This document shows, in pieces, positions 1 through 64,000 of a DNA stretch of 64,000 nucleotides. The stretch's first letter is position 1. Each line of letters starts with the position of its first letter. The position numbers and the translations under genes are program-made. This stretch comes from Candidatus Gastranaerophilales bacterium. GTDB lineage: Bacteria > Cyanobacteriota > Vampirovibrionia > Gastranaerophilales > Gastranaerophilaceae. The notes under the pieces are model-generated. The model saw only the letters and a list, made by a program, of their open reading frames with translations. It was not told the origin of the DNA and made no database searches. The stretch covers positions 682,001-746,000 of the forward strand of contig CALVBD010000001.1 of assembly GCA_944325635.1 (NCBI GenBank). The letters run 5' to 3'.

Positions 1-488
1 TGCGGATATTCTCTGGTATTTTTCTTATCAAGACTTATTGCACGAAGATGAAGTTTTGCAATTGCTTTTGCCGTATTTCGATCTATATCTTTTTTGACTG
101 CAATAATCTGATTAGGACTATTCAATTTTTTCAATAAATCTTCTTTTGACATTTTTAAAATAGGAGCGAGTTTCTTTGCAATAACTTCCGGAGACGATTC
201 GTCCTCATCATAATCAGCACGCCTTGCAAACACATTATAAAACACTTTATCTGTGGCAAGTTTTAATCCTGTCCGATCATAAATATCTCCGCGCACTGCA
301 AAGTTTTGTCCTGCGCGTTGATTTCTTGCCTTAACACGGTATTTTTTAATATCAATAACCTGAATAAAAAACAAGTGAATTATCAATGCTGCTGCAAACA
401 GTATAAATAAAATATACAGCCAGCTTAAAATTCTATCAAAACTTTTCTGTCGTTTATCAACGGCTCTATCTCTGCGTCTGTCTCGCAC
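1..488 (-). CDS. Penicillin-binding protein (FtsI/PBP2 family), N-terminal part
   Basis: The 5' end of a class B penicillin-binding protein that runs off the left edge (about 162 residues visible). A basic N-terminus is followed by one membrane segment (around residues 20-42, WLYILFILFAAALIIHLFF) and then the dimerisation-domain signature RGDIYDRTGLKLATD, as in FtsI and PBP2. The transpeptidase domain lies outside the window. I chose the GTG start because GGGAGA sits about 9 nt upstream and an in-frame stop lies just before it. Septal or elongation transpeptidase activity is expected from the family. FtsI is somewhat more likely than PBP2, but the visible part cannot decide. It is divergent from the amidase gene. 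Confidence 0.8.
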   Translation of the reverse strand, partial: MRDRRRDRAVDKRQKSFDRILSWLYILFILFAAALIIHLFFIQVIDIKKYRVKARNQRAGQNFAVRGDIYDRTGLKLATDKVFYNVFARRADYDEDESSPEVIAKKLAPILKMSKEDLLKKLNSPNQIIAVKKDIDRNTAKAIAKLHLRAISLDKKNTREYP

Positions 489-563
489 TTGTCACTTCTC
501 CCTGATAATAAAATTTTAGCACAAGAAAAGCCAATAGAATTAAATATTAACTAATATTTACTT

Positions 564-593
564 TTGGTTTTTAACATTGAAACAAAGTATAAT
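564..593 (+). promoter_or_regulatory. Promoter for amidase gene, giving an almost leaderless mRNA
   Basis: TTGGTT (564-569) and a perfect TATAAT (588-593) are 18 bp apart. The ATG at 600 is only 6 nt beyond the -10 box, so transcription should start at or next to the start codon. No Shine-Dalgarno sequence is visible. Confidence 0.55.
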
Positions 594-599
594 ATTTTT

Positions 600-1970
600 A
601 TGAAAAGATTTATACTTACATTAGCACTATTAATTGCCGCACAAAATGTATATGCGCTGGATGTTGTTTACCCTAAGAAAAACGTTGTAACCATAAACGC
701 TCAATCAACATTTTTTATAGGTTCATCCGATCCTAAAAAGAAACTTACAGTGAACGGTAAAACCGTAACAATCCATCGGTCAGGTGGATTTGCATACGTA
801 GTTCCGCTAAATACAGGCGCTAACAATTTCAATTTAAAATCAGGCAAGGAGCAGCTTAATTTTACAATTACAAGACCTGTACCGCCGCCTGCCGCCACAC
901 CACAGGCGGAACCTCAGTTTACGGAGTATGAATCAATGCGTTATGCTGTGATTACAAATGAGAACACTCCGCTTCGGTCAACACCTGCTGACTCAGGGAT
1001 TAACCGTATTACGCACTTGCAAAAAGATATGCCGGTTGTTATCGACGGGGAAAAAGGGGATTTTTACAGCATTATTCTCGGCAGCAATAAAACCGGATGG
1101 ATTAATAAAAGTAATGTAAAAATTACAAACGGCGGAACTTCTCTTGCTGAAATGAACGGTTATGATTATATTGATACCGATGAATTTTTTATATTTGTCT
1201 TTCACCTTAGCAATATGACACCTTATGAACTTGTGGAAGGAGATCCTTTCCAGATAAGAATTTTTAACGTTGCGGATAATCCTGAAAATACATATACTAT
1301 GAAATTTCCTCTTGCAAAATCACCGCAAAAAGCAAAACTCCTTGGTTACAGTGCCCGCTTTAGCGGAACTGATCTTATTGTTAAAATAAGAAAACCAATT
1401 CTCATTGACAACAATAAACCGCTCAAAGGAATAAAAATAGCAATAGACGCAGGACACGGCGGAAATGAAATAGGGGCAATCGGATGCCTGAGAGACAATG
1501 AGAAAGACATGAATCTTGCATTTGCAAAACAGCTTGAAGAAGAGCTAAACCGCCGCGGAGCAAAAGTTTTTATGACTCGAGCTGGGGACACTACTCTCGG
1601 ATTAAGAGAACGTGTGGATATGACAAATGAAGAAAATTCCGTTATATTAATAAGCTTACACGGAAATGCCGTTCCTGATGGCAGAGATCCGAATGCTTCA
1701 AGCGGTACGGGCATTTATTATTATTATCAACAGGCCGAACCACTTGCTAAGCACATTCTTTCAACAATGACTTCCCAAACCGGAATGAAAAATGACGGAA
1801 TTCACCAAAGAAGTTTTGCTGTTGTCAGAAATACAAATGCACTGAGTATCTTAATTGAAATAGGATATGTGATTAACCCTTCAGACAATGCAAAAATGAG
1901 AGAAAAAGACTTCCAGAAAGCTACGGCAAAAGCAATTGCAGACGGAATAGAAAATTATTTTAAAAATTAA
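600..1970 (+). CDS. N-acetylmuramoyl-L-alanine amidase with SH3 domain
   Basis: Cuts the amide bond between N-acetylmuramic acid and L-alanine in peptidoglycan. The protein starts with a signal peptide (MKRFILTLALLIAAQNVYA). A bacterial SH3-like domain lies near residues 105-180 (LRSTPADSG ... GWINKSNVKI), and a zinc-dependent Amidase_3 domain occupies roughly residues 275-455. Zinc ligands are visible in DAGHGG, in the Glu of NEKDMNL and in SLHGNA; the catalytic Glu is in ILIEIGYV. An upstream in-frame ATG at 564 would add 12 residues ahead of the signal peptide, so I take 600. Its promoter gives essentially no 5' leader. It is divergent from the PBP gene, which fits a cell-wall pair. Confidence 0.9.
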   Translation: MKRFILTLALLIAAQNVYALDVVYPKKNVVTINAQSTFFIGSSDPKKKLTVNGKTVTIHRSGGFAYVVPLNTGANNFNLKSGKEQLNFTITRPVPPPAATPQAEPQFTEYESMRYAVITNENTPLRSTPADSGINRITHLQKDMPVVIDGEKGDFYSIILGSNKTGWINKSNVKITNGGTSLAEMNGYDYIDTDEFFIFVFHLSNMTPYELVEGDPFQIRIFNVADNPENTYTMKFPLAKSPQKAKLLGYSARFSGTDLIVKIRKPILIDNNKPLKGIKIAIDAGHGGNEIGAIGCLRDNEKDMNLAFAKQLEEELNRRGAKVFMTRAGDTTLGLRERVDMTNEENSVILISLHGNAVPDGRDPNASSGTGIYYYYQQAEPLAKHILSTMTSQTGMKNDGIHQRSFAVVRNTNALSILIEIGYVINPSDNAKMREKDFQKATAKAIADGIENYFKN

Positions 1971-1980
1971 AGACATAAGG

Positions 1981-2018
1981 AAATAGACTAATGCGCAAAA
2001 GGCACTAGTCTATTTTAT
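1981..2018 (+). terminator. Terminator after amidase gene
   Basis: A perfect 10-bp stem (1981-1990 with 2006-2015), extended by TGC/GCA inside, is followed by a short T-rich stretch, 10 nt after the amidase stop codon. Confidence 0.7.
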
Positions 2019-2052
2019 ATATGGGGCTTATGCAGCCCCAAACCCCGCACCG

Positions 2053-2094
2053 GATATTCTTTCTTTTTGTTGCGATGCAAAAAGAAAGAATATC
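2053..2094. repeat. Left terminal hairpin of the structured element
   Basis: Perfect 17-bp arms at 2053-2069 and 2078-2094. The loop begins TTGCGAT. The arms are mostly pyrimidine/purine (TTCTTTCTTTTTG and its complement). Confidence 0.85.
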
Positions 2095-2458
2095 GGCTAA
2101 GAAAGAAAAACACGCTATATAACAGCGCTGCTTTGCAGCGCAAGACCGAATGGATGTCGTTAAATGCTGGCGCATTTAACCTTTCAGCCTCACTATTGCA
2201 CTTCGTGCACGTTCGGCAACCGGTCGCAGACCGGTCTGGTGTGCGTGTGCTTCAGCACGATAGCGCGAACGAGCTGAGGGCGACGGCTTTGCGGTGTCGG
2301 CTTGCGTGAGCAAGCCGAGCAGGCAAAGACTAGTCCCGTTAATCGCGAGTGAGCAAGAAGCACACTAATAGAGGTTGAAGGCTCTGCCTTCAACAACTTC
2401 CATTTGATTCCGCGGCGCGTAGCGACGCTGGAAACGATTGCGTTTTTCTCTTTCTTTG

Positions 2459-2505
2459 GTTCATTTCTTTCTCTTTTAATCGCAATAAAAGAGAAAGAAA
2501 TGAAC
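2459..2505. repeat. Right terminal hairpin of the structured element
   Basis: Perfect 20-bp arms at 2459-2478 and 2486-2505. The loop ATCGCAA is the exact reverse complement of TTGCGAT in the left hairpin, and the arms are also related, so the two hairpins are inverted copies of one sequence. Confidence 0.85.
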
Positions 2506-2532
2506 TTACAAGTCAAGGGATATGTTAAAGAT

Positions 2533-2580
2533 AAAAATGCCGTGTCATTTCAAAAATAATCAGAAAAACACGGCATTTTT
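2533..2580 (-). terminator. Terminator downstream of pepA
   Basis: Perfect 13-bp stem (2533-2545 with 2568-2580, core AAAAATGCCGTGT) around a 22-nt loop, 25 nt past the pepA stop. A/T runs on both sides would allow use from either strand. Confidence 0.7.
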
Positions 2581-2605
2581 AGTTCTTATTATCCTCTAAA
2601 AAGGA

Positions 2606-4003
2606 TTAACCTTTCACATAATTCAAAAGAGTTCTGACTCCGGCGCCGGTTGCACCCGCGATGAATTCTTTCTGCGGTTTTTCTAAAAATGCAGTTCCCG
2701 CGATATCAATATGTGCCCATTTTGGTCCGTCGACGAATTCTTTTAAGAATACTCCGGCAATAGAGGCACCGCCCTGACGCGAACCGGTATTTTTCATATC
2801 GGCAATATCTGATTTCAGACTGTCTTTGTATTCAGGGAAGAGCGGGAGTTCCCAGAATTTTTCGCCGCTGTTTTTAGCAGTTCTTATGAGAACTGAAATC
2901 ATATCTTCGTCGTTGCCCATAATACCTGCAACAGTTGAACCAAGTGCTACAACGCAGGCTCCGGTTAATGTTGCAATATCAATTACCTCATCAACACCGA
3001 GTTCACAGGCATAGCAAAGGGCATCTGCAAGAGTTAATCTGCCTTCGGCATCTGTATTATCAACCTCAATTGTTTTACCGTTTTTGGCTCTTAAGATGTC
3101 GCCCGGTTTATAAGAGCTTCCTGACGGCATATTTTCGCACGCCGCAATAATCCCATGAACCTCAACATCAGGTTCTAAAGCCGTGAGCGCTCTCATAACA
3201 GCCAATACGCAGGCGGCACCCGACATATCATCGCGCATTGTAAGCATTGATGCAGGAGGTTTTATATCAAGTCCGCCGCTATCGAAACAGATACCTTTGC
3301 CGATAAGTGCAATTTTTTTCTTTGCGTTTTTACCAGTATATTTCATGTGGATAAATTTCGGCGGCTGAATGCTTCCTTTGCCCACTGCAAGGTATGCTCC
3401 CATACCCATTCTTTCAATTTCTTCTTTATCGTAAATTTTTGTTGTAATTCCGTCTAAATTAGAAGCGATTTCTGCAAGTTTTGATGGGGTTGCAAAATCA
3501 GCAGGCTCATTTGCTATATCTCTTGCAAATTTCATTGCATCACCGAACACAATACCTTCTTTAACCTCTTTTTCTGAGAATTTTCCGAAAGTAATTTCAT
3601 CAACTCGCGTTGCTTTTTCGGTTTTGTATTTATCAAAAGCATAATCCGCAATCATCGCACCGATTGCCGCAGATTTTCCGTAATCGCACATTACATCAAA
3701 ATCAAAGCACGCATTTTTTGCGTGAATTTGCTGTAATTTTTTAACAGCTTTTGAAACTGCAAGACGCATTTTATCAGCGTCGAATTCTTCTTTTTTGCCA
3801 AATCCTACCACAAGAATTTTATCAGCAGGGATTTGTCCGAAAGTATGCAAAAGATAGGTTTCGCCGAACTTTCCTTCAAAATGGTCTTTATCAACGGCAT
3901 AAGTGTTTGCAAGTTCCTGAGAAGTCTTTTCACCCTGGAATTTATTTATCACAAGGACTTCACAGGGAACATGTTTTACATCGTCCAAAACTTTTATTTC
4001 CAT
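2606..4003 (-). CDS. pepA: Leucyl aminopeptidase (M17 family)
   Basis: A two-metal cytosolic aminopeptidase that removes N-terminal residues from peptides. The 465 residues fit the family, with a less conserved N-terminal domain and a C-terminal catalytic domain from about residue 165. The metal and catalytic signature is present: IGKGICFDSGGLDIKP, RDDMSGAA and NTDAEGRLTLADAL. The middle motif reads DDMSGA where many family members have FDMGGA, a small variation. GGAGAG lies upstream of the ATG. It is a single gene with its own terminator; regulation is not evident. Confidence 0.95.
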   Translation of the reverse strand: MEIKVLDDVKHVPCEVLVINKFQGEKTSQELANTYAVDKDHFEGKFGETYLLHTFGQIPADKILVVGFGKKEEFDADKMRLAVSKAVKKLQQIHAKNACFDFDVMCDYGKSAAIGAMIADYAFDKYKTEKATRVDEITFGKFSEKEVKEGIVFGDAMKFARDIANEPADFATPSKLAEIASNLDGITTKIYDKEEIERMGMGAYLAVGKGSIQPPKFIHMKYTGKNAKKKIALIGKGICFDSGGLDIKPPASMLTMRDDMSGAACVLAVMRALTALEPDVEVHGIIAACENMPSGSSYKPGDILRAKNGKTIEVDNTDAEGRLTLADALCYACELGVDEVIDIATLTGACVVALGSTVAGIMGNDEDMISVLIRTAKNSGEKFWELPLFPEYKDSLKSDIADMKNTGSRQGGASIAGVFLKEFVDGPKWAHIDIAGTAFLEKPQKEFIAGATGAGVRTLLNYVKG

Positions 4004-4111
4004 ATAATCTCTCCTTCTTTCGGTTGTAATTATAGCACTTTTGATAACTTTTGTAAATTATTCTAAAAAAATAAGAAACTTTTTATTTTATCAGTTTTCT
4101 ATACGCAAGGT

Positions 4112-5134
4112 ATGAAAATTTACTCAATACAAAACTTTTATTCAAATCAACACACCCGTAAAATTCAGCATAAAAAAAACGCTGTGACTTTCGGCAGCCT
4201 TAAACTAAGAAATGATGAGAATAATTTTAGTGATACTTGTTTTTACAGGGATATTCCGACACTTATTTCCGCAACTAAAATATTAAAAGAAGAATTTCCA
4301 CGCGGTACTATTATAATGGATTTTGCCGGTTCAAACGGAGAAGAAGCAATTTCTCTATATTCACTTTTAAATGACACGCCCGGCAATAATTACAAAATAT
4401 ACAGTTATGACAAATCGGAAACAGCTGTAAAATTAGGTCAAAAAGGTATCTATACTATATTTTCGACAAATGCAGGCGATAACTTTCTCCTAACGGATAC
4501 AAAATACGCAAAAAGACTTAATGACAATAAAGGTTTTATAAAAAAGCTCAGAAACTGCTTTTATGAAATTATGGAACCTGCAAAAAGACCGGATTATACA
4601 ATTAACGACCCTGTTTATTTGTATAGATTGATGGCTGTCCCTGACTTTGAGGTAAAATATTTTAAACTGAAAAACCGGTACAAAAATAAAATAAAAATAG
4701 AAGAGGGGGACATCAACAATATAGAAAACCTGCTTCCCCAAAAGAAAGCCGGAGCAATTTTGTTCCGTAATGCGTTCTATATTGAAACGGGTAATTATGG
4801 AGTAAATGAGTTTAGCCTTTTTGAAGACTTGAGCATTAATAAAAAAGAAATTATCGAAAAAATTGTAGATAGAGTATACGACAAACTTTTGCCAGGCGGA
4901 CTTTTCATCCTCGGTGACATTGAAAAAGATCACCTATATATTGCAGATAACAATGTTAAAGATGAGGATAAATATTTTATAGCAAATTACGGAGTCGAAA
5001 TATATAAAGAGCCGATACTATGGAAAGCTCTTCAAAAGGATAACCGATTTGAGCCGGTATTTTATAAAAAAATCAGTGCTCCCTGCGCTTTTAATGAGGA
5101 GATGAAAATTCCGACCATCTGGCGTAAAAAATAA
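4112..5134 (+). CDS. CheR-like SAM-dependent methyltransferase with lineage-type N-terminal motif
   Basis: 340 residues. The middle resembles the SAM-binding fold of CheR protein-glutamate methyltransferases: MDFAGSNGEEAISLYSLL corresponds to the CheR motif I region (usually ...STGEE..S), and AGAILFRNAFYIE to the later CRN..iYF motif. A late strand and helix (LLPGGLFILGD) also fit. The N-terminus (MKIYSIQNFYS ... AVTFGS) carries the short F-G-S motif seen in other lineage-specific proteins here. No chemotaxis genes are nearby, so the substrate is unknown. It stands alone between pepA and rny. The fold is fairly sure; the function is not. Confidence 0.65.
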   Translation: MKIYSIQNFYSNQHTRKIQHKKNAVTFGSLKLRNDENNFSDTCFYRDIPTLISATKILKEEFPRGTIIMDFAGSNGEEAISLYSLLNDTPGNNYKIYSYDKSETAVKLGQKGIYTIFSTNAGDNFLLTDTKYAKRLNDNKGFIKKLRNCFYEIMEPAKRPDYTINDPVYLYRLMAVPDFEVKYFKLKNRYKNKIKIEEGDINNIENLLPQKKAGAILFRNAFYIETGNYGVNEFSLFEDLSINKKEIIEKIVDRVYDKLLPGGLFILGDIEKDHLYIADNNVKDEDKYFIANYGVEIYKEPILWKALQKDNRFEPVFYKKISAPCAFNEEMKIPTIWRKK

Positions 5135-5247
5135 ATTCCCACTATACAAATCCGGCATGTCATGATAATATATTAACAGATGTAGTAGTAAATATTTTTT
5201 GGAAATATATGCAATAATGTAACTTTCAATTAAATAGCAGGTTTCAG

Positions 5248-5270
5248 CCCGATAGGATACATGTATCGGG
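5248..5270 (+). other. Small hairpin in the rny leader
   Basis: CCCGATA (5248-5254) pairs with TATCGGG (5264-5270) across a 9-nt loop, about 50 nt before the rny start. It has no T-run and so is not a terminator; a leader or stability structure is possible. Confidence 0.35.
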
Positions 5271-5318
5271 AGTTGCATGTATTATATAAAAAATAGAAAA
5301 GGATAAGGTATAGACTTA

Positions 5319-6839
5319 ATGGAATTTTTATTAATTCTTGCGGTTATTGCAGTAATAGCCTTAATCGCCGTGCTGATTATCCAGCAAAACAAGATGAAAT
5401 CGGTTCTGCAAAGCGTCAAAAAAGACAAAGCGGCTCTCGACGAAAAAGAAAAAATTCTCTTTAAAGAAGCAAAAATTAAAGCAATCGAAGAACTGCAGGA
5501 TGACAGAGAAAAATTAAACGAAGAAGAAAGAGAAAGACGTCAGGAATTATCAAGATTAGAAGCCAAGTTAAACAAACGCGAAGATATGCTTGAAGATAAA
5601 ATTCAGGAATACACGGATAAAGATCTTCAGGTACAGAGAAAAATAGATGAACTTTTAGAAAAAGAAGATTACCTCGCGGAAATTGTTCAAAAACAAACCG
5701 CCGAACTCGAAAGAATTGCGGGAATGACGGCAGAAGAAGCCAAAAATATGCTTCTTGAACAATTGAAACACGACCTTGCACAGGAACAATTAACTTTAAT
5801 CCGCGAAAATGAAGCAAAAATAAAAGAAACATCCTTAGAAAAAGCAAAAGAAATTCTCTCAACAACAATGCAGAGATGTATGATAGAACAGGTTGTAGAA
5901 ACAACAGTGTCAGTCGTTGCTTTGCCTAATGATGAAATGAAAGGCCGCATAATCGGACGTGAAGGTCGTAACATCCGCGCATTGGAAACTTTAACCGGCG
6001 TTGATTTAATCATTGATGATACACCGGAAGCCGTTGTATTATCAAGCTTTGACCCTGTACGCCGCGAAGTTGCAAAACTTGCGCTGGAAAAACTTATTGT
6101 AGACGGACGTATTCACCCTGTCAGAATTGAAGAAATGGTTGAAAAAGCCAATGAAGAAATCGAAAAGAAAATTTGGGACGAAGGTGAAAATGCAGCTCTT
6201 GATATGGGCGTTATGGGCTTAAATAAAGAATTAATAAAAACATTAGGGCGTCTTTACTACAGAACAAGCTACGGTCAAAATGTTTTGAAACACTCGCTTG
6301 AAGTCGGTCATATTGCAGGAATGCTCGCGGCAGAACTCGGTGCAAATGTAGCTGTTGCAAAACGCGCAGGACTTTTACACGATATCGGAAAAGCCGTTGA
6401 CCAGACTCAGGAAGGAACGCATATTCAATTAGGTGTTGAACTTGCCGCACGCTACGGTGAAAAACCGGAAGTTATCCACGCAATTGAAGCCCATCATGAT
6501 GATGTTGTTGCAAATACAATTGAGGCGGTTCTCGTAAAAGTTGCAGATGCGATTTCAGCGGGCAGACCGGGCGCAAGACGCGACACTCTTGAAATTTACA
6601 TCAAACGTCTGCAAAAGATTGAAGAAATCGTTAACAGTTTCAACGGTATTAAACAATCGTTTGCGGTTCAGGCAGGCCGTGAGGTCAGAATTATCGTTCA
6701 GGCGGAAATGTTTGACGATCTGGCATCTCAAAGACTTGCAAGAGATGTGGCAAAACGTATTGAAGATGAACTGGATTATCCGGGTCAAATCAGAGTCACG
6801 GTAGTCAGAGAATTCAGAGCAACGGAAATAGCTAAGTAA
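5319..6839 (+). CDS. rny: Ribonuclease Y
   Basis: A membrane-anchored endoribonuclease that starts mRNA decay. The 506 residues show the full family order: an N-terminal membrane helix ([19 protein letters not shown]), a long charged coiled coil (about 25-185), a KH RNA-binding domain (from about 204, [17 protein letters not shown]) and an HD phosphohydrolase domain ([10 protein letters not shown] near 325, LLHDIGKA near 351, EAHHDD near 389). It is followed by ymdB, a pairing also known in Firmicutes. GGATAAGG lies upstream of the ATG, with a slightly long spacing. Confidence 0.97.
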
Positions 6840-6850
6840 GTGATAATTGA

Positions 6851-6893
6851 AAAGTGAAGTGTGAAGAGAAAAAATTTCATCACACTTCATTTT
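6851..6893. repeat. Inverted repeat of the GTGAAGT/ACTTCAC type
   Basis: AAAGTGAAGTGTGA (6851-6864) and TCACACTTCATTTT (6880-6893) pair with one mismatch in the rny-ymdB spacer. It belongs with the other GTGAAG/CTTCAC heptamer repeats in this window. Confidence 0.65.
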
Positions 6894-6918
6894 TCCGGTT
6901 CATATTAAGAGGAAAACA

Positions 6919-7821
6919 ATGGGTGATGAGAAAACAATAAAAATTTTATTTTTCGGGGATCTGGTCGGTAAACCGGGAAGGTATGCCGTACGCGATTTTT
7001 TGAACGGAGAATTTACACCTCACCAGACCTCCGCACAGCCCAATGGCTTCCTTATCCCGCAAGAGGCGGGGGGAGATTTCAACCCCTCACCCATCACCCA
7101 TCACCCTTCACCTTTTGTAATTGCCAATGTTGAAAACGCCTCCCACGGGTTCGGGCTGACTGAAAAAAATTATAATGATATCTCAGGCTACGGGGTTGAC
7201 TGTATGACATCAGGCAACCATATCTGGGATAAGAGAGATATTTTTAACTACATCGAAAATGCCGAAAAACTTCTGCGTCCTATTAATTATCCAAAAGGTT
7301 CCGCCGGCACCGGTAGCCGTATTTTTGAAAAAAACGGAGTAAAAATCGGAGTCATAAGCGTTTTAGGCAGAGTTTTCATGAACCTTGTGGATTCCCAGTG
7401 GGATATCGTAAAAGACGAAGTGAAAAGGATTAAAGAAATTACACCGATTGTTGTGATAGATTTTCATGCAGAAGCAACGGCGGAAAAAATTTGTTTTGGA
7501 AGATACTGTTCAGAACTCGGCGTAAGTGCATTTTTTGGAACACATACCCATGTTCAAACAGCAGACGAAAGTATTATTAACAATATGGGATATATTACAG
7601 ATGCAGGATTTTGCGGGGCATCAGACAGCGTAATCGGTATGGATTATAAAACATCACTTAACCGGTTCCTGACATCTATCCCGGAACGTTACGACGTAGC
7701 AGACAGCGCAGAAACCCAAATTAATGCGGTTGAAGTCGAAATTGAAAAAGATACGGGTTATGCTGTTGCTATAAGAAGAATTTTTTGTAGTAGATATGAA
7801 GAAAAGGAACCAAGTCAATGA
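6919..7821 (+). CDS. ymdB: YmdB-family metallophosphoesterase with in-frame repeat insertion
   Basis: Belongs to the calcineurin-like phosphoesterases of the YmdB/TIGR00282 family, known as 2',3'-cyclic nucleotide phosphodiesterases. Metal-binding motifs are visible: FFGDLVGKPGR, IANVENASHGFG, SGNHIWD, DFHAEATAEK and FFGTHTHVQTAD. Between residues about 31 and 65, where family members have a short linker, there is a proline- and histidine-rich stretch encoded by genomic repeat sequence (7009-7113). The reading frame stays open, so the protein is probably functional. It sits downstream of rny and overlaps the PHP gene by 4 bp (ATGA), implying translational coupling. Confidence 0.93.
   Translation: MGDEKTIKILFFGDLVGKPGRYAVRDFLNGEFTPHQTSAQPNGFLIPQEAGGDFNPSPITHHPSPFVIANVENASHGFGLTEKNYNDISGYGVDCMTSGNHIWDKRDIFNYIENAEKLLRPINYPKGSAGTGSRIFEKNGVKIGVISVLGRVFMNLVDSQWDIVKDEVKRIKEITPIVVIDFHAEATAEKICFGRYCSELGVSAFFGTHTHVQTADESIINNMGYITDAGFCGASDSVIGMDYKTSLNRFLTSIPERYDVADSAETQINAVEVEIEKDTGYAVAIRRIFCSRYEEKEPSQ
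7009..7113. repeat. Palindromic plus heptamer repeat inserted in frame in ymdB
   Basis: Contains CCCGCAAGAGGCGGGG, a short GC palindrome, followed by TCACCCA-type heptamers (about 7086-7113). The same two repeat types occur between genes elsewhere in the window. It encodes residues about 31-65 of YmdB, a stretch absent from the usual family pattern. Confidence 0.65.
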
Positions 7822-8672
7822 AAACGGATTTACACATCCACACCTATTATTCAGACGGGGTGTTCTCACCCGAAAAAATAGTTGATACGGCGATAGACGT
7901 CGGGCTTCAGGTAATAGCACTGACCGATCACGATAATATTCTGTCGTACGGCGTGGCTAAAGATTACCTGAAAAAACAAGGAAAAGAAGATAAACTTGAA
8001 ATTATTCAGGGTGTAGAAATAAATACACTTTATAAAAATTATGAAGTGCATATTCTCGGGTATTTTATGGATACATCTAACAGCGATTTTCAAAACTTAT
8101 TGAAAATTCAGCAGCAGGCAAGGGTTAAGCAGACAAAAGAAATTATCGCGCTCCTTGCAAAAAAAGAAGGAATTAAAATAAAATACGAAGATATTGTAAA
8201 ACAGGTTGCGGAAGGCGGAAGCATCGGACGTCCGCATATTGCAAAAGCGATTACAAATGCCGGCGGAACTTCAAACGTTATGGAGGCTTATGCAAAATAT
8301 ATCCACGATGATTCTCCTGTTTATGTTCGAAGAAAAACTGTCAGCCCGCATGATGCTGTAGAAATAATCTACGATGCAGGCGGAATCCCTGTTATTGCGC
8401 ACCCGCACGATATTGATATCGCGGAAAGCCTTATAAAAGAATTAATGTCCTACGGACTCAGAGGCATTGAAGCCTACCACAGAAAACATTCTCCCGCCTG
8501 CGTGGAATACTTCTCCTCAATGGCTGAAGAACTTGGACTTATTGTAACAGGAGGTTCGGATTTCCACGCTCCAAACATAATGAACGGTCAGATTATTCTG
8601 GGCAAAAATTTCGTTCCGGAATGGATTTATGATAAACTTATGCAGGAAAAAAGAATAATGGATATGGCATAA
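7818..8672 (+). CDS. PHP-domain phosphoesterase (TrpH/YciV type)
   Basis: 284 residues of the PHP metal-dependent phosphoesterase family. Visible motifs: DLHIHTYYSDG (metal site 1), ALTDHDN, GVEINT, IAHPHD and GGSDFHAPN, the usual His/Asp/Glu ligands in order. Homologues include E. coli YciV (RNase AM), a 5'-3' exonuclease on short RNAs, and 3',5'-nucleoside bisphosphate phosphatases. Lying in one operon with RNase Y and YmdB it plausibly takes part in RNA or nucleotide turnover (inference). It overlaps ymdB by 4 bp and leads into the next gene after 3 bp. Confidence 0.9.
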   Translation: MKTDLHIHTYYSDGVFSPEKIVDTAIDVGLQVIALTDHDNILSYGVAKDYLKKQGKEDKLEIIQGVEINTLYKNYEVHILGYFMDTSNSDFQNLLKIQQQARVKQTKEIIALLAKKEGIKIKYEDIVKQVAEGGSIGRPHIAKAITNAGGTSNVMEAYAKYIHDDSPVYVRRKTVSPHDAVEIIYDAGGIPVIAHPHDIDIAESLIKELMSYGLRGIEAYHRKHSPACVEYFSSMAEELGLIVTGGSDFHAPNIMNGQIILGKNFVPEWIYDKLMQEKRIMDMA

Positions 8673-8675
8673 ATT

Positions 8676-9305
8676 ATGAAATTGAAAAGATTTTGGAAAG
8701 CAGAATATTCAATAACGCTAATTGTTCTATTTGCGTTTATACTTTTGTGCGTGCCGGTATCAATACAGTCCACAATGCAGGCAAAATTCATAAGACGTTG
8801 GAATGATTGCTATAATCGTATTTCTTATATGATTGATGCAATTTCAAAACAGGAAAAATCAGATATTCTTAAAAGCTTCAAACGAGCACATAATCAGGAA
8901 GAACGTGAGCACATTATTATTAATCTAGTTAGACCATATTTCAGATTAAATGAAGAAAAATTTCCTAAACATTATCACCCTAAATATATGAATAAAGAAA
9001 AAGTAAAACCATCTGATTATTACTATTTTGATGAAATTTACTATACACAAAACAAAATCATAGTCGGGATTAAAGATGTAGATAAAAAAGATGATCCTAT
9101 GTTTATGATGATGTTTGATATCAACGGAATAATTCCGCCAAACACATGGGGCAAAGATATTTTCGGCGCAAAAATCTACGAGGACAGAGTTGAACCTTTC
9201 TGTAAATCGGATAACCTTGACGGAATAAGAAATGATTGTTCACCTTACGGATCAGGGATTTGCTGTTCTTATTACTACAAAATCGGAGGGAATTTTGTTG
9301 ACTAA
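8676..9305 (+). CDS. Pilin-like membrane protein without a prepilin signal
   Basis: 209 residues of unrecognised function. An N-terminal membrane helix (ITLIVLFAFILLCVPVSI) follows a short basic stretch, but the [A/G]-FTLAEV prepilin cleavage site is missing. The C-terminal part (MMFDINGIIPPNTWGKDIFGAKIYEDRVEPF) matches the core pattern D-[IVT]-N-G..PN..G-[Y/K]-D..F seen near the C-terminus of the four prepilins in this window, and paired cysteines (NDCSPYG, ICCSYY) end the protein. I read it as a pseudopilin-like protein with a non-cleaved anchor. It is translationally close to the PHP gene and overlaps the LOG gene start by 8 bp. Confidence 0.6.
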   Translation: MKLKRFWKAEYSITLIVLFAFILLCVPVSIQSTMQAKFIRRWNDCYNRISYMIDAISKQEKSDILKSFKRAHNQEEREHIIINLVRPYFRLNEEKFPKHYHPKYMNKEKVKPSDYYYFDEIYYTQNKIIVGIKDVDKKDDPMFMMMFDINGIIPPNTWGKDIFGAKIYEDRVEPFCKSDNLDGIRNDCSPYGSGICCSYYYKIGGNFVD

Positions 9306-9894
9306 AAGAATTTGTGTATTTGCCTCATCATGTAATTATCTTGAAAAAAGCTACTATGAATGTGCCGAACTTCTAGGAACACTACTTGCGAAATCAGGAT
9401 TTTCTCTTGTCTATGGAGGAAGTTCACTAGGATTGATGTGGGCTTGTGCATCAAAAGTAAAAGAAAACGGCGGAAAAATTTATGGAGTTATGCCTGAGAA
9501 ATTATACAATATGGGAGTTTCTACAGATAGTTGTGTTGAATTAACAGTCACACCCTGTATGCGAACCAGAAAAGCTAAAATGGATGAATTATCAGACGGG
9601 CTGATTGCACTTCCTGGCGGCTTTGGTACATTGGAAGAATTATCCGAAATGATTGTTCAAAAACAGCTCGGCTATAATAATAAACCAATTGTAATTCTAA
9701 ATCACAACGGATTTTATGATAAATTAACCGAATTTTTTAATGTTATTATTGAAGAAAACTTCGCAAACAGACAGCTTTCGGAAGGTTTGTACTTTGTTGC
9801 ACAAACTCCGGAAGAGGCTGTTCAATATCTTTTGGATTACGATTATTCCGCAAAAACTGATAACTTGCGCAAAGAACTTTTATATAAAAGATAG
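9298..9894 (+). CDS. LOG-family protein (TIGR00730, lysine decarboxylase-like fold)
   Basis: About 198 residues with the LOG family signature: MRTRKAKM and PGGFGTLEE (PGGxGTxxE) in a Rossmann fold beginning KRICVFASS and VYGGSSLGLMW. Family members hydrolyse nucleoside 5'-monophosphates (cytokinin riboside monophosphate in some organisms) to free base and ribose phosphate; in gut bacteria the substrate is usually unknown. I chose the TTG start at 9298 because GGAGGG (9285-9290) lies 7 nt upstream and because an earlier ATG at 9232 would overlap the previous gene by 74 bp. It is followed after 9 bp by the glycosyltransferase. Confidence 0.88.
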   Translation: MTKRICVFASSCNYLEKSYYECAELLGTLLAKSGFSLVYGGSSLGLMWACASKVKENGGKIYGVMPEKLYNMGVSTDSCVELTVTPCMRTRKAKMDELSDGLIALPGGFGTLEELSEMIVQKQLGYNNKPIVILNHNGFYDKLTEFFNVIIEENFANRQLSEGLYFVAQTPEEAVQYLLDYDYSAKTDNLRKELLYKR

Positions 9895-9903
9895 GAGAAT
9901 ACC

Positions 9904-10753
9904 ATGCAATTGCCAATTATAGCTTCAAAACTCAGACGGGGGGGGGGGCTTTCGTCTCCGCAAACTTAACACCGGCGCGGTAAAACTGCTAGTTCATCTG
10001 CATTTATTTTATATTGACCAAACTGATTTTTTTATATCAAAACTGCAAAACATTTCCGGAATTGATTTCGATTTATATGTCACAATGAACTGCAAAAATC
10101 CCGAAGTTGAACAAAAAATTCTCGCATTTAAACCTGATGCCAAAATAATTATTGTTCCGAATACAGGCTATGACGTTTACCCGTTTATTTATGTTTTACA
10201 AAATATAAACATTGATGATTATAATTTTGTCCTGAAACTTCATACCAAAAAGAAAATACATGACAGAAACAAAATTTTGAGACCGTTATTGTGGAGTAAA
10301 AAGAAATTTAAGAGTACACTTACAAAAATTATTAAAAATGATAACATTGGAATTATAGGACATAAAATCCAGCAGATTTACGGCGGTTCGCCGGAAGAAA
10401 ATGAAGTATTAAACCCGCTTTTAGAAACTCTCGGAATACCAGCACATAAATATCACCACTTTATTCCGGGAACAATGTTTTTAATCAGAACTGAATTGTT
10501 AAAATTTTTATTACAAATAGAATTTCAACAAGAAGATTTCAAAATTTCTGAAGGCTGCCGAACAGGAGATTATGGAACACTTGCTCATACGCTGGAAAGA
10601 GTTTTCGGCATAATCACAGAATACAACGGATTTATTATAGCAGATATGAAAAATCCGATCGAAAGATTTTTAAATAAACTAATTATCACAAGAAATCTGC
10701 CTGAATATAAGTTGATAAATATTTTTGGAATTAAACTAAAAATAAAACGTTGA
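9904..10753 (+). CDS. RgpF-like glycosyltransferase, out of frame at a poly-G tract (phase-variable?)
   Basis: Similar to rhamnan-synthesis protein F: after the G tract the frame encodes KLLVHLHLFYIDQTDFF and FDLYVTM, then VPNTGYDVYPFIYVL, YNFVLKLHTKKK and FIPGTMFLIRTELL, all typical of RgpF. The ATG at 9904 has AGGAGA 6-11 nt upstream and begins MQLPIIASKLRR, but the run of 11 G at 9938-9948 puts it out of frame, ending at TAA soon after. A run of 10 or 13 G would fuse it to the downstream frame without another stop. The only intact downstream start, ATG 10085, would lose about 60 N-terminal residues. A sequencing or assembly error is the alternative. Confidence 0.75.
9938..9948 (+). repeat. 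Poly-G tract (11 G)
   Basis: Homopolymer 34 nt into the glycosyltransferase gene. At the length seen, the start codon and the body of the gene are in different frames. Confidence 0.9.
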
Positions 10754-10759
10754 ATAATC

Positions 10760-10787
10760 TTGACTTCGAGAATTAATATGCTAATAT
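10760..10787 (+). promoter_or_regulatory. Promoter of the Trp leader
   Basis: TTGACT (10760-10765) and TAATAT (10782-10787) with a 16-bp spacer, just after the glycosyltransferase stop and about 27 nt before the leader-peptide ATG. Confidence 0.6.
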
Positions 10788-10813
10788 AAATTACGCAAAG
10801 GAAACTGTAAATT

Positions 10814-10888
10814 ATGTCACACTTAAATTCAAACGCTCAATCTTGGTGGCGCCTGTCTGAAGAGACAGGGAATTTAAGCTGGCAATAA
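10814..10888 (+). CDS. 24-residue leader peptide with tandem Trp codons
   Basis: A short frame from ATG 10814 to TAA 10886-10888. It encodes MSHLNSNAQSWWRLSEE followed by TGNLSWQ: three tryptophans in 24 residues, two of them adjacent (TGG TGG at 10844-10849). The WWR core is the same as in the E. coli trp leader peptide. Mutually exclusive RNA stems and a terminator follow directly. GGA lies upstream at a longish distance. Its role would be ribosome stalling when charged tRNA-Trp is scarce. Confidence 0.7.
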   Translation: MSHLNSNAQSWWRLSEETGNLSWQ

Positions 10889-10928
10889 TATCTGATATTG
10901 TTCTTAAATATTAAATGACCTGTACTCT
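10852..10928 (+). promoter_or_regulatory. Trp-type transcription attenuator (alternative hairpins)
   Basis: Region 1 CCTGTCT (10852-10858) pairs with region 2 AGACAGG (10863-10869) just after the tandem Trp codons. Region 2, read as AGAGACAGG (10861-10869), can instead pair with region 3 CCTGTACTCT (10919-10928) with a single bulge. Region 3 is also the left arm of the terminator. A ribosome stalled at 10844-10849 would cover region 1 and free region 2 to form the antiterminator, the classical trp-attenuator logic. Confidence 0.7.
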
Positions 10929-10948
10929 TTATGTGCAGGTCATTTTTT
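10913..10948 (+). terminator. Attenuator terminator
   Basis: AAATGACCTGTAC (10913-10925) pairs with GTGCAGGTCATTT (10933-10945) through 13 bp including one G-U, with a 7-nt loop and a run of T. It ends about 48 nt before the next start codon. Confidence 0.85.
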
Positions 10949-10995
10949 GTACCTTTCCACCAACGTCGCAGTCAGATATTATGGAGAAATTACAG

Positions 10996-12165
10996 ATGAA
11001 AACAGATAAAATTACCTTTACAAATTCAAATATTGGATTAGGATTAAAAACCGCCGCAAAAATCGTAAGCATTCAAGAAGGAGGTGCAGGATTATCAAAT
11101 ATAAGATTTATTCAGGATACGGCAACGGGTTTAATTCCGAAAGCAGTCTTTGCAAGAAGTATGGCTGATTTGAGCGAAAATTCTTTTCTTGAACTCTCGG
11201 AATCCGTTCTTGTTTACTACTGTCCCGCGCTTCTCGGACAGATTTTCAAAAATATTTACGCAAAAAATCTTTCGCCTGATATGAAAAATTTTATCACAAC
11301 ACCTGCAGCGGAACTTTTGAAAAAAGGCGGAAAATATAAACCGCTTATGCCGGTAAAAGCAGCAATTGCACTTGGCGCTTTTGCTATCCCTTTAATTGAA
11401 TTTACGCTGAATTACATTAAAAATCTTATGACTTTGAAGGTTTTCAAACAGGGGAATTTTGAAAATATCGCAAACCTCAATAAAGATAAAAATATTGATA
11501 AAATTTTTAATTCAAAAGTAGAAAAAAGCGCGAAAAAAAATATCCTCTCTGCCGCAGGAATTTATACAGGATGTCTCGCTCTCGGAGCCCTTCTTGCGAC
11601 AAAAGGTAAAAATTCAAAAACTCTTCAAAATATCTCGGAAACAATCCTTGCACCTGGAACAAAATTCTTTAAAAATAATAAGAAAAAAGCTGATTTTGTG
11701 AACAGATATTTCAGCATAGATTTTGCGGATAACAACGGCAAATTCGCGCTCAGCAAGGGTCAGTTGACATCGTGTGTTCTGGTCGGCGGAGCCGGATATT
11801 TCGGAGCCTCAAAAGACAGAGGAAAACAAAATTTCTTAGAAACTCTTTTCCGCTTCCCGCTCGTCGGCTTTTACATAATCTGCGGCAACGAACTTCTTGA
11901 AAAAGGATTCCGCAAACTCTTATACAAAAACAACAAATGCCGCGATTTAATTAACGAAAAATTAGAAGTTCCACAATTAAAAGATTTGAAAGAAATCGCA
12001 CTTAAAAAAGGCGGTAATTTTGATGAAGTTTACAAAAAATTACTAAAACAAAAATGTCTGATAGCTGGAGTGCCACTTCTTTTCGGAATAGGAATAATGG
12101 GATTTTTCATCGCTGGAACCTCAAACCTTTTCACCAAATATAGATACAATAGAGAAAGGCAATAA
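10996..12165 (+). CDS. Uncharacterised membrane protein under Trp-attenuator control; contains no Trp
   Basis: 389 residues of unknown function. Hydrophobic segments lie near residues 115-135 (AAIALGAFAIPLIEFTL), 180-205 (LSAAGIYTGCLALGALLA), 250-300 and 360-378 (GVPLLFGIGIMGFFIAG), with lysine-rich stretches between. The N-terminus KITFTN resembles the F-T-S motif of other lineage-specific proteins here. There is no tryptophan in the whole protein, notable because the gene lies directly behind a tryptophan attenuator. I took ATG 10996 because GGAG lies 9 nt upstream; ATG 10981 would add five residues. No trp gene is close by. Confidence 0.7.
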   Translation: MKTDKITFTNSNIGLGLKTAAKIVSIQEGGAGLSNIRFIQDTATGLIPKAVFARSMADLSENSFLELSESVLVYYCPALLGQIFKNIYAKNLSPDMKNFITTPAAELLKKGGKYKPLMPVKAAIALGAFAIPLIEFTLNYIKNLMTLKVFKQGNFENIANLNKDKNIDKIFNSKVEKSAKKNILSAAGIYTGCLALGALLATKGKNSKTLQNISETILAPGTKFFKNNKKKADFVNRYFSIDFADNNGKFALSKGQLTSCVLVGGAGYFGASKDRGKQNFLETLFRFPLVGFYIICGNELLEKGFRKLLYKNNKCRDLINEKLEVPQLKDLKEIALKKGGNFDEVYKKLLKQKCLIAGVPLLFGIGIMGFFIAGTSNLFTKYRYNRERQ

Positions 12166-12189
12166 GACACTATTTATTGACATTATAAC

Positions 12190-12474
12190 TTATTTACCCG
12201 ACTTTTTAACAAGGGCTCTGACACCAGTATAAGTTCCGGCACCGAGCGCAAGGATTGCATTAATTGCAAAAGAATTTTTTGTCGCTGATGATGAAAATTT
12301 TACTTTTCTTGAAAGGTAATCCAGCCCGACACCAAAACCGAACCAGCCGCCGGCTGTGGTTAATCCGGATTTAACAGGGTTAGGATGAGTAACCGCTGCA
12401 CCTTTTGGCGCGCTGTTTTTCGCAGCACAAAAAGTCTGAGGGGCATTAAAGCTATTTATATTGGAAATTCTCAT
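12190..12474 (-). CDS. Small membrane protein with MRIS...F-C-A N-terminal motif
   Basis: 94 residues, unrecognised. It begins MRISNINSF then QTFCAAKN, the short N-terminal pattern shared with several proteins in this window. Two moderately hydrophobic glycine-rich segments follow (TAGGWFGFGVGLDYL and AINAILALGAGTYTGVRAL). The ribosome-binding site is weak (AGAAG). It is convergent with the gene at 10996, and the DUF559 repeat array begins about 80 bp upstream. Confidence 0.6.
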   Translation of the reverse strand: MRISNINSFNAPQTFCAAKNSAPKGAAVTHPNPVKSGLTTAGGWFGFGVGLDYLSRKVKFSSSATKNSFAINAILALGAGTYTGVRALVKKSGK

Positions 12475-12556
12475 ATCTTCTATTATTCCAATTCAAAAAT
12501 TCATGTCAAGCGGCGAAAATATATAAAAAACAAAACGAGTAGCGTTTGACCACTTA

Positions 12557-12950
12557 TCTGTTCGGAGAGGACTAGGATGGGAAAACCGTCCCGCACTTAA
12601 CCGTACCCCATCCCAACCTTCCTCAAGTCGGGGAGGAGTATGGATGAATAGGTTTTAATAAATTATCCCCTCCCCTGATTGGGGAGGGCTAGGGTGGGGA
12701 ATGATTCTATCACCTTTATCACAGCTCCTCATCCCAACCTTCCATAAGTCGGGGAAGGAGTATATTATTGATAGGCTTTGGTAATTTATTCTCTCCCCTG
12801 ATTGGGGAGGGCTAGGGTAGGTAACTATTTTCATATTACAACGCCTCTTCCCAACTTTCCCTAAGTAGGGGAAGAAGTGTAGATGAATAGGTTTTAATAA
12901 ATTATCCCCTCCCCTGTTCGGGGAGGGGCAGGGTGGGGAACATTTCATGG
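12557..12950. repeat. Left arm of ~120-bp hairpin repeat array (about 3.5 units)
   Basis: Units recur with a period of 116-123 bp (the CCCCTG core is at about 12677, 12800 and 12916). Each unit has hairpin A (CCTTCC..AAGT.GGGGAAGG), a spacer of about 25 nt (ATAGGTTTTAATAA type) and hairpin B (CCCCTCCCCTGATTGGGGAG) followed by GGCTAGGGTGGGGAA. A degenerate half unit starts the array. Open frames across it are by-products. Confidence 0.85.
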
Positions 12951-12962
12951 TAAAATAAAAAT

Positions 12963-13301
12963 ATGAATACCACCCAAAAAGCAAGAACTCTTAGAAAAAA
13001 TATGACAAAACAAGAAAGAATACTTTGGCAGTTTCTAAGAAAGAAAAGTATTTATGGACTTAAATTCAGACGACAATATCCAATAGGTAATTATATTGTT
13101 GACTTTATATGTAATGCAAAGAAATTAATTATAGAAATTGATGGCGGACAACATAACGAAGATAAAAACATAATCTACGATAAAGAAAGAACAAAGTATC
13201 TTGAAACTAAAGGTTATAAAGTAATACGATTTTGGAATCATGATATTGATAACAATATAGAAAGCGTTTATCGAGAGATATTGAAACATTTGGTTGATTA
13301 A
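12963..13301 (+). CDS. DUF559 endonuclease-domain protein embedded in a repeat array
   Basis: 112 residues matching the DUF559 / very-short-patch-repair-like nuclease family (PD-(D/E)xK fold): KNMTKQERILWQFLRKK, FRRQYPIGNYIVDFIC and IIEIDGGQHNE then GYKVIRFW. The Asp of VDF and the Glu of IEIDGGQH are the expected catalytic acids. The start codon has no clear ribosome-binding site. Repeat units lie immediately on both sides, with the gene occupying the place of a spacer between hairpin B of one unit and hairpin A of the next. Family function is not settled; a role in moving or maintaining the repeats is inference. Confidence 0.88.
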   Translation: MNTTQKARTLRKNMTKQERILWQFLRKKSIYGLKFRRQYPIGNYIVDFICNAKKLIIEIDGGQHNEDKNIIYDKERTKYLETKGYKVIRFWNHDIDNNIESVYREILKHLVD

Positions 13302-13310
13302 TAGCCCTGA

Positions 13311-13656
13311 TTGTCCCCCATCCCAACCTTCCCCAAGTTGGGGAAGGAGTTTAGATTATGATAGGCTTTAGAAATCTGTTTCCTTCCCTAATCGGGGAGG
13401 GTTAGAGTAGGAAACTATTCTTGTCCATATTACAACTCCCATTCTCAACCTTCCCTAAGTCAGAAAAAAGTGTGTATTGATATGCTTTAATAATTTATCC
13501 CATCCCCTAATTTGGAATTGCTAGAGTGGGGAAACACTCATCACAATTAACCGTTCCCCATCACAACCTTCCCCAAGTTGGGGAAGGAGTATGGATAGAT
13601 AGACTTTGGAAATTTATCCCCACCCCTGCTCGGGGAGGGATAGGGTGGGGAATTTT
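13311..13656. repeat. Right arm of ~120-bp hairpin repeat array (3 units)
   Basis: Three further units of the same design, for example CCTTCCCCAAGTTGGGGAAGG at about 13328 and again at about 13568, then CCCCTGCTCGGGGAGGG at 13623. The middle unit (about 13430-13535) is the most degraded. Together with the left arm they enclose the DUF559 gene. Confidence 0.85.
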
Positions 13657-13676
13657 GGAAGAAATTTTTTATATAT

Positions 13677-13707
13677 AAAAAAGAGAGGATTAAAACCTCT
13701 CTTTTTT
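13677..13707 (-). terminator. Terminator after tRNA-Leu
   Basis: Perfect 12-bp stem AAAAAAGAGAGG (13677-13688) with CCTCTCTTTTTT (13696-13707) and a 7-nt loop, 4 nt beyond the tRNA 3' end. Confidence 0.8.
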
Positions 13708-13710
13708 ATG

Positions 13711-13795
13711 GTGTCCGGGATGGGACTTGAACCCACATAGATTTCTCCACATGAACCTGAATCATGCGCGTCTACCAATTCCGCCACCCAGACAC
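13711..13795 (-). tRNA. tRNA-Leu (anticodon CAG)
   Basis: The minus strand folds as a class II tRNA: acceptor GTGTCTG/CGGACAC, D arm with GGAATTGGTAGACGC, anticodon stem CATGA/TCATG with loop TTCAGGT (anticodon CAG at 13757-13759), a long variable arm, and T arm GGGTTCAAGTCCC. The CCA end is not encoded. It is 85 nt long and lies between the repeat array and a membrane-protein gene. Confidence 0.95.
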
Positions 13796-13816
13796 AATCT
13801 TTATTTTTTTTTCAAC

Positions 13817-14416
13817 CTACTTCACTGCTCTGAAAAATTCTTCAGAAATTAGTTGTGAGTATTTAGCTTTTTCATTAGCTGATATCAAAAGTCTGCTTTC
13901 ACCGTCTTTTGTCTCTGCCACTGATATAATACCAGAAACATCTCCGATTGGCAACTTGCTGATTTTTGCATTAAATCTTACGTATGGAACACTTGCTCCG
14001 TATGAATACATTGTGCCTTTTTTTGTAACCTGCAAGTCATCTACAGATATAGCCTGATATTTAACTTTTCCTATAACGTCTTTCAATTTTTCTTCGATTT
14101 TATCACTCTGCAAATCGGATTTTGTCAAAAGAGGCTTCTTGTTGGAATCTACAACAATAAGTTTTTGCCCCGAGGCTTTATGCTCTGCCACAACAGCATT
14201 ATACCCGAACATGCCGCTGGCTTTTTCCAACTCAAATTCTTCGTTAATACCGGAAAAGTCACCTACTTTTTTCGCACGTTCAAGGATTGTCTCCTGCGAC
14301 GGGTTAAACCACTGCGAACAATATTTCATTACGAACTCTTTTCCGCCGAGTGACAGAAACCCGACAACAGCTAACGCAATAATTACAGCTCTTATTAAAT
14401 TTTTTAAACATCCCAT
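13817..14416 (-). CDS. Hypothetical membrane-anchored protein
   Basis: 199 residues, not recognised. One N-terminal membrane helix (NLIRAVIIALAVVGFLSLGG) is followed by a soluble, charged domain with predicted alternating strands (FGYNAVVAEHKASGQKLIVVDS, GTMYSYGASVPYVRF, GIISVAETKDGESRLLIS). There is no lipobox cysteine after the helix, so I expect an uncleaved anchor with the domain outside the cytoplasm. It is divergent from mutS and upstream of the tRNA. Confidence 0.65.
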   Translation of the reverse strand: MGCLKNLIRAVIIALAVVGFLSLGGKEFVMKYCSQWFNPSQETILERAKKVGDFSGINEEFELEKASGMFGYNAVVAEHKASGQKLIVVDSNKKPLLTKSDLQSDKIEEKLKDVIGKVKYQAISVDDLQVTKKGTMYSYGASVPYVRFNAKISKLPIGDVSGIISVAETKDGESRLLISANEKAKYSQLISEEFFRAVK

Positions 14417-14417
14417 A

Positions 14418-14443
14418 TTGACATCCTCTTTTCATGCTATAAT
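14418..14443 (+). promoter_or_regulatory. mutS promoter (extended -10)
   Basis: TGCTATAAT gives an extended -10 (TATAAT at 14438-14443). A TTGACA lies only 14 bp upstream, shorter than the usual 16-18 bp. The mutS ATG follows 12 nt after the -10, leaving a leader of about 5 nt and no ribosome-binding site. Confidence 0.5.
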
Positions 14444-14455
14444 CTTATTATAGTT

Positions 14456-17032
14456 ATGACAAAATCCGAAATCAACACTATACAAACTAAAGACATAGAT
14501 ATTGAAAAACTTACACCCGTAATGCAGCAATATCTTGAAAATAAAAGACAAAATCCCGATGCGGTTTTGTTATACAGACTCGGAGATTTCTACGAAACTT
14601 TCTTTGAAGATGCTGTACTTTTGTCTAAAGAATTGGAATTAACGCTCACCGGCCGCGATGCGGGCGCAACTTACGGCAGAGTTCCGCTGGCAGGCATTCC
14701 GGCAAAGGCGGTAAGCGGTTATCTTGAAAGACTTGTTAATAAAAACATTAAAGTCGCAATATGCGATCAGCTTGAAGATCCTAAATTCGCAAAAGGCCTG
14801 GTAAAACGAGGGGTAACACGTGTCATCACTGCCGGAACTCTAACCGAAAGCGATTTTTTAAAACAAAATTCAAATAATTATATCTGCGCAATGTTTAAAG
14901 ACGACAAAAGTGACCTTTGGGGATTTGCTTATGCTGATATTTCAACCGGTGAATTTAAAACAACTCAGGCACCGTTGAACTTAATAATGGCAGAACTCAC
15001 CAGAATAAGTCCAGCTGAAATTATTGCGCCTTCTGTTGCTCAAAAAGTCATGCCGTTTCAAATTGTTCCTGAAGAAAAAATTGACTTACCTGAAAATATT
15101 CAAAAACTTTATAACTGTTCGAAAATTCCGGCTTCTGTTTTTGAAATGCAGTTCGCAGAAAACAATTTGAAAGCGGTTTTCCAGACCAAAAGCCTTGAAA
15201 GTTTCGGATTTTCAAAATATAAACTAGGATTCCGTGCAGCTGGAGCATTGCTTGCGTATGTATGGGAAACTTTAAAAAATAATATCCCGAAATTTGAAAG
15301 AATTGAAACGTATGAACTTTCTGAATATATGATTATGGACGGAAGCACACGCCGTAATCTTGAACTTGTGGAAACACTGCGTGAGAAAAACAAGTACGGT
15401 TCACTTTTATGGGCTGTTGATAAAACAAAAACAAACATGGGTGCAAGACTTTTAAGAAACTGGATATGTCAGCCGCTTAAAGACGTCAAAACTATTCTTA
15501 AAAGACAGAATGCCATTTCAGAATTCGTTGAAAAAACAGATCTTAGAAAAGCTGTTATTGACCTTCTGGAAAAAATGTATGATATCCAGAGACTCTCTAC
15601 AAGAATAAGCAACAGCTCTGCAAATCCGAGAGATTTTTTAAGCCTCAAAGAATCTTTATTTGCTCTGCCTGAACTTCTGGAATGTGCAAACAAGCTTGAA
15701 AATAATCCTTTGAACTGTATAAACAATTATATTGAAGAAATTAAAGATTTTGCAGCTCTGATAGATCGCACTCTTATTGAAAATCCTCCTATGGTAATAA
15801 AAGAAGGCGGGATTATCAAACAGGGCGTTAACGGTGAACTTGACTATTTCAGAGATCTTTTGACAGGCGGAGAGAAATGGCTCAAAGAGTTTGAAGAAAC
15901 AGAACGAGAAAAAACAGGGATTAAAAATCTCCGAGTAAGTTATAATAAAGTTTTTGGTTATTTTATCGAAATCACTAATGCAAATCTCAGTCTTGTACCT
16001 GAAGATTATATAAGAAAACAAACGCTTACAAACGGGGAAAGATTTATCACGGAAGAACTCAAAAAACACGAAGATGATGTTCTATCAGCGAAATTCAAAT
16101 CAACAGAACTTGAGTATAAATTATTCTGCGATTTTAGAGAATATTCAAAAGAATTTGTTACAAAAATCAGAGAAATTGCAGACTGTGTAGCTCAAACAGA
16201 CGTTCTTTCATCCCTTGCTGAAGTTGCGGTTGAAAACAATTACTGCAAGCCAATAATTGATGAGTCTGACGATTTTATAGTTAAAAACGGACGTCATCCT
16301 GTTCTGGAAAAAATTCTTCCGCTTGGCGAATACGTTGCAAATGATCTGGATTTAAAATGCAATACAACAGAATCCACTCAATTTATGATTTTGACAGGCC
16401 CGAATATGGCAGGTAAATCAACTTATATGCGCCAGAACGCACTGATTGCACTTTTGGCACAAATAGGATCATGGGTTCCTGCGGATTATGTAAAACTCGG
16501 GACGATTGATAAAATATTCACCCGTGTCGGGGCTTCTGATGATTTAACTCTGGGGCAGTCAACATTCATGGTCGAAATGATTGAAACATCTTATATCTTA
16601 AATTCAGCAACCGACAGAAGTTTTATTCTTTTAGATGAAATAGGACGCGGCACAAGTACTTATGACGGAGTTGCAATAGCATGGTCAGTTGCAGAATTTA
16701 TTGCAACAAAAATTAAAGCCAGAACAATCTTTGCAACACACTATCACGAACTTAACGTAATGACAAATACTTATCCTCAGATTAAAAATTACAGAATTAC
16801 TATTGCGGAAGAAAACGGGGAAATAGAATTCTTAAGAAAAATAGTTCAGGGCGGAGCAAGCAAAAGCTATGGGATTCAGGTTGCAAAAATGGCAGGGCTG
16901 CCGAATTCTGTCATAAAACGCTCACAGGATTTGATGAACAAAATGCAGCGAGATTTCTCAAACAACCTCGCTACCCGCAAAAAATCTTCTGATACTGAAT
17001 TGTCAGTTCCTCAGTTAAATCTCTTTAACTAA
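14456..17032 (+). CDS. mutS: DNA mismatch repair protein MutS
   Basis: Recognises mismatches and starts repair with MutL. The 858 residues are full length: the mismatch-binding domain begins TPVMQQYLENKR with RLGDFYETFFEDA (the Phe-x-Glu mismatch wedge falls here), then connector, lever and clamp domains, and a C-terminal ABC ATPase with Walker A GPNMAGKSTYMRQ (about residue 647) and Walker B ILLDEIGRGTSTYDG (about 725). The N-terminus is what the family predicts, so the nearly leaderless ATG is probably the true start. It stands alone here; mutL is not in the window. Confidence 0.97.
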   Translation: MTKSEINTIQTKDIDIEKLTPVMQQYLENKRQNPDAVLLYRLGDFYETFFEDAVLLSKELELTLTGRDAGATYGRVPLAGIPAKAVSGYLERLVNKNIKVAICDQLEDPKFAKGLVKRGVTRVITAGTLTESDFLKQNSNNYICAMFKDDKSDLWGFAYADISTGEFKTTQAPLNLIMAELTRISPAEIIAPSVAQKVMPFQIVPEEKIDLPENIQKLYNCSKIPASVFEMQFAENNLKAVFQTKSLESFGFSKYKLGFRAAGALLAYVWETLKNNIPKFERIETYELSEYMIMDGSTRRNLELVETLREKNKYGSLLWAVDKTKTNMGARLLRNWICQPLKDVKTILKRQNAISEFVEKTDLRKAVIDLLEKMYDIQRLSTRISNSSANPRDFLSLKESLFALPELLECANKLENNPLNCINNYIEEIKDFAALIDRTLIENPPMVIKEGGIIKQGVNGELDYFRDLLTGGEKWLKEFEETEREKTGIKNLRVSYNKVFGYFIEITNANLSLVPEDYIRKQTLTNGERFITEELKKHEDDVLSAKFKSTELEYKLFCDFREYSKEFVTKIREIADCVAQTDVLSSLAEVAVENNYCKPIIDESDDFIVKNGRHPVLEKILPLGEYVANDLDLKCNTTESTQFMILTGPNMAGKSTYMRQNALIALLAQIGSWVPADYVKLGTIDKIFTRVGASDDLTLGQSTFMVEMIETSYILNSATDRSFILLDEIGRGTSTYDGVAIAWSVAEFIATKIKARTIFATHYHELNVMTNTYPQIKNYRITIAEENGEIEFLRKIVQGGASKSYGIQVAKMAGLPNSVIKRSQDLMNKMQRDFSNNLATRKKSSDTELSVPQLNLFN

Positions 17033-17139
17033 TAGTTCTGTTAATACCGGCATTTATAATTTTTGTAAAAAAATAAAAAATTTTCCGCAAAAATATCAAT
17101 TTTCGGGTTTTAATACTCTAGAAAAACAGGAGTAAATTT

Positions 17140-17673
17140 ATGGCAGTAGGATTATGGTCTAATATAGGATTTACAGCAGAAACAAAAACTCAGAAACCTG
17201 AGCCAAAACATGATAAACTTGAAGAAAATGTTCAACAAACTGTTACTAAAAAGCCTGAGCAGGATAGTTTTGAGCCTCAGGGCAATGTTCAGACAACCAA
17301 TAGTTCACAAACTCAATCAGCTGCCGTTGCTCAACACAAAAATACATTTAAAAACAGAATTGCTTCTATTGCAAAATTTTTCACAGCGACCGAAGAAATC
17401 ACAAAAGGAACAGCGAAAGGTGCAATTTACGGTACACTTACAGGCGGCTTGATTATGGCAGGCGGGTGGTTATTCGGAGCTCTTCCAAAGGGATTGAAAA
17501 AAGGCAATTCACTTATAAAAGTATTTAAGCATCCATATCAGGTAATCAGCAGCAAAACAAAGATTACAGCAAGCATTGCCGCCGCCGGTATTGCCGTATA
17601 TCATATAATAAGAGGCAATATGCAGGCAAATTTGCATAAAGCATTTATTGATAAAAAATTAAACAATGGTTAA
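17140..17673 (+). CDS. Small membrane protein with N-terminal G-F-T-A motif
   Basis: 177 residues, unrecognised. The N-terminus MAVGLWSNIGFTAETKTQ carries the short Phe-Thr-Ala motif and is followed by a long polar linker rich in Gln, Thr and Ser (about residues 15-70). Two glycine/alanine-rich hydrophobic segments follow (YGTLTGGLIMAGGWLFGAL near 103 and ITASIAAAGIAVYHII near 148). AGGAG lies upstream of the ATG. This layout, motif plus linker plus two weak membrane segments, matches the proteins at 12190 and 25200-26256. Its 3' end overlaps the next, convergent gene by 4 bp. Confidence 0.6.
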   Translation: MAVGLWSNIGFTAETKTQKPEPKHDKLEENVQQTVTKKPEQDSFEPQGNVQTTNSSQTQSAAVAQHKNTFKNRIASIAKFFTATEEITKGTAKGAIYGTLTGGLIMAGGWLFGALPKGLKKGNSLIKVFKHPYQVISSKTKITASIAAAGIAVYHIIRGNMQANLHKAFIDKKLNNG

Positions 17674-18170
17674 TCCTGATTTTTAACACATCGAAACGGC
17701 AAAAGAGATTCTTCTTTGTTTTGCCCGCCGCAGCTTCCAAAACCCATATAGCAGCTGTTTGCAGATTCTTCATCTATGCTTTCTGCCCAGTAATTAGTCT
17801 GTTGCAACGGATGAATAATTCCCTCCTGTGCAGCCAAAAGCATACTATAAAGTTCTGCAGCAGTGGAAAGCCTTAAGCCTTTTGCTTTACATACCATATT
17901 TGCATCCGACCAGTTAAGAGGTGTAGGATTATCAGTCGTTTCTACCGCAATAGATTCTGATTTACAAGATGAAGCAGAACCCTTCCTGATGCATGGAATT
18001 TTCACAAGCTCTATACGTTTTATGTCCAATTTAGTTTTTACGGCTTCCGGTGTTTTTGTTTGTGCAACAAAAGCCCCGCCCGCAATTTCAGAAGAACTGG
18101 TCACAGCCTCGCATTTAATATAAATACCGCTCATTAAAACACAAAGAACTGTTATTAAAAACTTTTTCAT
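17670..18170 (-). CDS. Secreted protein with Lcl/FGE-like (C-type lectin-like) domain
   Basis: 166 residues. A signal peptide (MKKFLITVLCVLMSGIYIKCEA) precedes a polar linker and a C-terminal domain with LNWSDANMVCKAKGLRLSTA, TNYWAESIDEE and LLPFRCVKN. The W..A...C...G.RL.T..EL ... R-C-V layout is that of the Lcl/DUF1566 and formylglycine-generating-enzyme-like fold often found in surface or pilus-associated proteins. Cysteines (near 93, 141, 149 and 161) could form disulfides. I chose ATG 18170 because GGAGGGG lies just upstream. The domain assignment is moderate; no function is proposed. Confidence 0.6.
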   Translation of the reverse strand: MKKFLITVLCVLMSGIYIKCEAVTSSSEIAGGAFVAQTKTPEAVKTKLDIKRIELVKIPCIRKGSASSCKSESIAVETTDNPTPLNWSDANMVCKAKGLRLSTAAELYSMLLAAQEGIIHPLQQTNYWAESIDEESANSCYMGFGSCGGQNKEESLLPFRCVKNQD

Positions 18171-18204
18171 TATTCCCCCCTCCATTTAGGAATCAGCAAA
18201 AAGA

Positions 18205-18420
18205 TTATTCACTCTCGATTTTTTCAAATTTTATCCGATATCCGAGAATTTCTGCAAGAAACTTCAACTCGTCATATTTCATAGAACTGTTCACCAATTT
18301 TTGCGACAAGCTGTGCACTGTAAACTTTTTGCCCGACTTTTCTTCCGCTTCCCGAGCAAGTTCGGTGAGCGTCATTTTTTCCTTTACCAATAAAATTTTT
18401 AAGTCTTCCCTGACTCCCAT
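18205..18420 (-). CDS. Small helix-turn-helix-like regulator
   Basis: About 71 residues from ATG 18420 (MGVREDLKILLVKEKMTLTE). The sequence MTLTELAREAEEKSGKKFTVHSLSQKL with a following helix (MKYDELKFLAEILGY) resembles a compact Xre-type helix-turn-helix. An earlier in-frame ATG at 18459 would add 13 mostly hydrophobic residues and is less likely. No ribosome-binding site is obvious. It is divergent from the prepilin gene at 18553, with a palindrome in the shared gap, so it might regulate that gene (inference). Confidence 0.6.
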   Translation of the reverse strand: MGVREDLKILLVKEKMTLTELAREAEEKSGKKFTVHSLSQKLVNSSMKYDELKFLAEILGYRIKFEKIESE

Positions 18421-18478
18421 AATATATATAATTATATAATTTTCAATAAATATTGACATCTTTTGAAAAGTTAACTAT

Positions 18479-18504
18479 AATATTCAATAAAAATATTGAA
18501 TATT
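18479..18504. promoter_or_regulatory. AT-rich palindrome between HTH and prepilin genes
   Basis: Perfect 11-bp arms AATATTCAATA (18479-18489) and TATTGAATATT (18494-18504) with a 4-nt centre, in the divergent gap. It could be an operator or simply part of an AT-rich promoter region. Confidence 0.4.
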
Positions 18505-18552
18505 ATCTAAAAATTGATATTATTTTAGAATATATCTTAATAAGGAGTTCGG

Positions 18553-19293
18553 ATGAAAAAAGCTTTTACACTTGCAGAAGTACTTATAACACTCGGGATT
18601 ATCGGGATAGTTGCGGCAATGACACTCCCGACGCTGATTGCAAAACACAGGCTTAAAGTATTACATACTCAATTTTTAAAAGCCTACAGCGACTTAAATA
18701 ATGCAGCAAAAAGGTTTGAAGTTAATAACGGAATAACCGTTTATGAATACAGCTCTAACGGAAGTTCTTCTACTGATACTTTAAAAAAATTTATGGAAGT
18801 TTTTATCGGTACAAAATACGGCGGGCGTGTAGGGACGGACTATGATGAAGGGACTACAGGCAGTTTGTCTTTCGAAAATGCAATAGGTTATACTCCCAAA
18901 AACCTCGCCGGTACTCCGCAAAAAACGCATCCATGCGATCAATCAATTATAACAGAGGAAATCGGCGGAAGATTTTTTTCTATCGATGACAGTGTAAGTA
19001 GATATAATCCAGCTCCCGAGTATGGTCCAAAAATATGCGTTGACACAAACGGCAGAAAAGGACCAAATATTTATGGTTATGACTGGTTTGTATTTGTATT
19101 TACTAAAGAAGGTGCAGTAAAACCTTTTATTGGCGCAACTTTAACAGATATAGGGAAAAATGATTTGACTAACCCGGAAAACGCCTGCAGCTATAAATAC
19201 AATCAGGCAACATATACCTGTGCATATTTTGCGCTAACTGATACAAGCCCTGCTAATCCTGATGAAACCTATTGGACAGACTTTTTAAAATAG
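18553..19293 (+). CDS. Prepilin-like (type IV pilin/pseudopilin) protein
   Basis: 246 residues. The N-terminus MKKAFTLAEVLITLGIIG is a type III (prepilin) signal: a very short basic leader, a cleavage site before Phe, Glu at +5 and a hydrophobic helix. Position -1 is Ala rather than the usual Gly. The C-terminal domain has CVDTNGRKGPNIYGYDWFVF and paired cysteines. It is a clear paralogue of the poly-G-switched prepilin at 33397-34213 (both end YTCAY[FY]A[LI]TDTSP). AAGGAG lies upstream. The assembly machinery is not in the window, apart from pilT at 59.5 kb. Its end is 1 bp from the convergent SNF2 gene. Confidence 0.88.
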   Translation: MKKAFTLAEVLITLGIIGIVAAMTLPTLIAKHRLKVLHTQFLKAYSDLNNAAKRFEVNNGITVYEYSSNGSSSTDTLKKFMEVFIGTKYGGRVGTDYDEGTTGSLSFENAIGYTPKNLAGTPQKTHPCDQSIITEEIGGRFFSIDDSVSRYNPAPEYGPKICVDTNGRKGPNIYGYDWFVFVFTKEGAVKPFIGATLTDIGKNDLTNPENACSYKYNQATYTCAYFALTDTSPANPDETYWTDFLK

Positions 19294-19294
19294 T

Positions 19295-22200
19295 TTAATC
19301 AGCAGAGAAGATTTCTCTGATATCATCCATTGTGAGGGATTTAACAATATTTCTGTCAACAGAAATTACGCTGTCAACAAGGTTGCGTTTAACAGTTTTG
19401 AGCTTTTGAATTTTTTCTTCAACAGTGTTTTTCGTAATAAGTCTGTAGACGAACACTTTCTTAGTCTGACCGATACGGTAAGCACGGTCTGTAGCCTGAT
19501 CTTCAACAGCAGGGTTCCACCAAGGGTCGTAATGGATTACGTAATCCGCGCCTGTAAGGTTCAAACCTGTTCCGCCAGCCTTCAAACTGATTAAGAATAT
19601 AGGAATTTTACTGTTATTAAAGTGTTCAACGGCAGCCTGTCTATCCTTTGTTTTTCCGGTCAGGTATTCATACTCAATACCTTCGCGCTCAAGCCATCCT
19701 TTGATTATATCAAGCATATTGACAAACTGGCTGAACAGTAATACTCTGTGACCTTCAGATATAATTTCTTCCAACATTGATTTAAGTTTTTCAAATTTGC
19801 CCGATGACATAATGTGTTTAACGTTTTCTTTATCGTAAAGCCGCGGGTGGCAGCAGATTTGACGTAATCTGAGAAGAGCCGAGAAGATTGACAATCTGCT
19901 CTTTTCAAGCCCGTTTTGCTCAATACTCTTGAACAATTCTTCTTTTGTGCTATCCAGAACTTGCAGATAGAAGTCTTTTTGTTCGTCCGTAAGTTCGCAG
20001 TATGCAATGTTTTCAACCTTATCAGGAAGATCTTTTGCGACATCGCGTTTCATACGACGAAGGATAAACGGATAAATCTGGAGTTTCAAACGTTTTTCTA
20101 CAGTCTTATCTCCGCGTTCCATAATAGGGTTTACGTAACGTGCGTTAAATTCTGCAGCAGTCAACAGAAATCCCGGCATTAAGAAATCAAACACTGACCA
20201 AAGTTCTTCAAGTTTATTTTCAATCGGAGTGCCTGAAAGTGCAAGTTTGTGGGTTGCTTGCAGCTGTTTGACAGCCTGCGCTGTCTGGGACATCGCGTTT
20301 TTAATATTCTGCGATTCATCAAGAATTACATATCTGAAATTAATATCTTTAAAATGCTTGATATCGCGTCTTATGAGTGCGTAGCTTGTAATAACAACGT
20401 CGTAATTCGGAATTTCTTTAAATAATGATTTTCTGTCAACTCCGGAGAGTTTAAGACAGCTTAATTCCGGCGCAAACTTCTGGATTTCGGATTCCCAGTT
20501 AAACACAACGGTTGTCGGACAAATTACGAGAGTCGGTGCAGGTCCGTCCTGTTCTTTAGCCTTTTGCAAAACAGTCAGGGCCTGTAAGGTTTTACCAAGC
20601 CCCATATCATCTGCTAAGATGCCATTTAGGCCGTATTTATACATAAACCACAGCCAGCCGTAACCTTTAAGCTGATACTCACGGAACTCTGCCGTTGCGG
20701 TCTTTGGTAATTCCAGCCCGTCGTGAGTTGAGAACGTCGACATCTGCTCCCAGAATTTTTCAAACCGTTCGCTCAGTACAAGTTCAACATCAAGGTTTTT
20801 AAGTTCATTAATCAAACCTGCACGGTATGTTTTAACCGTGAATTTATTTTCGTCGTTTCTGTATACATCAAAAGAGTTGAATGCCCTCATCATTGCGTAA
20901 ATATTCTGAGCCGGGAATTCTACAAACCCGAGACTTCTGATACGGCTGTATTTTTCACCGCTCTGAATAGTCTCATAGACATCATCAAAATTAATTATTT
21001 CCTCGCCAACCTGACCGTACAATTGAATTTCAAAGCTGTCCTGAGACTCCTCGGAAAAATCAATTTTCGCGCACATTCTGAAAGGTTCATCCATAAGTTT
21101 GAAGAAATTCATATCATCTTTTTCAACAAACTTCCAGCCCTCGCCTGCCTGTTTTATGTAATAGTTATAAAAATCTATTGCGTTTTCTTTTTCGAGCGCA
21201 AGGTTATTGGTCTGCATCGGAACAAACTTACATGCCAGCAGCATATTGTAAGCTTCCTGTTCATGCTTATAGTTCCTTTTTATCCAATAAATGAAATCTT
21301 CACCCGGTTTCTTAACTGTTATATAAGGCGACTTGTCACTGGATTTGGAGTATGGTACAACAACTCCGTCGTATTCGAATTCCAGAGAGGCTTTCAGTGA
21401 TTGGTCGTAATCTATTCCGAGAGTAACGATATTCAAAGGCGGACGTTCCTCCAGCATTAATTTAGAAATGCTTTCATCAATATTTACTTCCATCACTTCG
21501 CGTAACTTTGGTAACTCTTCATAGATAAATTTTCCGCCGTCAGAATCTTTCAAATCGGTAAAAGAGGATTTTAAAAGAGCCTGAGGAATTGCCTGCATTG
21601 CAATATTTGTCGGGAAAATTATATTTTTATAGCGTCCCCACTTGAGATGTCTTGAAAAATACCTGACTTCTTCCAGAGGGTAAACATCATCCTTATCAGG
21701 ACGTTTCCACTCGAGAGAGAGAAGAATTGTTCCACCCTGGGAAATATTGACGTTAAGAACGAGTTTCCATTCTTCATCCGTAAATTTTAATCTTTGCTTG
21801 GTTTTCTCGTCAAGTACTTCATCCGCATGTGATAACAAGGTAAACATAGGACCGAATTTTGTAATCGGAATATCATACCAGCCTGCTTTTTTATCCTGTC
21901 TTGAAATTGTCAGCAGTTGCTGGAATATTGCAACTTCCACTTTCTGGGAGTTATTTAGCTCAAAATTCGGATCCTGTTTCTGAGCCTCAATAAGTGCACG
22001 CAAAATATTTTCAATCTGTCTAACTACTTTTCCTGTTTCTCTTGACATTACAAGAATTGAGAAAAAGTTTGCTTTTCTTTTCGGGTTAAAGTGGAAAATG
22101 TAATTTCCTGTCGGCTCAGAAGTTAATTCTGTATTTTCATCAGGAAAATCAAACTCCATACCGAATTTTGTCTCGAGCCAATCTTCGTAAGCGTGTTCAT

Positions 22201-22468
22201 CAATTGCTTTTAACCCGACAGCTACTGCGTGTTTACACCATTCTTCTTTTAACGGGCAGTTGCAGCGGGCTTCGACCTTATTCTTTTTAAAGATTAAATC
22301 CGTATTGTAATGATCCTGAAAGTTGCCTTTGACCTTTCCCATATAAAAATTCTTTTCGGGATAAGTGTCAAATACCATATCTTTCAGGTGGTATTCATAG
22401 CCTCTGCGCCAGCTTCCGGCAGATGCCCTGTCTTTTATATACTTGTAATTAAATTCTTCAACACCCAT
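19295..22468 (-). CDS. SNF2-family helicase with SWIM zinc finger
   Basis: 1057 residues. A SWIM zinc finger (CNCPLKEEWCKH, residues 69-80) is followed by a bacterial SNF2 N-terminal region, then a two-lobed ATPase: motif I ADDMGLGKTLQALTVL, motif II LDESQNI, LSGTPIENKLEELWS, and C-terminal LLFSQFVNMLDII, SLKAGGTGLNLTGADYVI and DRAYRIGQ. These are Swi2/Snf2 DNA translocases of the HepA/RapA-like bacterial group, thought to remodel protein-DNA or transcription complexes. It appears monocistronic. Confidence 0.95.
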   Translation of the reverse strand: MGVEEFNYKYIKDRASAGSWRRGYEYHLKDMVFDTYPEKNFYMGKVKGNFQDHYNTDLIFKKNKVEARCNCPLKEEWCKHAVAVGLKAIDEHAYEDWLETKFGMEFDFPDENTELTSEPTGNYIFHFNPKRKANFFSILVMSRETGKVVRQIENILRALIEAQKQDPNFELNNSQKVEVAIFQQLLTISRQDKKAGWYDIPITKFGPMFTLLSHADEVLDEKTKQRLKFTDEEWKLVLNVNISQGGTILLSLEWKRPDKDDVYPLEEVRYFSRHLKWGRYKNIIFPTNIAMQAIPQALLKSSFTDLKDSDGGKFIYEELPKLREVMEVNIDESISKLMLEERPPLNIVTLGIDYDQSLKASLEFEYDGVVVPYSKSSDKSPYITVKKPGEDFIYWIKRNYKHEQEAYNMLLACKFVPMQTNNLALEKENAIDFYNYYIKQAGEGWKFVEKDDMNFFKLMDEPFRMCAKIDFSEESQDSFEIQLYGQVGEEIINFDDVYETIQSGEKYSRIRSLGFVEFPAQNIYAMMRAFNSFDVYRNDENKFTVKTYRAGLINELKNLDVELVLSERFEKFWEQMSTFSTHDGLELPKTATAEFREYQLKGYGWLWFMYKYGLNGILADDMGLGKTLQALTVLQKAKEQDGPAPTLVICPTTVVFNWESEIQKFAPELSCLKLSGVDRKSLFKEIPNYDVVITSYALIRRDIKHFKDINFRYVILDESQNIKNAMSQTAQAVKQLQATHKLALSGTPIENKLEELWSVFDFLMPGFLLTAAEFNARYVNPIMERGDKTVEKRLKLQIYPFILRRMKRDVAKDLPDKVENIAYCELTDEQKDFYLQVLDSTKEELFKSIEQNGLEKSRLSIFSALLRLRQICCHPRLYDKENVKHIMSSGKFEKLKSMLEEIISEGHRVLLFSQFVNMLDIIKGWLEREGIEYEYLTGKTKDRQAAVEHFNNSKIPIFLISLKAGGTGLNLTGADYVIHYDPWWNPAVEDQATDRAYRIGQTKKVFVYRLITKNTVEEKIQKLKTVKRNLVDSVISVDRNIVKSLTMDDIREIFSAD

Positions 22469-22582
22469 CTATTAGAGTATCTCTTTCCTTCCGTAAAGGT
22501 TTAATTACTGATATAGAAAACCTCTATAAGTCCTTTACTGATAATATTATTACATGAATATCCTAAATATGCAAGCATTTTC

Positions 22583-23041
22583 TTAGCCGACAATAAATTT
22601 GTGCATAAATAAGGTAAATAAAACACCGTAAATAGCGCCCATAATAACTTCAAACGGAGTATGCCCAAGGAGTTCTTTTAATTTTCCGCCGATTGCCTGT
22701 ACATCATGCTTATAGAAATCTTCCATCATTCTGTTTAAGCACGCAGCAGTTTTTCCTGCGGCACGTCTTACGCCGGCTGCATCATACATTGTAACTAATG
22801 CATATCCAAGTGCGACCGCAAATACCAGTGAATCAAAGCCTCCGATTAATCCTACAGAGGTTGATAACCCCATAACACCGGCAGAATGTGAACTTGGCAT
22901 TCCGCCTGTCGTCGTAAATATTTTAAAATTTATTTTTTTCGACTGTATAGTAAATATCACAAACTTTATTACCTGCGCGGTAAATGCGGATAAAAGACCG
23001 GTTAAAAGAACTTCATACCCTGTATTTGCTATAGTTATCAT
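22583..23041 (-). CDS. Divergent PAP2 family protein (DUF212)
   Basis: 152 residues with four to five hydrophobic segments. The signature TTGGMPSSHSAGVMGLS, with AAGVRRAAGK and GHTPFEVIMGAIYG, identifies the DUF212/YuiD family, related to acid phosphatase/vanadium haloperoxidase (PAP2) membrane enzymes. A prenyl-diphosphate or lipid phosphate substrate would fit its place directly after the prenyl diphosphate synthase (ATG immediately follows the TAA), but that is inference. Confidence 0.9.
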   Translation of the reverse strand: MITIANTGYEVLLTGLLSAFTAQVIKFVIFTIQSKKINFKIFTTTGGMPSSHSAGVMGLSTSVGLIGGFDSLVFAVALGYALVTMYDAAGVRRAAGKTAACLNRMMEDFYKHDVQAIGGKLKELLGHTPFEVIMGAIYGVLFTLFMHKFIVG

Positions 23042-23962
23042 TTATATTCCTACTCTCTTTTTGATTCCTGAAATAATTTCGTCAAAAACTTCCGATTTCA
23101 CATCGAACTTTTTCATAATATCATAACAATTATTCAAAAGGCAAGACAATTTATTTTTAGATTCTTCCAGCCCGTAAAGCGAAGTATAAGTTAATTTCCC
23201 TGCATTTTTATCTTTACCTAAGGTTTTACCCATTTCTTCAAAAGTTGAAATTTCATCAAGAATATCGTCTGCAATCTGGAAAGCGACTCCGAGCGTCTGC
23301 CCGAATTCCGTAATATCTTGAATTTGTTCATCCGTCGCATTTGCAATAATCGCACCCGATCTCAATGCAAGCTTAAAGAGGTCGGCTGTTTTGTGAGTAT
23401 GTATAAAATCAAGCGTCTCACCCCTCGCCCCTTGCGGGAGATGGTGTCCGAAGGTTCCTTGGTGGGTATTATTCTTTTCACTCTCAATATCAACAACCTG
23501 TCCTGCAATTACTCCGTAGGCGCCTGCTGCTTGAAAATATTCTTCCATAATTTTAATAAGTTTTTCGCTGCCTAAGTGTTTTGAATTTTTCAGAATAATC
23601 TGCGGTGCAAAAGTCAACAAGGCATCACCGGCAAGTACGGCATTTGCTTCCCCGAAAACTTTATGATTAGTCGGTTTTCCGCGGCGAAAATCGTCGTTAT
23701 CCATACAAGGTAAATCATCGTGAATAAGAGTCTGAGCATGAAGCATTTCAATTGCGCACGCAGTCGGAATTGCATCTTCATAATTTCCGCCAAATAACCG
23801 GCAGCTTTCAAGACACATTACAGGACGCAGTCTTTTCCCCGGAAGCGTCACCGTATATTTCATTGCCTTGAAAATATCTTCCGGATACTGAATAGTCATA
23901 TATTCATCAAGTTTTTTATCCACAATTTCAATGTAATCATTCATCTTCATGGTCATTTTCAT
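23042..23962 (-). CDS. ispA: Polyprenyl (farnesyl/geranylgeranyl) diphosphate synthase with in-frame repeat insertion
   Basis: Condenses isopentenyl diphosphate with allylic diphosphates. About 306 residues. The first Asp-rich motif DDLPCMDNDD (about residue 82) and the second, DDILDE (about 237), are present, with GKRLRP near the start and HTHKT before helix G. Between VDIES and FIHTHKT the family has a short linker; here there are about a dozen extra residues (THQGTFGHHLPQGARG) encoded by a palindromic repeat. Four ATGs in 19 bp compete for the start (23962, 23956, 23950, 23944); AAGGA best fits 23956 or 23962. It overlaps the end of rsgA. Chain length is not certain. Confidence 0.92.
   Translation of the reverse strand: MKMTMKMNDYIEIVDKKLDEYMTIQYPEDIFKAMKYTVTLPGKRLRPVMCLESCRLFGGNYEDAIPTACAIEMLHAQTLIHDDLPCMDNDDFRRGKPTNHKVFGEANAVLAGDALLTFAPQIILKNSKHLGSEKLIKIMEEYFQAAGAYGVIAGQVVDIESEKNNTHQGTFGHHLPQGARGETLDFIHTHKTADLFKLALRSGAIIANATDEQIQDITEFGQTLGVAFQIADDILDEISTFEEMGKTLGKDKNAGKLTYTSLYGLEESKNKLSCLLNNCYDIMKKFDVKSEVFDEIISGIKKRVGI
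23418..23466. repeat. Palindromic repeat read in frame within the prenyl synthase gene
   Basis: Contains CCCCTCGCCCCTTGCGGGAG and a second small palindrome AAGGTTCCTT. The core CCCGCAAGGGGCGAGGGG (minus strand) resembles CCCGCAAGAGGCGGGGGG inside ymdB. It encodes residues of about 166-182. Confidence 0.6.
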
Positions 23963-24941
23963 ATTCCTTATAAATTTTTTGTTTTAGAGTATTTCGCGCG
24001 CTCTGACGTTTCTTTTCGCTTATTTTGGCAAAAGTTTTGTTATGTATTGTTTTTTTTGTATGTTCTTCTTTTTTACCTTCGTATTTGATTTTTTCCTTAT
24101 ATTCCCGCGCCTCATCTATAAATGCAAGATAGCTTTCGTAACGGGTCTCATCTATTTTATCAATATTATTCAAAACATTACAGCCATCTTCATTTATATG
24201 CAGGCAGTCAGAATATTTGCACCCGTCACGATAGATTGCAATATCGTCAAATAACAAATCCACATCCGCAGGCAGGATAAAGTCAAATTTCACATTACTG
24301 AAACCGGGTGTGTCAACTATTCTTGAATTTACATTAATATTAATAATCTCTGAATGGCGGGTTGTATGGGTTCCTCGCAGAGTTTTTTCACTCACGCTTT
24401 TGGTTCTTAAATTAAGGTTTGGATTAATTGCATTTATAAGACTTGATTTTCCGACTCCGGAATTTCCGCACAAAACGCTAGTTTTACCCTCCAGAAGCTT
24501 TTCAAAATTTTTTATTCCTTTATGTTCCGTTGCTGAGGTGTATGTTATTTTATAACCCAAATTTACATAAATATTTTTAATTTTATTTTTTAATTGCTTA
24601 TCCCACTTTAAATCTTCTTTATTAAAACAAAGAACAGCCGGAATATTGTAATACTTTGCAAGCGCGACATAACGATTTAACTGGTGCAAATCTAAATCAG
24701 GCTCTTTTAATGCCGAGACAATTATAATTTGGTCAATATTTGCAACACTCGGGCGTTTAATAAAATTTTTACGCGGAAGAATTTTTGTAATATGCCCTTT
24801 GTCAAATTCCACAAAATCCCCGACGAGAATTTTTTCTTTCTGTTTTTTTAAAACCTCTCTAATTTTGCACTCAAAAGTAACGCCATCAGATACGACGTAA
24901 TAAAAATCCGAATGAATTTTATAGATTTGACCCTGTGCCAT
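23937..24941 (-). CDS. rsgA: Ribosome small-subunit-dependent GTPase A
   Basis: A late 30S-subunit assembly GTPase. The 334 residues show an N-terminal OB fold, a circularly permuted GTPase domain (CFNKEDLKW as G4, TSATEHKG as G5, GNSGVGKSSLINAI as G1, RGTHTTRH and DTPGFSN as G3) and a C-terminal zinc finger (CKYSDCLHINEDGC). The C-terminal tail is lysine-rich. It heads a minus-strand cluster with the prenyl synthase and DUF212 genes, overlapping the former by up to 26 bp. Confidence 0.95.
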   Translation of the reverse strand: MAQGQIYKIHSDFYYVVSDGVTFECKIREVLKKQKEKILVGDFVEFDKGHITKILPRKNFIKRPSVANIDQIIIVSALKEPDLDLHQLNRYVALAKYYNIPAVLCFNKEDLKWDKQLKNKIKNIYVNLGYKITYTSATEHKGIKNFEKLLEGKTSVLCGNSGVGKSSLINAINPNLNLRTKSVSEKTLRGTHTTRHSEIININVNSRIVDTPGFSNVKFDFILPADVDLLFDDIAIYRDGCKYSDCLHINEDGCNVLNNIDKIDETRYESYLAFIDEAREYKEKIKYEGKKEEHTKKTIHNKTFAKISEKKRQSARNTLKQKIYKEYENDHEDE

Positions 24942-24969
24942 TACGAAATTATTTTAGCACAAAAAGAAA

Positions 24970-25197
24970 GTGAGTAGTGAATGGTGAATAGTGAATGGTT
25001 CAATAAAAAATGAATAGTCCCTTCACATCTCACGCTTCATCCATCACTTTTCAAAAGGCTGGATTGCTTCGGCTAAAAGCCTCGCAATGACAAAAATATA
25101 ATCCCTTCTCCAAAATGGAGAGGGAATAGAAGAAACCCCTTCAACCATTAAACATTTTGTTGAACCACTCACTACTCACCATTCACACTTCACTTTT
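24970..25197. repeat. Nested composite of three short repeat families
   Basis: Outer arms: GTGAGTAGTGAATGGTGAAT (from 24971) and its approximate complement ACTCACTACTCACCATTCAC (about 25166-25185). Inside are a GATTGC...GCAATGAC hairpin (25062-25091), a CCCTTCTCC/GGAGAGGG hairpin (25103-25124) and more heptamers. This fills the 258-bp gap between rsgA and the next gene. Confidence 0.65.
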
Positions 25198-25199
25198 AT

Positions 25200-25787
25200 T
25201 TACCCCTGCGGCATTTTGAACTTTTTGTCGTTCTTGATAAAGTCAGGCACCTGATTTTTTGCCATCTGCATTTTTGCATACTGCTCTTTTAATTTGGCTT
25301 TTTCTTCTTCATCAGCATTTTTAGCTTTATCGTTCATTTGTGTAAGAAGTTCTTTTTCAACCTCGTTGCCCTTTATGTAGACATCCATATCTTTACTCTT
25401 TTTGAATGCATTTACGTTACCTTCATAATTAATCTTCGGGGCTTTATAAAGAGTGTATAAAAGCGCAATTCCACCGATTGCCGCAGCAATAAAACTCAGT
25501 GCGGTTCCGACAACAAAGAGATCCTTTTTTGCCCCTTTCAAACCTTTGTGATTTTTATTAACATATTTGTTCGCAGCCTGCCCCAAATCTTCTATCACAA
25601 AACCGTCATCAAAGAGCTCAAACATAAGCCTAGCGCCGACACCCAGTCCGCCGACAAAGGTTGCAACCGCAAGATTAGTTTTTTCACCGCGTTTTGAAAT
25701 CGGGTTTTTAACCTGACTGCCCGGCTTCTTAGACGACCTTTCTACAGAGGTAAACGAATATGCGTTATGTACAGCACTTATCCGCAT
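25200..25787 (-). CDS. Membrane protein with MRISAV...F-T-S motif (tandem copy 2)
   Basis: 195 residues, unrecognised. The N-terminus MRISAVHNAYSFTSVERSS has the lineage motif. Hydrophobic segments lie near 38-56 (LAVATFVGGLGVGARLMF) and 92-112 (GTALSFIAAAIGGIALLYTLY), and the C-terminal third is charged and helical (AKNADEEEKAKLKEQYAKMQ). It starts 1 bp after the stop of a similar gene, indicating an operon of paralogues. Function unknown; no catalytic motif is visible. Confidence 0.65.
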   Translation of the reverse strand: MRISAVHNAYSFTSVERSSKKPGSQVKNPISKRGEKTNLAVATFVGGLGVGARLMFELFDDGFVIEDLGQAANKYVNKNHKGLKGAKKDLFVVGTALSFIAAAIGGIALLYTLYKAPKINYEGNVNAFKKSKDMDVYIKGNEVEKELLTQMNDKAKNADEEEKAKLKEQYAKMQMAKNQVPDFIKNDKKFKMPQG

Positions 25788-25788
25788 T

Positions 25789-26256
25789 TTATACCCCTTT
25801 TATCATTACCCCGTTTCCGTTGTTTGCCATCTGGACAGTTGTGTAATGGTTAATTTTCTCATCAAGAGAAACATCCTCGTCTTTTACTTCTTTATCAACC
25901 TCAGAGAGAATGTTTGATTTCAATTCTCTGTCGCGGCTGAAAACATCCATTTCTTTTTCTCTTGTAAATGCGCGGACTTTAGTATTATAAAGGTTTGCAG
26001 GAAGAGTCAGAAGTAAGCTTACAGCCCCGAGAACGCCGCCAATAATTCCAGCTTTGCCCATTCGCATTTTAGCTGATTGCGGGATAAGAAATGAAGCTAT
26101 ACCGAATGCGGTACCGCCGACTAAAACACTTGTTCCTACAGATTGTAAAACAGTTAAACCTTTTTCGGTATTGCGGTTAATCGGATTTTCATAATTCCCG
26201 TTACCTGATGTGAAACACGGTTTAGGACAACGATTGCTTACTGCTGAAATTCTCAT
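25789..26256 (-). CDS. Membrane protein with MRISAV...F-T-S motif (tandem copy 1)
   Basis: 155 residues from ATG 26256, which has AAGGAG 9 nt upstream (an ATG three codons earlier is less well placed). It begins MRISAVSNRCPKPCFTSGNG, nearly the same leader pattern as the next gene. Two hydrophobic segments (VGTSVLVGGTAFGIASFLI and AGIIGGVLGAVSLLLTLPA) are followed by FTREKEMDVFSRDRELKSNI, comparable to FKKSKDMDVYIKGNEVEKEL in the neighbour. Clearly a paralogue; function unknown. It is divergent from efp. Confidence 0.65.
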   Translation of the reverse strand: MRISAVSNRCPKPCFTSGNGNYENPINRNTEKGLTVLQSVGTSVLVGGTAFGIASFLIPQSAKMRMGKAGIIGGVLGAVSLLLTLPANLYNTKVRAFTREKEMDVFSRDRELKSNILSEVDKEVKDEDVSLDEKINHYTTVQMANNGNGVMIKGV

Positions 26257-26419
26257 AATACACACTCCTTATGTTTACATTTTTATAATACACCGTCAAA
26301 AAACTTTTTGCTACTTTGTTAATAATAATAATCCGAATTGTAACAAATATTTGAAGTTTTAATTGTTTATGGTAATATCAATATACAAAGTATGATTATT
26401 ATTTTATAAGGGGAAAAAT

Positions 26420-26977
26420 ATGATTTCAGTAAACGATTTAAAAACAGGCTTAACGCTTCAATTAGACAACGGATTGTGGTCTGTTGTTGAATTCCTGCAC
26501 GTTAAACCGGGCAAAGGCGCAGCGTTTGTAAGATCAAAACTTAAAAACGTTGAAACCGGTCAGGTTGTTGAAAAAACCTTCCGCGCAGGCGAAAAAGTTG
26601 CAAAAGCTATGCTCGATAGACGTGAAATGCAATACCTTTACAAAGAAGGCAGCGAATACGTTATGATGGATAACGAAACTTATGAACAATTACAAATTCC
26701 GGAAGCTAATATCGGCGACGGCATTAAATACTTAAAAGAAAATATGGTTGTTCAGGTTCTTATGCACGATAACAGAATTATCGGTGTTGATATTCCGTCA
26801 CACGTTGAATTGGAAGTTGTTGATACTCCGCCTGCAGAAAAAGGAAACACTGCTCAAGGCGGTACAAAACCTGCTAAACTGGAAACAGGCGCTGTTGTTA
26901 ACGTTCCGTTCTTTGTTCAAAACGGTGACGTCATCCGCGTTGATACAAGATCTAACGAATACCTCGACAGAGTATAA
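26420..26977 (+). CDS. efp: Translation elongation factor P
   Basis: Relieves ribosome stalling at polyproline. 185 residues, full length, with the KOW-like N-terminal domain ([19 protein letters not shown]), the tip loop [13 protein letters not shown] with the Lys that is modified in many bacteria, and the C-terminal OB domains ending [18 protein letters not shown]-like ([16 protein letters not shown]). A ribosome-binding site (AAGGGG) precedes the ATG. It is followed by accB and accC, with heptamer repeats in both gaps. No EF-P modifying enzyme is visible here. Confidence 0.97.
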
Positions 26978-26988
26978 TTAAATAATTA

Positions 26989-27034
26989 AGTGAAGGGTGA
27001 GGAGTGAAGTGTAAACAACTCTTTTACCCTTCTC
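26989..27034. repeat. GTGAAG heptamer repeat between efp and accB
   Basis: Runs AAGTGAAGGGTGAGGAGTGA then TTTACCCTTCTCA, an imperfect inverted arrangement of 7-nt units (GTGAAGG/AGTGAAG). Confidence 0.6.
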
Positions 27035-27053
27035 ATAAAAAGAAAGGCACAAT

Positions 27054-27497
27054 ATGAAATTTGATATAGAATACGTTGAAAAATTAGCCAAAGTTTTAGC
27101 CGAAAACGAATTAACGGAAATTTCATTAGAAGATGGCGAACAGGCTATTACTTTAAGAAAAGAAGTTGTTGTTGCACCCGCTGCAATTGCACCTGCAGCA
27201 GTTCCTCAAGCTGCACAGGCTCCGGCAGCTCCGGCACCTTCTGCTTCTGAACCTGCAAAAAAAGGGACTCCTATTACATCTCCTATGGTGGGAACTTTCT
27301 ACAGCGCACCTTCCCCTGATGCAAAACCTTTTGTTGAAGTAGGTCAGACAATTGCTCAGGGCGATGTAGTTTGTATTGTGGAAGCTATGAAATTAATGAA
27401 CGAAATCGAAGCTGAAATTTCAGGTAAAATCGTTGAAATTTGTGTTAAAGACGGTCAGCCTGTAGAATTCGGTCAGGTTTTAATGTACGTTGAATAA
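27054..27497 (+). CDS. accB: Biotin carboxyl carrier protein of acetyl-CoA carboxylase
   Basis: Carries biotin between the carboxylase and carboxyltransferase halves of acetyl-CoA carboxylase. 147 residues: an N-terminal domain, an alanine/proline-rich linker (about 42-78), and a C-terminal biotinyl domain with the biotinylation motif [13 protein letters not shown] (Lys about 113). It sits between efp and accC. The accA and accD genes are not in the window. Confidence 0.96.
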
Positions 27498-27498
27498 A

Positions 27499-27565
27499 GT
27501 GAGAAGTGAAGGGTGATGAGTGAGTAGAGTCGCTTCACACTTCACGCTTCACACTTCACCTTTTC
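27499..27565. repeat. Heptamer repeat hairpin between accB and accC
   Basis: Left side GTGAGAAGTGAAGGGTGATG; right side CTTCACACTTCACGCTTCAC then ACTTCACC. The 7-nt unit (TTCACAC/TTCACGC) repeats four times in the right arm, and the arms are inverted relative to each other. Confidence 0.7.
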
Positions 27566-27602
27566 GTAAGAAGTATGAATTTGTTTGAAAAGGGATAGAA
27601 AA

Positions 27603-28958
27603 ATGTTTAAAAAAGTATTAATAGCAAACCGCGGCGAAATTGCGGTAAGAATTATAAGAGCTTGCAGAGAAATAGGAATTCCGACAGTTGCGATTTATTC
27701 GCAGGCTGATGCGAATTCGCTGCACGTAAGACTGGCGACCGAGGCATACTGTATAGGGCCTGCTCAGAGTGCAAAAAGCTATTTGAGTATTCCTGCAATA
27801 ATTTCTGCAGCTCTTGTGTCAGGCGCTGACGCCATCCATCCGGGTTACGGGTTTATGTCTGAAAGAGCCGATTTTGCTGAAATCTGCGAAAAACACGGGA
27901 TTAAATTCATAGGTCCTACCGCGGAAGCTATGAGAAAAATGGGGGATAAAGCAACCGCCCGTAAAACAATGATTGAAAATAATGTTCCGGTAACCCCGGG
28001 GACAGGAATTTTAAAAACTCCTGAGGAAGTTAAGGAATTTGCAAAAAAAGCAGGCTATCCGATTATCTTGAAAGCAACGGCAGGCGGCGGCGGAAAAGGT
28101 ATGAGAATAGTGCGCTCCGACGATGAAGTCGAAACAAATATGAGTCTCTGCCAGTCAGAAGCCCAGAATTTCTTTGGAAATCCTGATGTTTATGCAGAAA
28201 AATATCTTGAAAATCCTCGTCATATTGAGGTTCAAATTCTCGGCGACCAGTATGGAAACGTTGTTCACTTAGGAGAAAGAGATTGTTCAATTCAAAGACG
28301 CCACCAGAAATTGCTGGAAGAAGCTCCATCTCCTGCAATTGATGAAGCAACCCGTAAAGAAATGGGGGCAGCTGCTGTTCGTGCTGCAAAAGCCATTAAT
28401 TATGAAGGTGCCGGAACTTGCGAATTCCTTCTTGACCATGACGGAAAATGGTATTTCATGGAAATGAATACACGTATTCAGGTTGAACACTGTGTTACGG
28501 AAATGATTTCCAACGTGGATCTGGTAAGAGAACAAATCATGGTTGCAGCAGGCGAAAAACTGGATTTCACTCAGGATGAAATAGTTCTAAGAGGACACGC
28601 TATCGAGTGCCGTATAAATGCAGAAAATCCTGCAAAAGACTTTATGCCTAATCCGGGTCAGATTACGGGCTACGTAACCCCGGGCGGTTTTGGCGTAAGG
28701 GTTGATTCTCATGTTTATCAGGATTATTCAATCCCGCCTTATTACGACTCTATGATAGGCAAACTCATCTGCTGGGGCAGAACGCGTAATGAAGCAAGAC
28801 GCCGTATGTACCGTGCTTTAAAAGAATACGTTATTACAGGGATAGAAACAACAATACCGTTCCATCAATCCATTATTGAGGACCCTGTGTTCATCAGCGG
28901 AAACTTCAATACAGGGTTTATAGAAGATTTCTACAAACGAACGGAAAAGAATTCATAA
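27603..28958 (+). CDS. accC: Biotin carboxylase subunit of acetyl-CoA carboxylase
   Basis: ATP-dependent carboxylation of the biotin on AccB. About 451 residues with an ATP-grasp fold: N-terminal [18 protein letters not shown], the glycine-rich loop [33 protein letters not shown] and the catalytic stretch [16 protein letters not shown]. The family N-terminus ([12 protein letters not shown]) and GGGAT upstream favour ATG 27603 over the ATG six codons earlier. It ends at a clear terminator, closing the efp-accB-accC unit. Confidence 0.97.
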
Positions 28959-28963
28959 ACATC

Positions 28964-28990
28964 AAAGCCTGAATAAAATTCAGGCTTTTT
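28964..28990 (+). terminator. Terminator after accC
   Basis: AAAGCCTGAAT (28964-28974) pairs with ATTCAGGCTTT (28978-28988) with a 3-nt loop and a T-run. Confidence 0.9.
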
Positions 28991-29013
28991 TAATTTTTTA
29001 ACCATACGGCTAG

Positions 29014-29043
29014 TTGCATTTAAGTCATTTTACAAATTATAAT
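29014..29043 (+). promoter_or_regulatory. Promoter for the HTH regulator at 29116
   Basis: TTGCAT (29014-29019) and TATAAT (29038-29043), 18 bp apart. The predicted 5' leader of about 65 nt contains two GTCGA repeats (GTCGATATTG and GTCGACGTC). Confidence 0.5.
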
Positions 29044-29115
29044 AAGTACAGAAAATAGTCGATATTGTGACATCTGGCGGTCGACGTCTATCAACGGTTC
29101 GCATATATTTTGGGT

Positions 29116-29325
29116 ATGTCAGATTTACTAAGACAATTTTCACACAAGATTAAACGTATAAGAAGTCAGAGAGGCTTGACCCAGGAAGGCTTGGCATTAG
29201 CTTGCAGCCTCGATAGGACTTACATAGGCCGTCTTGAGAGAATGGAACGCTCTCCGAGTTTGGGTACCCTAAAAAAACTCGCTGACGGACTAGGCATGTC
29301 TTTATCAGAACTTTTGGATTTTTAG
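29116..29325 (+). CDS. Xre-family regulator, similar to restriction-modification controller proteins
   Basis: About 69 residues, almost all one helix-turn-helix domain: GLTQEGLALACSLDRTYIGR followed by LERMERSPSLGTLKKLADGL. The DRTYIGRLER...PSL..L pattern is typical of C proteins of restriction-modification systems, although no methylase or endonuclease gene is nearby. ATG 29116 is preferred over a TTG two codons earlier; the ribosome-binding site is weak. It is convergent with a second Xre gene, the two ends 3 bp apart. Target unknown. Confidence 0.8.
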   Translation: MSDLLRQFSHKIKRIRSQRGLTQEGLALACSLDRTYIGRLERMERSPSLGTLKKLADGLGMSLSELLDF

Positions 29326-29328
29326 ATT

Positions 29329-29565
29329 TTATTGATACTTAAACAATTCATAGACTTCAACCTGCAAGGCTTTTGCAAGCCTTTTTGCAGTTGAAATCGT
29401 AGTATCGGTAATGCCCCTTTCTATTGCACTCATATAACTTGGAGAAATATTTGCACTGAACGCAAGTTCTTCCTGCGTAATTTCTTTTTCGGTTCTTAAA
29501 TCTTTAATCTTTTTCCCGAATTTTCTTGCAAATACAATATCAAATCTGAATGTTTTTTTACCCAT
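29329..29565 (-). CDS. Xre-family transcriptional regulator
   Basis: About 78 residues from ATG 29565 (MGKKTFRFDIVFARKFGKKI). The helix-turn-helix is clear: ITQEELAFSANISPSYMSAI with ERGITDTTISTAKRLAKAL. An in-frame extension to 29610 (hydrophobic, MYSLYFTKIYF) is unlikely to be translated. It is divergent from the prepilin at 29682, so that gene's promoter region is a natural candidate target (inference). Confidence 0.8.
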   Translation of the reverse strand: MGKKTFRFDIVFARKFGKKIKDLRTEKEITQEELAFSANISPSYMSAIERGITDTTISTAKRLAKALQVEVYELFKYQ

Positions 29566-29681
29566 AACAAATAGTGTAAAGTAAATTTTTGTAAAATATA
29601 AACTATACAATAGTATAACTAGTACAAAATACGTGTATAATCATGATTACAAGATAAATACAACTATGGGATAGTTATAAA

Positions 29682-30371
29682 ATGAGAAAGAAAGCATTTA
29701 CACTTGCAGAAGTTTTAATTACGCTCGGCATCATAGGGGTTGTTGCCGCCATGACCCTGCCGGTTGTTATAAATAATTCACGTGCAAAAGAACTTGAAAC
29801 TCAGTTAAAAACCTCTTATTCTATTTTACAGCAAGCTCTTCAGATGATGCAGGCAGATACAGGTATGATTGCTAATCAGACGAATTATCCCGGACAAACT
29901 TTTGGAAATGCTTTTATAAAATATTTTAAACAAACAGTAAAATGTTCCGAAGATAACTGTTTAGTTTCTGATATGGAGGATGGGACAGTTAAATCAACAT
30001 TTAAGAATTACAAAAATTATAACAGGACTGCAAACCTCACAAGAGGTGGTAATATGATTTACGATGAGGGTAAATATATTTTAACCAATAATATGCTGCT
30101 TTTGATAGAATGCAACACGCCGAATTGGGGTATAATATTAACAGTTGACATAAACGGACCGAATAAAAGACCAAATGTTTACGGTCAAGATTTATTCAGC
30201 TTTAATATAGAAGAAAAAACTGGGAAATTGCTGCCTATGGGTGTAGAAGGAACGCACTATAACGATTTAAATAAATATTGCTCAAAAACTTCAACTGACG
30301 GATTGAACGGGGTGGCATGCACCTATAAGGCTTTTACAGAAAAGGACTTCTTTAAAAATCTTCCGAAATAA
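29682..30371 (+). CDS. Prepilin-like protein
   Basis: 229 residues. MRKKAFTLAEVLITLGIIG is the prepilin signal, with Ala at -1. The C-terminal part has VDINGPNKRPNVYGQDLFSF and a Cys pair (KYCSKTS, VACTYK). Another Cys pair (KCSEDNC) lies mid-protein. A TATAAT lies about 50 bp upstream. It is followed after 26 bp by a MATE transporter, which has its own TATAAT. The two small Xre regulators lie just upstream. Confidence 0.85.
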   Translation: MRKKAFTLAEVLITLGIIGVVAAMTLPVVINNSRAKELETQLKTSYSILQQALQMMQADTGMIANQTNYPGQTFGNAFIKYFKQTVKCSEDNCLVSDMEDGTVKSTFKNYKNYNRTANLTRGGNMIYDEGKYILTNNMLLLIECNTPNWGIILTVDINGPNKRPNVYGQDLFSFNIEEKTGKLLPMGVEGTHYNDLNKYCSKTSTDGLNGVACTYKAFTEKDFFKNLPK

Positions 30372-30397
30372 ATCTTTTGTAATATAATAGAAAGGTA

Positions 30398-31717
30398 ATG
30401 GAAAAGACAATTAAATATTATGCAAAAGAACTTTTAAACATTGCCCTGCCTATTATTATGGGAAACCTCGGTTTTATCCTCATCGGAGCCGGGGATGTTT
30501 TGATTGCAGGCAGACATTCTACTGATACGCTTGCTGCCATCAGTATTGCAACAGCCATTACAAATTGTATTATGACATTCGGGATAGGTTTAATCGCAAG
30601 TGTTTCTCCTATTCTTTCCAACATCCGCGGGGAGAAAAAGTCTGCTAAAAAATACTTTTTCCCGACAATTAGATTTTCCATGATTTTGGCTTTGATAACA
30701 ATGTTTTGTGTTCTCGCAGCAATTCCCGCAATTGATTACATGCATTTTGAAGAAAAGCTTGTACCTGACATAAAAGAATATATGCTTATTACGGCATTTT
30801 CAACTTTCGGGGCATACCTCCATGCCTCTTTGAAGGAATTTTTGCAGGCATTTGAGATTGTATTTATACCGAATTTGGTGACTGTAATCTGTGTATTTTT
30901 GAATGTGATTTTAAATATCATGCTTGTGTTCGGCTTCGGTCCAATACCATCCCTGGGCGCAATAGGACTGGCTATTGCAAGCTTCATTGTAAGATATTTT
31001 ATGGGATTTGCGCTGTTGTTTTATTGTCTGGGGTTAATGCGTTTCAGAAATTACCATGACAAACGTTACTACAAAAACCTTATGACGATAGGCTTACCGA
31101 TATCTCTTGCTATTCTTGTTGAATTTATTGCATTTAACAGTATTGCAATACTTATGGGAAGGGTGTCAGGAGTTTATGCCGCGGCACAGAACCTTATTTG
31201 TACCCTTACGACAATATCATTTATGGTTCCTTTGGCAGTCTCTAATGCCATTGCGGTAAAAGTCGGATTTGCCAACGGCGCTAAAAATTTCAATGAATTA
31301 AAAAATTACGCATTTATAGGCATGTTTATGTGTGTCGGGTTTATGCTGTGCAGTGCAGTAATCTTCTGTTCGTTCCCACATTTTCTTGTCAGCCTGTTCA
31401 GTAAAGATTTAACCCTCATTAAAATTTGTGTGCCTGTATTATATGTAGTTTCCATATTCCAGATTTTTGACGGGCTGCAGGTTGCACTTGCAGGAATTTA
31501 CAAAGGCATAAAAAAGACAAAAATCGTTTTAATCGCAAACTTTATCGGATACTGGCTGATTTCAATTCCGCTCGGGTATATGTTAGCGCTAAAACACGGA
31601 TTTATGCTAAAAGGTTTCTGGTACGGACTTCTTTTTGCGGCAATCGTACTTTGCGCACAGATGCTTTTAATGCTTTTCAGATACTTAAAAAAACTGAGAC
31701 TTAAATTTGCCGAATAG
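30398..31717 (+). CDS. MATE family efflux transporter
   Basis: 439 residues, about 12 hydrophobic helices in two halves, beginning LLNIALPIIMGNLGFILIGAG with the MATE-typical D-[VT]-[LM]-x-[AG] (AGDVLIAGRHSTDTLAAIS). Members export cationic drugs or metabolites in exchange for Na+ or H+. TATAAT (30383-30388) lies only 9 nt before the ATG, suggesting a nearly leaderless mRNA, although AAAGG could serve as a close ribosome-binding site on a longer transcript from the prepilin gene. Substrate not predictable. Confidence 0.92.
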   Translation: MEKTIKYYAKELLNIALPIIMGNLGFILIGAGDVLIAGRHSTDTLAAISIATAITNCIMTFGIGLIASVSPILSNIRGEKKSAKKYFFPTIRFSMILALITMFCVLAAIPAIDYMHFEEKLVPDIKEYMLITAFSTFGAYLHASLKEFLQAFEIVFIPNLVTVICVFLNVILNIMLVFGFGPIPSLGAIGLAIASFIVRYFMGFALLFYCLGLMRFRNYHDKRYYKNLMTIGLPISLAILVEFIAFNSIAILMGRVSGVYAAAQNLICTLTTISFMVPLAVSNAIAVKVGFANGAKNFNELKNYAFIGMFMCVGFMLCSAVIFCSFPHFLVSLFSKDLTLIKICVPVLYVVSIFQIFDGLQVALAGIYKGIKKTKIVLIANFIGYWLISIPLGYMLALKHGFMLKGFWYGLLFAAIVLCAQMLLMLFRYLKKLRLKFAE

Positions 31718-31778
31718 GAAAAGAATAGCTTTTTTACTTAATTTATGATACACTTGGTGTATATGGAGGAAAAACGAC

Positions 31779-32252
31779 ATGCACTCAGAACAAAGAACAT
31801 TTATTGCCGTTAAACCTGATGGCGTTACAAGAGGATTAGTTGGTGAAATTATTTCACGTTTTGAAAAAAAAGGGTTTAAGTTAATCGCAATAAAAATGCT
31901 GGATGTAACTACCGAACAGGCTGAACAACACTATGCCGAACATAAAGGCAAGCCGTTCTTCCCTAGATTAATTGAATACATTCAGAGCGGTCCTATTGTA
32001 GCTATGGTATGGAAAGGTTATGACGTAATTGCAGGTGCAAGACAGCTTATGGGTTCAACAAACCCGCTTGACGCTCAGGTAGGTACAATCAGAGCAGACC
32101 TGGCACTTGTAAAAGAATACAACGTTGTCCACGGTTCAGACTGCGTTGAAAGCGCGGAAAGAGAAATCAGCATTTACTTCAAACCTGAAGAACTTTGCGA
32201 CGATTATGAAAATATGGCTGAAAAAGTCATTGAAAAGCTGGATGAAGAATAA
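31779..32252 (+). CDS. ndk: Nucleoside diphosphate kinase
   Basis: Balances nucleoside triphosphates by transferring the gamma phosphate through a phospho-histidine. 157 residues, slightly longer than the usual 140-150. [18 protein letters not shown] begins the fold; the active site [16 protein letters not shown] contains the catalytic His, and [18 protein letters not shown] is typical. A strong GGAGG lies 12-16 nt before the ATG. It is followed by tgt after 25 bp. Confidence 0.97.
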
Positions 32253-32277
32253 AAATTAAAAGCAGGATGTGTGAAAA

Positions 32278-33405
32278 ATGATTAGTGATAACGCAAAAGA
32301 ATATTTTGATTATAAATTAGTTCACACATGCAAGCAAACAGGAGCAAGAGCAGGCGTTTTCAGAACTCCTCACGGAGTTATAAAAACGCCTATCTTCATG
32401 CCGGTCGGAACTAATTCCGCAGTAAAAACTCTGACTTCCGATCAGATTATGGACACAGGCGCTCAGATTATGCTTTCAAATTCATACCACCTTTATTTGA
32501 GAGCCGGCACGAAATTGATAAAACAATTTGGCGGAATTCATAGCTGGATGAACTGGCATAAACCGGTTCTGACAGATTCCGGAGGTTTTCAGGTGTTTTC
32601 TCTAGCGCATTTGAGAAAAATCACCGAAGATGGTGTTGAATTCCGCGACCCGAAAGACGGGAAAAAACATTTTATATCGCCTGAAGTTTCTATGGAAATC
32701 CAGCAGGATATAGGTGCTGATATTATAATGGCGTTTGATGAATGCGCGCCTTATCCTTGCGATTACGATACCGCAAAAGCCGCAATGGAGAGGACTCACC
32801 GCTGGCTTGAAAGATGTTTTAAAGCTAAAACAAACCCGCGGCAGGCACTTTTTCCGATAGTACAGGGCGCATTTTTTGATGATTTAAGGAAAGAAAGCGC
32901 AAGGGTAATATCTTCCTATGATGCTGTAGGATACGCAATAGGCGGTGTGAGTGTCGGAGAGCCTGCCGATATAAAAAATTACTTTACAAAACTCACAGCA
33001 CCACTTCTGCCTGAAAATAAACCTCGTTATCTTATGGGAGTCGGAACGCCTGAAGATTTACTCGACGGGATAAAATACGGGATTGATATGTTCGACTGTG
33101 TTTTGCCGACCCGTAATGCACGCCACGGCTCATTCTTTACCTGGGATGGCAAAAAGAATATTAAAAATAAACAGTTTTACGATGATGCGGCGCCGCTTGT
33201 GGAAGGCTGCGACTGCTACGCTTGCCGTAACCATTCACGCGCATATATAAGACACCTCTGGCGCTGTCAGGAAGCAACCGCTTCGACATTATTATCTATT
33301 CATAATATAAAATTCCTTGTGGATTTCTCGCAAAAATGCCGTCAGGCAATTCTTGACGACAGATTTGGCGATTTTTATAACGAACATTACAGCAGGTTAT
33401 TTTAA
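32278..33405 (+). CDS. tgt: tRNA-guanine transglycosylase
   Basis: Exchanges guanine-34 for preQ1 in queuosine tRNAs. 375 residues: nucleophile region MFDCVLPTRNARHG, substrate loop LTDSGGFQVFSLA, and zinc site CDCYACRNHSRAYIRHL with its later His. The enzyme making preQ1, queF, is at the far end of the window. The last 9 bp overlap the convergent poly-G prepilin gene. Confidence 0.97.
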   Translation: MISDNAKEYFDYKLVHTCKQTGARAGVFRTPHGVIKTPIFMPVGTNSAVKTLTSDQIMDTGAQIMLSNSYHLYLRAGTKLIKQFGGIHSWMNWHKPVLTDSGGFQVFSLAHLRKITEDGVEFRDPKDGKKHFISPEVSMEIQQDIGADIIMAFDECAPYPCDYDTAKAAMERTHRWLERCFKAKTNPRQALFPIVQGAFFDDLRKESARVISSYDAVGYAIGGVSVGEPADIKNYFTKLTAPLLPENKPRYLMGVGTPEDLLDGIKYGIDMFDCVLPTRNARHGSFFTWDGKKNIKNKQFYDDAAPLVEGCDCYACRNHSRAYIRHLWRCQEATASTLLSIHNIKFLVDFSQKCRQAILDDRFGDFYNEHYSRLF

Positions 33406-34213
33406 GAAATCTTTCCAGTAACTTTTTGAAGGATCTAACGGACTTGTATCGGTTATTGCATAATATGCACATGTATATGTAGAGCGTGTTGTAGTATAAT
33501 TGCAAAATTTTGACGGATCATCTAAATCTTCTCCGTACCCAACCTCAGAACTTCCGATATAAGGTTTTACAACTCCGTCTTTGAACACAAAGACGAACCA
33601 ATCATAACCATAAATATTCGGTCCCTTTTTCCCATTTATATCAACACAGATTTTGGGTCCATAATCCAAAGTCGCATATCTATCTGTTAACAGGTTATCC
33701 ATGACATAAATTCGTCCTGAAATCTCTTGAACCGGTACACTTTCATCACAGGGATTTCCGCTTTTTATAGTAACACCTGATAATGCTTTTGGTGTAAAAC
33801 CGAGTTCATCCTCCCAATTCGGGGCAGCGGTTGCATCATCATCATCTGTTCCTGACATATACTTTGTTCCGGCTTTATCGCCTATAAAATATGACATAAA
33901 TTTTTTTAATACGCTAGTTGAGTCAAATATATTTCCATCTACAGGATGAGTATCTCTAGCATATTCCGTAACAGTCACATTTTCTTTGGCTTTAAAGAGA
34001 ATAGCAGCATTATTCAAATCACTATAAGTTTTTAAGAATTGTGTCTGCAATACTTTTTTTCGATGGTTAGTAACCAGAGTCGGAAGCGTCATAGCCGCAA
34101 CTATCCCTATTATGCCAAGCGTTATTAGCACTTCCGCTAATGTAAACCCTTTTACTGAGAGGTTTCTAGGCTGCCCCCCCCCCCGCAAATCCAATCATAG
34201 CAACAGTTTTCAT
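33397..34213 (-). CDS. Prepilin-like protein, out of frame at a poly-G tract (phase-variable?)
   Basis: The body encodes a prepilin: NLSVKGFTLAEVLITLGIIG (Gly at -1), CVDINGKKGPNIYGYDWFVF and ending SPLDPSKSYWKDFLK. It is a close paralogue of the gene at 18553. The likely start is ATG 34213, with AAGGAG about 8 nt upstream, reading MKTVAMIGFA into a run of 11 G (34174-34184 on the plus strand as C), then a stop. With 10 or 13 G the frame would continue GGGQPRNLSVKGFTLAEV. A TTG at 34194 lies in the right frame but has no ribosome-binding site. An assembly error in the run is possible. Confidence 0.78.
34174..34184 (-). repeat. Poly-G tract (11 G on the minus strand)
   Basis: Homopolymer about 30 nt into the prepilin gene; the second such tract in this window, with the same length and the same one-base offset from the open frame. 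Confidence 0.9.
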
Positions 34214-34256
34214 ATTATTCTCCTTTATTATACCTCTACAAATATTATTATAACAT

Positions 34257-34288
34257 AAAAGAGACGTACTCGTCAGTACGTCTCTTTT
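34257..34288 (-). terminator. Terminator after the HU gene
   Basis: Perfect 14-bp stem AAAAGAGACGTACT / AGTACGTCTCTTTT (34257-34270 and 34275-34288) with a 4-nt loop. It separates HU from the prepilin gene. Confidence 0.88.
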
Positions 34289-34314
34289 AAACTTGCAAGT
34301 TTTAAAATTAAAAA

Positions 34315-34593
34315 CTATTTGCCGTTAACAACAGTTTTGAATTTTTTACCAGCTGAAAATGCAGGAACTGTTTTAGCAGGGATTTTAATTTCTTTACCTG
34401 TTTGAGGGTTTCTGCCAGTTCTAGCTGCTCTTTTTCTAGCTTCAAATGTACCGAAGCCTACTAAAGTTACTTTTTTACCTTTAGCTACAGTTTTTTGTAC
34501 TGTATCAATCCAAGCACCGATTACTTCAGATGCTTCTTTTTGTGTAACGTTAGCTTTTTTTGCAACTTCTTGTACTAATTCTTCTTTGTTCAT
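34315..34593 (-). CDS. HU-family DNA-binding protein
   Basis: Nucleoid protein, 92 residues: MNKEELVQEVAKKANVTQKE, then VTLVGFGTFEARKRAARTGR and NPQTGKEIKIPAKTVPAF, the standard HU/IHF beta-arm signature. AAGGAG lies 8 nt before ATG 34593; the longer in-frame extension upstream is not protein-like. Confidence 0.96.
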   Translation of the reverse strand: MNKEELVQEVAKKANVTQKEASEVIGAWIDTVQKTVAKGKKVTLVGFGTFEARKRAARTGRNPQTGKEIKIPAKTVPAFSAGKKFKTVVNGK

Positions 34594-34806
34594 GATTAAA
34601 CTCCTTCTTCTTATGTACTCCCTTATTATAGCGAATATTTGAATTTGCGCAAGTGTTTTAACGAAAATTAATAATATTTTACGGCAAAAAACATCTGTTT
34701 GATGTAGAAAAATAATCAATTACTATACAAAAGTTATAAAATAATGCCATTTTTAACGGTTTTTGATACAATATATTATGGTGACATGGAGGAATAGCGA
34801 GATTTT

Positions 34807-36204
34807 ATGAAGGAAAGAGTAATCTTATTTACAATATTTTTTGGCTTAGCGGTGTTTATCTATATATTCCAGAGTTACTTTAATACAGTCTGGGGGCTGG
34901 CATTTTTATGTTTGTGCATGACAATATATGCGGTCTTTACGAATCTTGCATATAACTTCAAAAAAAGAAAATTACAAAAATATCCGCAAGTTATAAATCG
35001 AGATTACAAGCCGTTTGTTACCGTTATGATTCCTGCGCATAACGAAGAAGATGTTATTGCAAATACGGTCGAAAACATTCTTGCAATGGATTACGAAAAT
35101 TTTGAAGTTATAGTAATTGACGATAGAAGTACTGATAATACAGCAGCAGTGCTGAAAGATTTAGAAAAAAAATATGATAAGGTAAAAGTTCTTATCCGCC
35201 AGCAGGGAGCATTTCCCGGGAAATCGGCCGTGTTAAATGACGCTTTTCAAATGGCGCACGGCGATGCAATTCTTGTGTTTGATGCTGATGCAACAGTTGA
35301 GCCGGACTTTCTGTCAAAATTAATACCCGAACTTGAACCTAAAGATGTCGGTGCTGTTCAGGCGAGAAAAGTTATCAGAAACAAAAACCAGAACCTCTTG
35401 ACCAGATGCCAAAATAACGAATATACAATGGATACACACTTTCAGGCAGGTAGAGACTCAGTTAAAGGCGCTGTAGAACTTCGCGGAAACGGAGAATTAA
35501 TCAAAAGAGAAGCCTTAGAAGATATCGGCGGCTGGAATAATTATACAATAGTGGATGATCTTGATATGTCTACAAGACTACACATAAAAGGGTGGGACGT
35601 GAGGTTCTGTCCTGATGCTGTTGTGTATGAGGAAGGGATTGCCTATCTCTGGCCATTATTCAGGCAGAGAAGAAGATGGCTTGAAGGAACAATTCGCCGT
35701 TATCTTGAATATTCCGGCAAAGCACTAACTTCACCTAAGATGTCTTTCCGTGCGAAATTTGATATGACAGCATATATTTCACAATTTATTATGCCTTTGT
35801 GGTTTGTTATGGAACTTGCAATTAGATCTTTTAAAGTTCTTGCAAAAGACGCATCCCCTCATACGCTTTATTCTTCAATAATCATAGGTCTTGCAATCGG
35901 GCTTGGATTTTTCCTAGCTGCAAGATATGCTTTAAGGCGTTATGACTTTATGCCGAGGCTGGATGCAACTTTCGAAGCACTTGAAACTTCTATCTATCTT
36001 TTTATAATCTGGTTCCCGCTCGTATTTTTCATCGGGTTCAAAATTCTCTTCATGAAAAAGGATATGAACTGGGGAAAAACCGCTCACGGACTTGTAAAAG
36101 AAGAAGAAGCAAGTATAAAAGCTTTTATCAGAAAAGAACTTGAAAAAACAAAAAATTATACAGAAAAACTAAAACAAAAATTGGCAGAAAAAGGAGAAAA
36201 ATAA
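34807..36204 (+). CDS. Membrane glycosyltransferase family 2 (PgaC/poly-GlcNAc synthase-like)
   Basis: 465 residues. An N-terminal pair of membrane helices precedes a GT2 domain: VMIPAHNEEDVIANTVENIL, VIDDRSTDN, VFDADATVEPDF, IVDDLDMSTRLHIKGW and the processive-synthase motif RQRRRW. Two to three C-terminal helices follow. This layout matches poly-beta-1,6-GlcNAc and related surface polysaccharide synthases, although no partner genes (pgaA, pgaB, pgaD) are adjacent. GGAGG lies upstream. It overlaps apt by 1 bp. Confidence 0.88.
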   Translation: MKERVILFTIFFGLAVFIYIFQSYFNTVWGLAFLCLCMTIYAVFTNLAYNFKKRKLQKYPQVINRDYKPFVTVMIPAHNEEDVIANTVENILAMDYENFEVIVIDDRSTDNTAAVLKDLEKKYDKVKVLIRQQGAFPGKSAVLNDAFQMAHGDAILVFDADATVEPDFLSKLIPELEPKDVGAVQARKVIRNKNQNLLTRCQNNEYTMDTHFQAGRDSVKGAVELRGNGELIKREALEDIGGWNNYTIVDDLDMSTRLHIKGWDVRFCPDAVVYEEGIAYLWPLFRQRRRWLEGTIRRYLEYSGKALTSPKMSFRAKFDMTAYISQFIMPLWFVMELAIRSFKVLAKDASPHTLYSSIIIGLAIGLGFFLAARYALRRYDFMPRLDATFEALETSIYLFIIWFPLVFFIGFKILFMKKDMNWGKTAHGLVKEEEASIKAFIRKELEKTKNYTEKLKQKLAEKGEK

Positions 36205-36734
36205 TGACTGAAGTTATTACAAACGTAAAAAATAAAATCAGAGATGTGGTTGATTTCCCGAAAAAAGGGATTATTTTCAGAGATATTACAACAGCCCTTA
36301 AAGATGCAGAAACATTGAAAATTATGATTGATTATCTTTGCGAACAATATAAAGATGTAAAAATCGACTATATTGCAGGTATTGAAAGCCGCGGGTTTAT
36401 CTTTGGCATGCCGATGGCTTACAAATTAAACGCAGGTTTTGTTCCTATCAGAAAACCGAACAAACTTCCTGCTGAAACTTATTCTCAGGAATATGAGCTT
36501 GAATACGGTACTGATAAAATAGAAGTTCATAAAGATGCATTTCCGGAAGGGGCAAATGTTTTAATTGTTGATGATCTTCTTGCAACAGGCGGAACTGCTG
36601 AAGCTGCTTGTAAACTCGTTAAAAAGACCGGTGCAAATTTAGTCGGTATTGCGTTTTTAATTGAACTTTGCGACCTTAAGGGACGTGAAAAACTTGAAGG
36701 CAACGGCAAAATTGTTTCTATGCTTAAATACTAA
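36204..36734 (+). CDS. apt: Adenine phosphoribosyltransferase
   Basis: Salvages adenine to AMP. 176 residues: VVDFPKKGIIFRDITTAL at the N-terminus, GIESRGFIFGMPMAY, RKPNKLPAETYSQEYELEYG and the PRPP-binding motif VLIVDDLLATGGTAEA. Its ATG overlaps the stop of the glycosyltransferase gene by one base, implying coupled translation. Confidence 0.97.
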   Translation: MTEVITNVKNKIRDVVDFPKKGIIFRDITTALKDAETLKIMIDYLCEQYKDVKIDYIAGIESRGFIFGMPMAYKLNAGFVPIRKPNKLPAETYSQEYELEYGTDKIEVHKDAFPEGANVLIVDDLLATGGTAEAACKLVKKTGANLVGIAFLIELCDLKGREKLEGNGKIVSMLKY

Positions 36735-36738
36735 AAAG

Positions 36739-36764
36739 AAAGCCTCCGATGATTTGGAGGCTTT
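36739..36764. terminator. Shared terminator of apt and the convergent DUF4422 gene
   Basis: AAAGCCTCC (36739-36747) pairs with GGAGGCTTT (36756-36764), with A- and T-runs outside both arms. Confidence 0.85.
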
Positions 36765-37682
36765 TTAAAATCTTAGTTTTATATAAATCGTCAGGCTTTT
36801 CGGTCTTGACGATTTTTTAAATGTCAGACGTTTCACAGGATTTTCAGGCTCGAGATGCATAACAGGAACTTCTTTTATCCATACCCCATGCTCTGCCGTT
36901 ACATAACTGAAATAAATATTTGCTATTCTTTCTGCAATAAAGGCCTCTATTCGCTGCTGGTATAGATTACGGCTGCTTCTTTGCGGAATTCTTTTGCTTA
37001 ATTCAAATAAAATATCAAACATAAATTCGGCATATTTATCAAACTGTTCTTTTTTCATTATGAACATATTATAAAAATACCCTGAATGCTGTTCTTTTAG
37101 TTTATCGACGTAAGGAGACATTTCCGGATATTTTTCTTTAATAATATTCATTGCAAGATTTAAATCCGTGATATGATGATATTTTTCATACTGCTGATAA
37201 AGCGATTGTTCACCAAAATCAAGTTTTGTCGGCAAAATCATATCATATTCAGAAAGAAGTTTTTTAATTATCTTAGGCTCTACACAATATTTTCGCATTA
37301 CTTGTGTGTAATCTTTAGATTTTCCGAATTCTCTGAAATCAAAAATTCTTCTGTAATGCATCAACCCTACAATCGGAGATTTACAATTTTTCCATATCCA
37401 GTAAGTTACGGTCATTTCATTATAAAATCTGTTTTTGGCAGAAATATTATGACCGATATTATCCCCTATCATATTTTTTTCAAGCCATTTGTAATCATCG
37501 ACAGTAATGGAACCATCTTTTGCCGCTGTAAATGCGACATCACGACCGGCATGGATAGGGGTTATGACATCACCTTTATACAGTGTTGAGGGTTTATGAT
37601 AAACCATAAAAAGATTAACTTTTTTCCGGTTAACTTTAAAAATCTGAAATTTTTCTTTTAACTTTTTCATAAATCCGCTCAT
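36765..37682 (-). CDS. DUF4422 glycosyltransferase (capsular/surface polysaccharide)
   Basis: 305 residues of the DUF4422 family, often found in capsular or LPS polysaccharide clusters. Typical segments: LFMVYHKPSTLY, DNIGHNISAKNRFYNEMTV, YWIWKN, VGLMHYRRIF, YDMILPTKLDF and YFYNMFIMKKEQFDKYAEF. No signal peptide or membrane helix, so it acts in the cytosol. A lysine-rich N-terminus (MSGFMKKLKEKFQIFKVNRKK) precedes the domain; the second Met is an alternative start. It lies 3 bp downstream of the PSP1 gene in the same direction. Confidence 0.85.
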   Translation of the reverse strand: MSGFMKKLKEKFQIFKVNRKKVNLFMVYHKPSTLYKGDVITPIHAGRDVAFTAAKDGSITVDDYKWLEKNMIGDNIGHNISAKNRFYNEMTVTYWIWKNCKSPIVGLMHYRRIFDFREFGKSKDYTQVMRKYCVEPKIIKKLLSEYDMILPTKLDFGEQSLYQQYEKYHHITDLNLAMNIIKEKYPEMSPYVDKLKEQHSGYFYNMFIMKKEQFDKYAEFMFDILFELSKRIPQRSSRNLYQQRIEAFIAERIANIYFSYVTAEHGVWIKEVPVMHLEPENPVKRLTFKKSSRPKSLTIYIKLRF

Positions 37683-37685
37683 TTT

Positions 37686-38609
37686 CTATACATTCCCCGT
37701 AGAACTGTTTCTGTCATCCTCAAGCTGTCTTATATCGACATCTACTTCCTCTGCGTATGCATTATTAATTGCAGGAATATCAATTTCGACATTGACATCC
37801 GCATCAACCATTTCAATATCACCTTTGGCGAATTCTTTTGTCTTACCATCCTCCATTTTGACGGAAACTGTACCGTTTAAGAAATGCAGGAAGCATACTT
37901 TTCCAAGACCGTCCGGCGTCATGACAGATGACCCGATAGGCGGCATACCTTTAGCGGCGTCAATATAGTTTGAATATTCATACGTAAGGCAGCAGAGAAG
38001 CCTGCCGCAGGTGCCGGAAATTTTTCCGGGTGCAATCGGCATTCCCTGATCCTTTGCGAGCTTTACGTTTATTGTTGCGAATTTTCTCAAGAAAGACGAA
38101 CAGCAAAAAGGACGTCCGCAAAGTCCGACACCATCAAGGATTGACGTTTCATCTCGCACTCCGATATGTCGTAAATCTATTCTCACACGTGTAAACACCT
38201 GCGTTAAATCTTTTAACAGGGCTCTAAAATCGACCCTTTCCGGTGCTGTATAATAAAAAGTAATTTTGCGTCTGTCAAAAGTTATTCTGCACTGAACGAG
38301 GTTCATTGTAAGGTTATGCTGCCGCACAAGCGCCTGACATTTAAAAAACGATTCAACCTCTTCTTTTTTTATATCCTCAAAGGTTTGCAAATCCCGCTGC
38401 GTACAAACTCTTATCAAGGGCAACGGCTCAGGTTTTTCTTTTGCATTTTCCCAGAGTTTGGAAATTTGCGGATTTACAAGTTCAACCTTCAAAACCTCCT
38501 CACCCTTGTCCGTACGGACTATAACAAGCTGCCCTTCTTCGATTTGAATGTTTTCCGGGACATTCAACGGGTAAAATGTGTTTTTTAAATACTTAACAGC
38601 ATATTTCAT
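37686..38609 (-). CDS. PSP1-domain protein (RicT/YaaT-like)
   Basis: 307 residues. The cysteine-rich signature CGRPFCCSSFLRKFATINVK with GTCGRLLCCLTYEYSNY identifies the PSP1 C-terminal domain family. In Bacillus, RicT (YaaT) forms a Fe-S-containing complex with RicA and RicF that modulates RNase Y. RNase Y is present at 5.3 kb, so a similar role is possible, but no RicA or RicF is visible here. It is packed tightly between gpsA (2 bp) and the DUF4422 gene. Confidence 0.92.
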   Translation of the reverse strand: MKYAVKYLKNTFYPLNVPENIQIEEGQLVIVRTDKGEEVLKVELVNPQISKLWENAKEKPEPLPLIRVCTQRDLQTFEDIKKEEVESFFKCQALVRQHNLTMNLVQCRITFDRRKITFYYTAPERVDFRALLKDLTQVFTRVRIDLRHIGVRDETSILDGVGLCGRPFCCSSFLRKFATINVKLAKDQGMPIAPGKISGTCGRLLCCLTYEYSNYIDAAKGMPPIGSSVMTPDGLGKVCFLHFLNGTVSVKMEDGKTKEFAKGDIEMVDADVNVEIDIPAINNAYAEEVDVDIRQLEDDRNSSTGNV

Positions 38610-38611
38610 TT

Positions 38612-39613
38612 TTAAACGTATCTTTCTTCCTTTTTCAACTTTCTGTTCATTAATTTTTCAAGCAATTCTTTAGGTGTGATATCCGTGTAAACAGCTTCAT
38701 ATATTGCGTTTGAAATCGGGACGTCAATTCCTGATTTTTTCGCAAGTTCGCATATAGCTTTTGATGTTTTGACTCCTTCTGCGACAGAGCCGAGTTCATT
38801 TAAGATATCATCAATTTTTTTGCCTTTTGCAAGCATAGAACCAACCGTATAATTACGCGACATCGGACTTGAGCAGGTAGCAATTAAATCCCCCATTCCG
38901 GAAAGTCCGTAGAGGGTAGAAGGATTTGCACCGAGTGTCAGACTCACGCGGACGATTTCCGCCATTCCGCGGGTCAAAAGAGTTCCTGCGCAATTGTCGC
39001 CCAAACCCATCTCGTGCGCAAAGCCCGAAGCTATCGCAATTACGTTTTTCAAACTCCCGCCGAGTTCAACACCTATTACATCATTATTTGTATAAAGTCT
39101 GAAACGATTCGGAACATTGCAGGCTTTCTGCACAAATTCAGCAGCTTCCATATCTTCACACGCGACACAGGCTGCGGTTGGTTTTCCTGCAAGAACTTCT
39201 TTTGCAAGAGTCGGGCCTGAAAGAATTGCGAGTTTCTGATCCGGCAGAACATCTTTTATAACCTCGGACATTCTCATCAAGGATGGAAGCTCTATCCCCT
39301 TTGAAGCATTCACAAGAATCTGCTCAGGTTTAATTCCTGCTTTTTTAAGATTTTCGCAGACATTGCGGGTGCCTGATGTTGCAACAACATTCAGTATAAT
39401 ATCAGCGCCATCTATCGCCGATGACAAATCCGATGTAACCTCAACCTTATCAGAAAGCTGAACTTCAAGAGGTTTTGAGGTGTGCTTATTTTTTATCAAA
39501 TCTTCGGATAAATCCTGTTCTCTACCCCACACAGTAACATTTTCAAAATTATCCGTCAAAAGCCACGCCAAAGTAAGCCCCCAACATCCTGCACCGATTA
39601 CCGTTAATTTCAT
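38612..39613 (-). CDS. gpsA: Glycerol-3-phosphate dehydrogenase [NAD(P)+]
   Basis: Makes sn-glycerol-3-phosphate for phospholipids from dihydroxyacetone phosphate. 333 residues: Rossmann motif VIGAGCWGLTLAWLL, LVNASKGIEL, LSGPTLAKEVLAGKPTA, GVELGGSLKNVIAIASGFA and GLSGMGDLIATCSSPMSRN. The first motif has Cys-Trp-Gly where GxWG is usual, a conservative form. It is 13 bp after murQ and 2 bp before the PSP1 gene. Confidence 0.96.
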   Translation of the reverse strand: MKLTVIGAGCWGLTLAWLLTDNFENVTVWGREQDLSEDLIKNKHTSKPLEVQLSDKVEVTSDLSSAIDGADIILNVVATSGTRNVCENLKKAGIKPEQILVNASKGIELPSLMRMSEVIKDVLPDQKLAILSGPTLAKEVLAGKPTAACVACEDMEAAEFVQKACNVPNRFRLYTNNDVIGVELGGSLKNVIAIASGFAHEMGLGDNCAGTLLTRGMAEIVRVSLTLGANPSTLYGLSGMGDLIATCSSPMSRNYTVGSMLAKGKKIDDILNELGSVAEGVKTSKAICELAKKSGIDVPISNAIYEAVYTDITPKELLEKLMNRKLKKEERYV

Positions 39614-39626
39614 AATTTACTCTCCC

Positions 39627-40520
39627 TTATACCGCAACTCTTGCGTTCATCAGTTTTCTTAACACTCCGCCGTATTTTTTTAATTCTGCACGGGATTCTT
39701 CAATATCAAGTCCCAATTTTAAGGAGATTATTGCAGTTTTAATTTCCCAGTTACATTTTAAAAGCACGGCAAGAGCTTCACTGTATTGAACATTTGCAAT
39801 CTGCGCAACAATCCTTATTGCACGGTCTTTTAATTTTTCATTAACAGCCTGCAAATCTATCATAAAGTTTTCGTAGGTCTTACCGATTTTAATCATAGAA
39901 CCGGTACTGAGCATATTCAAAACCATTTTTTGAGCAGTGCCTGCTTTTAATCTGCTTGACCCTGCAATAACTTCCGGTCCGACTTCAACGCAGATGACAA
40001 GTCCAGCTTCATCTGCTATTCTTCCTTTAGGATTACATGTAATTCCAATAGTTTTACAGCCGACTTCATCCGCACGTTTTAAAACGCCTAAAAGATATTT
40101 AGGGTTGCCGCTTGCTGAAATTACGACAGCAACATCATCAGTTTTTAAAACAGCAGCATCTTCATAGCCTAAATCAGGGTTATCTTCCGCACCTTCTATA
40201 GAATGACGGATTGCTTTATCGCCGCCGGCAATAAAACCTGTCACCATATCTTTCGGTACACTAAAGGTCGGAGGGCATTCCGAGGCATCCAGAATTCCGA
40301 GCCTTCCTGAGGTTCCGGCACCAAAATAATACAACTTTCCGCCTTTTAAAAACTGTTTTGCGATTAAGTCGATACCTTCTGCAATATGTTCGGCTTCATC
40401 TTCCACTGCAAGTGCAACGAGTTTATCCTCGTCATTCATCTTTTTGACCATCTCAATGGTAGGCAGAATATCAATATCCTTGGTATTCTCGTTCCGGTAT
40501 TCCGTAATAATGTCGCTCAT
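39627..40520 (-). CDS. murQ: N-acetylmuramic acid 6-phosphate etherase
   Basis: Cleaves the lactyl ether of MurNAc-6-phosphate to GlcNAc-6-phosphate in cell-wall recycling. 297 residues with a SIS domain: YFGAGTSGRLGILDASECPP, GAEDNPDLGYED, VISASGNPKYL, GPEVIAGSSRLKAGTAQKM. Full length for the family. No PTS transporter or MurNAc kinase is adjacent, so the substrate source is not clear from context. Confidence 0.96.
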   Translation of the reverse strand: MSDIITEYRNENTKDIDILPTIEMVKKMNDEDKLVALAVEDEAEHIAEGIDLIAKQFLKGGKLYYFGAGTSGRLGILDASECPPTFSVPKDMVTGFIAGGDKAIRHSIEGAEDNPDLGYEDAAVLKTDDVAVVISASGNPKYLLGVLKRADEVGCKTIGITCNPKGRIADEAGLVICVEVGPEVIAGSSRLKAGTAQKMVLNMLSTGSMIKIGKTYENFMIDLQAVNEKLKDRAIRIVAQIANVQYSEALAVLLKCNWEIKTAIISLKLGLDIEESRAELKKYGGVLRKLMNARVAV

Positions 40521-40550
40521 AGAACCCCCTTTTTATAAATCTAATAAACA

Positions 40551-41012
40551 CTAAATTGTCTTAATAAGATTTGCCATTTCAATGGCGGCTTTTGCAGCTT
40601 CTGAACCTTTATTACCAGCTTTTGTCCCGGCTCTTTCTATAGCCTGTTCTATATTTTCGGTTGTTAATACACCGAACAGCACCGGAACTTCTGTTTGCAG
40701 AGCAACCTGTGCAATGCCTTTTGTTAATTCTGCGCAAACATAATCATAATGAGAAGTTGACCCTTTTATGATTGCACCAAGTGTGATAATTGCGTTATAT
40801 TTATGAGTTTTTGCACATTTTAAAGCCAGCAGAGGAATTTCAAAAGCTCCCGGAACTCTTACGATATCTATATTATCAGGATTTACGCCATGGCGTCTTA
40901 ATTCATCCACCGCTCCTGATAAAAGTTTTGATCCGATAAAATCATTAAACCTTGATATAATTATACAAAATTTTTCATCTCCTGCTACGAGCTGACCTTC
41001 ATAAGTTTTCAT
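40551..41012 (-). CDS. ribH: 6,7-dimethyl-8-ribityllumazine synthase
   Basis: The penultimate riboflavin step. About 153 residues from ATG 41012, which has AAGGAG upstream; the in-frame extension to 41075 is arginine-rich and not family-like. Motifs: [55 protein letters not shown], and [17 protein letters not shown]. No other rib gene is close and no FMN riboswitch is visible in the short upstream gap. Confidence 0.96.
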
Positions 41013-41106
41013 TATTTTCTCCTTAGTCCATCCTGTAAGTGAGGTTTCTGTCCGCCGCCGGCGCGAAAACAACACCTTATCTGTACTTATTGTACAACAT
41101 AGACGC

Positions 41107-41811
41107 CTATTTTACAATAAGAGGAGAAAAAATCTTATAAAAAATATATAATGAAGTAAGGATTAAAAGTACACCGCTGAGTTTCATCAGGGCGTCAGAA
41201 AGTTTATAAAAGTTTTTCCAAGTCTTAAGTTTTGAAGTTAATACACCAGCCAGAACAAGTATCAGCCCTTGCCCAAGCGAAAATAAAAAGAGCATTATAA
41301 CAGCCTGCAAAAGACTTGCCGAAAGTGACGCAAACGCCATTATCGCAGCCAGTATCGGCGTCGAACAAGGAGTTCCTGCGAGCGCAAACACTCCCCCTAA
41401 AATAAGAGGATAAATAAATAAACTTGTACTGTCCCCTTTGGGCATTTCTTTTACCAGAACAGGCATTTCAAAATCCAAAAATCCGACAAGTTTCAGCCCC
41501 ATAATCAAGACAATACTTGCAATAATTAAACTGAAATACGAACCGCCTGCGGATACAAAAACTTTTCCTGTCACAGCGCATATTATACCGATTACGGAAA
41601 ATACAATCGCCGTTCCCATTATGAAAAACACAAGCTGCAAAAACGTTTTAAAAGGTTTTTCATCCGAATATCCGCCGACATACCCGATTATAATCGGAAG
41701 CATAGCAAGAGAACACGGCGAAATTGATGCCACAAGGCCGCCAATAAATGACAGCCCAAATAACAGCATTATACTAGTATTTCCTGTAAATAAATCCGCA
41801 TAGTTTACCAT
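41107..41811 (-). CDS. CcdA/DsbD-like thiol-disulfide transmembrane protein
   Basis: 234 residues, about six membrane helices. One redox Cys is in [19 protein letters not shown] and the other in [19 protein letters not shown], at the positions used by CcdA to pass electrons from cytoplasmic thioredoxin across the membrane. It lies 3 bp downstream of a membrane-tethered thioredoxin-like gene, a natural electron acceptor. Roles in cytochrome c maturation or extracytoplasmic disulfide reduction are both possible; no cytochrome genes are in the window. Confidence 0.9.
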
Positions 41812-41814
41812 ATT

Positions 41815-42207
41815 TTACTTAAGTCCCTCTATACACTGAACCAATTCTTCTTTCGGAATAGCCCCTTCAACACGTTTAACCTGCTGTCCGTTGGAATCCA
41901 AAAATATCATAGTCGGAACAAGAGTGATATTATATTTTTTTATCTGTTCTTCCGTGAAAGCTTTTCCATCCTGTACCGGAATTTCTACCAATGTAACCTT
42001 ATCCTTATACTGCGGATAAACTTCTTTCATCAATTTATTCATTTCCTGGCAATCAAGACACATTGATGAGGTGAATTTTATAATCTGTGGCTTAGCGGCT
42101 TTTGCGTCGGCAACATTACCCATATCTGAATTATTACTACTCATAAAAAAGTACGCTGCAATAGGTACCAGTAATATCAATAAAACAGTAATAATATTTT
42201 TTTTCAT
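41815..42207 (-). CDS. Membrane-anchored thioredoxin-like protein
   Basis: 130 residues. The N-terminal helix NIITVLLILLVPIAAYFFM should anchor or export it; the thioredoxin fold follows with FTSSMCLDCQEMNK (CxxC, here CLDC) and the cis-Pro segment ITLVPTMIFLDSNG. It is probably the extracytoplasmic partner of the CcdA-like protein encoded next. Its ribosome-binding site (AAGGAG) lies in the arm of a strong hairpin (42212-42259), which may limit its translation. Confidence 0.88.
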   Translation of the reverse strand: MKKNIITVLLILLVPIAAYFFMSSNNSDMGNVADAKAAKPQIIKFTSSMCLDCQEMNKLMKEVYPQYKDKVTLVEIPVQDGKAFTEEQIKKYNITLVPTMIFLDSNGQQVKRVEGAIPKEELVQCIEGLK

Positions 42208-42211
42208 AAGA

Positions 42212-42259
42212 AAACTCTCCTTTTCGTTACAATCATATCATAAACGAAAAAGAGAGTTT
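42212..42259 (-). promoter_or_regulatory. Hairpin covering the ribosome-binding site of the thioredoxin-like gene
   Basis: In minus-strand RNA, 42259-42243 pairs with 42228-42212 over 17 positions (one of them G-U) with a 14-nt loop. The 3' arm holds AAGGAG, 10 nt before the start codon. As plus-strand RNA the same pair would be a C-A mismatch. It could also terminate the small gene upstream, although the T-run is short. Confidence 0.6.
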
Positions 42260-42272
42260 CACTATTAGCCGA

Positions 42273-42437
42273 CTAGACATCTTCCGGAACAAAAAAATCA
42301 GCACGTTCAAGGAGTTCCCTCGTATGCTCATAACAACAGGAATTGTGCGTAATCTGCTGGTACTCGCGAACGATATTTATAACATCATCCACAGACATTT
42401 TAATAATCCTGCGTTCGCCTTCAATAATTCTTGCCAT
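42273..42437 (-). CDS. Small protein of unknown function
   Basis: 54 residues from ATG 42437 (MARIIEGERRIIKMSVDDVI), preceded by AAAGGATGG. It is charged, with a helical C-terminal half (NIVREYQQITHNSCCYEHTR) containing a Cys pair and a His. A longer in-frame start at 42476 has no ribosome-binding site. No domain recognised. It lies upstream of the thioredoxin-like gene on the same strand. Confidence 0.6.
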   Translation of the reverse strand: MARIIEGERRIIKMSVDDVINIVREYQQITHNSCCYEHTRELLERADFFVPEDV

Positions 42438-42554
42438 ACTACCATCCTTTCCGTAAATGGTATCGGCATTATGCACAAAAACTTTTGCAAAATCCGCTAA
42501 TGTATTTAGAAATCTTTTTTATTATTTGAAAGAGGATAAACACGTCATTCCAAA

Positions 42555-42723
42555 GGTCATTAAATATTTATGACCATACAATTTTACGACTGTGCGATTG
42601 CGGGTCAAAGCCTGCAATGACGTAAAATTTAACATAACTCAAAAAAACGAATACAGATTTATTTATTTCCGAAACGATAGCGGGAGCAGGGCGGGAGCGT
42701 GTTGAGGAAATAAATAAATCTGT
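42555..42723. repeat. Cluster of three hairpins in the gap before DUF3137
   Basis: GGTCAT/ATGACC (42555-42560, 42570-42575); ATTTTACG/CGTAAAAT (42581-42588, 42621-42628) enclosing a GATTGC...GCAATGAC repeat like that at 25062; and perfect 18-bp arms ACAGATTTATTTATTTCC / GGAAATAAATAAATCTGT (42653-42670, 42706-42723) around a GC-rich 35-nt centre. The last may serve as a terminator for DUF3137. It occupies most of the 42438-42751 gap. Confidence 0.75.
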
Positions 42724-42751
42724 TATTTCTTCTGCTGTTAAAAAACTAAAC

Positions 42752-43810
42752 CTACATTCCTGTTTTCTCGTCAAGTTTAAAGTAATCAATCATCATAAGT
42801 ATTGATGCAAGCTCATTAAAGAATACTTCAAACTGCTTCGGACTTTCCATAGGGGTAAACAATGAACCGATTTCAAAAACATTTTTATTCGTAGAAATTG
42901 CAAACATTAATTTGTCATTATAAAAAGAACATTTAATCTTCCATACCCCGAATGCTGTTTTTATGTTATTCAATCGCTCCATAAATGCAGGCGTCAGTAA
43001 ATACCTGCTCTCAACCTGATCTGACGAATATACTTTATATTTTTTTGAAAACACAGGGTCTTCAAGATTAACAGACTTCATAGATTTTATTTTTAGTAAA
43101 TATGCCGCCCAGAGAATAAGAACAAGCCCTAAAGTCTTAACAGTCGCAGGTTCATGAGGGAAAAATATAAACAATAATACAGGAATTATGGTTAAAACAA
43201 CCGGGGCGCCAAGTATCATCAAATCCCCGCGGGATGCAACTATCGTTGTATTTTTAACGGTTTTATTCATAGGGAAATTTATTACAACACCTCTGAATAC
43301 AGGAACTGCAAAGCCGTCTTTTCTTTTATTAAAATTTTCCTTCAATACAGTTTCTGAAATTTCAAAATTCACCCCGCGATAAGAACCTGCAAACGAGTCA
43401 TCTGCTTCGCGGATAGTAAAATCAGAAAAAATTCCGCTTGAACGCAATTGAAGTTCTGAAATAACTTCTCTATTAGGAACCCAGTTTATATCTCCGAATG
43501 AACAAATTAACCGCTTCATGACAACATCTTTCAGCCTCCGTGCAAAAATCCTGTCGCTTTTAGAAATATCAAAGACACAGGAAATAATTATTACTGCGGG
43601 CAAAAGTAATAGATACCAGATTTTAAAAGTCAAACTAACTACAATTAAAGCAATTGCAGAAATCGACATAAAAACTAATTTATGGATTAATTTGCCGAGA
43701 AGTTTCTTTCGCTCAGGTTCGAATTTTCTCATTACAGGGGCGATTTCTTTATGATAGATAGAATGAAAACTTTTCTTGTATTCAGCTATCTGCGTATTTT
43801 GTATCATCAA
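42752..43810 (-). CDS. DUF3137 family membrane protein
   Basis: 352 residues. A helical pair near 50-85 (LVFMSISAIALIVVSLTF, WYLLLLPAVIIISCVF) and another near 205-245 (LGAPVVLTIIPVLLFIFF) surround a domain with GSYRGVNFEISETVL and VFRGVVINFPMNK, the DUF3137 pattern (R-G ... F-x-G-x-x-[IV]). The C-terminal part (LMFAISTNKNVFEIGSLF) also fits. No biochemical function is established for the family as far as I know. Neighbours give no clue. Confidence 0.8.
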   Translation of the reverse strand: MMIQNTQIAEYKKSFHSIYHKEIAPVMRKFEPERKKLLGKLIHKLVFMSISAIALIVVSLTFKIWYLLLLPAVIIISCVFDISKSDRIFARRLKDVVMKRLICSFGDINWVPNREVISELQLRSSGIFSDFTIREADDSFAGSYRGVNFEISETVLKENFNKRKDGFAVPVFRGVVINFPMNKTVKNTTIVASRGDLMILGAPVVLTIIPVLLFIFFPHEPATVKTLGLVLILWAAYLLKIKSMKSVNLEDPVFSKKYKVYSSDQVESRYLLTPAFMERLNNIKTAFGVWKIKCSFYNDKLMFAISTNKNVFEIGSLFTPMESPKQFEVFFNELASILMMIDYFKLDEKTGM

Positions 43811-43855
43811 GTATTCTCCGATTTAAAACCAGCTTTTATTATATATTATTAATAA

Positions 43856-43887
43856 AAAAACTCCCTCAAATATTTGAGGGAGTTTTT
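43856..43887 (-). terminator. Terminator of the rpoBC1C2 operon
   Basis: Near-perfect palindrome AAAAACTCCCTCAA...TTGAGGGAGTTTTT (43856-43887), 20 nt beyond the rpoC2 stop. Confidence 0.9.
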
Positions 43888-43906
43888 AATTTTATGAGAA
43901 TAATTA

Positions 43907-46900
43907 TTATTCAATTTTGTCGTCGTCGCCGAGTGATAAATCAGGAGCGCCGAACATTCCTTCAATTTCTTCCAAAATTGCGGAAGGTTTTCTTGCCTGA
44001 TTTCTCTGGGCAACTGCACGTTTTCTTTCTTCGCGTTCTTTTTCTTCATTAGCGTTTGAAAGATGGTGGAAGCCAGTACCCGCAGGGATTAAACGACCTA
44101 TGATAACGTTTTCTTTCAAACCTCTCAACATGTCTTTCTTACCCTCTACGGCTGCTTCTGTCAGGATTCTTGTTGTTTCCTGGAAGGATGCTGCGGAGAT
44201 AAAGCTTTCTGTATTCAGGGAAGCTTTTGTAATACCTAACAACATGTATTCACAAGTTGCAGGAGTTCCGCCTTTTTCTTCCACATCGGCATTTTCTTTT
44301 TCAAAATGCTGAATTTCAACAAGTTCACCAGGTAACAATGTTGTATCACCTGCGTCAATAACTTTAACTTTCTTAGTCATCTGACGAACGATGATTTCAA
44401 CGTGTTTATCAGCGATTTCAACACCCTGAGAACGGTATACGCGTTGAACTTCGTCTACAAGGTACTGTTGAGCTGCTTCCGGTCCGCAGAGTCTTATAAC
44501 ATCGTGCGGGTTCAAAGGACCGCTTGTCAATGGCTGACCTTTTGTGATTTTTTGTTTGTCCTGAACAATGATGTTTGCATCAATTGCGTATTTGATTTCA
44601 GTTCTGCCGTTGTCGTTTACGAGATAGAGTCTTGGAAGATCTTCATCCGTAACTATTTCCGCAACACCGTCTTCTTCAGCAAGGATTGCACAGTCTTTTG
44701 GTTTACGACCTTCAAGAAGTTCTTCAACCCTCGGCAAACCTTGAACGATATCGCCTGTTTTTTGTCTTTCAAATACAAGAGTTGCAATCATATCACCGCG
44801 GAGTACCAGTGCACCGGATTCAACCTGCAACATTGTACCCGGGCTGATTAAGTAAGGACGTCCTGTTCTTACCGTAACCTCGCCTTTATTAACGGAAATT
44901 ACCTGACCTGATACGGTTGATTTATCGCCGCTTTCAGAAATAACACCGTCAAGTCTTACGAAATCACCTTTCTTAACAACAGGTTTAGATGCAATTTTCA
45001 TTACTGCTTCGTAAGTTTCGCTTGTAAGGAGTAATCGTCTTGCTTCTGCATTTTCATTTTTAATTGACGCAACACCATCGTTAACCGCAAGAACCTGAGT
45101 TTTTGCTATCGGTGTTTTCGGATCAATTACCTGACCGTCTTTTACAAGAAGTTCTGTCTGCAATACTGTTGCAGCTTTAGCGTTGCCTTCCTGTTCACGA
45201 CGGATGATAAGGTTTTCAAGAACAACTATTCTCAAATTGTTTTTATCATCGAGTTCTACCATACCTTTGAGGTGTGATAAGTAACCCTGCATTTGAAGAA
45301 CTAAGCTTGTTCTTGTGATTGTTGAACCGTCGAGGTTTCTTACTCTTGCGCCGTCTTTGTATTGTAACTGGGTTACAGGAACGATATCAATTAAATCGTC
45401 TGTTGTGTTGAATTTAATAGAAACGTTTTTCTGCTCTACATTCAATACCTGAACAGGTCTTACAAGAATTTGGATAGGCTGGTTAGAGATACTGTCTTCA
45501 TCGAGAGAAAGGCTTGAATCAAGTTCTTCATCCAAATCGTCAATATCAATATCATCAGCGCTTGAATCCATAATAGTAACGATGGATGTTTCACTTGCTT
45601 TGATACCTTCAGCGATTACAGTGCCTTTTTTAACAACTTCGCCTTCATCAACCTTTAATTCGCCGACATTGGCAAGAGTATGGAGTTCACCAGGTCTTAC
45701 TGTAATTTCGTGGATAATATCGTTGTATTCTTTGAATTCGACAATACCGTCAATGTGACAGTAAACATCTTTTACAATTTCTGTACCTGCTGTTACGTAA
45801 GTTCCGTTTTCAACCATTTTCAAAGAACTGTCTTTTGAAATCTGATGAATTTCTTCCGGAATAAATACAACAGCACCCGGTTTTGTAATAATCTGGTTTT
45901 CGTCAACTTCAACATCAACGTATCTGATTTCACCTGATGAAGTTACAGCGCAATCATCGTCGAGAAGTTCTGCGATAATCATACCGTTTTCAACAGGAGT
46001 ATCAACAGGAGCTTTTACAATATATTTTTCGCCTGTTTTATCAACTGTCCAGATTTGTTCTTTCTTAGTCTGTTCAAATGTTGCATTTTCAGGCATCAGG
46101 GAAGCGATTACAATGGTAATTTCCTTACCTTGAACAACTTTCTTGATATTTTTGCCTTCAAATTTGACATCTTCAATAACCAAATCTTCACCGAAGCGAA
46201 CTTCGCCGCCGTGCTCTGAAATGGTTAATGTTTCAGCTAATTTTTCACCGGCTTTAACTTTCTGTTCGTCTTTAACAAGAACTTTAGAGCCGCCAGGGAG
46301 GTTATAAACATCGCCGCCGAGAACCCAGATAACACCCTGTTTGTTTGTTGTTCTGGAGATGTTACCCTGTCTGTCTTTCTTTTCATCAACAGTAAAATCT
46401 TCATATAATACTTCACCTGAAAGGTCAGATGTAATATCTTTTGTAGCTTTTTCTGTCAAACGGGAACCGTCCCCTTGTGATACAGGTTCGTAAGTTGCAA
46501 GTTTAAAGCCTTTTTCAACTTTCATACCGTTTTCAAAGAATACGGTAGAACCGGCAGGAATATGATATTTTTCAGTTTTCTTATCACCTTTAATCTGAAT
46601 ATCAGCTTCGTAATTAGCAACTCTAACAACATCTCCGTGACGGGTTCTTAATTCTCTTGTTTTTACGTTGGAAACGACTTCACCTGCAATAGCAGCTTCA
46701 ACTGATTTCATAGCACCAGAACCTTTGAATACACCGCCTGTGTGGAAGGTTCTCATTGTAAGCTGTGTACCAGGTTCACCGATTGACTGAGCTGCGATAA
46801 TACCGATTGCTTCACCGATATCAACGAGTTTCTGGGTAGTCATTGCCCAGCCGTAACATTTCTGGCAGATACCGTATTCAAGACCGCAGGTCAAACCTGA

Positions 46901-47773
46901 ACGGACTTTAAGTTCAGTCAAGTTGAGGTGGGAAATTTTTCTGATATCTTTACGATCAAGAGTTGTTCCGGCTTCAACAAGAACTTTGCCGTCAGCGTCT
47001 TTAATATCTTCAGCAACGGTACGCCCGAGTAATCTGTCGATTAAAGGAACAATAATTGTATCGCCGTCCATAATCGGTTTCATATTAATAGATTTAGTAG
47101 TGTGGCAGTCATCCGCACGGATAATAACGTCCTGAGCAACGTCAACCAGACGTCTTGTCAGGTAACCTGAGTCAGCGGTTTTCAACGCCGTATCTACAAG
47201 ACCTTTACGTGCACCGTAAGAAGAGATGATGTATTCGGTTACTGATAAGCCTTCTTTAAAGTTTGATTTAATCGGCAAGTCGATAATCTGTCCCTGCGCG
47301 TCAGCCATCAAACCACGCATACCAACAAGCTGTGATACCTGTGATAAGTTACCTCTCGCACCGGAGAATGCCATCATATAAACAGGGTTTAATCTGTCGA
47401 AGTTGTCAACTACGCTTGATGTAAGTTTTGCAGTTGTTTCAGACCACGTGTCAATAACTTTTGTGTATCTTTCAACTTCTGTGATTTCACCTTTTAAATA
47501 TCTGTTTGTTGATTTTTCGATTTCTTTTTCAGCTTCCTGCAAAAGTTCTTTCTTAACAGCCGGAACCTGCAAATCTGCGATGGAAATCGTTGTACCGGAT
47601 TTTGTCGCATATTTGTAACCGAGATTTTTCAAACTGTTAGCTACTTCTGCCGTAATAGCTCCGCCGAATTCAAGATACATCTGGGACAAAAACGATTTTA
47701 GAGCGCCTTTATCCATTTTTTTGTTAATGAAATCGAGCGTTTTATGTTTTGTATTTGAATAAGTTGTTTCCAT
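43907..47773 (-). CDS. rpoC2: RNA polymerase beta-prime C-terminal subunit (split, cyanobacterial type)
   Basis: 1288 residues: the C-terminal part of beta-prime as a separate chain. Visible: MMAFSGARGNLSQVSQLVGM (bridge-helix side), zinc site with Cys 223, 296, 303 and 306 (ADDCHTTKS; CGLEYGICQKC), trigger-helix start IGEPGTQLTMRTFHTGG (about 334-350), and the other trigger-loop half TGDIVQGLPRVEELLEGRKP from 1006. The roughly 650 residues between them are a large insertion rich in beta-hairpin repeats, as in cyanobacterial SI3. GAGGAAAT lies upstream. It is separated from rpoC1 by 80 bp containing a hairpin. Confidence 0.97.
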   Translation of the reverse strand: METTYSNTKHKTLDFINKKMDKGALKSFLSQMYLEFGGAITAEVANSLKNLGYKYATKSGTTISIADLQVPAVKKELLQEAEKEIEKSTNRYLKGEITEVERYTKVIDTWSETTAKLTSSVVDNFDRLNPVYMMAFSGARGNLSQVSQLVGMRGLMADAQGQIIDLPIKSNFKEGLSVTEYIISSYGARKGLVDTALKTADSGYLTRRLVDVAQDVIIRADDCHTTKSINMKPIMDGDTIIVPLIDRLLGRTVAEDIKDADGKVLVEAGTTLDRKDIRKISHLNLTELKVRSGLTCGLEYGICQKCYGWAMTTQKLVDIGEAIGIIAAQSIGEPGTQLTMRTFHTGGVFKGSGAMKSVEAAIAGEVVSNVKTRELRTRHGDVVRVANYEADIQIKGDKKTEKYHIPAGSTVFFENGMKVEKGFKLATYEPVSQGDGSRLTEKATKDITSDLSGEVLYEDFTVDEKKDRQGNISRTTNKQGVIWVLGGDVYNLPGGSKVLVKDEQKVKAGEKLAETLTISEHGGEVRFGEDLVIEDVKFEGKNIKKVVQGKEITIVIASLMPENATFEQTKKEQIWTVDKTGEKYIVKAPVDTPVENGMIIAELLDDDCAVTSSGEIRYVDVEVDENQIITKPGAVVFIPEEIHQISKDSSLKMVENGTYVTAGTEIVKDVYCHIDGIVEFKEYNDIIHEITVRPGELHTLANVGELKVDEGEVVKKGTVIAEGIKASETSIVTIMDSSADDIDIDDLDEELDSSLSLDEDSISNQPIQILVRPVQVLNVEQKNVSIKFNTTDDLIDIVPVTQLQYKDGARVRNLDGSTITRTSLVLQMQGYLSHLKGMVELDDKNNLRIVVLENLIIRREQEGNAKAATVLQTELLVKDGQVIDPKTPIAKTQVLAVNDGVASIKNENAEARRLLLTSETYEAVMKIASKPVVKKGDFVRLDGVISESGDKSTVSGQVISVNKGEVTVRTGRPYLISPGTMLQVESGALVLRGDMIATLVFERQKTGDIVQGLPRVEELLEGRKPKDCAILAEEDGVAEIVTDEDLPRLYLVNDNGRTEIKYAIDANIIVQDKQKITKGQPLTSGPLNPHDVIRLCGPEAAQQYLVDEVQRVYRSQGVEIADKHVEIIVRQMTKKVKVIDAGDTTLLPGELVEIQHFEKENADVEEKGGTPATCEYMLLGITKASLNTESFISAASFQETTRILTEAAVEGKKDMLRGLKENVIIGRLIPAGTGFHHLSNANEEKEREERKRAVAQRNQARKPSAILEEIEGMFGAPDLSLGDDDKIE

Positions 47774-47818
47774 TCTGTTATTTCCTCAATTTATTTTTGT
47801 AAATTTCGTTATATTAGA

Positions 47819-47840
47819 GCGGTTCGAAGAAACGAACCGC
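47819..47840 (-). other. Hairpin between rpoC1 and rpoC2
   Basis: GCGGTTCG (47819-47826) and CGAACCGC (47833-47840) form a perfect 8-bp stem with a 6-nt loop. No T-run follows on the minus strand, so RNA processing or stability is more likely than termination. Confidence 0.55.
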
Positions 47841-47853
47841 AGTTAATTTCAAA

Positions 47854-49566
47854 CTAGCTTGCGATTGCTTTTCTTACTGTTTCGTTGAAGATAATTCTTC
47901 CAACAGTAGTTTCAAATCTCTTGCCGTGTTCATCTCTTACGACAATTTTGTCGTGAAGGTCGATTACGCCGACTTCGAGAGCTGAAATAGCATCTTCAAA
48001 GCTGTAGAAGTAGCCTTTCGGTTCCGAATCTTCATTTTTCAGGATTGTCAGGTAGTACATACCCAATACCATATCCTGAGAAGGTGTAATAATCGGTTTA
48101 CCTGTAGCAGGTGCAAGGATGTTGTTGGTTGCGAGCATTAACATTCTTGCCTCGGTTTGAGCTTCAATTGATAACGGAACGTGAACAGCCATTTGGTCAC
48201 CGTCAAAGTCAGCGTTGAATGCTGTACATACGAGCGGGTGAAGCTGGATTGCACGACCTTCTACCAATTTCGGTTCAAATGCCTGAATACCTAATCTGTG
48301 CAGGGTTGGTGCACGGTTCAATAATACAGGGTGTCCGTCGATTACTTCTTCTAATATATCCCAAACGATTGCTTCGGAACGTTCGATTTTCTTTTTAGCT
48401 GATTTAATGTTTTGAACGTATCCTCTTTCAATCAATTTATTAACAACGAACGGTTTAAACAATTCAATTGCCATTTCTTTCGGCAGACCGCACTGGTTTA
48501 AGCTTAACTGCGGACCTACAACGATAACTGAACGACCTGAGTAGTCAACACGTTTACCGAGCAAGTTCTGACGGAAACGACCCTGTTTACCTTCGATGAT
48601 ATTTGATAAGGATTTTAATGCTCTGTTATTCGGTCCGACAACGGTTCTTCCGCGTCTGCCGTTATCAATCAGGGCATCAACTGCTTCCTGAAGCATACGT
48701 TTTTCGTTTCTTACGATAATTTCAGGAGCGCCCATTTCCAATAATCTCTGTAAACGGTTGTTTCTGTTGATTACACGTCTGTATAAGTCGTTCAAATCTG
48801 ATGTTGCGAAACGTCCGCCGTCCAATTGAACCATCGGTCTTAAATCCGGAGGAGTTACAGGAAGTACATCCATAATCATCCAGGTCGGATCTGTTTCTGA
48901 AGAAATTAAAGAATCTAACAATCTTAATCTCTTAATCAATTTAGATTTTCTCTGAACTGAAGTTACATTACCTGCAAGTTCCGTTCTCATTTCTTCTGCC
49001 ATTTGTTTAATATTTAATTCGCCGAGAAGTTCCTTAATGGCTTCTGCACCGATACCTACTTTTAAGGTAGATTCTTCATGCTCTGCCATATAATCTTCAT
49101 ATTCTTCTTCGCCTAATAATTGTAATTTTTTGAATTCACTGTCGCCCGGATCTATAACAACATAGTTGTTGAAATAAATAACCTGTTCAAGATCTTTCAA
49201 AGTCATATCAAGAAGCAAGCCGAGGTATGAAGGAATACCTTTCAAGAACCAGATGTGAGATACCGGAGCGGCAAGTTTAATATGCCCCATTCTCTGACGT
49301 CTTACTTTTGAATCGGTAACTTCAACACCGCAGCGTTCGCAGATGATACCTTTATGTCTTACTCTTTTATATTTACCGCAATAACATTCCCAATCCTTTG
49401 ATGGCCCGAAAATTCTTTCGCAGAACAAGCCGTCGCGTTCAGGCTTTAATGTACGGTAGTTAATTGTTTCCGGTTTAGTAACTTCACCGTAGGACCATTT
49501 TAAAATCCTTTCCGGCGACGCTATACTAATTCGTATATAGTCAAAATAATCTATGCTTGTTGACAT
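47854..49566 (-). CDS. rpoC1: RNA polymerase beta-prime N-terminal subunit (gamma; split, cyanobacterial type)
   Basis: 570 residues: the N-terminal part of beta-prime. It has the zinc ribbon [20 protein letters not shown], the lid/rudder region, [20 protein letters not shown], and the catalytic magnesium motif NADFDGDQ (451-458). It ends near the point where cyanobacterial rpoC1 ends, with the remainder encoded by rpoC2; the two frames are separated by 80 bp and by independent start signals, so this is a true split and not a frameshift. AAGGAG lies about 10 nt upstream of the ATG. Confidence 0.97.
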
Positions 49567-49750
49567 TTATATTATTCTCCTTTTTTATACTACAGCTTAC
49601 TTTTAGGTATGCCGTCTTTTAGTAAATTTTGTTATATCATCCGATATTTGTAGTACCGGCTTTATTTTGTCAACGCACTCGGGAATTCCTTTCAGATTTT
49701 TATTTGTGTCGGACTTATCCCTCGCACCTGTTTTGTTTAGCGGGAATTAC

Positions 49751-49795
49751 CCCACCCGGAAATCTAAGATTTCCACCCTCCCTCAAGGGGAGGGT
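49751..49795. repeat. Hairpin repeat in the rpoB-rpoC1 spacer
   Basis: CCCACCC, then GGAAATCT/AGATTTCC (49758-49774) and ACCCTCCC/GGGAGGGT (49775-49795). The CCCTCCC...GGGAGGG hairpin is of the same style as the DUF559-linked repeats at 12.5-13.7 kb. The whole rpoB-rpoC1 spacer is 239 bp. Confidence 0.65.
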
Positions 49796-49805
49796 ATTGA
49801 AAATC

Positions 49806-52800
49806 TTATAAGTCTCCAAATGTAGTCGGTGTTTCAAAGAAGTTGATGTTCAGCAACTCTGAATCTATATCAGACAGAGTTCTTTTCGGAGCGGATTTTC
49901 TCAAATCATCCATATCTGTCATCAAGTCAACTTCGGCACCGTCTTTTTTCGCTACCGTAATATCAAGACCTATTGACTGTAATTCTCTTACAAGTACCTT
50001 GAAGGATTCAGGGATACCAGGTCTTGGAATATTATCACCTTTAACGATTGCTTCGTAAGCTCTGTTACGGCCGTTTACATCATCGGATTTGATTGTTAAC
50101 ATTTCCTGTAATGTATAAGCGGCACCGTAAGCTTCCAGAGCCCAAACTTCCATTTCACCGAATCTTTGTCCGCCGAACTGAGCTTTACCGCCTAAAGGCT
50201 GCTGTGTAACTAATGAGTAAGGACCTGTAGATCTTGCGTGAATTTTATCATCAACAAGGTGAACAAGTTTCAGAATATATGAAAGACCTACTGCAACAGG
50301 TTCATCAAATGGTTCACCTGTTCTTCCGTCAATCAATCTTACCTTACCGTCTTCGGTTACCCAATCGCATCCTGATTCTTTAATACCTTTAAGAAGTTCT
50401 TCTCTCGTTGCGATTTCGGATTTATTATCTCCGTATCTTTCATCAAAAGAAGGAGCTTCATAGTAGTTACCTGTCAGGTATGCGGCAAGCCCTAACAACA
50501 ATTCATAAGTTTGGCCTACGTTCATACGGGAAGGAACACCCAGAGGGTTCAATACGATATCAACCGGAGTTCCGTCAGGAAGGAACGGCATATCTTCTTT
50601 CGGTAATATTCTTGATACGATACCTTTGTTACCGTGACGTCCTGAGAGTTTATCACCGACTGAAACTTTACGTTTTTGAGCGATGTAAACTCTTATAACA
50701 GTATTTGCACCAGGAGGAAGTTCGTCACCTTTTTCTCTGTCAAATACCTTAACGTCAAGTACTCTGCCGCCTTCACCATGAGGAACTCTCAGAGAGTTAT
50801 CTTTAACATCTCTTGCTTTTTCTGCAAAGATTGCACGGAGAAGTTTTTCTTCCGGCGGATGTTCACTTTCGCCTTTCGGTGTAACTTTACCAACTAATAT
50901 ATCATCAGCGTAAACTCTTGCACCGATTCTGACAATACCACGTTCATCCAGGTGTCTCAAAGCATCCTCTGAAACATTCGGAATTTCACGGGTAATTTCT
51001 TCCGGTCCGAGTTTTGTCTGACGGGCATCTATTTCTAATTTTTCAATGTGAACTGATGTGAATATATCATCGTGAACGCATCTTTCTGAAAGTAAAATAG
51101 CATCTTCGAAGTTATATCCTTCCCAAGGCATATACGCTACTAAAACGTTTTTACCCAACGAAAGTTCACCGCAGTTTGTAGAAGCACCATCAGCGATTAC
51201 GTCGCCTGCTTCAACCTTGTCGCCTTCGTGAACAATAGGACGCTGGTTGATACAAGTATCCTGGTTACTTCTTAAATATTTAATTAACTGGTGAAGATGA
51301 GGTTTACCTTGCTGGTCTGTAATAATAATTTCTTCACCCGTAACTCTCGTTACAGTACCATCGACATCAGAAACAAGAACCATGCCTGAATCTTTTGCCG
51401 CACGAGCTTCCAAGCCGGTACCGACAACAGGTCTTTGTGTAATCAAAAGCGGTACAGCCTGACGCTGCATGTTTGAACCCATCAATGCACGGTTTGCGTC
51501 ATCGTGTTCAATGAATGGAATAAGTGATGTTGCAACCGAGATTACCTGAATAGGTGATACACCGACGTAGTCAACTTTCTTTGAATCACCCATTGTGAAT
51601 TCTGAACGGTATCTGATTGGAACATATTCGTCTTTGAAAGTGTTATCAGGATTCAACTGAACGTCAGCAGGCGCAATACGTAAGTTTTCATCTTCATCTG
51701 CTGTCAGATAGTGAACTTCATCAGTAACTTTACCATCTTTTACAACAAAGAACGGAGTTTCTACAAAACCGTAATCGTTAACCTTAGCGTGAGTTGCAAG
51801 AGAACCTATCAAACCTGCGTTCGGCCCTTCCGGAGTTTCAATCGGACAAATACGTCCGTAGTGTGAAGGGTGGATGTCACGAACAGCAAACCCTGCACGT
51901 TCTCTCATCAAACCGCCAGGTCCTAATGCTGAAATACGTCTTTTGTGAGTTAATTCGGCGAGCGGGTTGGTCTGATCCATAAACTGTGATAACTGTGAAC
52001 TTCCGAAGAATTCTTTCAATGAAGCTACTAAAGGTTTAGTGTTTAACAAGTTCAACGGAGTTAAAGTTTCAGAATCCTGAAGTGTCATTCTTTCTTTAAC
52101 AATTCTTTCAATTCTTGAAAGACCAACTCTGAACTGGTTCTGCAGCAATTCGCCTACTGAACGGATTCTTCTGTTTCCGAGGTGGTCGATATCATCAACA
52201 GAGCCTTCATCATAAGTCAAATTGATTAAGTATTCGATTGATGCAACGATATCCTGAACAGTTAATGTTCTCTGGTTTTTCGGAATGTTCAGGTTTAATT
52301 TTTTATTTAATTTATAACGACCAACACGACCGATATCGTATTTCTTTTCATCAAAGAAACGTGCTTCCAAAATCTGGCGTCCGCCCTGAGGAGATGCAGG
52401 ATCGCCCGGTCTTAATTTTTTATAAACTTCGATTAAAGCATCGTCTGTAGTTTCTGCTGTGTCTTTATCAAGTGTTTTCTTTAAGAATTCAAAGTGTGTG
52501 AACAATGATTCCATTTCTGAAACAGTGATACCCATAGCTTTCAATAAAGTTGTAGCTAAGATTTTTCTGTTCTTGTCTATTTTAACGTAGATTAAATCGT
52601 TGGAATCTGTTTCGATTTTTAACCACGCACCGCGGTTAGGAATCATAGTTGCGTTGTATAAACGTTTTCCTGCAGGGGAAATTTCACGTTTGAAGTAAAC
52701 GCCAGGAGAACGAACGATTTGTGAAACGATTACACGTTCTGCACCGTTTACGATAAAAGTACCTTTATCGGTCATTGTCGGAATATCTCCGATATAAACT

Positions 52801-53123
52801 TCCTGTTCTTTAATTTCACCGCTGTCACGGTTTACCAATCTAATCATAACGCGTAATTGTTTTGCGTAAGTTGCGTCATGAATTCTTGCTTCTTCAACGG
52901 TATATTTTGCGTTGTCAAAAGTATAGTTAGGGAGGAAGTGTAATTCCAATCTTCCGGTATAGTCTTTAATAGGAGAGAATGAAAGCAATTCTTCTTTCAA
53001 ACCTTCTTTCAAGAACCACTCGAAAGATTTTTTTTGCACTTCAATAAGATCCGGTAAATCATCCAAACGAGTATGAGGAATACCCATTGGTGTTACTCTT
53101 TTAGCATATTTTGTCTTAGACAT
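49806..53123 (-). CDS. rpoB: RNA polymerase beta subunit
   Basis: About 1105 residues, in the range of compact bacterial beta subunits. The fork and rifampicin region ([20 protein letters not shown] and [18 protein letters not shown]), [35 protein letters not shown] and the C-terminal [20 protein letters not shown] are all present. [21 protein letters not shown] is the wild-type form of the rifampicin cluster at the residues I can compare by eye. ATG 53123 is chosen: GAGGTG lies 6 nt upstream, and TTG 53126 directly precedes it. No ribosomal protein genes precede it. Confidence 0.98.
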
Positions 53124-53195
53124 CAATTCACCTCATAGATAATGGTGTACGTACTACATAAAAAATATTTTTTCTAACTTAAGGCTGTTAACCTT

Positions 53196-53303
53196 TTATC
53201 TGCCTCTATTGTTTCTTGCGGAAAGTTCAGGTCGCCCCCAGTTTCCGCCCAACCCGGCTGATAAATCTTTATATTTTATTCGGGCTTTTCTGCGTTTAGG
53301 CAT
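53196..53303 (-). CDS. Possible 35-residue basic peptide in the rpoB leader
   Basis: ATG 53303 to TAA 53196-53198, beginning MPKRRKARIKYKDLSAG and ending ELSARNNRGR: about a third Arg and Lys. GGGTGA lies 3-8 nt upstream of the ATG. It sits between the predicted rpoB promoter and the rpoB start. It could be a real small protein, a regulatory leader peptide or chance; I do not recognise it. Confidence 0.4.
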   Translation of the reverse strand: MPKRRKARIKYKDLSAGLGGNWGRPELSARNNRGR

Positions 53304-53337
53304 AGTTCACCCGACTTTAATTTAACCATGTTCTTAA

Positions 53338-53365
53338 ATCGTAATACATCAATATTCCTAGTCAA
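53338..53365 (-). promoter_or_regulatory. rpoB operon promoter
   Basis: On the minus strand TTGACT (53365-53360) and TACGAT (53343-53338) are 16 bp apart, giving a leader of about 205 nt before rpoB. Confidence 0.5.
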
Positions 53366-53580
53366 GAAATTTTCTACTTTAATTATACGAAATATTACGT
53401 TTTCTTAATAAATATTTTCAATTTACCTGAAACTATCAATATCACTGGGTTATAATGTCAAGCCTTACTTATTATATTCTCTATATATAATATGCCTCCA
53501 GTGCCTTTTATTATAAAACTTTCAGGGTTATTAGGCTAATTTTTGATTTTTAAACAAAATTATGATATTATTTAAAAAAA
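53366..53580. other. Intergenic, AT-rich, no feature recognised
   Basis: The outer part of the 466-bp gap between rpoB and the next gene. It is very AT-rich, with several TATAAT-like hexamers (for example near 53452 and 53487) but no gene, strong hairpin or repeat that I can defend. Confidence 0.5.
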
Positions 53581-53589
53581 AGGAGTGTT

Positions 53590-54189
53590 ATGAAAAAGTT
53601 TTTATTAATTTTAGGAATATTGTTTTTAGGTAATATATCTATGGCTCAGGATACCGTTTTGACAGGCGGGGTTGAATTCGACTGGGTTAATATGAGCCAA
53701 ATTCAGCGCGATGAAACTATCGGAACTTATCAGCAAATTCTGTTTGGTGAGAATAAAGAACAAAATTATAAACGAAAAGATTTTCGCTCTAAGTATGAAA
53801 CATATTTGAAAGACGAAAATTTCAGATATAATTATGTGCTTATGAAAAACAATGTAACAAAAACAAGCGATGCTGAACTTTGTGCTTTTTATCATAAAAA
53901 TTTGCTTTACATGTATGCTATTAAATACAATAATACTCCCGAACACGTTTATTATTACAATGGATTAGGAACTTTAAGATATGTTGATGAAATGTCTGAT
54001 AACTATCCTAATTATCCGTATTTTTCAAAACAGTATCGTTCAAACGGAAAACTCGCAGGGGCAATATATTTTGTATCAAAAGATTTGCAGTATGTGTATA
54101 AACCTAACGGAGATTTCAAAGGTGTATGGTACAGAGACAAAATGTTTGACTCTAAAGCTAATTTGATTCTTACCCGTACAAACTGGTAA
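53590..54189 (+). CDS. Hypothetical secreted protein
   Basis: 199 residues. A signal peptide (MKKFLLILGILFLGNISMA) precedes a soluble domain rich in Tyr and Asn. The C-terminal part has short strand repeats of the kind Y.NG.L..Y and YKPNGDFKGVWY (YYYNGLGTLRYVDE, YRSNGKLAGAIYF), reminiscent of MORN/YwqK-type beta repeats. AAGGAG is upstream. The next gene follows after 10 bp, so they may form a pair. Function unknown. Confidence 0.65.
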   Translation: MKKFLLILGILFLGNISMAQDTVLTGGVEFDWVNMSQIQRDETIGTYQQILFGENKEQNYKRKDFRSKYETYLKDENFRYNYVLMKNNVTKTSDAELCAFYHKNLLYMYAIKYNNTPEHVYYYNGLGTLRYVDEMSDNYPNYPYFSKQYRSNGKLAGAIYFVSKDLQYVYKPNGDFKGVWYRDKMFDSKANLILTRTNW

Positions 54190-54199
54190 ATGAGGTTTT

Positions 54200-54604
54200 A
54201 TGAAAATTAACAGGCTTCTCCCTGCAATACGCAGGTCATTTACAACCAAAAATATCGATAAAGACAATCTGAAATGGCTTTTATCAAATGTCCCCATAAG
54301 AAACGAAAATGATGAATTTATTGCAACAAGTTTTAAAACCTCAAAAGGGACTTTTACTGATTTACGTATTTTTAACAGAGGAATTAACATTAAAATCGGG
54401 AAGTCCGAACTGAATCTTGATACTAACGGGAAAATTACTTCTTATAAAAAGCCTTTTTTCAAGAGTTTGAACAAGCTTGTTGACAAAAGTGTTGAGCTTA
54501 TAAACTATATAAGCACCAATATGACAAACAAAGAACTTGTGCACACAAGAACCCTTAAATTAATGACATTTCCCAAAGATACACTCAAAAAATTAAAACT
54601 CTAA
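54200..54604 (+). CDS. Hypothetical basic protein
   Basis: 134 residues, lysine-rich, no membrane segment or signal peptide. The N-terminus MKINRLLPAIRRSFTTKNID has a Phe-Thr-Thr that loosely resembles the lineage F-T-S motif. Predicted strands (GTFTDLRIFNRGINIKIGKS) precede a helical tail. TGAGG lies upstream of the ATG. Its end overlaps the convergent bioC end by 4 bp. Not recognised. Confidence 0.6.
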   Translation: MKINRLLPAIRRSFTTKNIDKDNLKWLLSNVPIRNENDEFIATSFKTSKGTFTDLRIFNRGINIKIGKSELNLDTNGKITSYKKPFFKSLNKLVDKSVELINYISTNMTNKELVHTRTLKLMTFPKDTLKKLKL

Positions 54605-55335
54605 TCTTTTAATCGCGCAACGGCAATTATCGGGGAATAAGTAAGTGTTAAATCGGGAAATGACGCTTTATAATTATCACAGAAAATTTTAATGTCCTTT
54701 ATGCCTAAAGGTTTTGAACTGAGTGCGTTTACGCCGGTATTTTTCATGTGCACAAGCACCTCGAGCGGATTTTGGAAATGCATTGTATATTCAAAGTTTT
54801 CAAGGTATTTTATCTCAAAATTTTTATCAAGAATTTCCCTGATTTCGTCTATAGATTTATACTCAAGCGTCAACCCTGTTAGAACATTGATTTCTTTAAA
54901 ATTATCCGGCGAAAACGTAGTAAAAGCAATAATTCCGTCCTTATTCAGAAAGGTTTTAAAATAATCCAGAGATTTTTCAACATCATTAAACCACTGGAAC
55001 AAAGCATTTGAAATTATAAGATTAAACTTTCCGCTCACCTGTAATCTTAAAGCGCTTCCGCCAAGAAAAACGTAATCTTTCAAAATTTTATCAAGATACA
55101 ATTTTGATTTTTCTACGATATCATTTGCGTAATATTTCTCATAGCGGATTTTTTGTACAAGTTTTTTTGTAAGAAGACCTGAGCCGCACCCCAGCTCCAA
55201 AATTGAAGTATAATCACCTAAAGGCAATGCACTTATTAATTTGTCAGCCATTATTGCCTGTACAACAGCGTGCTGCTCATAAACATCTATGCTTTTTTTA
55301 AATTGTTTTTTTATTATTTTCGGATCTGTGCGCAT
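54601..55335 (-). CDS. bioC: Malonyl-[acyl-carrier protein] O-methyltransferase
   Basis: Methylates malonyl-ACP to start pimelate synthesis for biotin. 244 residues with SAM-binding motif SILELGCGSGLLTKKL, the BioC-like N-terminus KKSIDVYEQHAVVQAIMADK, and FNLIISNALFQWFND. The gene order bioF-bioG-bioC supports BioC over a generic methyltransferase. Its start overlaps the end of bioG by 22 bp. Confidence 0.9.
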   Translation of the reverse strand: MRTDPKIIKKQFKKSIDVYEQHAVVQAIMADKLISALPLGDYTSILELGCGSGLLTKKLVQKIRYEKYYANDIVEKSKLYLDKILKDYVFLGGSALRLQVSGKFNLIISNALFQWFNDVEKSLDYFKTFLNKDGIIAFTTFSPDNFKEINVLTGLTLEYKSIDEIREILDKNFEIKYLENFEYTMHFQNPLEVLVHMKNTGVNALSSKPLGIKDIKIFCDNYKASFPDLTLTYSPIIAVARLKD

Positions 55336-55982
55336 TTTAAAATATCATCCCATCCGTCAAAAGAATAAAACGGAAAATGTCCGCTGTCGAGCATTATGAC
55401 ATTTGCTCTGTCATTCCAACAATTAAGCTGATTTTTTGTCGGCACAATCTTATCAGCACTGCTGATTATAGCATACTCATAAAATTTTTCATAAGAAATC
55501 TCTGAATTTGATATATAATTTTTAAGAGCAATAAGTTCTTCGGCTTGTTCAGGAATTGTTCTGGAAACAGGATTTTCAGCATATTTTTCATAATCATCTT
55601 CACTGTTAAAAAGATTTTTTTGAAACTTTCCCTGAAGTCCCGTATCAACATGTTTCAAGGTTAAATCAAAACTTCTATGTGGAATACCAAGCTTATCATC
55701 AATAGGAAACGGAGTGCCGTTTATTGCAAATTTTAAATTAAAATCTGGAAGCTTATCTCTGAGAAGATATGCAATGTACACTCCCATTGACCAGCTTATA
55801 AGATAGTATTCGTCATATTTTGGAATTTCCAGAGGCAAAACATGTTTTTTATAGTCATAAAACATTAAAACATCGAAATCCGCACAGGCTAATCTTTTAA
55901 ACGGCTGTTCATCAAAACTCCAGCCGCAAAAGAAAACTATAAGCTTTCTGTTATTATTTTTGTTGAGCCAATAATACTGCAT
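55314..55982 (-). CDS. bioG: BioG-type pimeloyl-ACP methyl ester esterase (DUF452)
   Basis: Removes the methyl group from pimeloyl-ACP methyl ester, the job of BioH in E. coli. 222 residues of alpha/beta hydrolase DUF452 type: FFCGWSFDEQPFKRL, nucleophile elbow ISWSMGVYIA (Ser in SWSMG), the acid region AIISSADKIVPTKNQ, and the catalytic-His candidate DSGHFPFYSFD. It lies between bioF and bioC, which fixes the role well. The overlap with bioF is 46 bp, so the true start may be a little downstream. Confidence 0.9.
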   Translation of the reverse strand: MQYYWLNKNNNRKLIVFFCGWSFDEQPFKRLACADFDVLMFYDYKKHVLPLEIPKYDEYYLISWSMGVYIAYLLRDKLPDFNLKFAINGTPFPIDDKLGIPHRSFDLTLKHVDTGLQGKFQKNLFNSEDDYEKYAENPVSRTIPEQAEELIALKNYISNSEISYEKFYEYAIISSADKIVPTKNQLNCWNDRANVIMLDSGHFPFYSFDGWDDILKCAQIRK

Positions 55983-57079
55983 AATTTCTCCAAATCTTTT
56001 TCATCAATTTCAGTCGTTAGCGACAATCTCAAACGCGAAGTCCCCTGAGGCACGGTAGGAGGTCTGATAGGCAGAGTAAAGTATCCGTTTTGATATAGAA
56101 TATCGCAAAGTTCTACGGTTCGGGCATTATCACCGACTATAACCGGAACAATATGACTTTGACTTCCCATTTTTCTGCCAAGTTTAAGCATATTCATCCT
56201 TTTACCATAAGTCTCCTGCAGCTTATTTTCAATAATCCACTTTGAAAAAGCAATGCTTATTGGAGGAAGTGCTGTTGAAAAAATAAAAGAACGAGCAGAA
56301 TTTATAAGATAATCAATAAGAAGTTTTTTCCCTGTTGCAAAAGCCCCCATAGAACCTATAGCCTTACCGAAAGTACCGACAAGCAGATCAACTTCATTTA
56401 GCAACCCGAGTTCTTCACAGACGCCAAGCGCATTTCTGCCAAATACACCGAATGCATGAGCTTCATCCACTACAAAAATACAGTTATATTTATTCTTTAA
56501 CTCAATCAATTTTGACAGATCAGCAATATCGCCGTCCATAGAAAAAACACTCTCTGAAACAATCACACCCGTTTTAAAATTATTACGTTCGCGCTCTAAA
56601 AGCTTTTCCAGAGCCTCCATGTTATTATGCGGATACCTGAAAAATTTTGCCTCGGAAAGCCGCATCCCGTCAATTATACTTGCGTGATTAAGTTTATCTG
56701 AAAATATAACGTCACCTTTGCCTGCAAGAGAACTATTTATACCCACATTTGCATGGTACCCGCTGTTAAAAAGCAAAGTGCCCCCGCTATTAAATAAATT
56801 TGTAATAAGATTTTCTAATTCTCTATAAATTGGTAGTGTTCCTGTTAAAAGTCTTGCAGAAGCACTTCCGAATGAATACTTTGCTCCGGCTTCTGCTAAA
56901 AACTCTTCAGTTATTTTCTTATTATCCGCAAAACCCAGATAATTATTAGACGAAAGATTTAAAAGCTTATTTCCGTTAAGATAAATATATTTCTCGTCTT
57001 TAAAATCAAAATTTCTTACTGTCCTGAAATTATCACGCTCCTGTAGCTCACAAAGTGCGTTCTTATATTTTTCAAACAT
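55937..57079 (-). CDS. bioF: 8-amino-7-oxononanoate synthase
   Basis: A PLP enzyme condensing pimeloyl-ACP (or -CoA) with alanine. 380 residues: LNLSSNNYLGFADNKK, FNSGYHANVG, FVVDEAHAFGVFGRNALGV, and the PLP-lysine motif LVGTFGKAIGSMGAFATG. First gene of the bioF-bioG-bioC group. bioA, bioD and bioB are not in the window. Confidence 0.95.
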   Translation of the reverse strand: MFEKYKNALCELQERDNFRTVRNFDFKDEKYIYLNGNKLLNLSSNNYLGFADNKKITEEFLAEAGAKYSFGSASARLLTGTLPIYRELENLITNLFNSGGTLLFNSGYHANVGINSSLAGKGDVIFSDKLNHASIIDGMRLSEAKFFRYPHNNMEALEKLLERERNNFKTGVIVSESVFSMDGDIADLSKLIELKNKYNCIFVVDEAHAFGVFGRNALGVCEELGLLNEVDLLVGTFGKAIGSMGAFATGKKLLIDYLINSARSFIFSTALPPISIAFSKWIIENKLQETYGKRMNMLKLGRKMGSQSHIVPVIVGDNARTVELCDILYQNGYFTLPIRPPTVPQGTSRLRLSLTTEIDEKDLEKLCSIIGSTKIITESL

Positions 57080-57219
57080 AATATTAATGTATGATAAAAA
57101 AATGTTAAAGTCTACATTATAAACATGATGTTTTTTCTTTTAAATGGGAATAAAGTATATATAATACACAAAATATAGAAAATGTGTTATAATAAAAAAG
57201 AATACAGTTGGAGGATTTC

Positions 57220-57879
57220 TTGTTTTACAAAAAGGCGTTCACTCTTGCAGAAGTTTTAATCACACTGGGTATTATCGGGGTGGTAGCTTCATTAACTTTG
57301 CCTGATATAAAGCAAGGAGTTGATGCAAAAGCGAACATGGCAGCACTGCAAAAAACGTATTCCACATTACAGCAAGCCACAAATATGGCCATCTCTGAAC
57401 ACGAAAACCCTATCTACTGGGGAATGGAAGATAACTCCACGGAATCAATCAATAAGGTTTATTCATACTATAAACCATACTTCAAAATGATGAGAGAATG
57501 TCCAAATGAACCCGGTTGCTGGGCTTACCCTACCAGATATCTGAATAAAACCATATACTGGAACGCCCATAATACAAGCTGGTATCAATATGCATTCACT
57601 TTTACTGACGGTGTTAGTGTTCTTATAGATATTTATGATACAGGTAATATTCAGAATATGTTCGGGCTTGATATAAATTATCCAGCCGCTGTATTTTTTG
57701 TTGATGTAAATTCAGGGAAAAACCCTAACACTATAGGTAAAGATATTTTCTGTTTTGTAGTTACGGAACGAGGAATGGTTCCTGCCGGAATGAATCATGT
57801 AAGACAATGTAAATCTAACGGACAGGGAACTGACTGTACCGCAAAAATAATTCAGGACGGATGGACTATAAAATATTAA
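57220..57879 (+). CDS. Prepilin-like protein
   Basis: 220 residues. The start is taken as TTG 57220, which has GGAGG 5 nt upstream and gives a short leader, fYKKA before FTLAEVLITLGIIG; a TTG four codons earlier is possible. Position -1 is Ala. The C-terminal domain has FVDVNSGKNPNTIGKDIFCF and cysteine pairs (RECPNEPGC, RQCKSNGQGTDC). It shows the same core as the other prepilins here but differs in the middle, so it is a distant paralogue. It is convergent with lysS and shares its terminator. Confidence 0.85.
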   Translation: MFYKKAFTLAEVLITLGIIGVVASLTLPDIKQGVDAKANMAALQKTYSTLQQATNMAISEHENPIYWGMEDNSTESINKVYSYYKPYFKMMRECPNEPGCWAYPTRYLNKTIYWNAHNTSWYQYAFTFTDGVSVLIDIYDTGNIQNMFGLDINYPAAVFFVDVNSGKNPNTIGKDIFCFVVTERGMVPAGMNHVRQCKSNGQGTDCTAKIIQDGWTIKY

Positions 57880-57881
57880 TA

Positions 57882-57911
57882 AAAAAGACCGATTATACAA
57901 TCGGTCTTTTT
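57882..57911. terminator. Shared terminator of prepilin and lysS
   Basis: AAAAAGACCGATT (57882-57894) pairs perfectly with AATCGGTCTTTTT (57899-57911); A- and T-runs allow use in both directions. Confidence 0.92.
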
Positions 57912-57916
57912 AGTTA

Positions 57917-59416
57917 TTAGTTTTTCTTTTTCAATGTCGGGAATGCAATTACGTCTCTGATTGACGGAGAATTTGTCAGAAGCATAACAAGACGGTCAAT
58001 TCCGACACCCAAACCACCCATCGGAGGCGCTCCGTGTTCAAGTGCACAGATGTAATCCTCATCAATAGGCATTGCTTCTTCATCCCCGTTTGCTTTGGCT
58101 TGCATTTGAGCTTCAAATCTCATTCTCTGATCAATAGGATCCGTTAATTCCGAAAATGCATTTGCGATTTCCCAGCCGTTGACTCTGGTTTCAAAACGTT
58201 CTGTCAAACGCTCGTTATCTCTATGAACTTTTGCCAGAGGCGATATATCACGAGGATAATCAATAATGTGAACAGGCTGAATTAAATGAGGTTCAACTTT
58301 TTCCTCAAAAATCAAATCAATTACCTGACCCCAGTTATCGCAATCTTCCGGATTTATACCCATTGCTTTTGCCTTGGATTTAGCATCATCAAGCGTATAG
58401 CAGCTTGAAAAATCAACATTGGTGTATTCTTTAATAGCACCAAGCATTGTTTTTCTGTCCCAAGGCGGAGTAAGGTCAATTTCATTTTCTCCGTAGGTAA
58501 TTTTCATTGTACCAAGAACTTCCTGAGCCACAGTTGAAACAAGGTTTTCCGTCAATACCATCATTTCATTGTAATCAACATAAGCCTGATAAAGTTCCAT
58601 CATAGTGAATTCCGGATTGTGGCGGATATCAATGCCTTCATTTCTGAAACTTCTGTTGATTTCAAAAATCTTTTCGCTCAAGCCGCCGACCATAAGTCTT
58701 TTAAGGTAAAGCTCAGGCGCAATTCTCAGGAACATATCCATATCGAGAGTGTTATGATGTGTAATAAATGGTCTTGCATTTGCGCCGCCTGCCTGCGGGT
58801 GAAGCATAGGTGTTTCAACTTCCAAAAATCCCTGTTTTGTCAAATATTCTCTAATTTTTTGAATAATTAAACTTCTGGTTCTGAAAGTTTTTCTTACATC
58901 TTCATTAACAATCATATCTACATAACGCTGACGATAACGTGTTTCAACATCAGTCAGACCGTGGAATTTTTCCGGTAACGGCAGCAAAGATTTTGATAAT
59001 AATTTTAAAGAAGTTGATTTAATAGAAAGTTCACCACGAGGAGTTCTTCTAATTGTACCTGTAAAACCTACGATATCACCGATATCAATAAGTTTTAAAA
59101 TTTTCATTTGCTCTTCTGATAAATTTTCTTTATGCGAGAATATCTGGATTTTCCCGGAAGCGTCCATTAAATCAATAAACATACCGGTATTTCTAATTGC
59201 CATAACACGTCCGGCAACTGAATAAACATCTTCAGTTTCTTCACCTGCCGGAAGGTCTTTGTATTTTTCCTGCAAATCAGCAGCGTCTGCATTCTTTTCA
59301 AACACATACGGATAAGGATTCACGCCTTTATCTGCAAGATCTGCAAGTTTTTGTATTCTTGTCTGTCTTATCTGGTCTATAGCCGAATTCGACTCATGAA
59401 CTGTTTGTTGTGTCAT
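57917..59416 (-). CDS. lysS: Lysyl-tRNA synthetase (class II)
   Basis: 499 residues. An N-terminal OB-fold anticodon domain (VYSVAGRVMAIRNTGMFIDL) precedes a class II catalytic core: motif 1 near FLEVETPMLHPQAGGANARP, motif 2 FRNEGIDIRHNPEFTMME, and motif 3 GLGVGIDRLVMLLTNSPSIR. Full length. It is monocistronic as far as can be seen. Confidence 0.97.
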   Translation of the reverse strand: MTQQTVHESNSAIDQIRQTRIQKLADLADKGVNPYPYVFEKNADAADLQEKYKDLPAGEETEDVYSVAGRVMAIRNTGMFIDLMDASGKIQIFSHKENLSEEQMKILKLIDIGDIVGFTGTIRRTPRGELSIKSTSLKLLSKSLLPLPEKFHGLTDVETRYRQRYVDMIVNEDVRKTFRTRSLIIQKIREYLTKQGFLEVETPMLHPQAGGANARPFITHHNTLDMDMFLRIAPELYLKRLMVGGLSEKIFEINRSFRNEGIDIRHNPEFTMMELYQAYVDYNEMMVLTENLVSTVAQEVLGTMKITYGENEIDLTPPWDRKTMLGAIKEYTNVDFSSCYTLDDAKSKAKAMGINPEDCDNWGQVIDLIFEEKVEPHLIQPVHIIDYPRDISPLAKVHRDNERLTERFETRVNGWEIANAFSELTDPIDQRMRFEAQMQAKANGDEEAMPIDEDYICALEHGAPPMGGLGVGIDRLVMLLTNSPSIRDVIAFPTLKKKN

Positions 59417-59519
59417 AATTTATACTTCCTCATATTAAGTGTAACTCTTAATTAAATATTAACACAAAAACATAAATATGTTCTCAAAAGTTTCGCTCAC
59501 GTTCTTTTATCGAGATTTT

Positions 59520-60593
59520 TTATATATTAATCATTCGTTTCAGTTCATCAGGTCTTGAAGTCTTAGACAATGCATCTTCCAGAGTAATGACGTTTTGTTT
59601 ATACAGATTAGCGAGTGCCATTTCAAGAGTCTGCATACCCATTCCCTGATTCATCTGAATTGTCGAATAAATCTGAGCGGCCTTTGATTCTCTGATAAGG
59701 TTCGCAATAGCCGGATTAACAAGCATGATTTCCTGTGCCATAACACGGCCTTTTTTAGTTCCGTCCGGCTGTACCTTAGGAAGAAGCGTTTGGGAGAATA
59801 CCGCTACAAGCGAGTTTGCAAGCTGGACACGAATTTGCTGCTGTTGACCTTCCGGAAATACGTCAATAATACGGTCAATTGTCTGGGAAGCCGAAGAAGT
59901 GTGCAGGGTTCCGAAAACAAGGTGACCTGTTTCTGCAGCGGTAAGAGCAAGAGCTATTGTTTCGTGGTCACGCATCTCACCTACCAGAATAATATCAGGG
60001 TCTTCACGGAGTGCGGATTTTAGGGCATTTGCAAAAGATCTTGTATCCATACCTAGTTCACGCTGGTGAATAATACTTGATTTTGACGAGTGCACAAACT
60101 CGATAGGGTCTTCAATTGTCAGAATATGTTCAGCTTTTGTTGTATTGATATAGTCAATCATCGCCGCAAGAGTTGTTGATTTACCAGAACCGGTCGGTCC
60201 TGTTACAAGAATCAATCCTCTAGGTTTTTCTGCAGTAGTTCTTACAATATCAGGAAGCCCAAGCTTTTCAAACGACGGAACCTGCGAAGTAATTGTACGG
60301 AAAGCAGCCGCATAGTTTCCTTTATCCTTGTAAAAATTGACCCTGAAACGGCTTAAACCTTCAATACCATAAGAGAAGTCAAGTTCCCATTCTTGTTCAA
60401 GACGTCGTCTTTGCTCATTTGAAAGCATAGGGAATAAAAGATTTTCAACATCTTCCGGAGATAAAGGCGGATAATCCAAACGTTTCAAATTACCGTCAAC
60501 ACGAATGACCGGTGGCAGGTTACTTGAAATATGAAGGTCACTGCCGCCTTGGGATACTAATTTTTCCAAAAGTTCTGAAATTTCAACTACCAT
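59520..60593 (-). CDS. pilT: Twitching motility ATPase PilT
   Basis: The type IV pilus retraction motor. 357 residues: N-terminal PAS-like domain with GGSDLHIS, Walker A TGPTGSGKSTTLAAM, Asp box ILTIEDPIEFVH, Walker B DPDIILVGEMRD, His box ETGHLVFGTLHTSSA, and the AIRNLIRE-type tail here as AIANLIRESK. It pairs with the prepilins scattered in this window; pilB, pilC and pilD are not here. The small gene at 60613 lies 19 bp upstream in the same direction. Confidence 0.96.
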   Translation of the reverse strand: MVVEISELLEKLVSQGGSDLHISSNLPPVIRVDGNLKRLDYPPLSPEDVENLLFPMLSNEQRRRLEQEWELDFSYGIEGLSRFRVNFYKDKGNYAAAFRTITSQVPSFEKLGLPDIVRTTAEKPRGLILVTGPTGSGKSTTLAAMIDYINTTKAEHILTIEDPIEFVHSSKSSIIHQRELGMDTRSFANALKSALREDPDIILVGEMRDHETIALALTAAETGHLVFGTLHTSSASQTIDRIIDVFPEGQQQQIRVQLANSLVAVFSQTLLPKVQPDGTKKGRVMAQEIMLVNPAIANLIRESKAAQIYSTIQMNQGMGMQTLEMALANLYKQNVITLEDALSKTSRPDELKRMINI

Positions 60594-60612
60594 TTATATT
60601 CTCTCTCTTTCT

Positions 60613-60864
60613 CTATTCTGAAAAATTCATTAAAGCATCATCTTCTTTCATCGCTGTTTCAAGAAGATTATAAGTCATATATGCACCCAGCGCAACGGCT
60701 TTAGGATCCAAATCCGTATTGTTTGCAGCTTCTATTATTGCTGTATTAATTTCCGGATTTTCCTCTTTTATATAATGAATCATTTTTTTACGCCAGGAAG
60801 GCATATCTTTAAAAATCTCGGGAAAAACTGCTGCTGCAATCTCTTCTGTAATTATCGGTAACAT
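60613..60864 (-). CDS. Small hypothetical protein upstream of pilT
   Basis: 83 residues from ATG 60864 (GAGGT just upstream), starting MLPIITEEIAAAVFPEIFKD. It is acidic and mostly helical, with MPSWRKKMIHYIKEENPEIN and AVALGAYMTYNLLETAM. No signal peptide. Not recognised; its position suggests cotranscription with pilT. Longer starts at 60876 and 60921 lack ribosome-binding sites. Confidence 0.65.
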   Translation of the reverse strand: MLPIITEEIAAAVFPEIFKDMPSWRKKMIHYIKEENPEINTAIIEAANNTDLDPKAVALGAYMTYNLLETAMKEDDALMNFSE

Positions 60865-60951
60865 ATTTGACCTCATTTTAATTATATTTAGATTATAGCG
60901 TACAAAGGACAAATTTCGCAAGGGGAGTCATAAATAATCATTTGTTTGAAG

Positions 60952-60957
60952 TATAAT
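60952..60957 (+). promoter_or_regulatory. recF -10 box (leaderless mRNA)
   Basis: A perfect TATAAT ends 7 nt before the recF ATG, so transcription should begin at about the start codon; no ribosome-binding site is present. The -35 region is weak. Confidence 0.5.
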
Positions 60958-60964
60958 AATTATT

Positions 60965-62068
60965 ATGAAGTTATTGAATTTGAGACTTAAAAATTATAGA
61001 AACTGCAAAGATATAGAACTTGATTTAAATGCCGATAAAATTTTAATTATCGGGAAAAATGCCCAGGGGAAAACGAATATTCTTGAAAGTATCTATTTCC
61101 TCTCAACACTTAAAAGTCCGCGAACCTCAAATAATACAGAGCTTATAAATTTTGATGCGGAAAAAACTGAAATCGAGTCTGATATAATAAAAGCAGACAC
61201 TGAAATTGAACTGGGGTATATTTATACAAAAGACAAAACCCGCGAATTGAAGATTAACAGAGTCAAATCCCGCCCGAAAGATTTCAAATCCGTATTAAAA
61301 ACCGTACTATTTTCAACGACAGATCTTCTGCTTCTGCGCGGGAACCCGTCGGACAGGAGAGATTGGCTGGATAGAGCAATCTCACAGATTTATCCGGCTT
61401 ATGATGACAGACTTTCCAAGTATGATAAAATCCGAATTCAAAAAAACAATTTTCTAAAAGACCTTGCAAAAGGTAATACTTTTGACGAAACACTTTTGGA
61501 AGTTTACAATGAACAGCTTGTTATAACGGGAAGCAACATCATTTTTCTGAGAAAGAAATTTCTTAAAGAAATAGAGAGGATTGCCAGAGAAAAACACAGA
61601 ATTATAAGTGAAACAGAAGATCTGAAAATCGCTTACGACTGCTCATTCCTGAATGGCGAAACCGAACTTGATGACATTGTAAAAAATTTCCATGAATCGC
61701 TTGCAGAACGACGGATTGAAGAAATACGCCGTTGTCAGGCCTGTGTCGGGCCTCACAGGGACGATATTATCTTCTACATTAACGAAAATGAAGCAACTAA
61801 ATTCGCTTCACAGGGACAGCAGAGAACAATAGTGCTTGCGCTGAAGCTTTCTGAATTAGATATAATCACTGATAAGACCGGAGATGAACCGGTGCTTTTA
61901 CTGGATGATGTGCTGGCAGAACTCGATGATATAAGACAGAATTATCTTTTGAAATCAATAAACGACCGAACGCAAACTATTATTACATCTGTTGATACGG
62001 TACTTTTTGAGGAAGAATTTTTGAAAGATGTCAAGATATACAAAATCGAAAACGGTGCGATTAAATAA
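60965..62068 (+). CDS. recF: DNA replication and repair protein RecF
   Basis: An SMC-like ATPase that helps load RecA at gaps. 367 residues: LRLKNYRNCKDIELDLN, Walker A IIGKNAQGKTNILESIYFL, SDRRDWLDRAI, the ABC signature SQGQQRTIVLALK and Walker B PVLLLDDVLAELDD. It is not in the usual dnaA-dnaN-recF-gyrB cluster, and no replication gene is next to it. Confidence 0.96.
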   Translation: MKLLNLRLKNYRNCKDIELDLNADKILIIGKNAQGKTNILESIYFLSTLKSPRTSNNTELINFDAEKTEIESDIIKADTEIELGYIYTKDKTRELKINRVKSRPKDFKSVLKTVLFSTTDLLLLRGNPSDRRDWLDRAISQIYPAYDDRLSKYDKIRIQKNNFLKDLAKGNTFDETLLEVYNEQLVITGSNIIFLRKKFLKEIERIAREKHRIISETEDLKIAYDCSFLNGETELDDIVKNFHESLAERRIEEIRRCQACVGPHRDDIIFYINENEATKFASQGQQRTIVLALKLSELDIITDKTGDEPVLLLDDVLAELDDIRQNYLLKSINDRTQTIITSVDTVLFEEEFLKDVKIYKIENGAIK

Positions 62069-62265
62069 GTTTTAGTTTATGAAATTAAGTCAGGCAGAAC
62101 TGACATAAAATTTAACTGCCATCGTGGGCACTCACAATATTCGTAAATTTATACGAACATCAGGCTCAGTCTCAATTTAGCTGCAACGTAAAAATAAAAA
62201 TGAACAATTTTTATTTCAAATCGTTATACAAATGTAACAAATCATTCTAACAGAATGAGACTTAT

Positions 62266-62625
62266 ATGGCTGATGAAGAAATTAAAACTACCGAAGAAAG
62301 AAAATGCTTCGGATTAAATGAAAAAAATGTATTAAGATTTATCATTCCATGCGTAACATCATTTATCGGGTGTTTGCTTGCTTTGGCAGTTTACGCATCT
62401 CTCACTGGAAAACCTCCGGTTCCACCGAGACACTGCCCGCCGCCTTGTCCGAGAATGGAAGCACCTTGTCCGCATGCGCATCATTTTGCAAGACACCATC
62501 ACGGAGAATTTCGTCCGGATCGTCCGCATATAAGAAGACACCATCCGCGTCCGCACTGGGATAACAGACGACCGGAATCGCCTCAGGCAGACAGACCATT
62601 GCCTCAAAAACCGAATAAAAAATAG
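62266..62625 (+). CDS. Single-span membrane protein with His/Pro/Arg-rich tail
   Basis: 119 residues, not recognised. A short charged N-terminus is followed by one membrane helix (IIPCVTSFIGCLLALAVYASL) and a tail rich in proline, histidine, arginine and cysteine: CPPPCPRMEAPCPHAHHFAR then HHHGEF and IRRHHPRPH. The density of His and Cys suggests metal binding (inference). The AT-rich upstream gap (62069-62265) contains only a small hairpin (TTCGTA/TACGAA near 62139) that I can see. A terminator follows. Confidence 0.65.
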   Translation: MADEEIKTTEERKCFGLNEKNVLRFIIPCVTSFIGCLLALAVYASLTGKPPVPPRHCPPPCPRMEAPCPHAHHFARHHHGEFRPDRPHIRRHHPRPHWDNRRPESPQADRPLPQKPNKK

Positions 62626-62673
62626 ACCTCCTATTCTAATTAGTAAATAAATATCAATCTACTTTTCACCCCT

Positions 62674-62712
62674 GTATCGCTGATTTTGTCTACATCAGCG
62701 ATACATTTTTTA
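62674..62712 (+). terminator. Terminator after the His-rich protein gene
   Basis: GTATCGCTGAT (62674-62684) pairs with ATCAGCGATAC (62694-62704), followed by ATTTTTTAA. It overlaps the last codons of yraN on the other strand. Confidence 0.85.
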
Positions 62713-63040
62713 AATGATCGATTTTTAATTCCGGATTCAACGTAATTCCTACAATATCTATTCTGTAATCCTTTACCTTATTTTCAGCAAGATAATACTG
62801 AACGCCTTTTTTTATATTCTCAAACTTTGTCCTTGTAATCGCTTCCATAGGAGTGCCGTAATCATTTGTACGACGGGTTTTGACTTCAACAAATACCGTT
62901 GTATTTTTATATTTTGCGATTATATCAATCTCGCAATAGCGCGAATAATGTTTATTACGTTCTAATATTTCATAGCCGTTTTTTTGCAGGTAACGGCAGG
63001 CCAAATCTTCTCCAGCATTTCCTTTTGTTCTGTTTGTCAT
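62690..63040 (-). CDS. yraN: YraN/UPF0102 family endonuclease-like protein
   Basis: 116 residues of the UPF0102 family, with the fold of Holliday-junction resolvase-type nucleases: NRTKGNAGEDLACRYLQKNG, CEIDIIAKYKNTTVFVEVKT (Glu, Asp and Glu-x-Lys of the PD-(D/E)xK site) and RIDIVGITL. Cellular role unsettled. It overlaps queF by 4 bp, the start codon lying in the upstream stop (ATGA). Confidence 0.93.
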   Translation of the reverse strand: MTNRTKGNAGEDLACRYLQKNGYEILERNKHYSRYCEIDIIAKYKNTTVFVEVKTRRTNDYGTPMEAITRTKFENIKKGVQYYLAENKVKDYRIDIVGITLNPELKIDHLKNVSLM

Positions 63041-63945
63041 TGCTTAATCCCGCATCTTGCAAACTTTGTTAAATCAATTAATTCTTCAGCAAAATTTTTA
63101 CAACAGTTGTTGCTCCATCTTGCAGGAGAAATATCAATTCCGCCGCGGCGTGTGTATAGTGCGCTTACAAATAGTTCATCATCTGTATCAAGCAAATCAT
63201 ACAAACGTTTATAAATCATCTCGCAGCATTCCTCATGAAAATGATATTCAGAACGGAATGAAGATAAATATTTTACCAGAGAAGTTTCTTTTATATGATT
63301 TTTTGACTTGTAGTAAATAAACGCATCCCCGAAATCAGGCTGATGAGTGACCCTGCAATTTGACCTCAGAGAATCAAATGTTAAATAATATTCTTTTTGC
63401 AGTTCGCCTTTTTCAACTTCAATTAATTCAGGCGTTTCCTTAAATGTTTCGATGTGCAAATTTCCTTCATCCACAAAATTCATAATATTTTTAAATTGCG
63501 AAAAAATTTCTACACGAACGGTACTATCATCCAAAAAGTTCACCTGAACATCAGTCTGAAGCTTTTCGCTCAAATCTTTTTCAATCAGCCTTTTACAAAT
63601 TTGCAAACAATCACTTGTGGAGGCGCCAAATTTAGACATATTAAACGAATTAAGATATAGCTTTAAAGACTTTGATTCCACAAGAAAATCATTATCGCAG
63701 TTGTATTTGAGTTTCATCACTCTTGTTACCGGAAGCCCGTTTTCACACATCGCAGAAAATTCATACGCATGCCAGACATCGAACCCTAGAAACGGAAGCC
63801 TTCCTTGATGAATTTCATAGCGTTCACGATTTTCAGCCCTTGGAACAGCAACCAGCAATTCCGGATTATACACATCGCATCCGCTGACTTTTTTACCCAA
63901 AAACTTTCCTGCAATTTCATCCGTCTGATTATGCAATGTCTTCAT
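63037..63945 (-). CDS. queF: NADPH-dependent 7-cyano-7-deazaguanine reductase (long form)
   Basis: Reduces preQ0 to preQ1 for queuosine. 302 residues, matching the long, two-domain QueF of E. coli rather than the short Bacillus form. FDVWHAYEFSAMCENGLPVT is in the N-terminal half; the catalytic-cysteine segment SLRSNCRVTHQPDFGDAFIY and SEYHFHEECCEMIYKRL are in the C-terminal half. The product would feed Tgt (32 kb). It overlaps its neighbours on both sides, so it is part of an operon. Confidence 0.95.
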   Translation of the reverse strand: MKTLHNQTDEIAGKFLGKKVSGCDVYNPELLVAVPRAENRERYEIHQGRLPFLGFDVWHAYEFSAMCENGLPVTRVMKLKYNCDNDFLVESKSLKLYLNSFNMSKFGASTSDCLQICKRLIEKDLSEKLQTDVQVNFLDDSTVRVEIFSQFKNIMNFVDEGNLHIETFKETPELIEVEKGELQKEYYLTFDSLRSNCRVTHQPDFGDAFIYYKSKNHIKETSLVKYLSSFRSEYHFHEECCEMIYKRLYDLLDTDDELFVSALYTRRGGIDISPARWSNNCCKNFAEELIDLTKFARCGIKQ

Positions 63946-64000
63946 AAGCCTTCGGGTTATTCAAAAGGTCATAATTAATTTCGTTTTCGTTATCAGCAAT
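63929..64000 (-). CDS. C-terminal end of an unidentified gene
   Basis: 23 codons and a TAA, ending NEINYDLLNNPKAYEDIA, running off the right edge in the minus direction and overlapping the queF start by 17 bp. Overlap and direction suggest an operon with queF. Too short to identify. Confidence 0.5.
   Translation of the reverse strand: MADNENEINYDLLNNPKAYEDIA

Follow-up and report, generated by a model that had tools for sequence, protein, structure and literature searches.

What would a tryptophan attenuator be doing upstream of a non-trp gene? The question is raised by positions 10760-10948 of a 64,000-nucleotide stretch of DNA, here called the window, from the 2.0-Mb genome of a Candidatus Gastranaerophilales bacterium (class Vampirovibrionia, phylum Cyanobacteriota), the closest relatives of which are metagenome-assembled genomes of Candidatus Gastranaerophilales or Candidatus Scatousia. 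Tryptophan attenuators are textbook switches, known before genes for making Trp or for charging tRNA, mainly from Proteobacteria and Actinobacteria. The original prediction, made from the letters of this sequence, described a promoter, a leader frame, a 1:2 hairpin, an alternative 2:3 pairing and a 3:4 terminator with T-run ahead of an uncharacterised membrane-protein gene. We found every one of these elements in place; they are listed here with further features that the comparison added:

10760-10765 and 10782-10787, plus strand: sigma-70-like promoter found by promoter scan, with -35 TTGACT (10760-10765), a 16-nt spacer and a TG-extended -10 TAATAT (10782-10787)
10797-10804, plus strand: Shine-Dalgarno-like sequence of the leader, AAAGGAAA, with AAAGGAAA-like sequences in relatives
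10811-10830, plus strand: segment alpha, the leader start-codon region and codons 2-6, partner of alpha' at 10870-10889 (folding; permutation test)
10814-10888, plus strand: leader ORF, ATG 10814 to TAA 10888, 24 codons, MSHLNSNAQSWWRLSEETGNLSWQ, its frame kept across genera
10844-10849, plus strand: two adjacent Trp control codons, TGG TGG; 78 of 79 distinct orthologous loci have the pair and the remaining one a single Trp codon
10852-10858, plus strand: region 1, partner of 10863-10869 (folding and covariation)
10861-10869, plus strand: region 2, partner of region 1 or, as antiterminator, of region 3 at 10919-10928 (folding and covariation)
10870-10889, plus strand: segment alpha', the end of the leader ORF with the third Trp codon and the stop; its TGGC and the TA of the stop are invariant in 30 long leaders
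10880-10882, plus strand: third Trp codon, within both the leader ORF and alpha'
10888-10896, plus strand: 5' side of an extra helix flanking the terminator (covariation in 17 sequences of close genera)
10913-10948, plus strand: 3:4 intrinsic terminator, stem 10913-10925/10933-10945, T-run to 10948, region 3 core 10919-10928 (folding; compensatory changes in 7 of 10 pairs)
10971-10977, plus strand: 3' side of the extra helix, past the terminator and directly ahead of the gene's Shine-Dalgarno (same covariation, 17 sequences)
10983-10986, plus strand: Shine-Dalgarno GGAG of the controlled gene
10996-12165, plus strand: controlled gene, encoding a 389-aa Trp-free membrane protein of no known family (translation; orthologs)

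Relatives have a similar TTGAC ... TG-TTA at the equivalent promoter position, and, large frames aside, no other small frame in the 64 kb window encodes WW. Rfam family RF00513 (Trp_leader) gave no match to the window's leader at its gathering score. Weak sub-threshold RF00513 matches at C1:52500 and C1:343958 were discarded, as they are a tRNA region and an ordinary terminator with no Trp leader. The only Rfam match in the window is a tRNA, and a T-box riboswitch was not among the matches there.

Several other features of the window deserve mention in their own right. Upstream of the promoter lies an RgpF-type glycosyltransferase gene (start 9904; body 10085-10753, PF05045) with an 11-G tract at 9938-9948, 12 codons into the gene. 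As read, its frame closes soon past the tract, and the body is in the next frame. Similar genes beginning MQ..IIASxLR followed by a G tract are found in relatives, at loci L017 and L018 (G11) and L019 (G12), and the arrangement resembles a contingency locus under phase variation. Another run of 11 bases (G11, minus strand) at 34174-34184 comes directly after the start of a gene for a type IV pilin-like protein (GFTLAEVLITLGIIGIVAAMTLP) and breaks the frame from the apparent ATG, a possible second contingency locus. Downstream, a DUF559/REase-like endonuclease gene (12963-13301) adjoins a stretch that translates to SPPQSGE-like repeats.

We asked how the leader RNA folds. Hairpin 1:2 (10852-10858/10863-10869) has a predicted energy of -11.5 kcal/mol, and the 3:4 terminator (10913-10925/10933-10945, with T6 to 10948) one of -18.9 kcal/mol. 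Folding also confirmed the predicted 2:3 pairing with one bulge (10861-10869 with 10919-10928), at -19.0 kcal/mol when regions 1 and 4 were omitted. The 107-nt leader folds at -38 kcal/mol, compared with -20.8 +/- 3.2 for shuffled sequences (z = -5.5; none of 200 as low).

To follow the leader through relatives, whose genomes are all drafts or assemblies, we trained a covariance model on 17 close loci and searched 383 Gastranaerophilales genomes with it. Among the 46 best matches (E <= 7.5e-5), 45 directly precede a gene homologous to the controlled gene of the window, at 53-100% identity; tandem TGG is present in all 45, and the single exception has no Trp codons. Weaker model matches in G041 and G159:C2, with neither a Trp leader nor a gene of this membrane-protein family, were rejected, as were pattern matches in G023, G029 and G058 that fall inside long genes of another kind. 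The gene family was also searched by profile, and 79 distinct orthologs were examined with their upstream regions, the loci being sampled rather than exhaustive. A Trp-codon leader precedes all 79. TGGTGG is present in 78; the 79th (L136, genus g9) has a single-Trp-codon leader followed by the same hairpins. In the upstream regions of 10 paralogs, such a leader was absent from all 10, and in a quick tree a single branch separates the leader-bearing orthologs from the leaderless paralogs.

The tandem Trp codons and stems, on whose presence in relatives the original prediction depended, are thus conserved across the order, and in all cases checked the gene behind the leader belongs to the same membrane-protein family. 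Both sequence and comparison support the claim of a Trp attenuator before a non-trp gene. Since the gene neighbourhood varies between genera, leader and gene travel together, and they appear to form a one-gene unit. The original prediction had also pointed out that the WWR core equals that of the E. coli trp leader. The resemblance exists but is incidental: other leaders have H, C, Q, N, S, Y, L, G or W after WW, and only the tandem Trp is conserved.

Compensatory changes, proposed in the original prediction as a check on regions 1-4, were found in all three helices. Among 30 aligned long leaders from several genera and families (related sequences are included in the counts), 92% of cells were paired for helix 1:2, 87% for 2:3 and 96% for 3:4, with 5, 6 and 7 doubly changed pairs, respectively; slid controls gave at most 45% pairing. 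The four segments change jointly, from CCTGT/ACAGG/CCTGT/ACAGG to CTTGCA/TGCAAG/CTTGCA/GCAAG in L142, and in genus g47 the segment ends GACC/GGTC become GCC/GGC. L120 (genus g24) carries unrelated segments (GGGTTAGT/AACTACCC/GGGTAGTT/CTGCCCG) in the same order of complementarity, with no T-run after them. A clear T-run terminator was not found in genera g24 and g6, where the Trp leader is kept. The extra helix (10888-10896/10971-10977), which covaries in 17 sequences of close genera, is formable only in readthrough RNA. Because region 2 pairs with both region 1 and region 3, with compensatory change in each, the RNA is predicted to fold in alternative ways; on the evidence of per-helix covariation and folding, 1:2, 2:3 and 3:4 are mutually exclusive pairings. 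Judged from this anatomy, 10760-10948 is very probably a complete ribosome-mediated Trp transcription attenuator.

We examined the trp genes themselves. In the window's genome, trpS was found and trpB and trpD were not; because the latter two are missing, the organism is very probably a Trp auxotroph. Orthologs of the controlled gene also occur in some trpB-bearing genomes (g47, g6, g21, f6, f7), so auxotrophy alone does not explain where the gene occurs, and with the gene in both kinds of genome no simple link to trpB absence was apparent by eye. Neither the full trp operon of G046 nor the trpB of six other relatives (~127 kb from the seven relatives) has a WW leader. The leader family likewise does not have the downstream genes of a Trp biosynthesis operon leader, as a membrane-protein family, not trp biosynthesis genes, follows it. 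Three relatives of family f1 (G032, G035 and G019; loci L162, L163 and L165) have a stand-alone trpB without neighbouring trp genes, which suggests indole salvage, and the TrpB proteins of these loci are likewise without Trp. G012 has two full-length trpS genes (C6:93021 and C24:19081), and other genomes of its genus have one.

These data bear on the two readings offered in the original prediction, a new Trp-starvation function or a leader that outlived a lost trp operon. The first is consistent with our results. The second, or a chance resemblance, would fit the lack of trp genes nearby and nothing more. We find it scarcely credible, as the same gene follows the leader in several families and in differing neighbourhoods, with compensatory changes; region sequences have been replaced wholesale with pairing retained; and the trp genes of the relatives examined, a full trp operon included, carry no leader.

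Comparison of the leaders revealed two forms. In the long form (the window; genera g1, g7, g8, g22 and g47; families f6 and f7), the ORF extends across regions 1 and 2 to a ..W[QRH] stop beyond region 2. The short form, ..WWRL stop, terminates inside region 1, as in E. coli. On a quick tree with a midpoint root, the long form lies at the base, and the short form makes up one large clade and a few single rows. The real leader of L066 is of the long form, with an unrelated TGGTGG upstream of it. In L032 and L033, a second mini-frame, MSFLRLFWQ, lies between the short leader (MKYTGFLNLNNRWWRLSV) and the gene; it ends in WQ-stop like a long leader and is perhaps a long-form remnant.

In the window, pairing of alpha (10811-10830) with alpha' (10870-10889) buries the leader start codon. 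Helices of this type recur in long leaders with varying sequences, such as CTTAAATT/AATTTAAG, CAACAAAAC/GTTTTGTTG and CTCAAAA/TTTTGAG, and not each is significant alone. Across 14 representatives, the mean complementarity score was 11.5 for matched segments and 8.6 for swapped ones, and none of 20000 permutations scored as high. We infer that alpha:alpha' closes the long leader once the ribosome has left. Since the long-form stop is too far downstream of region 2, a ribosome terminating there mostly would not cover region 2; we propose that alpha:alpha' closure would substitute for a ribosome at the stop in shielding this region. The invariant third Trp codon was considered as a second control codon and rejected. 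It lies within alpha', and because alpha' pairs with the leader start and covaries with it, a structural role is preferred. The family thus displays attenuator rewiring, with long leaders, short leaders and swapped region sequences, while the logic is preserved.

Might the leader peptide instead act by its sequence, through a TnaC-like arrest that responds to free Trp or another ligand, or in trans like peTrpL? Long leaders do have ..WWxLxxxxGxxxW[QRH] in common, and Sinorhizobium has a Trp leader peptide known to act in trans (PMC7298713). However, the shared residues other than the Trp codons fall on the covarying paired segments 1, 2 and alpha', and other genera retain just WWRL with the stop directly after. 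The hallmarks of a TnaC-type arrest peptide were also not found, as no Pro precedes the stop and the peptide ends differ between genera. Action by peptide sequence is therefore improbable.

A model based on control by the tandem Trp codons is as follows. When Trp is plentiful, the pioneer ribosome would pass these codons, reach the leader stop and depart. The leader would then close on itself through alpha:alpha' and 1:2, locking region 2 away, and the 3:4 terminator would end transcription. When Trp-tRNA is scarce, the ribosome would stall on TGG TGG and cover alpha together with region 1, which would leave region 2 to pair with region 3. The terminator would be blocked and RNA polymerase would enter the gene, the almost Trp-free product of which could be made under Trp starvation.

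What, then, is the product? The controlled protein has 389 aa, is Lys-rich, contains no Trp and has three or four hydrophobic segments. Sequence searches of Pfam, NCBIfam, PHROGs, PADLOC and PDB returned no match. An AlphaFold model built from 15 relatives had a mean pLDDT of 54, and a Foldseek search with it against PDB found nothing below E 3.8, so we make no claim about the fold. Among 292 genomes of the phylum, the family is confined to this order apart from three weak partial matches (E 1e-4).

The Trp content of the family is more informative. The 79 orthologs contain 5 Trp in 31,937 residues and the 10 paralogs 21 in 4,236, against a local background of 0.55-0.77%. Two Trp sites are common to the paralogs; the orthologs have Leu at the first (73/79) and Phe at the second (75/79), a replacement in the leader-bearing branch that rests on one split in the tree. 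Four orthologs that retain Trp at the first site are early-branching. Because Trp-free proteins of at least 350 aa are not rare in these genomes (7/60), we place weight on the family pattern and the replaced sites, not on one Trp-free protein. The contrast between the Trp-free protein and its leaderless, Trp-containing paralog is an independent clue that points in the same direction as the leader.

The Trp content also helps to evaluate a more general switch. Any stall over region 1, such as one caused by antibiotics, would release region 2, and the Trp codons could be merely slow codons in a leader that opens the gene under translation stress; such attenuators exist, as at B. subtilis bmrCD (PMC4191407). 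This is unlikely here, since the tandem Trp is invariant in the leaders while neighbouring codons vary, and the protein avoids Trp specifically, with C, F and Y all present.

A further reading is that the Trp-free protein does the job of the Trp-containing paralog and replaces it when Trp is short, much as zinc-free ribosomal protein paralogs replace zinc-binding ones. This would fit the division between paralogs, with two conserved Trp sites and no leader, and orthologs, with a leader and both Trp lost, and also the presence of both forms in several genomes (such as G046, G155, G246 and G081). Yet in genus g1, including the window's genome, we found the leader-bearing form only, with one match in each genome, and there would be nothing to replace. 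Moreover, the paralogs score ~390-450 bits, versus 540-700 for the orthologs, so functions may differ. We regard replacement of the paralog as possible but unlikely.

Our main reading, to which we assign a probability of roughly 0.8, is that the attenuator senses charged tRNA-Trp and controls a single gene whose product helps a Trp auxotroph through starvation. Anatomy, conservation, covariation and the lack of Trp in the protein argue for it; the missing clear T-run terminator in g24 and g6 and the orthologs in trpB-bearing genomes weigh against it. We infer the Trp response and its sequence of steps, on the model of established attenuation, and likewise what the protein does. Taken by itself, a Trp-starvation role for the controlled protein is likely on the sequence evidence. 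No specific activity reaches even odds in our estimation. The role most likely lies in obtaining or sparing Trp, or in surviving its lack; our first guess is uptake of Trp or Trp-containing peptides, although a secondary transporter would be expected to have more than three or four hydrophobic segments. The product may acquire Trp or Trp-peptides, stand in for the paralog to spare Trp, or act in membrane stress. More tentatively, the protein could be the sole effector of a new Trp-starvation response in Trp-auxotrophic gut Vampirovibrionia, possibly a Trp-sparing isoform made when Trp-containing relatives cannot be, under an attenuator with a leader ORF that spans the 1:2 hairpin and folds back onto the ORF's start codon. 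The attenuator offers a physiological signal open to direct test, Trp starvation, for an uncharacterised membrane protein specific to this lineage, in a group of uncultured gut bacteria with few functional handles.

How does this attenuator compare with known systems? Like E. coli trpL (RF00513), it has a short leader ORF with tandem Trp codons directly ahead of region 1, four segments with mutually exclusive pairings and an intrinsic terminator. In E. coli, too, distal leader RNA pairs back on the leader's ribosome-binding site, as alpha:alpha' does here. Unlike trpL, the present attenuator controls a lone membrane-protein gene and has no RF00513 match, and its long-form ORF spans regions 1 and 2, with the stop after region 2.

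In Actinobacteria, Trp attenuators occur at trp operons and at trpS (PMC1262725). They resemble the present one in their double or triple Trp codons, their terminator and antiterminator, and their reach beyond the biosynthetic operon (trpS). Their targets, however, are enzymes of Trp synthesis or tRNA charging, whereas here the target is an uncharacterised protein. A small membrane protein of unclear function also adjoins a Trp attenuator and trp operon in C. glutamicum, where TrpP, an SdpI-like protein of ~17.7 kDa, is encoded beside the trp operon (PMC11995493); the present protein, in contrast, has no Pfam family and stands alone. In Trp-auxotrophic Chlamydia, proteins needed under Trp limitation were proposed to be Trp-depleted (PMC3937554). 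Unlike in that case, Trp depletion here coincides with a dedicated Trp attenuator ahead of the gene.

According to a 2016 survey (PMC4833913), reliable data on attenuation were lacking for cyanobacteria; the non-photosynthetic gut bacteria studied here belong to the same phylum. In the literature on Gastranaerophilales or Melainabacteria and tryptophan, we found no report of such a switch. The kind of switch is already known from the systems above; what appears to be new is its target, its lineage, the long leader that closes on itself and the combination of a Trp attenuator and a Trp-free protein.
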